Virus record (IMG/VR): IMGVR_UViG_3300025000_000221
Span: 1-40,382 of that record
DNA: 40,382 nucleotides
Strand: one strand, 5' to 3'
Source: a virus
This document shows, piece after piece, positions 1 through 40,382 of this stretch. How positions within the stretch are numbered: position 1 is the stretch's first letter; every line of letters starts with the position of its first letter. Under the pieces are notes generated by a model. The model had not been told where the DNA came from. It was given only the letters and a program-made list of their open reading frames with translations, and ran no database searches. The position numbers were made by a program, and so were the translations under genes.

Positions 1-2
1 TC

Positions 3-1196
3 GGCGGCCGCCTCGAGGTCCTGAACAACAACATCAGCGATCCGCAGACGCTGTCCAAGTTCGAACCGCTCGGCCGCGACTCCGATTCGACTGACGGTCT
101 CAACCCGTCCGGGGCCGTCATGGACGAGCTGCACGCCTGGAAGACCCGCGACCTGTGGGACGTGATCGAGACCGGCACCGGCTCCCGCGTCCAGCCGATG
201 ATATTCGCGATCACCACCGCGGGCTATAACCGCCATTCGATCTGCTGGGAAAAGCACGAGTATCTGTGCAAGATCCTGTCCCGGGTGATCGAGGACGACA
301 GCTATTTCGGCATGATCTACACCCTGGACGAGGGCGACGACATCGACGACGAAAGCTGCTGGGTCAAGGCCAACCCGAACCTAGGCGTCTCGGTAAAGAT
401 CGACGACCTGCGCGGCGCCATCCAGCGGGCCAAGGAAAGCCCGGCGGCGATGAACTCGGTGCTGCGGCTGCGCCTCAACCAGTGGACCCAGGCGGAGACC
501 AGATGGCTCAACCTCGAGAGATGGCAGCAATGCGGCAGCCAGATAGAGCCTTCCAGTCTCTCCGGCCGGCGCTGCTATGGCGGTCTCGATCTCTCCTCGA
601 GCATCGATATCTCCGCCTTCATTCTCGTCTTCCCGCCGGTCGAGGATGGCGAGCCCTACAAGGTCCTGTGCCGCTTCTTCATTCCCGAGGACAACATGCG
701 CGAGCGCTCCCGGCGCGATCGGGTGCCATACGATGTCTGGTGCCGCGATGGCCTGATCAAGGCAACCCCGGGCAATGTCATCGACTACGCCTGGATCATC
801 GATCAGATACAGAAGGACGCAGCCGCCTACGACCTGCAGGAGATCGCCTTCGACCGCTGGGGCGCGACGCTGATCTACCAGCAGTTGTCCGATATCGGCA
901 TGCAGGTGGTTGAATTCGGTCAGGGCTTCGCTTCGATGAGCCCGCCGGCGAAGGAGCTGGAGAAGCTGATCCTGGCCGGGAAGATCTGCCACGGCGGCAA
1001 TCAGGTGCTGACCTGGATGGCCGACAACGTCGTCGTCCTCCAGGATCCGTCCGGCAACCTCAAGCCGGACAAATCGAAATCGAGCGAGAAAATCGACGGC
1101 ATCGTCGCCATGATCATGGCCCTCGACCGGGCGCTGCACGGCGAGACGAACAACAGGGTATCGCGCTACGAACGAGAGGGGATCAGATCGTTATGA
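3..1196 (+). CDS. terL: Phage terminase large subunit, 5' truncated by the window edge
   Basis: ATPase-nuclease motor that cuts concatemeric DNA and packages it through the portal. The frame is open from base 3, so the gene starts before the window; 397 residues are visible. The Walker A region is missing. A Walker B-like segment (AVMDELHAW) with the usual preceding GLNPSG lies near base 105-140, followed by the TTAGYN motif III-like segment. The RNase H-like nuclease domain begins at GLDLSSSIDISAF (about bases 585-620), contains FDRWGA and ends with KIDGIVAMIMALDRAL, giving the acidic metal-binding residues. This is the HK97/Terminase_1 type. The small terminase expected upstream is outside the window. 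The stop overlaps the next start (ATGA), so the two are probably translationally coupled. Confidence 0.96.
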   Translation, partial: GGRLEVLNNNISDPQTLSKFEPLGRDSDSTDGLNPSGAVMDELHAWKTRDLWDVIETGTGSRVQPMIFAITTAGYNRHSICWEKHEYLCKILSRVIEDDSYFGMIYTLDEGDDIDDESCWVKANPNLGVSVKIDDLRGAIQRAKESPAAMNSVLRLRLNQWTQAETRWLNLERWQQCGSQIEPSSLSGRRCYGGLDLSSSIDISAFILVFPPVEDGEPYKVLCRFFIPEDNMRERSRRDRVPYDVWCRDGLIKATPGNVIDYAWIIDQIQKDAAAYDLQEIAFDRWGATLIYQQLSDIGMQVVEFGQGFASMSPPAKELEKLILAGKICHGGNQVLTWMADNVVVLQDPSGNLKPDKSKSSEKIDGIVAMIMALDRALHGETNNRVSRYEREGIRSL

Positions 1197-1390
1197 GCAA
1201 GGACAAATGGATCGAGGTTTCCGCCGTCGCCAGGCGGCTGAACGTATCGGCGGCCACCGTCTATCGACTGATCAAGGTCGGCAGCCTGCGCAGCACGAAG
1301 ATGGGGGTGTCGCGCTGCCTGCGAGTGAGCGAGCGATCGGTGGGGGCATTCGAGACCAGGCGGACCGCAGTCGAGAGCGAGGACTACTGA
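1193..1390 (+). CDS. Small helix-turn-helix (excisionase/AlpA-like) protein
   Basis: A 65-residue protein. WIEVSAVARRLNVSAATVYRLIKVG followed by basic and hydrophobic residues resembles the HTH_17 / MerR-like fold of AlpA and excisionase DNA-binding proteins, in which the first helix-turn-helix reads a short DNA site. ATG at 1193 overlaps the terL stop by four bases, and its own stop overlaps the next ATG by one base, so it is within the packaging operon. Its position next to terL rather than next to the integrase argues against it being the excisionase; a transcription or packaging-site regulator is equally possible. The fold is seen in the sequence; the job is unknown. Confidence 0.75.
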   Translation: MSKDKWIEVSAVARRLNVSAATVYRLIKVGSLRSTKMGVSRCLRVSERSVGAFETRRTAVESEDY

Positions 1391-2463
1391 TGCCGGATAT
1401 CAAGGATGTTTTCGGGTGGGCGAAACCGCTTCCCATGATGGGGAGAAAGTGCCCGGTAACCGGCGGCAGGGCGACCAGGATGACGCAGGACTCGTTCCGC
1501 CGGCTGTGCCATCAACGGCGGAACAACGACAGTGCGGTGTGCGCACTGTGCGGCGGCAAGGTGGTTCCGGACGGGGTGGAGTTCATCGCCCTGCCGGAAT
1601 TGATGTCAGGGGCGGACAATAATAAGGAGTCGGATATGGGAATGTATGGCGAGTGCGAGATGTGCGGAGAGAAAAAGAAGATCCGGAGTATCCGGGAAAA
1701 GATGTGCTGTGCTACCTGCGAGCATATCTGGCGGGCGGCCAATGTCCAGCCGGAGGCGATGCTGCGGGCGATCAAAGAGGCAAAAGGTGAGGGGTGGATG
1801 GCTACACAGCTGCCGATGCCGAATCCCGAGCCTGTCGAGTTTTCAGACGAACCGCAGCTATCCTCCGGAGACATCTTGATCGATCGGATCATCACCACCC
1901 ACCAGCTCGCGTCCGGTACCGACATCGCCGCCTTCGTCGACAACCTGGTGGCCGAGGTCGAGAAGGCGAGCCGAGACAACACCGCGCGGCGAGAGGAGCT
2001 GATCAACACCAAGAGGCGCCTAGACGCTGTCGAAAGATCTTTAACCGCAGCGATGGAAGATACAACCACCGCCCAGCGACGACTCCACGCCGCAGAACAG
2101 ATCGTCGAGACGGTGCGGGGGCAGGTCGATGCCGCCGAGGATGAATCGATCATCGAGGCGGTGCAGCGGCTGCAGCGCGATCGACAGAAAGCAATCGACA
2201 TCTGGTTTGAAACCACCGGCATCCTCGGTGCCGATGTGGTCCACTGCGACTCACTGCCGACCATCGCCAGGGGGATGGTCGGCGAGCTGCACCGCCTCAT
2301 GCAACAGGTGACGGCGATGGAGTCGATCTCGGCAGGCGAGGTAATCACCGGCGAGTTGAGCGAGATCGGAGGCCGCGATGCAGTCCTCCTCGACCTGGCC
2401 CTCGATGTCCTGGCCGGCCGCGTCTCCGGCCTCGATGCCGAGCGGATCGCGGCGCTGAGGTGA
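1390..2463 (+). CDS. Zinc-ribbon and coiled-coil phage protein, unknown function
   Basis: 357 residues from the ATG that overlaps the upstream stop. The N-terminal 110 residues hold three Cys clusters (CPVTGG, CALCGG, CEMCGE with CCATCE), like paired zinc ribbons. Residues about 195-300 are charged and heptad-like (EVEKASRDNTARREEL and following), suggesting a coiled coil. A strong internal Shine-Dalgarno (AAGGAG, 1624-1629) precedes an in-frame ATG at 1636, which would give a shorter product starting at the second zinc ribbon. The gene may therefore be a fusion of two small genes or may have two starts. I do not recognise the family. Confidence 0.75.
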   Translation: MPDIKDVFGWAKPLPMMGRKCPVTGGRATRMTQDSFRRLCHQRRNNDSAVCALCGGKVVPDGVEFIALPELMSGADNNKESDMGMYGECEMCGEKKKIRSIREKMCCATCEHIWRAANVQPEAMLRAIKEAKGEGWMATQLPMPNPEPVEFSDEPQLSSGDILIDRIITTHQLASGTDIAAFVDNLVAEVEKASRDNTARREELINTKRRLDAVERSLTAAMEDTTTAQRRLHAAEQIVETVRGQVDAAEDESIIEAVQRLQRDRQKAIDIWFETTGILGADVVHCDSLPTIARGMVGELHRLMQQVTAMESISAGEVITGELSEIGGRDAVLLDLALDVLAGRVSGLDAERIAALR

Positions 2464-2467
2464 CGAT

Positions 2468-2692
2468 ATGAGAAATGCAGCTGTAATCGCGATGGTTCTG
2501 ATTTTCTTGTCAACTGCCTGTTCGACATCCGAGCAGGAAGAACTCAAACAACGAAGGATGGTTGTTTGGCAATCGTGCATTGATCAAGGGGGCATCCCGA
2601 TACAGTCGTGGTTCAGTGAGGATGTGCTGGCTGATTGCAAGTTCAGACCAAACAACCAAGAGCCAGAAGACGCCGAGCGGATCAGGCGCTGA
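2468..2692 (+). CDS. Small predicted lipoprotein
   Basis: 74 residues. A short hydrophobic signal (VIAMVLIFLSTACS) ends in a lipobox (LSTA-C), so the mature protein should be lipid-anchored at Cys18. The rest is short, polar and contains two further cysteines. It follows the previous stop by four bases and has lower GC than its neighbours. A small lipoprotein can act as an outer spanin or in superinfection immunity, but it lies far from the endolysin (27441), so neither role can be assigned. Confidence 0.7.
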   Translation: MRNAAVIAMVLIFLSTACSTSEQEELKQRRMVVWQSCIDQGGIPIQSWFSEDVLADCKFRPNNQEPEDAERIRR

Positions 2693-2737
2693 GACAATCA
2701 ATCGAAGTTCAATTGAAAAAATCATATCGGGGGCGTT

Positions 2738-2989
2738 ATGAAAAACAGATTGAGCGATTTGAATAACCACCTGTTCGCCCAGCTAGAGCGGCTGTGTGAC
2801 GACGAATTGACCGGCGATAAACTGCAGATGGAGATGGAGCGGTCGAAGGCGATATCGGGCCTGGCAAAGGACATCATCAACAACGGCAACCTGGTCCTCA
2901 AGGCACAGCGCGAGGTGTGGGACCGAACGGTCGACAAGAAAACCCTGCCGAAGATGCTGCAGAATCCGGAGGACAGGGACAATGCCTAG
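2738..2989 (+). CDS. Hypothetical phage protein (83 aa)
   Basis: An acidic, mostly helical protein preceded by a G-rich Shine-Dalgarno (GGGGGCG) five bases before the ATG. It shares length and character with small helical phage proteins such as SDLNNHLFAQLERLxD / MERSKAISGLAKDIINNGNLVLKA types found near terminase genes, which carry no assigned function. It overlaps the following HNH gene by eight bases. Confidence 0.75.
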   Translation: MKNRLSDLNNHLFAQLERLCDDELTGDKLQMEMERSKAISGLAKDIINNGNLVLKAQREVWDRTVDKKTLPKMLQNPEDRDNA

Positions 2990-3785
2990 ATTTTCCTACA
3001 GCCCGGCAATGGTCGAGTTTCTCCGCGACCAGTATCGAGTGATGGCGCTCAAGGACCTGGTCGTCGTCTTCAATGCCGAGTTCGGCCTTGCCAAGACATT
3101 CTCCGAGATCCATTCGGCCCTGAAAAACCACCATATCGTCAGCGGCCGACAGGGCAGCGAGATCACCCGTGGCCATTCGCGGCTGTTCTCGCCGGCGCAG
3201 GTCGCCTTCATCCGGACCCGCTATCAGGACCTGACGTACACCGAGCTGGCGGCGGCGCTGGCTGATGCGTTCGGGATCGCGGTCACCGCCGGGCAGATCC
3301 GCACGTTCGTGCGCAACCATCATATCACCTGCGGCCGGTCCGGAAGGTTCGAGAAAGGCAACAGATCGTGGAATAGCGGCACCAAGGGCCAGGGCCTGAC
3401 CGGCCGCAACAAGACGAGCTTCGCCAAGGGCAATATCCCGTCCAACACCAGGGAACTCGGCGCGGAGCGGATCTCCAAGGATGGTTATGTCGAGGTCAAG
3501 GTCGCCGAACAAAACCCATACACCGGATGCCCGACGAGGTTCAAGGCCAAGCATGTCGTGGTGTGGGAGCAGGCCAATGGCCAGCTGCCGCCGGGGATGA
3601 TGCTTCGGTTCCTCGATGGCAATCCACTCAACTGCGATCCTGCCAACCTGGTGCTCATATCGCGGGGAGAGAACGCGATCCTGAACAAGAGCGGCCTGAC
3701 GGGGATGCCGGCGGAGATCATGCCGAGCTGCATCCACTATGCCAGGCTGCGAAAGAAGATGGCCGAGAAGACGAGGAGGAAGTGA
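2982..3785 (+). CDS. HNH homing-type endonuclease with tandem DNA-binding repeats
   Basis: 267 residues. The N-terminal half contains two similar blocks (FLRDQYRVMALKDLVVVFN and FIRTRYQDLTYTELAAALA, each followed by a NHHI-ending helix) that look like duplicated helix-turn-helix repeats. A linker with NxGTKG/NTRELG precedes the C-terminal HNH_3-like nuclease: KHVVVWEQANG, MMLRFLDGNPLNCDPANLVLISR, with His, Asn and the DGNPLNCDPxNL loop seen in phage HNH enzymes. Such enzymes nick or cut DNA and are often free-standing homing endonucleases; a role in packaging is also known for some near terminases. A second, unrelated HNH gene starts at 40200. Confidence 0.88.
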   Translation: MPRFSYSPAMVEFLRDQYRVMALKDLVVVFNAEFGLAKTFSEIHSALKNHHIVSGRQGSEITRGHSRLFSPAQVAFIRTRYQDLTYTELAAALADAFGIAVTAGQIRTFVRNHHITCGRSGRFEKGNRSWNSGTKGQGLTGRNKTSFAKGNIPSNTRELGAERISKDGYVEVKVAEQNPYTGCPTRFKAKHVVVWEQANGQLPPGMMLRFLDGNPLNCDPANLVLISRGENAILNKSGLTGMPAEIMPSCIHYARLRKKMAEKTRRK

Positions 3786-4063
3786 TGGGAACGCCGAAAC
3801 TGAAGATCAAGGACGAGCTGCACTACCGCCGCGGCTACACGCACTCGCACTGCAGCGAGTGCAACCACTATGTCGAGATGCGGATCCGCGGCATCAATGA
3901 CGCCGATCTCGGACAGCAGCCGCGCTGCCGGCTGATCGGCCTCAACCCCGGACGGATGTACCGCATCAACCCTGCCAGCATCTGCGCCCGGTTCGACGGA
4001 TCGAATAAATTGGACAGGCTCAAGGTCGGGCTGAAATGGACACATGACAAGGTGCTGGCATGA
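3785..4063 (+). CDS. Hypothetical phage protein (92 aa)
   Basis: ATG at 3785 overlaps the HNH stop (TGATG). The protein has one CxxC (HCSECNHY) near residues 22-25 and further Cys at PRCRLIG and SICARF, consistent with a single small metal-binding site. No family recognised. Its end overlaps the next start by four bases, so it is coupled within the same operon. Confidence 0.7.
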   Translation: MGTPKLKIKDELHYRRGYTHSHCSECNHYVEMRIRGINDADLGQQPRCRLIGLNPGRMYRINPASICARFDGSNKLDRLKVGLKWTHDKVLA

Positions 4064-4317
4064 AAGAGCGCCGCTACATCGTCGCCTGGGCCACCGGCGA
4101 CACGCCGCCGCGGGTCGTCTATTACCGCACCACCGACCAGGGCTGGGACGGGACATATGAAAGATCACTGGCGACCAGGTTCGGCTCGGCCCGGCAGGCG
4201 AAAGAGACGATGGATTCAAAACATACGTTTCCCGACAAGTACCAGCACTGCTGGCAGTCCGGGGTATGGCGGGTCGAGCCTGATCGGGCGCCGATGCTGC
4301 CGTTTGCCACGAAATAA
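4060..4317 (+). CDS. Hypothetical phage protein (85 aa)
   Basis: A small protein rich in aromatic residues (YIVAWATG, RVVYYRTTDQGWD, HCWQSGVWRVEP). It is coupled by an ATGA overlap to the gene before it. Good third-position GC preference supports coding. No function is apparent. Confidence 0.7.
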   Translation: MKERRYIVAWATGDTPPRVVYYRTTDQGWDGTYERSLATRFGSARQAKETMDSKHTFPDKYQHCWQSGVWRVEPDRAPMLPFATK

Positions 4318-4328
4318 CAGGAGAAAAA

Positions 4329-4748
4329 ATGGAGCCGAAAAAGAAACGCAAGGCCTACGTGAAGTATCCGAAGATCGTCACCGTCACCTGCGTCAGCTGC
4401 GCCGCGGTGATCGAGGTGCGGCTCGAGGATGTGTCGAAATTCAGTAAGCGGTTCTACTGCTCGGAGGAGTGCGAGCGCCAATATCTGGCGCGTGCGCGGC
4501 GCAACGCCGTGGCGTCGCGGACCGGTAACGGGACGTTCGGAGGCGGGCGGGGGAAGTATCAGGAACTGGTGTCGCAGTTTCTCGCAGAGCGTCCGGCCGG
4601 CGGTGACGCCCCGAAAAAGCTGAACAGGAAAACGGCCGAAGCGATCGCCGCGGCTGCTGCTGCAGCTGCACGAAAGCAGCGCGATCTCGAATACTGGGCC
4701 GCGCTGCGGAGGGCGATGGGGATTACTGGTGAGGCTGTGGCGGAGTGA
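4329..4748 (+). CDS. Zinc-finger-like phage protein (139 aa)
   Basis: Preceded by AGGAG eight bases before the ATG. After a lysine-rich start, residues 20-50 carry CVSC and a FYCSEECE segment, a treble-clef-like four-Cys arrangement. The C-terminal half has a basic patch, an alanine run (IAAAAAAAARKQRDLEYW) and probably forms one long helix. It may bind nucleic acid; no specific family recognised. It is the last high-GC gene before a lower-GC block that starts at about 4750. Confidence 0.75.
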   Translation: MEPKKKRKAYVKYPKIVTVTCVSCAAVIEVRLEDVSKFSKRFYCSEECERQYLARARRNAVASRTGNGTFGGGRGKYQELVSQFLAERPAGGDAPKKLNRKTAEAIAAAAAAAARKQRDLEYWAALRRAMGITGEAVAE

Positions 4749-4876
4749 GAAGCGATTAAACGATTAATCTTTGAAGCGATAAAGCGTCAGGCATTCCGAT
4801 TGTCCGCCGGTGGATGAACCGCAGCCGGAGGTGGGTGGTGAATGTGACTGATGTGCCGTTCTGATGGAAGGTGAAA

Positions 4877-5086
4877 ATGGAAAGTCTGGGTGAAGCATTG
4901 CCAAAAGAGATGGCGAGAGTTCGTTCGCTCATTGTAATGTATCGAGATCCATCTTTGAAAGGTGCTGGAAATCTGGCAGCAGCGATGATGGAAAGGTCTC
5001 TTGTTGCAGCGGACAGGGCAATTGTTAGTGGAGATCTGGCTGAGATGATTCGTTGTTTTAAAGATTTGAGGGAGTGGTATGAATAG
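4877..5086 (+). CDS. Conserved hypothetical phage protein (69 aa)
   Basis: The start at 4877 is chosen because GGAAGG lies about five bases before it; the in-frame GTG at 4871 overlaps that site. The pattern ALPKEMARVRSLIxxY, then AAAMMERSLxxADRAIVSGDLAEMIRCF, resembles a small helical protein often found in early or packaging regions of proteobacterial phages (from memory; unnamed). Function unknown. It overlaps the next gene by eight bases. Confidence 0.75.
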   Translation: MESLGEALPKEMARVRSLIVMYRDPSLKGAGNLAAAMMERSLVAADRAIVSGDLAEMIRCFKDLREWYE

Positions 5087-5294
5087 AACAACTGATGAGA
5101 CGAACGACAGACCTGAATTGTCTGAATTGCTGCAGCGTAGAGGGCTGCCGGGAGATCTGCAGCGTGAGTTATATCACGCAGTTCTTCCTATCCTGCGACG
5201 ATACATAGACATGAAAAAAGGTCACATGAATAAGTTCCGCATCCTTGGTCTGGCGATCGAGGCAGTTAAAGAGGCCTGGGTGTCTGCAAAATGA
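5079..5294 (+). CDS. Hypothetical phage protein (71 aa)
   Basis: The start lies inside the 3' end of the previous gene (GTATGAATAG), and its stop region overlaps the next ATG, so the three genes 4877-5500 form a tight coupled unit. The protein is polar with a hydrophobic helix (ELYHAVLPILRRYIDM) and no recognisable motif. Base composition is lower in GC than the flanking packaging and head genes. Confidence 0.65.
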   Translation: MNRTTDETNDRPELSELLQRRGLPGDLQRELYHAVLPILRRYIDMKKGHMNKFRILGLAIEAVKEAWVSAK

Positions 5295-5500
5295 AAATAT
5301 CAGAACTCGTAAAACAACTTGAAAAAGTGAAAAATATCTGCGGCGATATCAGTGTTTACAGCACGGGATATTATGGAGATGTTGAAGTCGACGAAATTGC
5401 TGTTTTCACCCGTGGCGAGCGGGGGGAATTCGTTGACAGCGAATACACGATCAGAGATCACACCAAATGTGTGGTCTTCCTCCCAGGCAGTGAACCGTGA
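5291..5500 (+). CDS. Hypothetical phage protein (69 aa)
   Basis: ATGA overlap with the previous gene. The N-terminus KISELVKQLEKVKNICGDISVY and the following DVEVDEIAVF resemble small alpha/beta phage proteins that begin with a leucine-rich helix and a strand (often DISELIKxLEEIKxxHGDLPVxV). Function unknown. Last gene of the low-GC block. Confidence 0.7.
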   Translation: MKISELVKQLEKVKNICGDISVYSTGYYGDVEVDEIAVFTRGERGEFVDSEYTIRDHTKCVVFLPGSEP

Positions 5501-5532
5501 CGCTTGATCGTTTAATCGCTTGATCGTCCATC

Positions 5533-5561
5533 TTGCCAAGCAATAACCGTGCCAGTATAGA
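5533..5561 (+). promoter_or_regulatory. Candidate sigma70-type promoter upstream of the head genes
   Basis: TTGCCA (5533-5538) and TATAGA (5556-5561) are separated by exactly 17 bases, close to the -35/-10 consensus (4/6 or better each). It lies in the largest gene-free stretch of the left half (5501-5764), just upstream of the portal gene, and would start a transcript about 190 bases before the portal ATG. Confidence 0.5.
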
Positions 5562-5632
5562 ATCAAAAATCAGTTAGGAATCGCCACTAGCGACGGAAGA
5601 TCGAGACGATAATCCATCGCTTCTCCAATTTC

Positions 5633-5676
5633 TTCAATTTCGTCATATGCTTCAATCTCGTCATACGCTTCAATTT
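5633..5676. repeat. 18-bp tandem repeat (two full copies and a part)
   Basis: TTCAATTTCGTCATATGC (5633-5650) is followed directly by TTCAATCTCGTCATACGC (5651-5668) and then TTCAATTT (5669-5676). Two substitutions separate the full copies. On the minus strand the array would encode a basic 31-residue peptide from a GTG at about 5683 with a good Shine-Dalgarno. Whether this is coding or a protein-binding array is unresolved. Confidence 0.6.
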
Positions 5677-5764
5677 TCTCACGTCCCCTTCTCCTGACGA
5701 AATTCCCCGCCTATCCTGACGCCAATCGAGCAGCACTGATGCCGCTCACTGACAACAGGGCGAA

Positions 5765-7897
5765 ATGGGCATTCTGTCATTTTTCAGACATCAAACAAAA
5801 ACACGAGCGGCCGACCATGGTTCCGGTCCGGCCGTCTCCCTGGCGGCGGCTCCGGATATCGACCTCGGCCCGGCCGTCGATGTGCTCGAACGGAAAAGCG
5901 ACCCCAGGGTGCTCACCAGTCGCGATCTCGACCTGTTGCTGCGGGGCGCGAGCAGCTCGGCCGGGGTCGGCGTCAGCCCGGACAGCGCCATGCGCTACGT
6001 CACGGTGTGGGCCTGTGTCCGGCTGCTGGCCGAATCGATTGCCCAGATGCCGGTCCACCTGTACCGCAAACTGCCGGACGGCAGCAAGGAGCGGATCACC
6101 GACATCGTCCTGGCCGACATCATCGGCACGCGGCCGAACAGCTGGCAAACCAGTTTCGAGTATTTCGAGTTCCTCGTCACCGCCCTGTCGCTGCGCGGCA
6201 ACCACTACGCCTATATCAACCGCCTCGGCTCCGGCGCCGTCGCCGAGCTGATCCCGCTGCTGCCCCAGGCGGTGACCGTGGTCCGCAACGGCTACGACCT
6301 CAGCTACCGCGTCCGTTTCGAGGACGGTGGCATCGATACCCTGCCGCAGGAAAAAATCCATCACGTCCGCGGCCTGACCCTCGACGGCTTCACCGGCGTG
6401 TCGCCGATCACCTACCAGCGCAACGCCATCGGCCTCGGCATGGCAGCCGAGAACCACGGCGGCGCCCTGTTCAAGAACGGGGCGATGCCGGCCGGGACCC
6501 TGACCCACCCGGCGGAGCTGACGGACGAGGCCTATGCCCGGATTAAGAAGTCATGGCTCGAAACCCATGGCGGCGACCAGCAGGGCGGGGTGGCGGTCCT
6601 CGAGGAGGGCCTCAAGTTCGACAAGATTTCGATGTCCAACGAGGACGCCCAGTACCTCGAGGTCCGGCAGTTCCAGCGCACCGAGATCTGCAGCATTTAC
6701 CGGGTGCCGCCGCACATGATCGGCGACCTCACCAAGTCGTCGTTCTCGAACATCACCCAGCAGTCGCTGGAGATGGTCAAGTACACATTCTTGCCCATCG
6801 TCCGGCGGATCGAGTCGGCGATCAGCCGCGATCTGTTGTCCGAGGCCGACCGCAAGCGCGGCCTCTATGTCGAGTTCCTGGTCTCCGGCCTGGAGCGGGC
6901 CGACCTCGAGCAGCGCTACCGCTCGTACAACATCGGCATCATGAGCGGGATCCTCAGCCCCAACGAGTGCCGGGCGATGGAGAACCGCAACCCCCGCCCC
7001 GGCGGCGACATCTACCTGGCGCCGCTCAACATGGCCGACTCGACGGGCGGCATGCCTGCCGCCGGTTCCGAGCAGGATCCGGGCGATCAGGACCCAGGCA
7101 GCAAATCATTGACGATCAAGTCCATCGCTTCGGCTGTTCCCGCCCCCCTGGGCAAGGCGCTGACCACCAAAGGCGTCCTTGCCCGGGAACAGCTTCGGGA
7201 AACCTTCCGCCCGCGGTTCCAGACGCTGGCCGCCGCCCTGGTGACCTACGAGACCGGCGAGCTGCGCCAGGCGCTGGCCGCCAACGACGGCCGGGCTGAT
7301 GGCTCCTTCGCGGTCGACATGGCCGGGATCTACCGGCAGCTGCCGGAATACATCCGCAATCAGTTCCGCGGCCTGATGCGGGAATACGCGGTGGCGGTGC
7401 GCGATGCGGCCCTGGCGGAGATCGACAGCGACATGAAAATCGACCCGGACGAGATGACCAAATATGTCGACGAGGTCCTCGAGGCCTTCGCCACCCGCCA
7501 TGTCGCCTCGAGCGAGGGCCAGCTGGTGGCGCTGATCAACGATACGCTGCTCGAGGAGCTGCCGGCGGCGATCGAACAGCGGCTGGACGAATGGAAGGCC
7601 ACCAGGGCCGATAAGATCGCCGACCGTGAGCCGATCCAGCAGGAGAGCGCTGTGTCGCGCTGGGTGTGGATGGCCGCCGGCGTCACCCTGCTGCAGTGGC
7701 AGCGGCGCGGCTCCAAGTCGTGCCCGTTCTGCAAGGCGCTGCACGGCAAGATCGTCGGCATCGACCAGCCCTTTGTCGAGGCCGGCGACTTCACCCCCGA
7801 AGGACACGAGGCATCGCCGCTGAAAGTGCGCGGGCCGAAGCTGCACGCCCCGATCCACCAGGGCTGCGTCTGCGTCATTACCCCAGTGAGAGGATAG
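5765..7897 (+). CDS. Portal protein fused to a MuF-like minor head protein
   Basis: 710 residues. Residues about 75-420 form an HK97-family portal: SAMRYVTVWACVRLLAESIAQMPVHLY, RPNSWQTSFEYFEFL, GNHYAYINR, KIHHVRG, FSNITQQSLEMVKYTFLP. The portal is the dodecameric ring at the packaging vertex. After an acidic linker, residues about 470-710 are helical and end in SCPFCKALHGKIVGI and HAPIHQGCVCVI, the Cys/His pattern of the phage Mu F minor head (MuF) C-terminal domain, which is usually a separate gene ejected or assembled with the head. The fusion is unusual in length. Start preceded by AGGGCGA; two bases separate it from the protease gene. Confidence 0.95.
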   Translation: MGILSFFRHQTKTRAADHGSGPAVSLAAAPDIDLGPAVDVLERKSDPRVLTSRDLDLLLRGASSSAGVGVSPDSAMRYVTVWACVRLLAESIAQMPVHLYRKLPDGSKERITDIVLADIIGTRPNSWQTSFEYFEFLVTALSLRGNHYAYINRLGSGAVAELIPLLPQAVTVVRNGYDLSYRVRFEDGGIDTLPQEKIHHVRGLTLDGFTGVSPITYQRNAIGLGMAAENHGGALFKNGAMPAGTLTHPAELTDEAYARIKKSWLETHGGDQQGGVAVLEEGLKFDKISMSNEDAQYLEVRQFQRTEICSIYRVPPHMIGDLTKSSFSNITQQSLEMVKYTFLPIVRRIESAISRDLLSEADRKRGLYVEFLVSGLERADLEQRYRSYNIGIMSGILSPNECRAMENRNPRPGGDIYLAPLNMADSTGGMPAAGSEQDPGDQDPGSKSLTIKSIASAVPAPLGKALTTKGVLAREQLRETFRPRFQTLAAALVTYETGELRQALAANDGRADGSFAVDMAGIYRQLPEYIRNQFRGLMREYAVAVRDAALAEIDSDMKIDPDEMTKYVDEVLEAFATRHVASSEGQLVALINDTLLEELPAAIEQRLDEWKATRADKIADREPIQQESAVSRWVWMAAGVTLLQWQRRGSKSCPFCKALHGKIVGIDQPFVEAGDFTPEGHEASPLKVRGPKLHAPIHQGCVCVITPVRG

Positions 7898-7898
7898 C

Positions 7899-8537
7899 AT
7901 GGAACGCAAACAGATCTCCCGGCCGTTCGAGTTGAAGGCCATCGACGACAACGGCGTGTTCGAGGGCTACGGCTCGGTGTTCGGCAACGAGGACTGGTAT
8001 CGCGACATCGTCGAAAAAGGGGCCTTCGCCAAATCGCTGGCGGCGCACAAGCTCAAGGGCACCTTTCCGTCGATGTGCTGGCAGCACGATCCGGAGAAGG
8101 TGGTCGGGGTCTACGAAGTCATGCAGGAAGACGATTACGGCCTGTACCTGAAGGGCCGGCTGCTGAAGGACGACGTCGCCCTGGCGCGTGAGGCCTACGC
8201 CCTGATGAAGGCGCTGGCGGTCACCGGCCTGTCGGTCGGGATCCGGGTACAGGTCGACGAATACGACCGCAACAGCAACGTCCGCACCATCAAGGAGGCG
8301 GAGCTGTGGGAAGTCTCGCTCGTCACCTGGCCGGCCAACGACCTGGCCAGGGTGGAGAGCGTCAAGGGCATCGCCGACGTCACCGGGCTGGAACGCTACC
8401 TGCGCGAGGCAGGCGGCATCAGCCGGAAAGAGGCGCGGGAGATTGTCCACAACATCAAGTCGAGCATGCGCCAGGCCTGCGAGACCGAGGAATTGAGTCG
8501 GATCATCGAAAACAACATTTCAATTTTGCGAGGTTAA
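7899..8537 (+). CDS. HK97-type prohead protease
   Basis: 212 residues, peptidase family S78. Landmarks are FEGYGSVFGNEDWYRDIVEKGAF near the start, the catalytic His in MCWQHDPEKVVG (about residue 65), the catalytic Ser in LAVTGLSVGI and the WEVSLVTWPAND strand typical of the family. It matures the procapsid by cleaving scaffold or delta-domain residues from the major capsid protein encoded next. About 40 residues after the WPAND motif may be a self-cleaved or scaffold-like tail. Confidence 0.96.
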   Translation: MERKQISRPFELKAIDDNGVFEGYGSVFGNEDWYRDIVEKGAFAKSLAAHKLKGTFPSMCWQHDPEKVVGVYEVMQEDDYGLYLKGRLLKDDVALAREAYALMKALAVTGLSVGIRVQVDEYDRNSNVRTIKEAELWEVSLVTWPANDLARVESVKGIADVTGLERYLREAGGISRKEAREIVHNIKSSMRQACETEELSRIIENNISILRG

Positions 8538-8539
8538 TC

Positions 8540-9775
8540 ATGGCTGAACTGGAACTGAAGGACCTGCTCGAGAAGCAGAACAAGGCGTTTGCCGAATTTC
8601 GCGAAGCCAACGACGCCCGGCTGAAGGCCCTGGAGTCGAAGGGCAGCGTCGATCCCCTCCTCGAGGAGAAGGTTGACAAGGCCAATGCCGCGATCACCGC
8701 GATCGGCAAGCAGATGGACGAGATCGAGAAGAAAGCCAACCGCCCGGGCGGCGTCGGCAAGGGATCTGCCCGGCCGGAGGTCGACGAGCACAAGCAGGCC
8801 TTCGGCCTCTTCCTCCGCAAGGGCCGGGAGGACGGGCTGCGCGAGCTGGAGAAGAAGGCGCTCAACATCACCACCGATGCCGACGGCGGCTACGCGGTGC
8901 CGGAGCAGATCGACACCGATGTCCTGTCGCTGATGCAGAACATGAGCCCGATGCGCGGGGTCTGCAATGTCATCACCGTCGGCACCCCTGACTACAAGAA
9001 ACTCGTCAGTACCCACGGGGCCGGATCGGGCTGGGTCGACGAGGACGACGCCCGGACCGAGACCACTTCCCCCGGCCTGGCTCAGGTCACCGCCTACATG
9101 GGTGAACTGTACGCCAACCCGATGGCCACCCAGACGGCGCTCGACGACATCTTTTTCAATGCCGAGGCCTGGCTGCAGCAGGAACTGTCCGACGCCTTCG
9201 CCATCGCCGAGGGCACCGCCTTCGTCACCGGCGACGGCAGCAAGAAGCCGAAGGGCTTCCTGGCCTACACCCAGGCGGCCACCGCCGACGCCACCCGGGC
9301 CTTCGGCACGGTCGAGTATATCGCCACCGGCGCGGATGCGGCATTCAAAACCGCATCGGCGACGGTATCGCCGGCCGACGACCTGCTCACCGCCATCCAT
9401 GCGATGAAGGCCGGGCTGCGCACCGGCGCCGCCTTTATGCTCAACTCGGCGACCCTGGCCACTGTCCGCAAGTGGAAGGCCTACGGCACCGGCGATTATA
9501 TCTGGCAGCCGGGCCTGGTGGCTGGGCAGGCCTCGTCGCTGTTCGGGTTCGGCGTGGTCGAGAACGAGGACATGCCGGCCGTCGCCGCCGACGCCACGCC
9601 GATCGCCTTCGGCAACTGGAAGCGGGCCTACACCATCGTCGACCGGATCGGCATCCGGGTGCTGCGCGACCCGTACACCAACAAGCCGTATGTCGGGTTC
9701 TACACCACCAAGCGGGTCGGCGGCATGCTGGTCGACAGCAACGCGGTGAAGCTGATCAAGATCGCCGCCTCCTGA
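8540..9775 (+). CDS. Major capsid protein, HK97 fold
   Basis: 411 residues from the ATG at 8540, two bases after the protease stop. Residues 1-70 are charged and coiled-coil-like (LLEKQNKAFAEFREANDARL), the delta/scaffolding domain. The HK97 fold follows: KALNITTDADGGYAVPEQIDTDVL, MQNMSPMRGVCNVITVG, LDDIFFNAEAWLQQELSDAFAIAEGTAFVTG, PKGFLAY, AAFMLNSATLATVRKWK, RIGIRVLRDPYTNKPYVGFYTTKRVGG. Cleavage by the upstream protease probably falls between residues 90 and 115. Confidence 0.97.
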   Translation: MAELELKDLLEKQNKAFAEFREANDARLKALESKGSVDPLLEEKVDKANAAITAIGKQMDEIEKKANRPGGVGKGSARPEVDEHKQAFGLFLRKGREDGLRELEKKALNITTDADGGYAVPEQIDTDVLSLMQNMSPMRGVCNVITVGTPDYKKLVSTHGAGSGWVDEDDARTETTSPGLAQVTAYMGELYANPMATQTALDDIFFNAEAWLQQELSDAFAIAEGTAFVTGDGSKKPKGFLAYTQAATADATRAFGTVEYIATGADAAFKTASATVSPADDLLTAIHAMKAGLRTGAAFMLNSATLATVRKWKAYGTGDYIWQPGLVAGQASSLFGFGVVENEDMPAVAADATPIAFGNWKRAYTIVDRIGIRVLRDPYTNKPYVGFYTTKRVGGMLVDSNAVKLIKIAAS

Positions 9776-9810
9776 TCGAGTGACTGGATATTGATCGAAG
9801 TTGAATGAAC

Positions 9811-9832
9811 GGCGGGGGCCGCGGCCCTCGCC
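9811..9832 (+). promoter_or_regulatory. Strong GC-rich hairpin downstream of the capsid gene
   Basis: GGCGGGGGCC (9811-9820) pairs with GGCCCTCGCC (9823-9832) with a single G-U pair; with inner bases left open it gives an eight-pair stem and a six-base loop. No T-run follows, so it is not a classical terminator. It lies between the most highly expressed head gene and the next gene and may slow transcription or protect the capsid mRNA 3' end. Confidence 0.55.
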
Positions 9833-9864
9833 CCCAACCATATGGAAGCCACAAGGAAACGACC

Positions 9865-10296
9865 ATGAAGAAAGATATTTCCACGAGCCACGGCGCGATC
9901 GCGGCCATCGCCCCGGCGGTCCTCGATGCCGACAACACCCCGGCGGCGATCGACATCGGCAACTATGGCGGCGCCCTCGTCCTGATCCATGTCGGGATCG
10001 GAGGCATCACCTTCACCACGACGAACAAGGTCGAGTTCAAGCTCACCCACAGCGACGACAACTCGACCTATACGGCGGTGGCCCAGGGCGACGTCAAGGG
10101 CGTCACCGTCGGCACCGGCGGCATCATCAAGAGCCTGGTGGCTGAGCAGGCCGCGGCCACGTTGACCAAGGTCGGCTATCACGGCGGTAAGCGCTACCTC
10201 AAACTGCTGGCAGATTTCTCCGGCACCCACGCGGCCGGGACGCCGATGTCGGCGGTGGTCGTCGCCGGCGAACCCTATATCGCCCCGGTGGCGTAA
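9865..10296 (+). CDS. Accessory head protein (possible decoration protein)
   Basis: 143 residues. The ATG at 9865 is chosen because AAGGA sits seven bases upstream; the longer open frame would read through the hairpin at 9811-9832. The sequence is a beta-rich pattern of short strands (IDIGNYGGALVLIHVGIGG, KVEFKLTHSDDNSTYTAV, KRYLKLLADFSGTH) found in proteins that directly follow the capsid gene of many HK97-type phages. A decoration or capsid-stabilising role is inferred from position only. Confidence 0.75.
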   Translation: MKKDISTSHGAIAAIAPAVLDADNTPAAIDIGNYGGALVLIHVGIGGITFTTTNKVEFKLTHSDDNSTYTAVAQGDVKGVTVGTGGIIKSLVAEQAAATLTKVGYHGGKRYLKLLADFSGTHAAGTPMSAVVVAGEPYIAPVA

Positions 10297-10341
10297 CAGC
10301 GACGAGGCGATGACGATCAGGTCAGGCGACGAGGAACGATC

Positions 10342-10932
10342 ATGAACACCGAACTGGTAACAGCTGCCGCCACCCTGCCGGTCACCACGGTCGAGCTGCG
10401 GCGCCATGTCTGGGAGGTCTACGACCGAGACAGCAGTGATGACACCTATTTCACTGAGCTGCTGACCAGGGCGACAGCCCATGTGGAAACGATCACCAGC
10501 CGCAAGCTGGTGTCGCAGACCTGGCGCGGCTACCTCGACGCCTGGCCGGCCGGCGGCGCCGCCATCGAACTGCCGTTCGGTCGGGTGACATCGATCACCC
10601 GCTTCAACTGGCTGGGGGCCGACGCGGTCGACCACACGCTGGTTGCCACGACCAACTACATCGCCTCGCTGGCCGGGTACTTCCCCAAGGTGGTGCCGGC
10701 CGGCGGCGCCTGGCCGACCGGGGAGCTGTTCGAGGTCGACCCGATCCGGATCGAGTTCGTCGCCGGGTTCGGTGCGGCGGCGGTGGTTCCTGCCGACCTC
10801 AAGCAGGCCATCCTGATCCTGGCGGCCCACTGGTACAAGAACCGGGAGATCGCCAGGGTCGGCAATATCGTCAGCATCGTGCCCCGGTCCTTCGACTCCC
10901 TCGTCGGTCCGTGGCGGATCCGGAGGGTGTGA
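10342..10932 (+). CDS. Head-tail connector (gp6/phiE125 gp8-like)
   Basis: 196 residues. VTTVELRRHVWEVYDRDSSDDTYFTELLTRATAHVETITSRKLVSQTW is the helical N-terminal pattern of the phiE125 gp8/HK97 gp6 connector family, and KQAILILAAHWYKNRE is the matching C-terminal helix. The protein forms the ring under the portal onto which the tail docks. Its position after the capsid genes and before a gp10-like gene is the expected order. Stop and next start share one base. Confidence 0.9.
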   Translation: MNTELVTAAATLPVTTVELRRHVWEVYDRDSSDDTYFTELLTRATAHVETITSRKLVSQTWRGYLDAWPAGGAAIELPFGRVTSITRFNWLGADAVDHTLVATTNYIASLAGYFPKVVPAGGAWPTGELFEVDPIRIEFVAGFGAAAVVPADLKQAILILAAHWYKNREIARVGNIVSIVPRSFDSLVGPWRIRRV

Positions 10933-11432
10933 TGGCGGGCAATGTCACGATCGACATCAAGGACAATATCTCGCCGGAGCTCCAGCGCCTGGCCAGAAAG
11001 ACGCAGGATTTTTCCCGGGTCATGGGCCGGATAGAAAGCGAAATCCTCCGGCCGATACGCAGTGCGGCCCTGGGTGCGTCGGAATTGCAGTCACGCTCTG
11101 GAGAATTGTTCGGTGCCGTCCAGACATGGAGCGGCAAGGTATCGGCCGGGATCTCGCTGCGGTCGAAGAGCGGCCGCGATCTGATCATCGCCAAAGCCAT
11201 CACCCACACCCAGGGTGCAAAGAAAGGCAGCTTCGGCAGGCAGCGCAAGAGCGCATACAAGGTCAAGGGCTATTCGACCGGCGGCCGGAAGGTCAAGAGC
11301 TATACCAAGAAACAGGGAATATTCCCGTGGGGGAATATCCCGGCCAGGGAATTCTTCCCCGACGAGGGCAGCCTGGTCGGCAAGAAAGAGGGCATCGTTG
11401 CCATGATCGTGGAGGACTTGCAAAATGCTTAA
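10932..11432 (+). CDS. Head-tail joining / morphogenesis protein (gp10-like)
   Basis: 166 residues. The start VTIDIKDNISPELQRLARKTQDF and the C-terminal IPAREFFPDEGSLVGKKEGIVAMIVEDL match the layout of phage virion morphogenesis proteins of the HK97 gp10 / gpG type (the late PxRxF motif is characteristic). The centre is very basic (KGSFGRQRKSAYKVKGYSTGG). The gene order connector, gp10-like, terminator supports the call. It overlaps the next gene by eight bases. Confidence 0.78.
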   Translation: MAGNVTIDIKDNISPELQRLARKTQDFSRVMGRIESEILRPIRSAALGASELQSRSGELFGAVQTWSGKVSAGISLRSKSGRDLIIAKAITHTQGAKKGSFGRQRKSAYKVKGYSTGGRKVKSYTKKQGIFPWGNIPAREFFPDEGSLVGKKEGIVAMIVEDLQNA

Positions 11433-11850
11433 CCTCGCGGCGCAGGCGGAATCGATCATTGCGCGGATGGCGACGGTGTCCGGCCTCAACCAGGTCGATC
11501 AGATCGACACGCTCGACGATGTCGATCGCCAGCCGATGGTGATGCCGATGGCCCAGCTGCTGCTGAAGGAGGCCACGCCGAAGACGCCTGAGAACAAGAT
11601 CTCCGACGTGGCCACCTCCTGGGTCGTGATCGTCACCGCCAAGAGCCTGCTCGGGCCGAAGGGCCACCTGGCGATCATCGACAGCCTGCTCGATGTGGTG
11701 AGCGGCTTCCAGCCGACCGGAGCCCTCAGGCCGCTGGCGCCGGTGAAGATAGAGTTTTTCGACAGGATCGGTGAAGAGGCCTCGGCCTACACCGTCACCT
11801 TTTCCACTGTTCAGCGGGCGGCCATGACCTGGTCGGCCCCCACAATCTAA
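11425..11850 (+). CDS. Tail terminator-like protein (Gp37/DUF1834 type)
   Basis: 141 residues. The alpha/beta pattern IIARMATVSGLNQV, DRQPMVMPMAQLLL, SWVVIVTAKSLLG, LLDVVSGFQPTGALRPLAPVKIEFFD, ASAYTVTFST is that of proteins that cap the tail tube before it joins the head. It lies between the gp10-like gene and the tail tube gene, as expected. Family name is from pattern memory, so the exact family may differ. Confidence 0.75.
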   Translation: MLNLAAQAESIIARMATVSGLNQVDQIDTLDDVDRQPMVMPMAQLLLKEATPKTPENKISDVATSWVVIVTAKSLLGPKGHLAIIDSLLDVVSGFQPTGALRPLAPVKIEFFDRIGEEASAYTVTFSTVQRAAMTWSAPTI

Positions 11851-11862
11851 CGAGGTAAGATT

Positions 11863-12618
11863 ATGACCACCGCACCTTTTTCTTTCATTGGAGCCGCCGA
11901 CGCCTATGTCGATCTGCTCACCGACGAGGGGGTTCGCACCGGACTGGAGCTCAAGGGCAACTGCACCGAGTTCGTGCCCAAACCCGACAGCGAGCGCAAG
12001 GAGCAGACCGCCAACGGCCGCAGCAACTGGGGACAGGTCCTGGCCTCGGTGACGCTGGCGAAGCCGATGACCGCCAAGATCACCTTCAACCAGCTCGACG
12101 CCAACCTGTTCGCCGCCGCCTTCTTCGGCACCAACACGATCCTGACCCAGACGGCCGGCAACATCACCCCGGCGGTATCGGTGACGGTGATCGAGGACAA
12201 GTGGGTCGACACCGGCGTCATGATGCTCAACGTCCCGGTGTTCATGGATGCCACCGACACCACGACTTATACCGAGAATACCGACTACGTCCTCAACAAG
12301 CGACTAGGAATGATCAAGGTCCTATCGACCGGGGCAATCAGCACCGGTGATGTCCTGCACATGACCGGGACCAAAGCGGCCATCACCGGCTCCTCGATGG
12401 CGGCGATGACCAAGAGCAACGTCCGGATCCGCGTCAAGCTCGATGGCCAGAACTTCGCCGACGGCCGCAACTTCATCGCCGACATCTACCAGATGCGGCT
12501 GGCGCCGACGTCCGAATTCTCGCTGATCAGCGACGACTTTGTTGACGTCACCTTCGAGGGATCGCTGGAGACGCCGACCGGCGGCACCGAGCCGATGATG
12601 ATCACGTTCTTGAGCTGA
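11863..12618 (+). CDS. Major tail (tube) protein
   Basis: 251 residues, preceded by a purine-rich site (CGAGGTAAG). Beta-rich sequence with phrases usual in tail tube proteins: FSFIGAADAYVDLLTDEG, KIRVTNVRIRVKLDGQNFADGRNFIADIYQMRLAPTSEFSLISDDFVDVTFEGSLE and a closing TEPMMITFLS. It forms the stacked rings through which DNA passes. The gene order terminator, tube, chaperone, tape measure confirms the role. Confidence 0.88.
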   Translation: MTTAPFSFIGAADAYVDLLTDEGVRTGLELKGNCTEFVPKPDSERKEQTANGRSNWGQVLASVTLAKPMTAKITFNQLDANLFAAAFFGTNTILTQTAGNITPAVSVTVIEDKWVDTGVMMLNVPVFMDATDTTTYTENTDYVLNKRLGMIKVLSTGAISTGDVLHMTGTKAAITGSSMAAMTKSNVRIRVKLDGQNFADGRNFIADIYQMRLAPTSEFSLISDDFVDVTFEGSLETPTGGTEPMMITFLS

Positions 12619-12631
12619 TCGGGGAGAGAGG

Positions 12632-13015
12632 ATGCGTAAGTCGAAGATCATCACAATCGAAGGGGTCGGCGAGATAACCGTCAAGGAGGTCAGCCCCTTC
12701 GCCCTCTACCAGGCGATGAACGCCAAGGATCCGGTGACCGACATGCTGGCCCTGGCGGACAACTGCATCGATCTGAAACGGGACAAGCTGTATTCCCTGT
12801 ATGCCTCGGAGCTCGAGCAATTGGTCGATGCCTTCCTGGAGGTCAACAGCTCTTTTTTAGCGATCGCGGCAAAACTCGGCGTCAAGGATATGCTGACGGA
12901 AATGCTGGCCGGCATGTTGACCGAGGTCGGGAAGACCTTGCCGCAGCTGTTTGTCAACTCATACAAAGAGGTCATGGCGAGGCTGCCTGGCATTACGGCT
13001 GGAGCTGCTTCATAA
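12632..13015 (+). CDS. Tail assembly chaperone, short (gpG-like) product
   Basis: 127 residues in the zero frame, ending with a stop at 13013-13015. It sits between tail tube and tape measure, where siphophages encode the two chaperones that load the tape measure protein. A T TTT TTA heptamer, in the correct zero-frame phase, lies at 12853-12859. The -1 frame is open from there to a stop at 13054-13056, ending just before the tape measure start. Slippage would give a long gpGT-like product. The frame-0 product is expected to be the major one. Confidence 0.85.
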   Translation: MRKSKIITIEGVGEITVKEVSPFALYQAMNAKDPVTDMLALADNCIDLKRDKLYSLYASELEQLVDAFLEVNSSFLAIAAKLGVKDMLTEMLAGMLTEVGKTLPQLFVNSYKEVMARLPGITAGAAS

Positions 13016-13056
13016 CCGCCATTGAAACCTTGACCGGAAAGAAGACCACAAGCTGA
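12853..13056 (+). CDS. Candidate -1 frameshift extension of the tail chaperone (gpGT-like)
   Basis: Slippage by one base at the heptamer 12853-12859 moves translation into an open -1 frame of 65 codons that ends at 13054-13056. The last part of this frame (YGWSCFITAIETLTGKK) has GC-ending codons and looks like coding sequence, while the last eight zero-frame codons do not. Codon use suggests the real change of frame could also be nearer 12990. A programmed frameshift between these two chaperones is well established for lambda and many siphophages; the exact slip site here is inferred. Confidence 0.6.
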   Translation, partial: FFSDRGKTRRQGYADGNAGRHVDRGREDLAAAVCQLIQRGHGEAAWHYGWSCFITAIETLTGKKTTS

Positions 13057-13072
13057 ACGACAGGATCTGAAG

Positions 13073-15766
13073 ATGAGCGCCAAAAACCTGCTGGAAATGT
13101 ATCTCTCCCTCAATGTCGAGGCCTTCAAGAAAGGCATCAGCACTGCAGGGACCAGTATGCGCACCATGTCCAGCTGGGCGTCGGCGGCATTCAAGGAAAC
13201 GCAGGTCAGGATCCGCGAGAACCTGGGCGCCGTCAAGGAGTACAACGACGAGCTCGGGAGGCAGGGAGGAATCCTGCAGACCCTGCGCGGCAATGTCACC
13301 GCCCTGGTCGGGGCATACCTCGGGTTCCAGTCGATCAGCGGGGTCGTCGGCATGATGAAGGAGGCGGATTCCGCCGCCTTCGCCCTCGAATCATCGCTGA
13401 CGGCCGCCAATCGTGAGTTCAGCAACATCGGTGATGCCAACACCTGGGGCGCGACCATCGACCGGTTGTCGGAAAAACTGCGGATCTATTCCAAGTCGGA
13501 ACTGAAGACGGCGGCGGCAGCGACCGTCGACATGACCAAACGGCTCGGGCTCTCCAGCGACCAGATGGAAAAGGTCATCGAGATGACCGCCGACCTGTCG
13601 GCCGGCAAGACCGACCTCAACGGCGGGATCGAGCGGGTAACCGCCGCCCTGCGGGGCGAGGCGGAGGCCTCGGAGTATCTGGGCCTGACCCTGAACGAGA
13701 CCTATGTCAAGGCCTGGCACGAGGCCCACAACGCCAGCGGCATCGCCTGGAAGGATCTCGATGATCTGCAGAAAGCCCAGGTGCGCTACAACGTCTTCCT
13801 CGAGCAAGCCGGACCACTGGCCGGCAAGGCCGCCGATTCGGTGAAGACCATGGCCGGGGCCTATGCCCTGGCGAAAAAGGAAATCAATGACGCGATCAGC
13901 GAGAACGAGAACGCCACGGCGGCGATGAAGGACCTGGCCGGGGTGATCGCCGACCATGCCGACGAGATCGGCGAGCTGGCGACGATATTGATCACCGCCG
14001 CCGCCGGGACCATGAAATTCGTGCTGGAGCACAAGGAGGCAGTGATCACTGTCGGCCTGCTGGCGGCCGGCGCCGGGGCGCTGTCCTTCGCAGTTACATC
14101 GCTGACCACCATCTGGAGAGGGCTCAATGTCGTCATGCTGGCGACCACCGGCAGCGGGGTTGTGCCTTGGATAACGAGGTTGATCGCTCTGATCAGGACC
14201 TTCACCGGTGTCGCCTTGACCGGAGGCGCGGCCTTCGCCGGCATGTTCGGCGTTGTCGGCATGGCGGTCTATGACATCATCGCCATCAAGGACCTGATCG
14301 CCCGCTATCTCGAACTAAAGCGGATCAAGAAGGAGATCGCCGACCAGGCCGCCTCCAACGCCAGAGCGGAGACTGAGCTGGCCGCCAAGTTCAGGGAGGT
14401 CAGCGCCGCCACCGGGGTCACCGTGTCCTCGATGCAGGAGCTCGATAATGCGGTGAAGTCCGGCAAGCTGCACTTCGACCAGACGGCCGGGGCCTGGGTC
14501 AAGGGGGCCGGGGATATGGCGGCGGCGGTCGATGGATCGGCGAATACCCAGAAGCAGGTCACCGGTGCCGCCCTGGACGAGATGAAGCGGAAGTACAAGG
14601 AATATGCCGACGAGGTCAAGCGACTGCAGGACGACATCGCCAACCGCGAACGGTCGCTGGCCGAGCAGCTGCGGGAGATGAACCGCTCCGGCATGTCCGA
14701 TGTCAGCGCCTGGAAGGATCGCAAGGCCGAGGCGGAAGAATATGCCACGGCTGCCAGGAGAGCCGCCGAAGAATCGAAGCGGGCCTTTGCCGCAGGCGAC
14801 ACCAATCTCGGCAAGAGCAAGGCCGAAGAGGCCGTGCTGCTGTACGACAAGGCCAAGACGGCGGCAGCCGATCTCAATCGCGAGGTGCGGGACGGTGACC
14901 AGGTCGTTGCCACCCAGCAGCAGAATCTGAAGACGGCGATGTCAATGGTCGAGGAATACGGCCGGGACGCGATCGAGACGCAGAAGGAGCTGACTGCCGC
15001 CATGGCCGAGGCCGGACAGGCCCTCGATGCCCAATCAGGCGGCCAGCTGGCGAAGGAACTGCCGGAAATTGCCAAGCAGTTCGGCGAGATCAAGAAGCAG
15101 ACCGAGGACCTGACCGGATCGGCCAACGATTTCAACAAGGCCTGGGACGACGCCTGGAAGCGGGCGGTGCTGGGCGGCAAGGACGCGGTGGCCCAGCTCG
15201 AAAGCGAGTTGAAGGACCTGACCAAGGACCGCCACATCAAGGTCTACGTCGAAGAGGTCGAGAAGAAGTCCACCGGCGGGCTGGTCGGCTATATGCGCGG
15301 CGGTCTGGTGCAGGCCCTGGCGGCCGGCGGATCGGTGGTGCGCAACATCCTGTCCGGCGGCTTCCTGCCAGGGTTCGGCGGCGGCGATACCGTGCCGCTG
15401 CTGGGTGAGCGCGGCGAGGTCATGATCAACAAGTACGCGGTGCGGGCCGGCGGCCTGCGGGCGGCGCTGGCCTTCAACGCCGGGCAGTGGGATGTCGTCA
15501 TCGAAGAGCTGCTGAAGCGGACCGGGATGAACGTCAGGTCGATGCTCGGCTACCACCTCGGCGGAGTGATCGGCAGTCTCCCCGCCGTCCAGTCCCTGGC
15601 CACCGGCGGCGCGGTGACGGCCGCATCTCCGGGCACCACCGCCGCCGGCGACGTCTACAACCTCACCCTCAACTACTCGGGCAGCGGCTCGCGCCAGGAC
15701 GCCGACAACCTGGCTGGCATCGTGCTGAAGAAGATCGAGGATATGAACCGGAGGCGGTCACGATGA
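13073..15766 (+). CDS. Tail tape measure protein
   Basis: 897 residues, the longest tail gene, immediately after the chaperones. Residues about 300-410 are strongly hydrophobic (GLLAAGAGALSFAVTSL, FTGVALTGGAAFAGMFGVVGMAVYDIIAI), as is usual for tape measures that insert into the host membrane. Residues about 500-640 are coiled-coil. The C-terminus has Gly-rich repeats (STGGLVGYMRGGLVQALAAGG, GFGGGDTVPLLGERGEVMINKYAVRAGGLRAALAFNAG), a common feature of tape measures. By the usual ratio of about 0.15 nm per residue, the tail would be near 130 nm long. Confidence 0.96.
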   Translation: MSAKNLLEMYLSLNVEAFKKGISTAGTSMRTMSSWASAAFKETQVRIRENLGAVKEYNDELGRQGGILQTLRGNVTALVGAYLGFQSISGVVGMMKEADSAAFALESSLTAANREFSNIGDANTWGATIDRLSEKLRIYSKSELKTAAAATVDMTKRLGLSSDQMEKVIEMTADLSAGKTDLNGGIERVTAALRGEAEASEYLGLTLNETYVKAWHEAHNASGIAWKDLDDLQKAQVRYNVFLEQAGPLAGKAADSVKTMAGAYALAKKEINDAISENENATAAMKDLAGVIADHADEIGELATILITAAAGTMKFVLEHKEAVITVGLLAAGAGALSFAVTSLTTIWRGLNVVMLATTGSGVVPWITRLIALIRTFTGVALTGGAAFAGMFGVVGMAVYDIIAIKDLIARYLELKRIKKEIADQAASNARAETELAAKFREVSAATGVTVSSMQELDNAVKSGKLHFDQTAGAWVKGAGDMAAAVDGSANTQKQVTGAALDEMKRKYKEYADEVKRLQDDIANRERSLAEQLREMNRSGMSDVSAWKDRKAEAEEYATAARRAAEESKRAFAAGDTNLGKSKAEEAVLLYDKAKTAAADLNREVRDGDQVVATQQQNLKTAMSMVEEYGRDAIETQKELTAAMAEAGQALDAQSGGQLAKELPEIAKQFGEIKKQTEDLTGSANDFNKAWDDAWKRAVLGGKDAVAQLESELKDLTKDRHIKVYVEEVEKKSTGGLVGYMRGGLVQALAAGGSVVRNILSGGFLPGFGGGDTVPLLGERGEVMINKYAVRAGGLRAALAFNAGQWDVVIEELLKRTGMNVRSMLGYHLGGVIGSLPAVQSLATGGAVTAASPGTTAAGDVYNLTLNYSGSGSRQDADNLAGIVLKKIEDMNRRRSR

Positions 15767-16137
15767 TAGCGATCGGCGCTGTAAAGCTCTCGGACAATCT
15801 GCTGCTGCCCGAGATAAAGAACATGCCGCGGCGGCTGACCTCGACGCGCTACACCATGAGCCCGAGCGGCAGCCGGGCGGTGATCCAGTCCGCCGTCATC
15901 AATAGCGGCCAGACTATCACCCTGGTCGACGAGGGGCCGCTGGGAGTCATCACCGGCGACCAGATCGATGCCATCAACGCCTACAAGGCGAGCGGCGCGA
16001 GGGTCACCTTCGTCCATCATACAGGGACATGGCAGGTCATTGTCCTCGACGTCGAGGTGACGCAGGGCATCATGTATGCCGATCCCATCGGATCGGATAC
16101 GTATTTCGGCAAGATAACCATGCAAATCACAGGATGA
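15763..16137 (+). CDS. Tail protein downstream of the tape measure (distal-tail-like)
   Basis: 124 residues from the ATG that overlaps the tape measure stop (ATGA). The beta-rich pattern (NLLLPEIKNMPRRLTSTRYTMSPSGSRAVIQSAVINSGQTITLV, GARVTFVHHTGTWQVIVLDVEV) resembles small proteins placed between tape measure and baseplate genes, which often form the distal tail ring. Function is inferred from position. Confidence 0.7.
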   Translation: MIAIGAVKLSDNLLLPEIKNMPRRLTSTRYTMSPSGSRAVIQSAVINSGQTITLVDEGPLGVITGDQIDAINAYKASGARVTFVHHTGTWQVIVLDVEVTQGIMYADPIGSDTYFGKITMQITG

Positions 16138-16141
16138 GACC

Positions 16142-17164
16142 ATGCTAGACGCAGATTTCAAGCCCTACTACCCGGTAAACGTCACCACCACCTCGGCCCA
16201 CGGCGGGCGGATGGGCAATGTCATGATCGTCTCAGGCGAGGAGGAGAACGTCTTCCGCAACAAGTCGACTGATGACCGGGCCAACGGCTGCCTCGAGTAC
16301 GAGAAGGTCTACGCCAAGGCCGCCGACGATGCCGACGCCACGCTGGTCGTCACCCGGGCCTACCTGGCCAAGCCGTGCGAGGGCGACGACTGGTGCACGA
16401 TCTTCGCCGGAACCCAGACCGACGTCCTGAGCGACATCACCGGCTGGGAGACCGGGGCCGACAGCAAGACCAAGTACGGCACGGCCTGGGTCACCACCGA
16501 CGTCGTCGCCACCAGCCAGACGATCAAGGTCACGGTCGACAATGCGGTGATGCTGGCCGCCGGGGTCGATCGGATCTTCCGGGTCGGCGACAAATGCAAG
16601 CTGTCCGACGGCACCAACACCGAGGAGATCGAGATTGCCGCCGTTGCCGAGTCCGGGCTGGAGATCACCGTCACCACCGTCGCCGCCATCACCCGCAACT
16701 ACTCTTCCGGGATCGCCGGGGCGCGGGTGTCGCGGCTGTCGTCGATCATGGAGATCGGCACCGTCCAGACCTCGTCGGTCGCGGTCGGCCACACCGGCGG
16801 CGCCGACTACAACCATACCGGCTACGCCCCGCTGCTCGACAACATCGGGACGCTCGAGGAGCAGCTGCTGTTCACCTTCGCCGACGCCACCAACTTCACG
16901 GTGGTTGGTGACACCCTCGGCGCTCTCGGCAGCGGCACGGTGAGCGCCGATTTCGTCATCACCAACAGCGTGCTGTCCAAGCCGATGGCGACCTTCTATG
17001 CCGCCGGCTGGTCCGGGCTGACGATCGCCGCCGGCAACACCTTCACCTGCCGGCTGCACCCGGCCGCCGCGCCGATCTGGGAGAAACGCCAGACCCCGGC
17101 CGGGGCTGCCTCGATCAGCTACAGCAACGCCAACCTCGTCGTCACCGGCGAAGTCTCGGCCTGA
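16142..17164 (+). CDS. Tail/baseplate protein, unknown family
   Basis: 340 residues, beta-rich with many Thr, Val and Gly. It begins FKPYYPVNVTTTSAHGGRMG and contains GEEENVFRNKSTDDRANGCLEYEKVY, with three cysteines in the middle. Repeated short strands (QTIKVTVDNAVML, EITVTTVAA) and absence of membrane segments suggest a virion component. It is coupled to the next gene by a one-base stop/start overlap. I do not recognise the family. Confidence 0.7.
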   Translation: MLDADFKPYYPVNVTTTSAHGGRMGNVMIVSGEEENVFRNKSTDDRANGCLEYEKVYAKAADDADATLVVTRAYLAKPCEGDDWCTIFAGTQTDVLSDITGWETGADSKTKYGTAWVTTDVVATSQTIKVTVDNAVMLAAGVDRIFRVGDKCKLSDGTNTEEIEIAAVAESGLEITVTTVAAITRNYSSGIAGARVSRLSSIMEIGTVQTSSVAVGHTGGADYNHTGYAPLLDNIGTLEEQLLFTFADATNFTVVGDTLGALGSGTVSADFVITNSVLSKPMATFYAAGWSGLTIAAGNTFTCRLHPAAAPIWEKRQTPAGAASISYSNANLVVTGEVSA

Positions 17165-17919
17165 TGCCGACCGCCTCCGCCATAACCAGCTTCGTCCGCC
17201 GGCCGCGGCCGGAGAGCCGGGGCCTGGTCCTCGAGCAGGCCCCATGGCCGAAGGGCACCGGCCGGGTGAGCAAGCTGCAGATCATCCTCGCCGCCGCCGC
17301 CAGCCTCTTCGGCCTCGAGCCGCCGGAGATCGACTGCGGGGTCGACGGCGACGGTTTCCACACCGCCGTCTACGCCTACCCCTACGATCCTGGGATGGCC
17401 TATCGCTGCGGCGTCACCCACGGCACCCTGGCCAAACCGGTGCGGGCCGAGGTGACGATCCGCGATCAGGTGTCGTTCGCCCTCGCGACCGAGGCCGCGC
17501 TCAAGTACCCGCTGCGGGAGCTGGTCTCGATCGAGTGGATGGCGGAGGTGTGGTCGGCAGACGGGGCGGTGGTGGCGAATCCGGCGCTGACCGTCGACAG
17601 TGAGAATGTGCGCAGCGGCGCCCCGATCTACGGTACCGCCGAGGTGGTCTATATCACCCTGCGCGACACCCACGGCCTGACGGTGCCGCCGCGCGACGAC
17701 GCGGTTGAGAACGTCTTCCAATCGGTGTTCTGGGCGGCCTGGGACGGCGGGGTCAAACTGCTGGAGATCGAGCCGCCGGAGGGGGCGGAAGAGGATTTCG
17801 CGGCCGATATCGCCTGCACCGGCGGCAGCATCCTGCAGACGCCGCCCGACGAGCCGGACCTGCCGGAGCCGACCCGGGACCGGACGATCACCCTCGACTA
17901 CTGCGAGGACTACAAATAA
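17164..17919 (+). CDS. Tail-tip protein, first of three with a shared N-terminal tag
   Basis: 251 residues. It begins MPTASAITSFVRRP, nearly the same 12-14 residues as the next two genes. The body contains PYDPGMAYRCGVTHGTLAKPV, which lines up with PSDPGLAYDLTASYGSITPGV in the next protein, so the genes look like diverged duplicates. Seven residues of the C-terminus are acidic. Stop and next start share one base at each join. Presumably a virion protein of the distal tail; no named family recognised. Confidence 0.72.
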   Translation: MPTASAITSFVRRPRPESRGLVLEQAPWPKGTGRVSKLQIILAAAASLFGLEPPEIDCGVDGDGFHTAVYAYPYDPGMAYRCGVTHGTLAKPVRAEVTIRDQVSFALATEAALKYPLRELVSIEWMAEVWSADGAVVANPALTVDSENVRSGAPIYGTAEVVYITLRDTHGLTVPPRDDAVENVFQSVFWAAWDGGVKLLEIEPPEGAEEDFAADIACTGGSILQTPPDEPDLPEPTRDRTITLDYCEDYK

Positions 17920-18761
17920 TGCCGACCGCGTCCGCCATCTCCAGCGTCGTCCGCCGCCCCGATCAGGACGCCGCTGCCGCCGACATCTGGGTGCGGCTGA
18001 CGCAGGAGGACGTCCCGGCCGCCGCCGACGAGGCGACGCTCAGAGACCTCTACCAGATGCTCGCCGCGGCGATGGCCGGCGAATCGGCCTATGAATACGT
18101 CTATGACTCCTGCCCCTACGTGGTGATCGTCGACGGCGTCGTCCGGATCACCCTGCCGTTTTTTACCTGGCCGAGCGATCCGGGCCTGGCCTACGACCTG
18201 ACCGCGTCCTACGGCTCCATCACGCCCGGGGTCGCTTATGAGGAGTTCCGTTCCTTCGACGTCGTCTTCGACCACGCCGCCGAATACGACATGGAGACGA
18301 TGTTCGAGGGCACGTTCACCCCGCAGATGCCGTTCTTCGCCGCCGACGGCCGGGAGGTATCGCCGCCGGAGATCATCGTCGACGGCTCCCGCGTCATCCT
18401 GCCCGAGCCGCTGACGGTAGTGCTGCGGGCTGAGGGCAAGGCCTTCGGCTTTCGGCACGAGCTGCACATCGAGGTCTCCAAGGTGGCGACCGATCCCGCC
18501 GACCCCGAAGCGGAGGCCGCCGTCGCCGCGATCACCTCGCCCGAGTCGGCGATCACCGCCGCCTGGATCGACGAGGACGGCGCGGCCCAGAACGACATCC
18601 TCGACATGCAGATCCCCGGCTGTGTCGCCGATCTGCTGGAGACCTGCCCCGACGGCGACCTCAAGGGGGACCCACAGCGGCCGGAGGATATCGAGGTCCC
18701 GACGCTCTACTATTCGACCTGCGACGGGGCGAAACTGGCCTTCAGGATGGAGAAACCGTAA
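17919..18761 (+). CDS. Tail-tip protein, second of three with a shared N-terminal tag
   Basis: 280 residues beginning MPTASAISSVVRRP. A region of short strands (YVVIVDGVVRITLPFFTWPSDPGLAYD) resembles its upstream neighbour. It is acidic, beta-rich and has an acidic linker (DPADPEAEAAVAAITSPES). It ends TLYYSTCDGAKLAFRMEKP. The function is unknown; the stop overlaps the following start (TAATG). Confidence 0.72.
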   Translation: MPTASAISSVVRRPDQDAAAADIWVRLTQEDVPAAADEATLRDLYQMLAAAMAGESAYEYVYDSCPYVVIVDGVVRITLPFFTWPSDPGLAYDLTASYGSITPGVAYEEFRSFDVVFDHAAEYDMETMFEGTFTPQMPFFAADGREVSPPEIIVDGSRVILPEPLTVVLRAEGKAFGFRHELHIEVSKVATDPADPEAEAAVAAITSPESAITAAWIDEDGAAQNDILDMQIPGCVADLLETCPDGDLKGDPQRPEDIEVPTLYYSTCDGAKLAFRMEKP

Positions 18762-20635
18762 TGCCGACCGCATCCGCCATCGCCTCGTTCGTCAAGCGGC
18801 CGACCGGCGACCTATCCGGCCTGTATTGGCTGCACATCGAGCAGGTCATGCCGCCGGACGATACCGCCAGCCTCGGCGAGGTGGCGGAGCTGGTCGACGA
18901 GATCTACGGCCTCGATCCCTGCGAGGAGGCCGGGCAGCAGGACCAGGGCGCAGAACCAGATCCGGCCGCCGAAGCCACGGCGCCGCTCACCCAGGAGGAG
19001 TTGGAAGAGATCGTCCGCAACCAGTTCCGCCCCAGTCTCTGCGGCATGAACGCCAACGGCGACTATGCCACCCAGGTCAAGGTCGCCATCTCCCATCCCG
19101 GCGACCATTACACCCTGCGGCTGACCAACGGCCGGATCGACAAGACGGTGACAGTCGAGGAACCGGTGGCACGGACCATCGTCGTCGATCACGCCGACCA
19201 TGTCGATCTCGAGTTCCCGGTGGTCTCCGGCGGCGAGTTCACCTGGCGGGGTTCGGTGTACGGCAGCGGCGGCAACATGACCGGGCCGCCGATCACCTGG
19301 TCCGGGCGGACGCTGGCCTGGGGCCAGCCGGTCAGCGGCTCGCTGGCCGTGTCCTACCAGACCCGCTACGACCTGGTCGACGTCACCGTCTTCGGCCTCG
19401 GGGCCGGCGAACCGGGCGAGTGCCGGGCCATCTGTTTCTACCACGGCCTGATCGACGAGATCGACCTGGAGGCGCCGGAGATCGACGCCGACGGCCTCGA
19501 GATCTACCGCGGCCGGTTCTGCGGCTATGCCGACCTGGTGGCCGGCGACCCGTCCTCCGACCAGGTCACCTGCTACGAGGACATCTCCTACGTCTACCGC
19601 TGCCAGTGCTCGGGCGAGGAGGCCTACCAGCACACCGAGTACATGGTCGAGGTGCCGTGCCCGCCGGACATCAGGTGCCAGGCCGGCCTCGATGAATGCT
19701 GGTCGTTCATGGGCCACCGCACCGTCCTGGGCGACTATGTCGACTGCGGCGAGACCTCGGGCGGCCTCGACGATCCGGCCTACCGCACCCAGGTCTGCTG
19801 CGATCAGGCCTCAGGCCTGCCGAAGTGCAAGACGTTCTACCGCAAGAACACCGGCGGCGTGCCGCTCGATCCGGCGGTTGAGGCAGAGTACCGGAACCGC
19901 TACGGCGACAGCCTGAAGATCGTCGCCGTCTCCCCCGACGACGGCGACTGCGGGGTGACGAAGACCACGGTCGAGGTTCACCCGAAGAACTGCTGCGACG
20001 AGGTCGAGCCGATGACCTGGGACAGCGAGACCTCGGCCGAAGTCGTTGCGCCAGGTACCCGGGTTATGATCGGTGTCACCGGAGGTTCCCCACCCTACCA
20101 CTGGTCGGTTCGGGGGCAGGGCTTCACCATCGACGGCCACACCATGCGCGATGGCTATACCGATACCCCCTATGCCTGGCTGTATGCCAGCTCGATCGCC
20201 TGTGGGTTCTGCTCGGTTGAGGTGACGGACGGGTGCAGCGTAGTCAACGACGGGGTGCGATCGACTATCGGGGAGTGGGTGCAGATCGGCTGGCCGAATA
20301 CCACCTATGATTGCCTAGTCAGCGGTGATAACTCAGACTTTACCACATTTGGCGATGGGTGGAACTGGGTGGTTTTAAGCGGAAAGTACAAACTGTGGCA
20401 GCAATCTTATATGAGTTATTGGGGGACCGCCCCATTCCAGAAGTGCGGGAGCGATCCGCTCTATACGTTTGATCCTACTGACACCGCTCATTATTCATGC
20501 ATCTCGGGTTTTGAACTGATGGCGGCCGCAAATGCCGTCCATGAGACTGATAGATGCTTTTGGGAGGACCTCGAATGGACTATCCGTACCTGGTACGCGT
20601 CTCATCACAAAACCACCTATGAGTGGAGGTGCTGA
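18761..20635 (+). CDS. Cysteine-rich tail-tip protein, third of three with a shared tag
   Basis: 624 residues beginning MPTASAIASFVKRP. More than 25 cysteines are spread from residue about 60 onward (CYEDISYVYRCQCSGEE, CCDQ, CCDE, CGFCSVEVTDGCSV), many as CxxC or CC pairs, suggesting disulfides or metal sites in an exposed virion protein. A domain near residues 440-500 (GTRVMIGVTGGSPPYHWSV ending in EVTDGCS) looks immunoglobulin-like, matching the VxGGxPPYxWxV signature of SprB/Ig-type repeats. From base about 20300 the GC content falls, so the last 110 residues may come from another source. Confidence 0.75.
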   Translation: MPTASAIASFVKRPTGDLSGLYWLHIEQVMPPDDTASLGEVAELVDEIYGLDPCEEAGQQDQGAEPDPAAEATAPLTQEELEEIVRNQFRPSLCGMNANGDYATQVKVAISHPGDHYTLRLTNGRIDKTVTVEEPVARTIVVDHADHVDLEFPVVSGGEFTWRGSVYGSGGNMTGPPITWSGRTLAWGQPVSGSLAVSYQTRYDLVDVTVFGLGAGEPGECRAICFYHGLIDEIDLEAPEIDADGLEIYRGRFCGYADLVAGDPSSDQVTCYEDISYVYRCQCSGEEAYQHTEYMVEVPCPPDIRCQAGLDECWSFMGHRTVLGDYVDCGETSGGLDDPAYRTQVCCDQASGLPKCKTFYRKNTGGVPLDPAVEAEYRNRYGDSLKIVAVSPDDGDCGVTKTTVEVHPKNCCDEVEPMTWDSETSAEVVAPGTRVMIGVTGGSPPYHWSVRGQGFTIDGHTMRDGYTDTPYAWLYASSIACGFCSVEVTDGCSVVNDGVRSTIGEWVQIGWPNTTYDCLVSGDNSDFTTFGDGWNWVVLSGKYKLWQQSYMSYWGTAPFQKCGSDPLYTFDPTDTAHYSCISGFELMAAANAVHETDRCFWEDLEWTIRTWYASHHKTTYEWRC

Positions 20636-20991
20636 TGGACCTGTCGATTTATAGTTCCCGGGACCTCCAGAACATGCGGGCCATACTCGGGGCTGCCGCC
20701 GATGCCCATGCCGATCTGGCGACTATCGCCTCAGCGGTCCGGCAGGAGATGGAAACCCGACAGACCGGCATGGCGGTTGCCTCTCCCCGTCCCGCCCATC
20801 GCCGCAGACCGGACAACCTCACTGCCTGCCAGGTATGCGGCAGCCCGGCGGTGATCGTGTCACTTGCCGGTGCCGATCGCACCCCGAACGCAACCCACGC
20901 CATCCAGTGCCAGAACCGCCCTGCCACCGACCAGCCATGGCGAGAGGGGATGTGCGGTTACACCGAGTATATCGTGCGGGGGAATAGCTGA
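20635..20991 (+). CDS. Zinc-ribbon-like protein between tail genes
   Basis: 118 residues. ATG at 20635 overlaps the upstream stop and is preceded by GGAGGT. An N-terminal helix pair (SIYSSRDLQNMRAILGAAADAHADLATIASAVRQEME) is followed by LTACQVCGSPAVIV and IQCQNRP...MCGYTEYIVRG, four cysteines that could form one zinc ribbon. Function unknown; possibly an assembly factor for the adjacent large tail proteins. Confidence 0.65.
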   Translation: MDLSIYSSRDLQNMRAILGAAADAHADLATIASAVRQEMETRQTGMAVASPRPAHRRRPDNLTACQVCGSPAVIVSLAGADRTPNATHAIQCQNRPATDQPWREGMCGYTEYIVRGNS

Positions 20992-23243
20992 TGGCACTGT
21001 GGACCCCGGCAGAACTCGGATCGCAGATAATCCAGCAGATCGATCCGGATGACGCGAGCACGATCACTATTGATACTGGGGTGTCGGCTATTAACAACGT
21101 TATCGGCGGCACTCTTAATTATACCCAGGCCACCACCACTAAACAGCCTGCCCTGGTGACTGCTGAACTCAACGGATTTGATGTGTTGCGGTTAGATGGC
21201 ACAAAAATGATGGCGAGTCCGCGGGTACTGACCGATGATAATTTTTCGGCATTCTGCATTGTCAAAGCACCGGCACAAAACGACAATTATATTCTGGGCC
21301 AACATGATGGATCAACATCAACTGGCCGTATGCAGCTATTGGGGACATCAGACACTTCTCCGTATAATACGGTGAAAATGTTTTTTTATAATGGGGGGAC
21401 CAGAATCCTTCGTGGCACGTCTGTGGCGTATAATTCGTCGTGGTCGCTGGTGTATTCCGAATCGGATGGGTCAGGGCGATCAACCACCAGAACAAATGGT
21501 GGAGCTGAGGAAGGGACGTTAACTGGACAGACATGGGTCCCGTTAAACACCACAATGCGGATGGGTGGTATTGCTAGCACTCCAGACCTTACCGCTGACA
21601 TAGCCTATATCCTGATCACGACTAAACTGTCCGAGGCCGATCGGCAGTGTGTTGAGGGCTGGCTGATGTGGAGATTTGGGCTTGAGGCCAACCTCCTAGC
21701 CGACCATCCCTACAAGTCGGCGGCCCCGACGATTAATGAAGTAACCCAAGTAACCATCTCCCTCGACCAGCCCATATCAATGGTGCATCTGGTTGCGCTC
21801 TCCCTCCACCAGCCCATCGCCCTGCGCAAGCTGATCTCCATGGCCATCGACCAGTCCTGCGGACTGGAGCTGGCAATGTCGCTGATCCAGCGCTGCAGGG
21901 CGATGCCGCAGGTGATCTTGTCACTCAACCAGTGGCTGCGCAGCCTGCGCCAGGTGGCCCTGCGTCTCGACCAACCTGTCGGCGTCTGTCCGTCGGTGGC
22001 GCTGGCGCTCGACCAGTGGCTGCGGCTGCCGGCCAACCCGACACTGTCGCTGCACCAGCCGGTGGTCATCGCCGGGCAGCGGCTGACCCTGGCGCTCGAC
22101 CAGGCGGTGACGATGGACACCGACGGCCGGGTGACGATGACCCTGGGGCAGCCGTGCGCCCTCGCCGACGGCGCCGCGATCCTCCAGCGGATCGCGCTGT
22201 CGGTCACCGTCGGCGGCCGGGCCGTCGATCCCGATTTCGTCTCGCTCAAGGCTGACGACAGCGACGGTTTCCTCTCCGCCACCATCCGTTTCCCCGATCC
22301 GTCCCAGTATGCCCTGTGCCGGGTCGACGAGGTCGTGGTCATCACCGAATGGCTCGACGATCTGCCGGCGGAGATCACCGTCCTCCAGGTCCACACGCTG
22401 TCCAACCCCGAGGAGGTCGGCGCCGCAGATCATGTCCTCACCGCGATCTCCCCCACCGTCATCCTCGACGACGAGCCGCTGACCGACGATCTCGGCCCGG
22501 GCAGCGCCAAGGACCTGATGGCCGCCCTGACCGCCGCCTCCGTCATCACCATCGACTGGCAGGGGGTCGAGGGCTGGCCGTTTCTCGCCGGCGAACTGAT
22601 GGCCGAGGACGAGACCGCCTATCAGGTCCTGGTCCGGCTGGCGGCGGCAAGCGGCGCTTTTATTCAGTCGCTGCCGGACGGGGCGACGATCCGCCTCCGG
22701 CCGGAATACGCGGTTAACGTCTCCACCTGGCCGACCGCCGCCACCGTGCTCGAGATCAACGACCAGGATCACATCTTCTCGATCGACGAGCAGCCGGAGG
22801 AACGCGACGGCTACAACGCCTTCCTGGTCTCCGGCCAGTCCGCGGCCGCCGGCAACTATCGCCTCGAGGACAAGGCATTGACCGCCACCACCAAGGACAT
22901 CCGCTTTTATCAGTGGCCATGGAACGCGGCCGCCGCGATCGTCCTCGGCCACACCGGCGGCGACTGGGTGTCGATCGATTACCTCGGCGTGCACGAGGAG
23001 CTGATCAAGGATGAGGAGGTGGTGGTCACAGCCGGTCTCGGCAGGCTGCAGCTGCCCTGCTACGAGCTGGTCTCATGGCGTTACAAGGAGGACGGTCTCG
23101 GCGCCGTGACCAGCGAGGAGGACGGCAGCATCGCCACCGCGCAGCCCGGCGATGCCCTCCTCGATGTGACCTACAACACCAAATTCCGCAGATGGAAGCT
23201 GACCGATCCGAAGGCCGAACATCTGCTGATCTATGTCGATTGA
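20991..23243 (+). CDS. Baseplate/hub-like protein with LamG-like N-terminus and short tandem repeats
   Basis: 750 residues in three parts. Residues 1-245 are a concanavalin/LamG-like domain (MALWTPAELGSQIIQQIDPDD, FDVLRLDGTKMMASP, ADIAYILITTKLSEADRQCVEGWLMWRFGL then HPYKSAAP), a typical glycan-binding module of phages. Residues about 250-405 contain about ten repeats of 13-17 residues built on V-x-L-x-L-x-Q (ISLDQP, LSLHQP, LSLNQW, LRLDQP, LALDQW). Residues 405-750 resemble gpD/gp44-type baseplate hub proteins. The first part has lower GC than the rest, so the LamG module may be a later acquisition. Role in adsorption is inferred. Confidence 0.78.
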   Translation: MALWTPAELGSQIIQQIDPDDASTITIDTGVSAINNVIGGTLNYTQATTTKQPALVTAELNGFDVLRLDGTKMMASPRVLTDDNFSAFCIVKAPAQNDNYILGQHDGSTSTGRMQLLGTSDTSPYNTVKMFFYNGGTRILRGTSVAYNSSWSLVYSESDGSGRSTTRTNGGAEEGTLTGQTWVPLNTTMRMGGIASTPDLTADIAYILITTKLSEADRQCVEGWLMWRFGLEANLLADHPYKSAAPTINEVTQVTISLDQPISMVHLVALSLHQPIALRKLISMAIDQSCGLELAMSLIQRCRAMPQVILSLNQWLRSLRQVALRLDQPVGVCPSVALALDQWLRLPANPTLSLHQPVVIAGQRLTLALDQAVTMDTDGRVTMTLGQPCALADGAAILQRIALSVTVGGRAVDPDFVSLKADDSDGFLSATIRFPDPSQYALCRVDEVVVITEWLDDLPAEITVLQVHTLSNPEEVGAADHVLTAISPTVILDDEPLTDDLGPGSAKDLMAALTAASVITIDWQGVEGWPFLAGELMAEDETAYQVLVRLAAASGAFIQSLPDGATIRLRPEYAVNVSTWPTAATVLEINDQDHIFSIDEQPEERDGYNAFLVSGQSAAAGNYRLEDKALTATTKDIRFYQWPWNAAAAIVLGHTGGDWVSIDYLGVHEELIKDEEVVVTAGLGRLQLPCYELVSWRYKEDGLGAVTSEEDGSIATAQPGDALLDVTYNTKFRRWKLTDPKAEHLLIYVD

Positions 23244-23255
23244 TGAGGTGATCTG

Positions 23256-23774
23256 ATGTCGTTGCTTAACAAGGTGGTGGTCTTTGGTGATGCAGCCGGC
23301 GGCGCGGACTATGGCATCCAGGTGGTGTGGGACGCCAGAGCCAACGTCGATGCGGCCGGTGAGCCGATTAGCAAATACTATCCCGGCGACAGCCGCTTTT
23401 TCCTGGTCATCGTCCCGGCCGGAATCGAGCTGGTGGAGGTCATGGCCACCGATGCCAACGCGACGGTGACGGAGGTGGGGCCGGTCACCAGGCCGCAGGT
23501 CGACCGGCTGCTGTTCGACGAGGCCGGCAAGCTGCTCAACCTGTCGCGGCTGCCGGCCGGAGCCGTCACCCCGACCTGGTACGGCCGGACGGCGACGGAG
23601 ACGGTCGAGGGCCAGCGGATCAAGGCCTCGGTCGCCCCGGTTCTGGCCGATATCGCCTACAGCTACGCCGCTATCCAGTTCCGGATGACCGCCCCGCCCG
23701 AGCTGGCCATCGGGCCGGACGAGGACGACGACTGGCCGATCGGGGTGGTGGTCTACGCCGAGGTGGTGTCATGA
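23256..23774 (+). CDS. Tail/baseplate protein (172 aa)
   Basis: Starts at ATG 23256 after a GAGGTG site. Mostly strands with charged turns (VVFGDAAGGADYGIQVVWDARANVDAAGEPI), ending in ELAIGPDEDDDWPIGVVVYAEVVS. No motif known. It overlaps the next ATG (ATGA), so it belongs to the same late transcript. Confidence 0.65.
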   Translation: MSLLNKVVVFGDAAGGADYGIQVVWDARANVDAAGEPISKYYPGDSRFFLVIVPAGIELVEVMATDANATVTEVGPVTRPQVDRLLFDEAGKLLNLSRLPAGAVTPTWYGRTATETVEGQRIKASVAPVLADIAYSYAAIQFRMTAPPELAIGPDEDDDWPIGVVVYAEVVS

Positions 23775-24085
23775 TCGAAATCCTCGTTAGCCGCGCCCCC
23801 GGCGACTGCCGCGGGCCGAACATCTCCGATCCGCTGATCACCACGGTGCCGGTGGCCATGGCCCGCGGGGCGGCCGAGATCAACCGGCGCTGCTCCAACC
23901 GCAAGGGTCTGGGCATCTCGACCGTGCTGATGCCGCTGCAGCTGCCCGGCTGCCTGGTCGGGGTGACGACATACAATGGTCGCCGGGTTGGGAAATTGCG
24001 ATCGTTCGAAAAACAGTACCAGAGCAGCGGCAGTGAGTTCGTTGCCGATTGCCGGCTGACGGTGGAGGTGGTCGATGACAAATGA
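23771..24085 (+). CDS. Hypothetical tail-region protein (104 aa)
   Basis: ATGA overlap with the gene before. EILVSRAPGDCRGPNISDPLITTVPVAMARGAAEINRRCSN followed by PLQLPGCLVGVTTYNGRRVGKLRSFEKQYQ looks like a small beta-barrel protein of the tail hub (a gp45-like position), but I cannot assign it. Overlaps the next gene by eleven bases. Confidence 0.62.
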   Translation: MIEILVSRAPGDCRGPNISDPLITTVPVAMARGAAEINRRCSNRKGLGISTVLMPLQLPGCLVGVTTYNGRRVGKLRSFEKQYQSSGSEFVADCRLTVEVVDDK

Positions 24086-24311
24086 GATCGTCAAGAAGAT
24101 TTTCCGGGCCGACACGACCGTGCCGCTCGACGGCCTGGTCATCGCCCGCAAGGCCGCCGGCCTGTGGCTGGTCCGCGACCGGATGGGCAAGGTCGTCGCC
24201 GCCAGGAGCGAAACCACCTGGCGGCCGGGCGTCGACTGGGTGACCGTGCAGAGCGGCCGTATCGTCGCCAGGGCTCAACGCCGTGGTGATATCCAATCCT
24301 ATGAGGTGTGA
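24075..24311 (+). CDS. Hypothetical protein (78 aa)
   Basis: Basic, beta-rich protein (LVIARKAAGLWLVRDRMGKVVAARS, WVTVQSGRIVARAQRRG). The start lies inside the previous gene and the stop touches the next ATG. Its position at the end of the tail module suggests a tail-related role, but nothing in the sequence shows this. Confidence 0.6.
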   Translation: MTNEIVKKIFRADTTVPLDGLVIARKAAGLWLVRDRMGKVVAARSETTWRPGVDWVTVQSGRIVARAQRRGDIQSYEV

Positions 24312-24790
24312 TGATGACACGATCACGGCTGCTGGCAATGGCGATCATCTGCTGGATCATCGCTGCAATGATCCTGATCGGCACGGACGCATTCGGCGCC
24401 GGACAGACGGTGGAGCAATGGGAGGCGGAGATGCAGGCCCATCCGCCACGGGCGCAGATCGAGAGCCACTACCGATCGCCTGGTGCCTGGACGGATTGGA
24501 ACCGGTTCTGGTTCGCCTCGGCGATCGGCGGGCAGGCTGCCGATGCAGCCACCACGATCGATGGGGTCAACGGTCATTGTCATGAGGTCAACCCGCTGTT
24601 CGGCGAGGATCCGGACGAGGCGGTGATCGTCGGGGCCAAGGTCGGACTGCTGCTGTTCGGGGTGTGGATCGCCGAGCATGTCTATTCCGGCCGCCGGGAC
24701 CAGAACATGGCACGGAATTGGGTGTACGGCGCCCTGGCCGTGACCGGGGTGACGGCTGCGGCCTGGAATGCCGGACAGGATTGCGAGTAA
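24311..24790 (+). CDS. Membrane protein near the lysis region
   Basis: 159 residues (the two neighbouring ATGs at 24311 and 24314 cannot be separated; GAGGTG lies upstream). An N-terminal hydrophobic helix (LLAMAIICWIIAAMILIG) is followed by an outside segment and further hydrophobic stretches (IVGAKVGLLLFGVWIAEHV, WVYGALAVTGVTAAAWNAG), so two or three membrane spans are likely. DAATTIDGVNGHCHEVNPLFGEDPDEAVIV resembles small integral membrane proteins found in phages and bacteria, with no known role. A holin is possible but not supported by specific features. Confidence 0.65.
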   Translation: MMTRSRLLAMAIICWIIAAMILIGTDAFGAGQTVEQWEAEMQAHPPRAQIESHYRSPGAWTDWNRFWFASAIGGQAADAATTIDGVNGHCHEVNPLFGEDPDEAVIVGAKVGLLLFGVWIAEHVYSGRRDQNMARNWVYGALAVTGVTAAAWNAGQDCE

Positions 24791-24817
24791 GGGAAAAATC
24801 AACCGATGAGGTGTGTG

Positions 24818-25177
24818 ATGAAAAAAGGATATGTGGCATGGATGGTGCTGCTGGCGCTGGTCGTGCTGGCCGGGTGTTCAAACAAGAGCACGAAAATATC
24901 CTTCGACTCGAATGCTGAGGACGGGGGTGTATCCGTACTTGTGCTGAAAGCCGACGGATCGACGCTGACAACGGACACTGACCAGGCAGCTGATGGAACG
25001 CTCGATATGTCTGGACTGATCAAGGCCGCGAAAGACGCTGTCGGCAAAAAGGCCTCCACGGTGATCGATCGGATCAAGAATGTTCTCGGTGGCGATGACG
25101 ACAACACCGAAGCCGAAGCCGAGTCAGAAACCGGCGCGGCTGTTTCCCCTGCCGGGACAATCGAGGAGGTGGAGTGA
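24818..25177 (+). CDS. Predicted lipoprotein (119 aa)
   Basis: ATG at 24818 (KKGYVAW...) is preferred over 24806 because GAGG lies ten bases before it. The signal ends in a lipobox (LVVLAGCS), so Cys21 or so would be lipid-modified. The mature part is acidic with a helical middle (GLIKAAKDAVGKKASTVIDRIKNVLGG) and ends in an acidic, low-complexity tail. Lower GC than neighbours suggests a moron. It could interact with the envelope during infection or lysogeny; the function is unknown. Confidence 0.72.
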   Translation: MKKGYVAWMVLLALVVLAGCSNKSTKISFDSNAEDGGVSVLVLKADGSTLTTDTDQAADGTLDMSGLIKAAKDAVGKKASTVIDRIKNVLGGDDDNTEAEAESETGAAVSPAGTIEEVE

Positions 25178-25893
25178 TGCTACGACTATTGACCATGCTG
25201 CTGGCGGCCATCATATTCTGCGCCGCCCCGGTGCAGGCCGCCGATTATACGCAGTTGTTGGAGTGTGTCCAGACCTGCATGGATGCCGGGCCGACCATGC
25301 CAACCACGCCGACGACCCCAACGACGCCAACGACCGGCAGCAAGGTGTTCCCTGACAAGATCATTTTCGAGGCGTCGAGCGATGTCGCAACCGGAAAATA
25401 TCAAGGGAAAGCGGTGATCCTTCTGCCGACCAGTTGGGCCGGGCGAGTCGCATCTGTCGGATTGAACAGCGAGTCAGGATACAAGGATGCGCTGTACAAA
25501 GGCCAGCCGGTATTCAGGTTCATAAACGAAGGAAGCCAGTATAAGCGACCGCTAAAAATAGTGATTACGGCAAATGACGGCCAGGTCTACACCGCTACCT
25601 CGGGGCCGGCATCGACCACGGCTGGAGGAACGCAGATCGAGACAGTAAAGACTCAGGGGTGGGCTAATAACAACCGAGACCATTTTAGGCTTTCAAAGGG
25701 ATGTTCGGCATACGGGAACAACATCACCCTTGAGTTTTCAAACGGGCTTAAGCGCCCAATCACTGATGGCTGCACACGTAAAGAATGGCCAGACGGGACC
25801 CTGTGGAAGCCGTACTCGGATAACGACAAAACCAAGGCCGTGGTGCTCGGCCCGAGTAATGTCCATATTGCCAGTTTGACGGTGAGGTATTGA
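25177..25893 (+). CDS. Secreted protein with a Thr-Pro linker
   Basis: 238 residues. A signal peptide (LLTMLLAAIIFCAAPVQAA, cleavage after AQA-like VQA-A) is followed by a short Cys-containing stretch and a Thr/Pro linker (TMPTTPTTPTTPTTGS) made by a nine-base imperfect DNA repeat (about 25306-25336). The rest is beta-rich and polar with two cysteines (SKGCSAYG, DGCTRKEW). Probably exported by an infected or lysogenic cell. No family recognised. GC is lower than in tail genes. Confidence 0.7.
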   Translation: MLRLLTMLLAAIIFCAAPVQAADYTQLLECVQTCMDAGPTMPTTPTTPTTPTTGSKVFPDKIIFEASSDVATGKYQGKAVILLPTSWAGRVASVGLNSESGYKDALYKGQPVFRFINEGSQYKRPLKIVITANDGQVYTATSGPASTTAGGTQIETVKTQGWANNNRDHFRLSKGCSAYGNNITLEFSNGLKRPITDGCTRKEWPDGTLWKPYSDNDKTKAVVLGPSNVHIASLTVRY

Positions 25894-25894
25894 C

Positions 25895-26215
25895 GTGCAG
25901 GACATCGATACCAGCCAGACCAGAGACCAGACCGTAGAGCCAGACCATGCGCTACCGGAGTCGGCAGGGCAAAGGATCGCCCGGACGGCAAAGGACACTC
26001 CTGACTTGTTGGTGGTGGTCGGGATGGTCGTGCAGTGGCTGGTCGAGCAGGTCGGGGCGGACTACGGCATCAGCTACGACACTGTGATGTCATGGGCCGC
26101 AGCCGTCGCCGATATCACCAGGTCCGCTGACGGCGGGAGCATGACGGTGGGCGGCGCTCTGATATTTGCCGCCTGCAGGTTGGGATATAAATACCACCGG
26201 GGGAGACAGCCATGA
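25895..26215 (+). CDS. Small membrane-associated protein, holin candidate
   Basis: 106 residues starting at GTG 25895, with a GGTGAGG site upstream. After a polar N-terminus it has two hydrophobic stretches (LLVVVGMVVQWLVEQVG and MTVGGALIFAACRLGYKY) and a basic C-terminus (HRGRQP), the size and layout of class II holins. It lies upstream of DUF1353 and the endolysin. The gene at 26915 is another candidate, so the assignment is tentative. Confidence 0.6.
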   Translation: MQDIDTSQTRDQTVEPDHALPESAGQRIARTAKDTPDLLVVVGMVVQWLVEQVGADYGISYDTVMSWAAAVADITRSADGGSMTVGGALIFAACRLGYKYHRGRQP

Positions 26216-26823
26216 CTGTTGACGACCAACGGATCCGCCAGATCAACCCGCCCCGTTACGAGCGGGTCGCCTACGACCTGAATGGCCGCTCCTGGCTGGG
26301 CCAGCTGTGGGCCGGGATGACCACACCGCCCCGGCTGCGGCTGCTCGAGGACTGGATCCTGATCTTGCCCGGCGGGCTGCAGATCATCGTCCCCCGCGGT
26401 TTCGTTACTGACGGGGCCTCGATCCCGCGTGCCCTGTGGTGGCTGCTGTCGCCGTTCGGGGTGCTGCTCGAGGGCGGTATTGTCCACGACTTTGGCTACC
26501 AGTACGGCTATCTTCTCGCCCCGTACCGGATCGATCAGCCGTGGAACCTCGCCTCGCTGCGACTGCGGGCCGAATACGCCGCGATCTACGGTCCCACTAT
26601 CCCGGTCTATGTCGGAAAAGGACAAGGTTTTTATGACGACCTGCTGCAGGAAGTGACGGTCGACCTCACCGGCGCCAGTGCTCAGGCCTGGGCAGCCCGC
26701 TCCGCCCTGCGCCTGTTCGGGATGCTGGCCTGGTGCCGTTACCGCTCCCTGGGTCCGGCAGCGTTTACCACCAACTCGCTGCACATCCCGGGAGTCGACA
26801 GCGATGGGCGGGCGCTCGCATGA
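26212..26823 (+). CDS. DUF1353 family phage protein
   Basis: 203 residues. PRGFVTDGASIPRALWWLLSPFGVLLEGGIVHDFGYQYG is the DUF1353 signature (a conserved GFxTDxAS-P-x and HDxxY). The family is common beside phage lysis genes but has no proven function. A strand-rich start (WILILPGGLQIIV) precedes the motif. Overlaps the previous gene by four bases (ATGA). Confidence 0.88.
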   Translation: MTVDDQRIRQINPPRYERVAYDLNGRSWLGQLWAGMTTPPRLRLLEDWILILPGGLQIIVPRGFVTDGASIPRALWWLLSPFGVLLEGGIVHDFGYQYGYLLAPYRIDQPWNLASLRLRAEYAAIYGPTIPVYVGKGQGFYDDLLQEVTVDLTGASAQAWAARSALRLFGMLAWCRYRSLGPAAFTTNSLHIPGVDSDGRALA

Positions 26824-26876
26824 TCTGCCCGGAGTGCGGCGGGCCGGTGATTGACGGGGTGTGTCGCGCCTGCTGA
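26820..26876 (+). CDS. 18-residue zinc-ribbon mini-protein (candidate)
   Basis: ATG at 26820 overlaps the stop of DUF1353 (CATGA). The 18-residue product MICPECGGPVIDGVCRAC carries a CxxC and a CxxC nine residues apart, a complete miniature zinc ribbon. The start-stop overlap is the same as used by neighbouring genes, supporting translation. Its small size makes it uncertain. Confidence 0.45.
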   Translation: MICPECGGPVIDGVCRAC

Positions 26877-26914
26877 GATTATTTCCCCCGGCTGGAGCCG
26901 GGAAAGGGGTTGAC

Positions 26915-27283
26915 ATGACCGACGAGATCAGCGTCGACATCGCCGCCGCGATGGCTGAGGATTATTCCCCACGGCGCGATCAACGTCGCCGCAACAGCCT
27001 GACCAACGAGGACCTGGACGCTATCTCAGCGATTGTCGAGGCGACGCTGCGCCACCGTCGCCACGACGATGCCGACTGCCGATTTTCCGGGATTACCCCG
27101 GAGGATCTGAAGGCGATGGTCGAGGCTCATAAAAAATTCAACGCGGCGATGGATGATAGCAAGAGCATCGTTCGCCGCTTCGTCGTGGTGCTGATCCTTA
27201 CCTCGATATCTGGGGTGGCGATTTATGGCTGGTGGGCCAAACTCACCGACACTGTCAAAAAGTCGATCATACCGGGGAACTGA
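26915..27283 (+). CDS. Single-span membrane protein, holin candidate
   Basis: 122 residues; the ATG at 26915 is chosen for AAAGGGG upstream. Residues 1-90 are charged and mostly helical (TNEDLDAISAIVEATLRHRRHDDADCRFSGITPEDLK). One membrane span (IVRRFVVVLILTSISGVAIYGWW, residues about 90-112) precedes a short basic tail. This gene lies two small genes before the endolysin. A cytoplasmic N-domain followed by one C-terminal span resembles some phage holins, but a spanin-type role is also possible. Confidence 0.65.
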   Translation: MTDEISVDIAAAMAEDYSPRRDQRRRNSLTNEDLDAISAIVEATLRHRRHDDADCRFSGITPEDLKAMVEAHKKFNAAMDDSKSIVRRFVVVLILTSISGVAIYGWWAKLTDTVKKSIIPGN

Positions 27284-27454
27284 TGCGTATTGTAGAACGC
27301 CTCGAGGAACTGCTGGCCGCCGCAGAATCGGTGCCGGTCAAGGACGGGGGCCGGGATCATCACCGCCGCCGGCATCGATGCCGCCGTCAGGGTCAAGGCA
27401 ATCGCCGAATGTCTCAAAATCGCCAGGGAAGAGGAACGGCGTGAAACTGTCTGA
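27283..27454 (+). pseudogene. Small gene split by a +1 frameshift in a G5 run
   Basis: The zero frame gives MRIVERLEELLAAAESVPVKDG and then a non-coding-looking basic tail. Skipping one G at the run 27346-27350 moves into the frame GAGIITAAGIDAAVRVKAIA, then CLKIAREEERRETV, which has good codon use and stops at 27452-27454, twelve bases inside the endolysin gene. So the intact protein is about 56 residues, and either one G is an assembly error or a real mutation, or a programmed +1 shift occurs. Function unknown; it precedes the endolysin. Confidence 0.6.
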
Positions 27455-27935
27455 ACTGCTGCAGTTGTGGCTGATCAGGATCCTCGGTCATGAGGGCGGC
27501 GAGGTCGACGATCCGGACGACCCTGGCGGCCACACCAAATGGGGGATCTCGAAGCGATCGTACCCGGATCTCGACATCTCGGCCCTGACGATCGAGCAGG
27601 CGGCCTCGATCTACATGCGCGACTATGCGGCGCCGCTGCGGCTGTGGAGGTTCGAGGACGGGGTCGCTTTCCAGCTGTTCGACTTCGCCGTCAACTCGGG
27701 GCCGCGTACCGCCGCCAAGCAGCTGCAGGAGGCGGTCGGCGTCGAGCCTGACGGTGACATCGGCCCGATCACCCTGGGGGCGATCGCCGCCCGCTCGGAA
27801 TCCGACCTGGTGATGCTGATCATCGCCGAACGTCTCGATTATATGGCCAGCCTGCGCACCTGGCCGGCGCACGGTCGCGGCTGGGTCAGGAGGATGGCAG
27901 AAAACCTGCGCTACGGCGTTGAGGATACGGATTGA
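27441..27935 (+). CDS. Endolysin, GH108-type muramidase with peptidoglycan-binding domain
   Basis: 164 residues starting at GTG 27441 after GAAGAGGAACG. ILGHEGGEVDDPDDPGGHTKWGIS matches the glycoside hydrolase family 108 motif, in which the Glu of EGG is the catalytic acid and the DPDDPGGxTxxGI loop is characteristic. Residues about 85-150 (NSGPRTAAKQLQEAVG...DGDIGPITLGAI) form a PG_binding_3 domain. It cleaves the glycan backbone at the end of infection after a holin opens the inner membrane. It overlaps the preceding small gene by 14 bases. Confidence 0.93.
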   Translation: MKLSELLQLWLIRILGHEGGEVDDPDDPGGHTKWGISKRSYPDLDISALTIEQAASIYMRDYAAPLRLWRFEDGVAFQLFDFAVNSGPRTAAKQLQEAVGVEPDGDIGPITLGAIAARSESDLVMLIIAERLDYMASLRTWPAHGRGWVRRMAENLRYGVEDTD

Positions 27936-27988
27936 CGCCGGGCAGGCAAAACTGAAATTACTGGAGCATCAACGAGGAGAACGAAACA

Positions 27989-28354
27989 ATGAACGAATTC
28001 CGCATCAACACCAGCAATACTGGCGGCTCCGCACTCACCGGCAGCGGCGCCATCAATCTCACCATCCAGCCGCCAATATCATGTCGCCTGCTTGAGGCGC
28101 GGCTCAGCCTGGACGAACCAGCAACCGATCTCAGCTCCTTCGCTATCAACCTCGATTCAGGGTTGGGCGCAGCGTGGGATTCCATCCTTGCGGCACCTGA
28201 TCCGGTGGCGCAGGACCTTTCGGTGGTGACGAGTTGGCGCTATGCCGACCCTGTCCCGCCGATCGTCTTTCACGACGATCGAATTGTGGTGTCGTGGCCG
28301 AATGCGGGCGGGGTGACGTGGGCGCTCGATATTATCGTCGATGCTGGCAAATGA
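27989..28354 (+). CDS. Hypothetical protein upstream of the DGR target
   Basis: 121 residues, preceded by AGGAG nine bases before the ATG. Beta-rich (ALTGSGAINLTIQPPISCRLLEARLSL, DDRIVVSWPNAGGVTWALDIIVDAGK) with no signal peptide. It is the first gene of the DGR locus, 15 bases before the target gene, and may be a tail-tip or fibre-attachment partner. No family recognised. Confidence 0.65.
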   Translation: MNEFRINTSNTGGSALTGSGAINLTIQPPISCRLLEARLSLDEPATDLSSFAINLDSGLGAAWDSILAAPDPVAQDLSVVTSWRYADPVPPIVFHDDRIVVSWPNAGGVTWALDIIVDAGK

Positions 28355-28369
28355 TAGGAGGTGACTGAT

Positions 28370-29992
28370 ATGGCGACTTCGCAAGTATCCCCGGACTGGC
28401 GGGGCAGATGCACATACAATGGACACGGTGGTGGGTCGGATGGCATTCCACCGGCGACAATGCAGGTAGGCCTCCCTGGTGCTGTCGGCTTCGGGGTCGG
28501 GGTGTGTCCGCCGGGCTCGCTGCCGCCTGGCTTCACTCCGCTCTCTGGCTATGCCGATCCGGCATCGCCCAACTACGGTAACTACCAGTATTCGGACGGC
28601 TCGGTGATGGTGTGGATTCCTAAGTTTTTCTATCGGATCAACCACGCCGCCAACCCGACATACTCAATCTACACCCCGAATGATATCCACATCGTCGGCG
28701 GCGAGACATTCGCCAATCGTGCCGCAGCGACCGCCGCTGGATACGCCCTGCACCGCGCGTTTATCGACGGCGGGGTTGAGCAACCGGGATTCTTCGTTGA
28801 CAAGTATCAGGTAAGCAAAAATGCCAAGGGCACCGGGTTTGTTGGCTCGTCGATCCGCAATGGCCTGCCGCTATCGTCGTCTGCCGCCCACAATCCGGTG
28901 GGCGACCTGACCGCAGTCGCCGGGATCAACGCCAACTATGCGTTCTTGACTGCGGCCAGGGCCCGCGACGGGGTTGATGGGGCGATCAACGCCTCGTCGG
29001 TTTTCTTCAATCAGTCTGTATTCATGATGTCGGCGCTGGCGATGCTGGCGCTGGCCCACGGTCAGGCGGCTACCGGCACTGCATACTGCGCCTGGTGGAG
29101 CGCGACGACGACCAATTTCCCGAAAGGTTGCAACAACAACGCCCTGCGCGATACCAACGATACCACGGTGGTGTACCAATCCGATGGCTACCCCAACTGC
29201 GGTAAGACCGGGTCTGGTGCGCTGCTCGCCAAAACCACCCACAATGGCCAGGACTGCGGGGTCTGCGATGTCAACGGCAACATGTGGCAGGTACTTATCG
29301 GGATGACCTGTATCGGCTCAACTAAGGCCATTACGGGCGTGACACTGGCAAACCCCTGCGTGTTGACTGTCGTTGGGCATGGACTCGAAACAGGTCGTAT
29401 TGTTGAGGTTGGCGGGATCGTTGGAACCACCCAACTCAACACCAAGATCTACACGGCAACGGTGGTCGACGCGGATCATATCTCCCTCGATGGGGTGGAT
29501 TCGACGGGATACACCGCCTACGCCTCGGGCGGCACGCTGTATTTTGGCACATTCTATGTCGCCAAGGAAGCCGCCAGAATGCGCGATTTTACGGCCGGAA
29601 ATACGCTGGCCACGGACCACTGGGGCGCAACCGGCGTTGCCGCGATGATGGAGGAGATTCCTGGGGTGGTGGTGGCAGCTGCAGGAGGGTTGTCGTGCAA
29701 TCAATATTTCGGTAACGGAGCCAACCAGGTGCTGTCCGGTGATGCCTCTGGGAATGGCTATCAATTGGCGTCCGTAGGGCTGGCAAAAGATGCCAGCGGA
29801 TATTCAGCGGCCGGGACAGATCTGTTTGGCAAGGATAGGCTGGAGCAATACATTCGTAACGAGCTCTGTCTCCTCGGTTGTGGGTACTGGTCCTCTGGCA
29901 CGACTGCCGGTGTTTGGTACCGTAACTTGTTCCACTACCGCCCGACCTCGCTCAGCAGCCTCGGGGCGCGCTCCGCCTGTTATCCTGTATAG
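28370..29992 (+). CDS. DGR target: tail-tip C-type-lectin-like receptor-binding protein
   Basis: 540 residues from ATG 28370, whose Shine-Dalgarno (AGGAGG, 28356-28361) rules out the in-frame GTG at 28361. The C-terminal domain has a C-type-lectin/FGE-like fold (MVWIPKFFYRI, FFVDKYQVSKNAKG, CDVNGNMWQV) and ends in the variable repeat (residues about 498-537, GVWYRNLF, then LGARS). An FCCH-like beta module (about residues 319-393: AITGVTLANPCVLTVVGHGL, SLDGVDSTGYTAYASGG) is inserted in the lectin fold. DGR target proteins of this type display the variable residues on a ligand-binding surface, in phages the tail tip. Confidence 0.93.
   Translation: MATSQVSPDWRGRCTYNGHGGGSDGIPPATMQVGLPGAVGFGVGVCPPGSLPPGFTPLSGYADPASPNYGNYQYSDGSVMVWIPKFFYRINHAANPTYSIYTPNDIHIVGGETFANRAAATAAGYALHRAFIDGGVEQPGFFVDKYQVSKNAKGTGFVGSSIRNGLPLSSSAAHNPVGDLTAVAGINANYAFLTAARARDGVDGAINASSVFFNQSVFMMSALAMLALAHGQAATGTAYCAWWSATTTNFPKGCNNNALRDTNDTTVVYQSDGYPNCGKTGSGALLAKTTHNGQDCGVCDVNGNMWQVLIGMTCIGSTKAITGVTLANPCVLTVVGHGLETGRIVEVGGIVGTTQLNTKIYTATVVDADHISLDGVDSTGYTAYASGGTLYFGTFYVAKEAARMRDFTAGNTLATDHWGATGVAAMMEEIPGVVVAAAGGLSCNQYFGNGANQVLSGDASGNGYQLASVGLAKDASGYSAAGTDLFGKDRLEQYIRNELCLLGCGYWSSGTTAGVWYRNLFHYRPTSLSSLGARSACYPV
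29863..29978 (+). repeat. DGR variable repeat (VR)
   Basis: The 116 bases align without gaps to TR at 30453-30568 (offset 590). All 23 differences are at TR adenines (VR has C, T or G there); no other TR base differs. The 34 TR adenines include runs of AAC codons in the reading frame of the target gene, so VR changes are mostly at codon positions one and two and produce, for instance, Asn to Tyr, Ser, Thr, Phe, His and Leu. The 3' end (TCGGGGCGCGCTCCG) is identical and GC-rich, as expected for the initiation-of-mutagenic-homology segment. Confidence 0.96.
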
Positions 29993-30009
29993 CCGTGCGA
30001 TAGCGCGGC
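29992..30009 (+). promoter_or_regulatory. DGR target hairpin downstream of VR
   Basis: GCCGTGC (29992-29998) pairs with GCGCGGC (30003-30009), one G-T pair, around a GATA loop (29999-30002). It lies 13 bases after VR and overlaps the last base of the stop codon. In known DGRs a GC-rich stem of about seven to ten pairs with a four-base GRNA loop in this place promotes target recognition; GATA fits GRNA. Confidence 0.82.
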
Positions 30010-30020
30010 AGTGAGGGCAA

Positions 30021-30425
30021 ATGCTGAAGACGTATAGTCGTGATGGGGTTGTGCCCCACAAGTTCATTGAGACGATGAAGCTGCTCAATATCTATCTCAA
30101 TCATTTTCCGAAGCACGAACGACATGCGCTGTGTTCCACAATCCGGACCACTGCATACAATCTGTATAATCTCATCACCGAGGCATTTAAAAGGTATTAC
30201 AAGAAAACAACGCTGACCCAGATCGACATCACGCACGAGCAGCTCCGGATGCAGATATACCTGGCCTATGAACTCGGGTATTTCGGGTTCAGCGGCGGGA
30301 AGGAAGCCGAGAACCGGAGCGACGTCGAGGGCCACAGGTACCTGACGATCAGCCGGTTGATCGATGAGTTGGGAAAGCTCATCGGGGCATGGATCGGCAA
30401 CGCGAAGGCAAAAGGCGAATGGTGA
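30021..30425 (+). CDS. avd: DGR accessory variability protein (Avd, four-helix bundle)
   Basis: 134 residues between target gene and TR, the position of avd in the Bordetella phage DGR. The helical pattern is that of the family: FIETMKLLNIYLNHFPKHER, STIRTTAYNLYNLITEAF, ITHEQLRMQIYLAYELGYF, RYLTISRLIDELGKLIGAWI. Avd proteins form pentameric, positively charged barrels that bind the reverse transcriptase and RNA and are needed for mutagenic homing. The start follows a GAGGG site (GTGAGGGCAAATG). GC is lower than in the tail genes. Confidence 0.92.
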   Translation: MLKTYSRDGVVPHKFIETMKLLNIYLNHFPKHERHALCSTIRTTAYNLYNLITEAFKRYYKKTTLTQIDITHEQLRMQIYLAYELGYFGFSGGKEAENRSDVEGHRYLTISRLIDELGKLIGAWIGNAKAKGEW

Positions 30426-30452
30426 ATATCCACGCATGACAGGGCAATCAAC

Positions 30453-30568
30453 AATATGTCTCATCGGTTGTGGGAACTGGAACAATGGCACGAATGCCGG
30501 TGTTTGGAACCGTAACTTGAACAACAACCGCACGAACTCGAACAACAACATCGGGGCGCGCTCCGACT
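30453..30568 (+). repeat. DGR template repeat (TR)
   Basis: This is the invariant, adenine-rich source copy (34 A in 116 bases) lying between avd and the reverse transcriptase. Its RNA is copied by the error-prone reverse transcriptase, which puts random bases opposite A. The copy then replaces VR in the target gene at 29863-29978. Clusters of AAC (WNNGTNAG, NRNLNNNRT, NSNNN in the VR frame) are the usual design that maximises amino acid variety and never creates ochre or amber stops. Confidence 0.96.
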
Positions 30569-30704
30569 CTATTCTCTCCTCAGGCTCGAACTTGAGATTT
30601 GGAATACAGGGATTGATTGTCCCGGCCTATTGGCCGAAATAGGAAGAACCACGGCGATTTTGGTAGCCAATGGCGAAGACCTCGCCGGGTATTTTTTAAG
30701 GAAT
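30569..30704 (+). ncRNA. TR-downstream spacer of the DGR RNA with two small hairpins
   Basis: 136 bases between TR and the reverse transcriptase start. CGGCC/GGCCG with a TATT loop (30623-30636) and GGCGA/TCGCC (30672-30686) can form stems. In the Bordetella phage DGR, the RNA downstream of TR (about 140 bases) is required for cDNA priming by the reverse transcriptase-Avd complex; the length here fits. No clear gene lies inside, although the TR reading frame continues open to 30642. Confidence 0.55.
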
Positions 30705-30707
30705 ATG

Positions 30708-31805
30708 ATGAAACGCTACGGCAATCTGTTTAACTCGACATTCTCTGAGGAAGCGCTGTACCGCGCCTACCTTTCAGCGAGCAAGGGCAAGAAGAAGACC
30801 AAATCATATCTGCAGTTCTCGGCGCATCTTGGGGCCGAGCTTTATCTGTTGCGCGAGGAATTGCTGAGCGGTGATTATCGCCTGCGGCCATATCGCCGGC
30901 TCAAGATTCAGACGCCGAAGCCGAGAGATATCCTGGCGCCGCACTTCCGCGACGTGGTGGTGCAACATGCCATCTATGCCACGATCTACCCGATCTTCAA
31001 CCGGTCGTTCATCCATACCTCGTTTGCCTGCCGCAAGGGCAAAGGCACGCATGCGGCCAGCGACTGCGCCTACCACGCAATGCAGGAACACGACACAGAT
31101 CTTTGCACCCTGCATCTCGACGTGCGGCGGTTTTTCTCTTCCATCGACCGGGAGATATTGGTCGGCCTGCTGAAGCGTAAAATCAAGGATGATCGGTTGC
31201 TGGCGGTGATGGAGCTTTTCTGTTCAAGCGCCGATGGAAGCACGGGGATACCCCTCGGTAATCTGCTGTCACAACTCTACGCCCTGATTTATCTCAACCC
31301 GGCCGATCATTTCATCAAACGAGTCCTGAAGGTCAACCGGTACGTTCGCTATGTCGACGACATGGTGTTGATCGGGATGACGCGGCCGGTGGCGAAAAAG
31401 CTGCAGGAGGTGATTAAGGGCTTTCTCGCTGACAAGTTGCACCTAAATCTGTCGAAATGGTCACTCAGGAGGATCCGCGAGGGGATAAACTTCGTCGGCT
31501 ACCGGACCTGGCCGACACACCGGTTGATCAGAAAGTACAGCCTCCAGAAGTTCCGGCGGGCTGTAGCCAAGGGCAAAGACGAGACGGCATGGTCGATCAT
31601 CGCCCATGCCCAGTGGACGAGCAGCCTGAAAATCATGAAAAATATCATTTCTCGTAGCAACAGGATGGTGATCCATTTGCCATTATCACACAAAAGGAGA
31701 TTGGGATTATGTTGCCTTCCGAACAATTTGATCTGTATGGGAAGTATCTGGCCGGAACCGAGTCTGAATTGGAGTTGGACCAGCTGGCCCGCGAGCGATT
31801 TTTGA
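30708..31805 (+). CDS. DGR reverse transcriptase
   Basis: 365 residues. The ATG at 30708 is chosen because AAGGA lies five bases upstream and the product begins MKRYGNLFN, the usual N-terminus of DGR enzymes. Catalytic motifs: LHLDVRRFFSSID (Asp138), LGNLLSQL (residues 183-190, the DGR-type motif 4 with SQ instead of QG) and RYVRYVDDMVLIG (YVDD, 215-218). FVGYRTWP and the helical thumb follow. It copies the TR RNA with low fidelity at A. The last 97 bases overlap the next gene and read as unusual sequence, so the original stop may have been lost. Confidence 0.96.
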   Translation: MKRYGNLFNSTFSEEALYRAYLSASKGKKKTKSYLQFSAHLGAELYLLREELLSGDYRLRPYRRLKIQTPKPRDILAPHFRDVVVQHAIYATIYPIFNRSFIHTSFACRKGKGTHAASDCAYHAMQEHDTDLCTLHLDVRRFFSSIDREILVGLLKRKIKDDRLLAVMELFCSSADGSTGIPLGNLLSQLYALIYLNPADHFIKRVLKVNRYVRYVDDMVLIGMTRPVAKKLQEVIKGFLADKLHLNLSKWSLRRIREGINFVGYRTWPTHRLIRKYSLQKFRRAVAKGKDETAWSIIAHAQWTSSLKIMKNIISRSNRMVIHLPLSHKRRLGLCCLPNNLICMGSIWPEPSLNWSWTSWPASDF

Positions 31806-32131
31806 AGCTTAAGATGCGGGAAAAACTCGCTGCCGAGATCGGCGATTGTGAGGACAATGTCACCGATGTCCTGCGCGGGGTGCTGCTGTGCTATGCGGTA
31901 TCGGCTAAGATTGTCACCGACACTGTGGTGATTGCCAGGTTGAACAACTATGTCACCCAGATGCTGGCTGGTTATGGTGGGGCAGCGGCGGTGATGGATG
32001 TGCTTGAGTACGACGCCATGCCGATCATGGTTCACGTTAGGGATGGGTATTTCGCGGCCAAGGCGAAGATCAAGGCGGCGAAGACCAAGGAAGAGGTCAT
32101 GGGGGTGGATATTGATGGGGGTGAGGTATGA
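31709..32131 (+). CDS. Hypothetical protein directly downstream of the DGR reverse transcriptase
   Basis: 140 residues with AAGGAG upstream (about 31694-31699). It starts inside the reverse transcriptase frame (97-base overlap). A helical protein: SELELDQLARERFLKLKMREKLAAEIG, VLRGVLLCYAVSAKIVTDTVV, ending in a charged helix. Gene pairs placed this tightly behind a DGR reverse transcriptase could be accessory factors or tail-fibre assembly proteins; neither is shown. Overlaps the next start by four bases. Confidence 0.7.
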   Translation: MLPSEQFDLYGKYLAGTESELELDQLARERFLKLKMREKLAAEIGDCEDNVTDVLRGVLLCYAVSAKIVTDTVVIARLNNYVTQMLAGYGGAAAVMDVLEYDAMPIMVHVRDGYFAAKAKIKAAKTKEEVMGVDIDGGEV

Positions 32132-32475
32132 AGCGATGGGTTGTTCTGTTGGCGTTGTGCTTGTTGGGTAGTTCCGCGCAGGCCCGCACGATGACCGCGA
32201 CCTGGGGCTACGACGCCCCGCCGTCCGACCTTTCCGGGTTTACGATATACATGGAAGGAGAGCCGGTTGCCGACATCAAGGACCCGGCAGCCAGGACCTA
32301 TACAGGCGAGATCCCGGAGCGCGACGGCAAGACCTGCTACACGATCGACGCCTACGACGCCGCCGGCGGCCGTAGCCCGCAGTCGCCGTGTTACTACCTC
32401 GATCCTGTCCCTGGGTCGCCTGGAAATTTCCGGATTGAGATGATCGTCGACGTGACGGTGGCGCCGCCGAAATGA
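32128..32475 (+). CDS. Secreted fibronectin type III-like protein
   Basis: 115 residues. A signal peptide (KRWVVLLALCLLGSSAQA-R) precedes one FN3-like beta-sandwich: MTATWGYDAPPSDLSGFTIYMEG, ARTYTGEI, CYTIDAYDAAGGRSPQSPCYY. The W-x-Y start and the DLxGFxIY and CYxIxAYD patterns are typical of FN3. It ends the late transcription unit. A secreted lysogen or virion surface protein; role unknown. Confidence 0.75.
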   Translation: MKRWVVLLALCLLGSSAQARTMTATWGYDAPPSDLSGFTIYMEGEPVADIKDPAARTYTGEIPERDGKTCYTIDAYDAAGGRSPQSPCYYLDPVPGSPGNFRIEMIVDVTVAPPK

Positions 32476-32478
32476 CGC

Positions 32479-32515
32479 TGTCCACACCATTTTTCAATGT
32501 GGACAAATGTGGACA
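32479..32515. promoter_or_regulatory. Candidate integrase arm-type sites, left of attP core
   Basis: TGTCCACA at 32479-32486, then TGTGGACA at 32498-32505 and 32508-32515 (10-base spacing, AATGTGGACAAA pattern). A further TGTCCACA stands at 32663-32670 on the other side of the core. Four copies of an eight-base word within 192 bases flanking an att core is the arrangement of integrase arm sites. Binding has not been shown. Confidence 0.55.
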
Positions 32516-32528
32516 AATTTAAAATGAA

Positions 32529-32566
32529 AAGGGCTGCAAGAAATCCTCTGCAGCCCTTGTTTTTAT
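32529..32566 (+). terminator. Rho-independent terminator of the late operon
   Basis: AAGGGCTGCA (32529-32538) pairs perfectly with TGCAGCCCTT (32549-32558), ten pairs with a ten-base loop, followed by GTTTTTATT. It ends transcription of the long plus-strand late unit. The A-rich flank on its left would give a T-rich tail on the minus strand, so it may also stop transcripts from the integrase side. Confidence 0.92.
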
Positions 32567-32614
32567 TGGTGCCCCCGGCAGGAATCGGACCTGCGGCACC
32601 AGGATTAGGAATCC
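32567..32614 (-). other. attP core: 3' half of a tRNA-Arg(CCU) gene
   Basis: On the minus strand this is the tRNA 3' part: anticodon loop TTCCTAA (anticodon CCT, 32607-32609), anticodon 3' stem TCCTG, variable loop, T-arm GCAGG TCCGATT CCTGC (32578-32594), acceptor CGGGGGC, discriminator A and CCA. The matching 5' half is absent: beyond base 32614 the anticodon stem no longer pairs (TTGGA where CAGGA is required). Integration into the host gene would restore a complete tRNA. Phage genes lie on both sides, so this is the phage copy. The host gene should have an acceptor starting GCCCCCG. Confidence 0.88.
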
Positions 32615-32642
32615 AAGGCGAGCTTGCCGCAATCCCTTTATT

Positions 32643-33710
32643 CTAGCCGGTTTCGGACGAACTGTCCACATTCCCACCTGGACGTGGTTTTTCTGGACAG
32701 TCGGTGACCAGGTCGTTCAGTTTCCGTCCTTGGGTTCTCAGGTATTCGCCGGCGAGATGCTGGTAGACGCCGGTGGTTGACGGGCTGCTGTGGCCCATGA
32801 TCGCCTGGAGGGCCGACAGATCGTAGCTGGCGACGGTCGCGTTGGTGCCGAATGAGTGGCGCAGCAGGTGGTGGTAGATGTGCTTCTCCACCCCGGCCTT
32901 TGCCGCTGCCCTGTCCAGGGCCTTCCTGATCGACAGGAATGGCCGCTGCGTCGTCTCGTTGATCGTCAGATACCCTTTCATCCCCCGCCGCGCCTCCAGT
33001 TCGTGCCGCAGCCGATCGGTCGTGATCGGCACGATCCGTTCCTTGCTCCCCTTCCCCATCACGAATATCACCCCCAGTTCATACTCCACCTGCTCGCGGT
33101 GCAGCAGCAGGGCCTCGGATCGCCGCAGGCCGGCGTCTGCCATCAGCAAGAACACCAGCCGATAGGCCGGCTCGATCGTTTCGTAGATCCGGCCGACCTG
33201 GTCGACGGTCAACGGCCGCGGCTTCGGCGGCGCCGTCATCCTCCTTTCGTATCCGGCGATCGGGAACGGGATCGGGTCGCAGTAATCATTGGCAGCCGCC
33301 CACTTGAGCATCGACGACAGGTAGCTCAACTCCTTCGTTACCGTCCGGTGCTTGACCCCCTGCCCTACCCTCGCCTGTTTGTACTGCTCGATCAGTTGCC
33401 GTGACAACACCTTGGGCTGCAGCCTGCCGAATACCGGCCGCAGGTGGACCCAGCAGGTCTCGGCGTCGGCCACCGTGGAGGCGGCCCGGTTGGCTCGATA
33501 GTAGGCGATCCAGCTGGGCCAGATCCCGGAGATGATCTTCGCCGTCGGTCGGAGGTACTCGACATGGCGGCGCATGTAGCTGCGCTCGACGGCAATGGCC
33601 TCCTCCCGGGTGCACTTGAGGATGTGCCGCAGCCGCTTGCCTTTATAGCCGGACGGCCGGCAATCGATGATCCAGTGCCCCGGTTTCGTCGGGTGTTCGT
33701 GGACGCTCAT
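32643..33710 (-). CDS. int: Tyrosine-recombinase integrase
   Basis: 355 residues. The catalytic set is complete: Arg in ADAGLRRSEALLL (about 196), Lys in VMGKGSKERIVPIT (about 220), HHLLRHSFG (His281, Arg284), GHSS (His307) and Tyr316 in TTGVYQHL. The N-terminal 60 residues are an arm-binding domain, followed by a SAM-like core-binding domain (IWPSWIAYYRANRA). It inserts and, with an excisionase, removes the phage at the tRNA-Arg site whose core lies 29 bases beyond its stop. The last 25 residues overlap a candidate arm site at 32663. No clear Shine-Dalgarno; translation may be coupled to the gene upstream (33726-34298). Confidence 0.96.
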   Translation of the reverse strand: MSVHEHPTKPGHWIIDCRPSGYKGKRLRHILKCTREEAIAVERSYMRRHVEYLRPTAKIISGIWPSWIAYYRANRAASTVADAETCWVHLRPVFGRLQPKVLSRQLIEQYKQARVGQGVKHRTVTKELSYLSSMLKWAAANDYCDPIPFPIAGYERRMTAPPKPRPLTVDQVGRIYETIEPAYRLVFLLMADAGLRRSEALLLHREQVEYELGVIFVMGKGSKERIVPITTDRLRHELEARRGMKGYLTINETTQRPFLSIRKALDRAAAKAGVEKHIYHHLLRHSFGTNATVASYDLSALQAIMGHSSPSTTGVYQHLAGEYLRTQGRKLNDLVTDCPEKPRPGGNVDSSSETG

Positions 33711-33725
33711 CGATTTAACGACAAC

Positions 33726-34298
33726 TCATTGGTTTTTATTTTCCAGATACTCCATACATTTGTAAAACTCCCTCGATCCTCTGGCATAGTCTCTTCGACA
33801 TATTCTTTCGTATTCGTCGTTCATTTTCGAGAGTTGTTTTTTTAAATCTGATTCCCTTCTTTCAATATCAGCTCTTAGCGCCATTTCTTCGTTTTTCAAT
33901 TCCATTTTACGCATTCTGACATTTTCTTTTACGCACCTTTCAACGTCAGCACCTCTCCAGCTATTACTACAGGAAGATTCTATTTCTCCGCGTGTTTTCC
34001 CGGAATAAATGGAATCATAGATAAAGTTTTGATTAGGGTTTCCTGTGTCACTCGGCATCTGAGAGCTGTTCAATGAAGTCAAAGACGTATCGTTATTTTC
34101 TTGTGGTTGCTTTTTCTGATATGGGAAATGTCCGCGACCGATATATCCAAGGCAGGCTGAAAAAATAACTATTACCATAAACATGATGACGCCTGACGAT
34201 TTCGACTTTGGCGGCTGGTCGTTCTCATGTTCATCCTGTTCGATAGATGATGGCTGATCGTTTTTTTTCCTCTTTATCTCCGAGCCGTCGATGCCCAC
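33726..34298 (-). CDS. Low-GC single-span membrane protein of the lysogeny region
   Basis: 190 residues, start GTG 34298 after GAGGTG. A polar N-terminus, one membrane helix (GVIMFMVIVIFSACLGYIG, residues about 36-54) and a long polar, coiled-coil-rich C-terminus (MRKMELKNEEMALRADIERRESDLKKQLSKMN). GC is far below the genome average, as in morons. Position between integrase and repressor suggests expression from the prophage; exclusion or envelope roles are possible. No family recognised. Confidence 0.72.
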   Translation of the reverse strand: MGIDGSEIKRKKNDQPSSIEQDEHENDQPPKSKSSGVIMFMVIVIFSACLGYIGRGHFPYQKKQPQENNDTSLTSLNSSQMPSDTGNPNQNFIYDSIYSGKTRGEIESSCSNSWRGADVERCVKENVRMRKMELKNEEMALRADIERRESDLKKQLSKMNDEYERICRRDYARGSREFYKCMEYLENKNQ

Positions 34299-34460
34299 CG
34301 TTCACCTCAACATTTCTTAGCTGACTTTTCTTGTTGCTCATGCAAATTATTATCAATATCAACAGCACGTTCTATGACATAGAATTTTTCATGTCCTTGC
34401 ATTATCGGGCCACGTGGTTTACCATCTCCTTGAATGGCTCGAAGGAGAACCTTGCCGAAC

Positions 34461-35219
34461 CTATATAGCCTCTCTTTTTTTGGTCGGTTGGTCCGGTTCT
34501 ACTTCCACCTTTTTCTCTACGTTGTCCAACCTGTCGACAACATTCGATAGTTGCAGTTTCAGCATATCGATTTCTTCCCGCATCATCTTTCGTTCTCCCT
34601 CTCCTTCGACGGCCTGATGAAAGGCCAGAATATTTGACAGCAACGCCGCCCGATAGATCGTCGGCGATTCCAACACCACCCCTGTCTTGAGCATCATCTC
34701 GGTGGGCGAGACCGTGCTTTCGTCGATGTGCTCCTCGCTCCCGGAGGTCGCCTGATAAAAAGCCCTCACATTCGAGGCCAGGGCCGGCCGATAAACCGTG
34801 TCCGATTCGATCACCCGGAGCATCATCACTATCAGATCGCTAGTCTTGAACTCGGGATCTGTCTTCGTTTGATGATCCTCTCCGCGATCCGTCCCGTTTT
34901 CTTTCCTGTTAACCTGCGGCCGGTTGATGGTTGCCACCACCCGTTCGAACCCCGGTGGATTCTTTTTGCCGACCTTCGCCGGGTGGTCGACCTGGGGAAA
35001 CGGCTCTCCATCTCCGGTGGCAAGCCAGTGTTTGTCACATTCAAAGTAATCGACCAGCCGGTTGATCGTTTTAAGCGAAGCACTTTGAATATTCCCAGAC
35101 AGCCACTTGCTTATCTGGGGCGCACTCCCAACCTTCGCCCTCACAAGGTCCGCTGGCGTAATTTTTTTTATATCTATAAGATGTTGTAATCTTACAGAAA
35201 ATCTATCGAAGATAGCCAT
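34461..35219 (-). CDS. CI-type prophage repressor without a peptidase domain
   Basis: 252 residues. The N-terminal XRE-like helix-turn-helix (RFSVRLQHLIDIKKITPADLVRAKVGSAPQISKWLSGN, residues 1-60) matches phage repressors, followed by CDKHWLATGDGEP. Instead of a LexA/S24 peptidase domain (no Ser/Lys dyad motif) it has a duplicated 22-residue module (136-157 and 182-203, 14 identical positions, 46 residues apart) and a coiled coil (206-238). Induction is therefore unlikely to be by RecA-assisted self-cleavage. It is divergent from the Cro-like gene 64 bases away, giving the usual switch. Confidence 0.85.
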   Translation of the reverse strand: MAIFDRFSVRLQHLIDIKKITPADLVRAKVGSAPQISKWLSGNIQSASLKTINRLVDYFECDKHWLATGDGEPFPQVDHPAKVGKKNPPGFERVVATINRPQVNRKENGTDRGEDHQTKTDPEFKTSDLIVMMLRVIESDTVYRPALASNVRAFYQATSGSEEHIDESTVSPTEMMLKTGVVLESPTIYRAALLSNILAFHQAVEGEGERKMMREEIDMLKLQLSNVVDRLDNVEKKVEVEPDQPTKKREAI

Positions 35220-35246
35220 TTGTTGCCATCGTTTTGTTTTTTTCTC

Positions 35247-35290
35247 TTGTCATGTATTGCCGTTTGTTATATTAGCGTAAATTATGACAA
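35247..35290. promoter_or_regulatory. Divergent repressor/Cro control region with operator-like inverted repeat
   Basis: TTGTCAT (35247-35253) and ATGACAA (35284-35290) form a perfect seven-base inverted repeat 30 bases apart, and the right arm covers the start codon of the Cro-like gene. TTGTCA (35247) with TATTAG (35270-35275), 17 apart, is a candidate -35/-10 pair for the rightward gene; transcripts would begin within a few bases of its ATG. The leftward promoter is not clear. Confidence 0.5.
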
Positions 35291-35499
35291 CAAAAGAAAT
35301 CAAGATAGCGATGATCATCAAAGACGTGACCGTGGCATCGATAGCCAAAACGATCGGCGTCCATCGCCCCCATGTCAGTATGGTGCTTCACGGCAAACTC
35401 CATACACCTCGCATCCAAGCCGCCATCGCCAACGCCATCGGCAAACCAGTCGACGAAGTCTTCCCGCCCAAAGACCAACCAGCAAAGGAGGCAGCATGA
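35284..35499 (+). CDS. Cro-like helix-turn-helix protein
   Basis: 71 residues. The segment DVTVASIAKTIGVHRPHVSMVLHGKLHTPRIQAAIANAIGKPVDEVFP is an XRE/Ner-type helix-turn-helix with a C-terminal PVDEVFP tail common in phage Cro-like regulators. No Shine-Dalgarno precedes the ATG, and the promoter would leave almost no leader, so translation may be leaderless. It overlaps the next gene (TGA/ATG) by four bases. It probably turns off the repressor gene and starts the lytic programme. Confidence 0.85.
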   Translation: MTTKEIKIAMIIKDVTVASIAKTIGVHRPHVSMVLHGKLHTPRIQAAIANAIGKPVDEVFPPKDQPAKEAA

Positions 35500-35693
35500 C
35501 CACCGTGGCCTTCGCCCGTGAATGGACCTGTCCCACCTGCGGCGAAGTCAATGTCATCGTCGACCAGCCGGACTTCAAGGACCTGTGCTCGGTGCTGTTG
35601 GCTGGATTGTCCGGCATGATCATCTGCCGGAAATGCGGGCGAGAGGAATTCGTTCGGTTCAACGGCGACGTTCTTGAGCTTGTGAAAAATTGA
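35496..35693 (+). CDS. Double-CxxC zinc protein (65 aa)
   Basis: ATG at 35496, preceded by AAGGAGG; it overlaps the Cro-like stop (ATGA). EWTCPTCGEVNVIVDQP and MIICRKCGREEFVRF give two CxxC knuckles about 30 residues apart, a zinc-ribbon-like fold. Possibly an early DNA-binding or regulatory protein; no family recognised. Confidence 0.72.
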   Translation: MTTVAFAREWTCPTCGEVNVIVDQPDFKDLCSVLLAGLSGMIICRKCGREEFVRFNGDVLELVKN

Positions 35694-35709
35694 TAGACGA
35701 GGTGGAGCG

Positions 35710-35958
35710 ATGACCGATGGTCTGAAGGCGATATTGAAACAGCTGGCGACTCTCAAGGACAGGGTGGAGAGAAGGGAAGATGCTGTTTCCCTGGCTGCAA
35801 AATTCTTTACCGACCCGACAAGACACGCGCTTTCGGTGTTGGCGGATGAGTTTTTATGGACAGGGCAAGAAATTGACGAAGTCATATCACAAGTCAATCT
35901 CCTCCTTGATGACGGACCCGACAACTTCCCTGAGAATGTCGAAACTCCAGGAAACTGA
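35710..35958 (+). CDS. Hypothetical early protein (82 aa)
   Basis: Start preceded by GAGGTGGAG. Helical, acidic protein (GLKAILKQLATLKDRVERREDAVSLAAKFFT, ALSVLADEFLW). Its last 72 bases overlap the 3' end of the opposite-strand DUF2513 gene, a converging overlap. No family recognised. Confidence 0.62.
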   Translation: MTDGLKAILKQLATLKDRVERREDAVSLAAKFFTDPTRHALSVLADEFLWTGQEIDEVISQVNLLLDDGPDNFPENVETPGN

Positions 35959-36237
35959 GGGACCGAGAATGCGTGCTTTCGCCTTATCCCATACAGACTT
36001 GTCGCCGATCGAATCGGCGAAGTCGTGTCCGCTCCAGGTAAGGCGGAACAAGACGGCGGCTATGGCTGCAGATCGGTTGTCGGTCGCAACACTGCCGACC
36101 ACGAGACCAGATTCGACGAGCAGCTGCGCATGGAAGAGGAACGACTCTTTGTCTATCCCTTCGACGGAATTCAGGTGCTTGTCCGTATCTCTCAGGGCAA
36201 GAACCATGGCCCTGATCACGTCCATGTCGCGGCGCAT
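35887..36237 (-). CDS. DUF2513 family protein
   Basis: 116 residues. The start MRRDMDVIRAMVLAL and the later FLFHAQLLVESGLVVG and RLTWSGHDFADSIGDKSVWDKAK are the DUF2513 signature (a winged-helix-like small protein of phages and mobile elements). It is the only minus-strand gene in the early region, with a large leader that contains the hairpin at 36267-36337. A regulatory role is likely but unproven in the family. Confidence 0.88.
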   Translation of the reverse strand: MRRDMDVIRAMVLALRDTDKHLNSVEGIDKESFLFHAQLLVESGLVVGSVATDNRSAAIAAVLFRLTWSGHDFADSIGDKSVWDKAKARILGPSVSWSFDILREVVGSVIKEEIDL

Positions 36238-36266
36238 TTATCAAATTCTCATAAGCAAAAAAAATA

Positions 36267-36337
36267 CCGGCTCCTGCAGGCGGAATGGTTCCGTCACAGG
36301 TGAGGTTGTTGGCACTTCTGATCCTAGCAGGAGCCGG
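36267..36337 (-). promoter_or_regulatory. Leader hairpin and U-run before DUF2513 (attenuator-like)
   Basis: CCGGCTCCTGC (36267-36277) and GCAGGAGCCGG (36327-36337) are perfect 11-base inverted repeats, 49 bases apart, with an inner stem CGGAA/TTCCG (36281-36293). On the minus strand the left arm is followed by a T-run (TATTTTTTTTGC), giving a terminator-like structure 30 bases before the DUF2513 start. No other minus-strand gene lies upstream, so it could attenuate its own leader. The same fold in the plus strand has no T-run. Confidence 0.55.
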
Positions 36338-36392
36338 GTGTATTCGCAAGGTTTTCATAATTCTATCGTTGCACAGCCGGAACAGTAAAGCC

Positions 36393-36872
36393 ATGCCGAA
36401 AAATGAGACGAATTTGCAGTCCTGGCGGATCTTCCACTACGCCAGGAAGTACCTGGGGAGGAAAACGCTCTATTCGATTTTCGGGACACGGCACGCCCGC
36501 ACCGTCGATTCATGGTGCGAGGATCCGCGGTTTACCAACCGTGAGTCATCGTTCGACCCGGTCCTCGGAATCAGGAATATGCTGTGGCTGCTCGACGACC
36601 AGGGCCATGTCGACATCTGCCGGGCCGCGCTCCAGATGATGGCGGCCGGAACGGCAGTCGACTGCGGGGACCACCTGGACATCATCGAGTTGAGGGATAC
36701 CGTCCAGGCCGAGATCCTCGCCGATTATCGGGCGGTTGCCAGGATGCAGGAAGCGATCGAGGATCGAGAACATCCAGACATGATCCTCTCCATCAAGCAG
36801 GAGGCGATCGCTGAGATAGAGCGCACATACGCCAAATATCGCAAGGAATACGGCCGTGAGCGCCAGCCTTGA
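36393..36872 (+). CDS. Phage regulatory-like protein (159 aa)
   Basis: ATG 36393 is preferred over the earlier in-frame starts because the upstream 36 codons include the hairpin and use atypical codons. The protein is helical: WRIFHYARKYLGRKTLYSIFG, RNMLWLLDDQGHVDICRAALQMMAAGTAVDCGDHLDI. Its position and pattern are like phage CII-type regulators and replication accessory proteins that follow Cro; a clear family is not recognised. It overlaps the next GTG start by 17 bases. Confidence 0.7.
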   Translation: MPKNETNLQSWRIFHYARKYLGRKTLYSIFGTRHARTVDSWCEDPRFTNRESSFDPVLGIRNMLWLLDDQGHVDICRAALQMMAAGTAVDCGDHLDIIELRDTVQAEILADYRAVARMQEAIEDREHPDMILSIKQEAIAEIERTYAKYRKEYGRERQP

Positions 36873-37092
36873 TCAGATCGCCGCCGAGGTCGCCGAGATC
36901 AAGGCGATGCTGCGGCAGCTGCTGGCCGGCGGGGCGGTTGAGTCGCCGCCTCCATCTCCGATCATGGAGACGCTGCGGGCTGCCGAGGCCCTGGGGATCG
37001 ACCCGGTGAAGGCGATGGAGCAGCACCGGGTGGTCGGAAGCCGGGGCCGCAAGAAATGCACGACAACCAAGCGGAGGTCCTCACATGTATAG
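36856..37092 (+). CDS. Small coiled-coil protein (78 aa)
   Basis: GTG start at 36856, with AAGGA upstream. DQIAAEVAEIKAMLRQLLAGG is a short coiled coil; the C-terminus is basic (GSRGRKKCTTTKRRSSHV). Overlaps the previous gene by 17 bases and the next by eight. Function unknown. Confidence 0.65.
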   Translation: MSASLDQIAAEVAEIKAMLRQLLAGGAVESPPPSPIMETLRAAEALGIDPVKAMEQHRVVGSRGRKKCTTTKRRSSHV

Positions 37093-37366
37093 GCGTCCAT
37101 GGTATGTCAGGCTGAGCCGACACCACGGCTCGACCATCAAAAAACTTTTCACCGCAGCGACAGCGGCCCTGCTCTTCAGCATGATGCCGCTGGCCCTGCT
37201 GCTCCACCTCGGGAATACCGATGTCTCAGGCCACGCTGGGCGTGTTCCCGCCTGCCAGTCTACGTCCTCCTTGAACCTGCACGAGCAACAGGCTCCGGAT
37301 CCCGGATCGATCGCAAGCGGGGCGGATCCGGAGCACATCTGTCGGGGGGAATATGGACAAGAGTAA
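37085..37366 (+). CDS. Small membrane protein (93 aa)
   Basis: ATG 37085 with CGGAGG upstream. A basic N-terminus (RRPWYVRLSRHHGS) precedes one hydrophobic span (TAATAALLFSMMPLALLLHLG), then a Ser/Gln-rich tail. It overlaps its neighbours on both sides. No family; possibly an early host-take-over or exclusion protein. Confidence 0.55.
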   Translation: MYRRPWYVRLSRHHGSTIKKLFTAATAALLFSMMPLALLLHLGNTDVSGHAGRVPACQSTSSLNLHEQQAPDPGSIASGADPEHICRGEYGQE

Positions 37367-37517
37367 CGAATGGGAAACGATCGAGTATCTGATCGATGAT
37401 GTCTGGTATCCTGCTGATTTTACGGAGCGGCGCACCGGAAAAGATCGTCGAAATGGCGAAGATCGTCGCGACGGCACCGACCGGCGCCAGGGTGAGCGGA
37501 GGAAACAAGAGCAGTAA
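37353..37517 (+). CDS. Short Arg-rich repeat protein (54 aa)
   Basis: ATG at 37353 with GGGGGGA upstream; TAA at 37515-37517. After an acidic start (WETIEYLIDDVWYPADF), the rest repeats a DRR-x-G/ERR pattern (ERRTGKDRR, NGEDRRDG, TDRRQGERR), giving a highly charged arginine-rich helix. It would be missed by a 60-codon cut-off. Overlaps the preceding gene by 14 bases. Possible nucleic acid binding; unknown. Confidence 0.6.
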   Translation: MDKSNEWETIEYLIDDVWYPADFTERRTGKDRRNGEDRRDGTDRRQGERRKQEQ

Positions 37518-37566
37518 CGGTGCGGCCGTGGGGGCGGTGCCGACAACCATCAAGGCGGAGTATGTC

Positions 37567-37950
37567 ATGAGTAACGAATTGCGGGATTTTGCCGATGTCC
37601 TGACCGATCTGCGCGGCGGAAGGACGCACAACGAGTTGAGCGAGGCCCTGTATGAGGCCACGGAGGCAGTTAAAAAAACCGGCAAGATGGCGACAGTGCA
37701 GTTGACCATCAAGCTCAAGCCGCAGGGTGACAGGCAGGTCGAGGTCCTCGACGCGATCAAGCGGACGATACCCGAGCCAGCCAGGCAGCCGACCATCATG
37801 TTCATCGATGAAGCGAACCGGCTGACCAGGTCTGACGTTCGGCAGATGCGGATCGACGAGCTGAAGGTGGTATCCGAGAAACAGAAGGCTGACGGCCTGG
37901 TGATGGTAGATGAAAAAACAGGAGAATTGAAGGAGGTATCCGTCCAATGA
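37567..37950 (+). CDS. Hypothetical early protein next to DUF2303 (127 aa)
   Basis: ATG 37567 chosen for GGCGGAG upstream; the longer frame would start inside the preceding gene. Compact alpha/beta protein (FADVLTDLRGGRTHNELSEALYEATEAVKKTGKMATVQLTIKLKP). Gene pairs of this type and DUF2303 occur together in phages with a replication or exonuclease-inhibitor role proposed for some; not shown here. Overlaps the next start (ATGA). Confidence 0.68.
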   Translation: MSNELRDFADVLTDLRGGRTHNELSEALYEATEAVKKTGKMATVQLTIKLKPQGDRQVEVLDAIKRTIPEPARQPTIMFIDEANRLTRSDVRQMRIDELKVVSEKQKADGLVMVDEKTGELKEVSVQ

Positions 37951-38768
37951 GCAACTATGAAGCAGAAGCAATCATCAGTGCCGGTACGGCGATTGGCCAG
38001 CAGAAGATACTACGGCCGGAAGGTGAGCCGACCAAGCAATTCCTGATCGTGCCTGAAGGGTACAAGGCGCAGGAGATCGATGTCGAAAGACTGTATGAGG
38101 CGCCATACCGCAACAAGGGAACGGTAGAAGTCGCAACCGTCGATTCGTTCCTGCGCTTTGTCGAGCGGGAACTGGTGCCGGAAACGACGGTATGTTTCGC
38201 CGATCAGGAAAGCAGCGAGTTCAAGGCGATCGTCAATTATTCCGGCGGAGGGAATGAGCCTGGATGGTCGGACAGAATCGTTGTCCTGTCTCTCAAACGC
38301 ACGACAGCATGGGGACGTTGGTCGAATAATGATGAGGTGAAGATGAATCAGCTCGCGTTCGCCGATTTCATCGAAGCCAACATGGCCGACGTCTCAGAGC
38401 CTGACGCGGCGACCATCATCGAGATGATCAAGCAGCTCAAGGTTCACCGCAAGGCGGAGTTTACCAGTGTCGTTGATCCGCGGACCGGTTTCACCAATCT
38501 CACCTTCAACGAACAGACCAGCGGCGAAACACTCAAGGGCAATATCGAGTTCTTCGGCAGGTTCGTGCTTGGCCTGGCGCCATACCGTGGATCGGACAAA
38601 TACAAGGTCGACGCATGGCTCCGCTTCAATATCAACGAGCAGAACAAGCTCTTGGTCTACTATTCGATGATCAACGCCGATCTGGTCGAGGAGCATGCAT
38701 TTGCTGTCGAGCGGGAGAAGGTCCTGGCCGGAATGATAGAGCTGAAAGTCCCGGTGTTCGACGTCTGA
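37947..38768 (+). CDS. DUF2303 family protein (YfdQ-like)
   Basis: 273 residues matching the DUF2303/YfdQ profile of phages: FLIVPEGYKAQEIDVERLYEAPYRNKGTVEVATVDSFLRFVE, VCFADQESSEFKAIVNYSG, HRKAEFTSVVDPRTGFTNLTFNEQT, then PYRGSDKYKVDAWLRFNINEQNKLLVYYSMI. The family occurs in early operons near recombination and replication genes; its biochemical role is not established. Coupled to the gene before it by ATGA, and its stop overlaps the next start. Confidence 0.88.
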   Translation: MSNYEAEAIISAGTAIGQQKILRPEGEPTKQFLIVPEGYKAQEIDVERLYEAPYRNKGTVEVATVDSFLRFVERELVPETTVCFADQESSEFKAIVNYSGGGNEPGWSDRIVVLSLKRTTAWGRWSNNDEVKMNQLAFADFIEANMADVSEPDAATIIEMIKQLKVHRKAEFTSVVDPRTGFTNLTFNEQTSGETLKGNIEFFGRFVLGLAPYRGSDKYKVDAWLRFNINEQNKLLVYYSMINADLVEEHAFAVEREKVLAGMIELKVPVFDV

Positions 38769-38980
38769 TGAGTTCTGACGACAGGACAGATGGCATGAAG
38801 AGAATCGATTCAGAAGGAACGCGGCATATGTGCGCCGGCTGCGGCGCGGAGATCCGGCCCGACTGGATCATCGACGATGTCATCTGTCCATCCTGCATGG
38901 ACAGGTTGAATGCCTCCGGCCCGAGCTGGGACGATGTCCTGGCGGATGGCGCACGAATAAACCGATCGAAACAGGATTGA
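38768..38980 (+). CDS. Zinc-finger-like early protein (70 aa)
   Basis: ATG 38768 overlaps the DUF2303 stop by one base. HMCAGCGAEIRPDW and VICPSCMDRL give a CxxC pair about 15 residues apart, a small zinc ribbon. Precedes the replication gene by two bases. Function unknown. Confidence 0.68.
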   Translation: MSSDDRTDGMKRIDSEGTRHMCAGCGAEIRPDWIIDDVICPSCMDRLNASGPSWDDVLADGARINRSKQD

Positions 38981-38982
38981 AC

Positions 38983-39879
38983 ATGTCGGACTTCAGGGTC
39001 GATACCGGATATTTCAGGCATGTGAAGACCAAACGGCTGAAGCGCGAGCTCGGGCTCGAAGGTGTCGTCATGCTGCAGATGCTGTGGGCGTATGCCGCAG
39101 AAAACAAGCACGGATGCGACACCGTATATACGTCCGACGATATCGAGCTCGCAGTTGATTGCACTCTTGCTGCAGGAAAATTCACTGCAATTCTCGCTGC
39201 GGTCGGGTTCATCGATGCAGTTGAAGGTGGGTACGTGCTGCACGAATGGGAGCATCACAACGGTTTCGCAGCGACCGCGAATGCTCGCGAGGAAAAAGCG
39301 CGGGCGGCGGCAAATGCTCGATGGGAAAAGAAAAACTGCAAGGATGACACTGTAGCAATGCCAAAAGATTTACGAGCAGATGCTAAATCATGCAACGAGC
39401 ATATGCTAAACAGTGCTTGCAGCAATGCCCCATCTCCATCTCCATCTCCATCTCCATCTCCAAAAAAAGAAAGTGCATTGTGCGATCGACCGCAACCCGA
39501 ACCTGTTTCTGCACCTGTCGGTGCAGCGCAAGCGCAAAGGGGAAAGCGTTTCGATTCTCAGGACTGGTTCGAAAGGTTCTGGGAGGCGTTCGGCGATAAG
39601 CGCGGCCGGGCCCCTGCTCAGATCTCCTGGCGGAAGATCAAGGGGCTCGATCGACAACTGGCGGAGACGATCGTCGCAGCGGCCGGGACGTATGCTCGGC
39701 AGCGCATCGACATCGTCGCCCGCAACGGTACTCCGAAGATGGCGCAGGGATGGTTGAACGATCGACGGTGGGAGGACGATGCTGCCGCGGTTGTTGGTGA
39801 GACGCAGGTGATGAGCCCGGAGCTCGCCGCGGCTTTTTCGAAAGTGATGGAGGGTAGCGATGTCAGGGAATCCGTATGA
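38983..39879 (+). CDS. Replication initiator / replisome organizer (N-terminal Lin1244-like)
   Basis: 298 residues. The start DFRVDTGYFRHVKTKRLKRELGLEGVVMLQMLWAYAAENKHGC, then ADANARWEKK, resembles the DnaD-like N-terminal domain of phage replication organizers. A Ser-Pro linker (residues about 150-160) made of (CATCTC)5 separates it from a C-terminal basic domain (FERFWEAFGDKRGRAPAQISWRKIK, KMAQGWLNDRRWEDD). Two 16-base iterons lie just before the linker. It probably recruits host helicase to an origin within this gene, like lambda O. Overlaps the next gene by 20 bases. Confidence 0.82.
   Translation: MSDFRVDTGYFRHVKTKRLKRELGLEGVVMLQMLWAYAAENKHGCDTVYTSDDIELAVDCTLAAGKFTAILAAVGFIDAVEGGYVLHEWEHHNGFAATANAREEKARAAANARWEKKNCKDDTVAMPKDLRADAKSCNEHMLNSACSNAPSPSPSPSPSPKKESALCDRPQPEPVSAPVGAAQAQRGKRFDSQDWFERFWEAFGDKRGRAPAQISWRKIKGLDRQLAETIVAAAGTYARQRIDIVARNGTPKMAQGWLNDRRWEDDAAAVVGETQVMSPELAAAFSKVMEGSDVRESV
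39372..39468 (+). repeat. Iteron pair and hexanucleotide repeat in the replication gene (candidate origin)
   Basis: ACGAGCAGATGCTAAA (39372-39387) and ACGAGCATATGCTAAA (39395-39410) differ at one base and start 23 bases apart; each has a dyad AGCANATGCT. Two weaker ATGCTCG words lie at 39281 and 39314. They are followed by five CATCTC units (39431-39460), then A7 (39462-39468). In-gene iterons and an A-rich segment recall lambda-type origins. Confidence 0.6.
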
Positions 39880-40198
39880 CACGCTGTCGGCAGAAGAGAT
39901 GGCGATACTCAAGGCGCACTACGTGATGGTGAAGGACTGCGCCACGCAGGAGCAGCTCGAACGGGCGTTGAAGGGATGGACCAACCGTCAACGGCTGGTC
40001 GTTGCCAGACTGCTCGACAAGGTCCGCGACAGCGGATGGATGATCGATGGGCAGTATCCATCGGGATCACTGCGGTTCAGGCGCAGACTGGCAAGCAAGA
40101 CAGACCAGGTGATGGCCCTGTCCGACGAGGACTTCGAAAGGTATCGACGCGGTGAGCTGGTGTTCGTCGATGGCCAGCTCAGTCCGGTTAGTTGTTGA
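39860..40198 (+). CDS. Hypothetical protein downstream of the replication gene
   Basis: 112 residues, overlapping the replication gene by 20 bases. A helical body (LSAEEMAILKAHYVMVKDCATQEQLERALKGWTNRQRLVVARLLDKV) with charged ends. A small helicase-loader-like or regulatory role is possible given its position, but nothing specific is seen. Confidence 0.65.
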   Translation: MSGNPYDTLSAEEMAILKAHYVMVKDCATQEQLERALKGWTNRQRLVVARLLDKVRDSGWMIDGQYPSGSLRFRRRLASKTDQVMALSDEDFERYRRGELVFVDGQLSPVSC

Positions 40199-40199
40199 G

Positions 40200-40382
40200 A
40201 TGCCGACCAGGGCGGCGCGGGTGTGCCGAGTTCCAGGGTGCGGGCGGGTGACGGTTCGATCGGACGGATACTGCACCGAATGCAGCGATGCTGGAAAGAA
40301 CACGTCGATCGAGGATCGCAGGAAGAAAGAGACCGATCCGTTCTACTACTCGACCGAGTGGCGCCGGTATCAGAAATGGTGG
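40200..40382 (+). CDS. HNH endonuclease, 5' part (cut by the window edge)
   Basis: ATG 40200 follows the previous stop by one base; 61 codons are visible and open to the edge. CRVPGCGRVTVRSDGYCTEC is the zinc-binding N-terminal knuckle and DPFYYSTEWRRYQKWW the W-x-x-x-R segment of the phage HNH enzyme placed directly before the terminase genes of HK97-type phages. The HNH motif itself is beyond the window. This fits the left end opening inside terL. Confidence 0.82.
   Translation, partial: MPTRAARVCRVPGCGRVTVRSDGYCTECSDAGKNTSIEDRRKKETDPFYYSTEWRRYQKWW

Follow-up and report, generated by a model that had tools for sequence, protein, structure and literature searches.

Diversity-generating retroelements (DGRs) are machines that rewrite adenine codons at the end of a tail protein, letting a phage vary what it sticks to. 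In the Bordetella phage BPP-1 the element is arranged as mtd-avd-TR-brt, and its behavior is described by a model of spacer-primed mutagenic homing (PMC12875486). Elements of this type carry, 4-34 bp from VR, a GC-rich stem of 7-10 bp closed by a GRNA loop (PMC3240598). A DGR has also been described in a prophage of Thermus aquaticus, and the structural report assigns its target, TaqVP (PDB 5VF4), to the FGE-type C-lectin fold, with VR at the C-terminus (PMC6328139). By 2021 a total of 31,007 metagenomic DGRs had been catalogued, those of phage clades mostly having tail proteins as targets (PMC8144416). As such phage DGRs are known by the tens of thousands, a single locus adds little. The one described here is real but not new, being a standard DGR of a well-known and thoroughly catalogued class; it is of use in showing the whole element, in clean form, in a temperate phage from the environment. 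Its sole mildly new part is a clade-specific structured spacer RNA that is missing from Rfam at the thresholds of that database.

The locus lies in a 40,382-base sequence (hereafter the window) that constitutes one entire IMG/VR contig. The order target (with VR), avd, TR and reverse transcriptase (RT) is that of BPP-1, as a previous reading of the sequence alone had stated. The two elements are also alike in having TR/VR differences at adenines only, a C-terminal VR, an Avd protein, an RT (37% identity to brt over 320 aa), a GC-rich GRNA hairpin after VR and a structured spacer of ~130-140 nt. Unlike in BPP-1, the target has no detectable sequence relation to Mtd and the spacer has no match to the Rfam family Phage_DGR, whereas the BPP-1 spacer does; the Avd proteins are only weakly alike. 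Two IMG/VR phage contigs, L003 and L018, are closer: both hold a complete element with VR at the same place, and their targets and RTs are 54-60% and 57-63% identical to those of the window, respectively. They differ from it in the letters of TR and the content of VR, and they belong to different phages. Pseudomonas phage Bise (OR683401) shares an avd-like gene, an RT of 48% identity and nine A-only TR/VR differences, but its target is different and shorter (364 aa). Every component of a BPP-1-type system that was tested for was found (Table 1), in agreement with the sequence-only reading, which had proposed a complete DGR comprising target, VR, avd, TR and RT. The element is thus almost certainly a phage DGR of the BPP-1 type with all its parts present and structurally intact.

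Table 1. Features of the DGR and its surroundings in the window
Feature	Position	Strand	Remarks
Target gene, variable tail/receptor-binding protein	28370..29992	+	~540 aa; phage tail PHROG matches
FCCH-like beta domain within target	29318..29545	+	residues 320-395; precedes VR-bearing C-terminus
VR	29863..29978	+	core 29867-29972; differs from TR at TR adenines
Hairpin/cruciform GCCGTGC-GATA-GCGCGGC	29992..30009	+	GRNA loop; 13 nt 3′ of VR
avd, accessory variability determinant	30021..30425	+	134 aa; Pfam bAvd, PHROG 3206
TR	30453..30568	+	34 adenines, mostly at codon positions 1 and 2 of target frame
Spacer (Sp) RNA	30569..30704	+	136 nt; conserved secondary structure
DGR reverse transcriptase	30705..31805	+	366 aa; motifs IPLGNLLSQ, YVDD
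Phage attachment site = tRNA-Arg(CCT) 3′ part	32567..32614	-	adjoins integrase; context, outside DGR
Tyrosine integrase	32643..33710	-	PF00589 6.8e-25; context of DGR

The TR/VR Pair

Realignment of TR with VR reproduced all the figures first read from the sequence: the two align ungapped over 116 bp with 23 differences and 34 TR adenines, and all 23 differences fall on TR adenines and none on other bases. The same pair was returned independently by a repeat finder (112 bp, spacing 590). From TR to VR the changes comprise 12 A>C, 8 A>T and 3 A>G, and 21 of the 23 affect codon positions 1 and 2 of the target frame, which fits AAC/AAT-rich templates. The hypergeometric probability of such a placement on adenines is 2.5e-16. 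After trimming the doubtful edges of the alignment, the core (TR 30457-30562) retains 19 differences, all of them on its 30 adenines and 0 elsewhere (P = 1.2e-13). The differences at TR 30453, 30454 and 30456 lie in a zone where TR/VR homology fades, and the outermost ones probably did not arise by mutagenesis.

A scan for TR/VR pairs in related loci recovered BPP-1 as a control (L007) and found the A-only pattern in >100 of them; when the target frames of 104 loci were pooled, most changes lay in codon positions 1 and 2. The scan accepted pairs with at least six differences and >25% of adenines changed, a filter that removed tandem-repeat loci (e.g., L049, L050, L089 and L093). Ordinary divergence after duplication of a gene fragment, with an adenine bias due to chance, could explain the existence of two copies, the sole point in its favor. 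It is refuted by the P values of 1e-13 to 1e-16, by the avd and DGR RT genes next to the repeats and by the recurrence of the pattern in all these loci, and we consider it vanishingly improbable.

IMH and the Hairpin after VR

A predicted IMH is present in VR (GCGCTCCGCCTGT) and a variant, the predicted IMH*, in TR (GCGCTCCGACTCT). An A>C change at TR 30566/VR 29976 turns the GACT of TR into GCCT in VR. This difference is best read as a fixed IMH*/IMH difference, since it is common to both members of every same-phage pair of contigs (see below) whose alignment reaches the site. The hairpin that follows VR has a 7-bp stem, including one G-T pair, and a GATA loop, so that stem, loop and distance all agree with the BPP-1-type rule. 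A strict search for GRNA hairpins, which recovered the known hairpin of BPP-1 as a positive control, found one in 28 of 112 relatives vs. 0.32 expected from shuffles.

Avd and the Reverse Transcriptase

Avd is identified by Pfam bAvd (3e-16, 60.3 bits against a cut-off of 40) and by PHROG 3206, “Avd protein of DGR” (5e-20); the NCBIfam model DivGenRetAVD matches at 1.8e-18 with 66.8 bits, under its stricter cut-off of 80. The RT matches RVT_1 (1.3e-13) and phrog_1423 (9.9e-99). By best match it belongs to the DGR clade, and it has the catalytic YxDD, its IPLGNLLSQ and YVDD motifs being intact. The nearest solved structure by sequence is 8ub7 (2.5e-55), with intron RTs far behind at ~1e-19. We take 8ub7 to be the BPP-1 enzyme in view of the alignment of the window RT with brt, the name in the PDB table being just “Reverse transcriptase”. 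The reading frame can be opened from a TTG at 30630 and its end at 31805, as previously read, is correct. The C-terminal tail is unusual and out-of-frame, and the stop codon at which the L003 and L005 proteins terminate has been lost. As a single-sequence query the RT had no matches in bacterial genomes; an alignment of RTs used as the query retrieved 80 loci there.

An RT from another kind of system, i.e., a group II intron, a retron or a defense RT, might also have come to lie beside a repeat by chance. The best NCBIfam RT model is indeed group_II_RT_mat, which scores 113.8 bits where the cut-off is 300, and defense-RT models are among the PADLOC matches. However, homology among RTs in general accounts for these matches, the scores of phrog_1423 and PDB 8ub7 are far higher, and Avd, TR, VR and the spacer RNA are all present. 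Such an origin is therefore rejected as very improbable.

Target Protein

The target starts at the ATG at 28370, with AGGAGG at 28356-28361, in a frame that opens at a GTG at 28361. VR encodes the last ~40 residues, i.e., the very C-terminus. Relatives of the target are 43-70% identical, and an AlphaFold model made from 27 of them has a mean pLDDT of 80. Its best PDB match is TaqVP (5vf4, E 2.8e-10), the closest solved target fold, a match in fold only (14-15% identity, TM 0.36-0.53) that places VR at the 3′ end of a gene for a C-lectin-fold protein. Unlike TaqVP, for which the available text reports no such insert (PMC6328139), the target has an FCCH-like domain. This domain occurs in 27/27 aligned targets; it was detected by Pfam E1_FCCH (E 4.8e-5, under the Pfam cut-off) and by Foldseek, which aligned it with E1 enzymes including 2v31 (rmsd 2.0 over 79 columns). 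The C-lectin-fold tail protein probably binds a host receptor.

Structured Spacer RNA between TR and RT

The length of the spacer in the window is close to the median of 131 nt at 65 loci. Among 46 aligned relatives, 15 of the 19 predicted pairs show compensatory changes and 92.9% of the cells in the alignment pair. The covariation score is 0.58 vs. 0.165 in shuffled and 0.07-0.15 in slid alignments. A structured RNA thus lies between TR and RT as in BPP-1, and its covariation yields a secondary structure that can be tested in a lineage other than that of BPP-1. A covariance model built from the aligned spacers of relatives matches the window at 30535-30695 with 102.3 bits and finds held-out relatives (including L012, L031, L047 and L088) directly upstream of RT with E values of ~1e-34 to 1e-44. 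It finds nothing in L005, where the matching stretch is deleted. On the BPP-1 spacer it gives just a short, weak match over the 3′ end of TR (15.2 bits), and homology of the two spacer RNAs is therefore unsupported by sequence.

No Rfam family, RF03022 Phage_DGR included, matches the window at its gathering threshold; the BPP-1 spacer matches RF03022 at 104.7 bits. RF02921 RT-14 gives 25.1 bits on the window spacer against a threshold of 48.1 (E 0.09-0.8), and this weak match spans the full length at the right place. By eye, the elements follow one another as a 5′ hairpin, GGGA/UCC, a GC hairpin then AAA, and a closing 3′ stem, an order whose resemblance to Phage_DGR and RT-14 is a lead. The spacer may belong to a separate family of structured RNAs whose architecture is shared by RT-14 and by Phage_DGR of BPP-1, a reading to which we give somewhat less than even chances. 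If the shared architecture is true, the orphan Rfam family RT-14 would likewise consist of RNAs that prime DGRs. As a further lead, helix 1 would put adenosine 30603 (in ..TTTGGA..) at the position of the priming adenosine of BPP-1; the proposal is based on spacer adenosine 56, which we take to be the priming site in that phage.

Proposed Mechanism

All sequence elements needed by the BPP-1 mechanism are present in the window, and by analogy the biochemical steps would be the following (PMC12875486). The avd-TR-Sp transcript would recruit RT and Avd through the structure of Sp, and an internal Sp adenosine would prime cDNA synthesis into TR. RT would then misincorporate opposite TR adenines, and the cDNA would home into VR and replace it, guided by IMH and the hairpin. 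In this way the phage would vary a solvent-exposed site in the C-terminal end of its C-lectin-fold tail protein, most likely for host attachment.

Relatives and Activity in the Family

Viral contigs contain 193 relatives of the target and at least 560 of the RT. Same-phage pairs of contigs occur in the family, TR being identical within each pair. In L174/L177 all 14 VR differences are at TR adenines, and the two contigs match without a difference over 2,444 bp upstream and 1,738 bp downstream; in L069/L070 the figures are 18/18 differences and identical flanks of 2,347 and 5,692 bp. L055/L056 (6/6), L033/L040 (20/20) and L048/L051 (18/19) show the same placement. Because contigs of one phage, identical for kilobases, differ just in VR at TR adenines, the family is active as judged from these sequences. 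Public contigs alone therefore supply natural before/after pairs of mutagenesis for this DGR family. The proposal in the sequence-only reading that the element has been active in its lineage is supported by these pairs at the level of the family and by the A-only TR/VR differences of the window itself.

The element of the window could be a genuine DGR that is inactive now, with a VR frozen as the product of past mutagenesis. A pattern scan of viral contigs, with N at TR adenines, found no sister contig of the window phage with another VR, and hence there is no same-phage VR pair for it. Decay of such elements does occur, since in the relative L005 avd, TR and the N-terminus of RT are gone and the variable protein is kept with its variable-type C-terminus; the lost stop of the window RT points the same way. 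On the other hand, all reading frames are open, YVDD is intact, the hairpin and the spacer structure are kept and close family members are active. A frozen VR is accordingly unlikely, although it deserves more weight than the other alternatives, and an intact DGR remains the preferred reading. In weighing the identification, the Avd score under the NCBIfam cut-off, the RT tail, the fold-only match to TaqVP and the lack of a near-identical contig with a different VR were counted against it.

Phage and Host Context

The contig comes from an uncultivated temperate siphophage. Annotated genes include those for the portal, major head and tail proteins, tape-measure, endolysin, integrase and repressor; a terminase is also encoded, its N-terminal part being cut off by the contig end. 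A megablast search with 25 kb of the window gave 0 matches to named phages. Over 48 bp the attachment site shares 98% identity with the tRNA-Arg(CCT) gene in a metagenome-assembled genome of Desulfobulbus, a match that hints at a Desulfobulbus-like host; no counterpart of the site was found in the E. coli genomes searched. The attP site, the post-VR hairpin, the fixed IMH/IMH* difference and the structured TR-RT spacer are additions to the sequence-only reading. As the attachment site is internal to the contig, next to the integrase gene, the sequence would represent phage DNA after excision or packaging and not a prophage that was still integrated and was truncated at its ends.

Variable region and target protein

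Four pairs of contigs bearing related diversity-generating retroelement (DGR) loci (L174/L177, L069/L070, L033/L040 and L055/L056), the members of which come from different samples, share long identical stretches, with differences confined to the VR and found only at TR adenines. By this sequence pattern the pairs represent natural before/after records of DGR activity. The target, or variable protein, carries an FCCH-like domain that is present in 27 of 27 aligned relatives.

In the related locus L005 (4900-5660), a natural deletion has taken out the TR and the spacer, leaving the beginning of avd fused to mid-RT sequence; the variable protein is still intact. L005 is a DGR frozen by this deletion.

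Spacer RNA and RT 3′ end

The spacer between TR and RT is a structured RNA, conserved across an alignment (A7) of the window's spacer with those of 45 relatives, and it matches no Rfam family at the gathering threshold. The Rfam family RT-14 (RF02921) gives a weak match that spans its full length, which raises the possibility that this family, too, is a DGR spacer RNA. The stop that closes the RT of related loci L003 and L005 is absent from the window RT frame (31709-31805), and the RT reads on through the start of the following gene for about 30 codons, in a different frame from that gene.

Features of the window
Feature	Position	Description
Terminase large subunit	1-1196	without N-terminal part at contig start
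FCCH-like domain	29318-29545	ubiquitin-E1-type beta domain inserted mid variable protein
Spacer RNA	30569-30704	
Gene behind RT	31709-32131	140-aa protein, conserved at same place in L003 and L005
attP	32567-32614	in 3′ part of tRNA-Arg(CCT)

Contig start and host

The truncated terminase indicates that the contig is a linear cut from a longer or circular genome. The phage attachment site, attP, matches a Desulfobulbus MAG (98% over 48 bp), in which a related DGR (L097) is present as well; this hints at a Desulfobulbus-like host.
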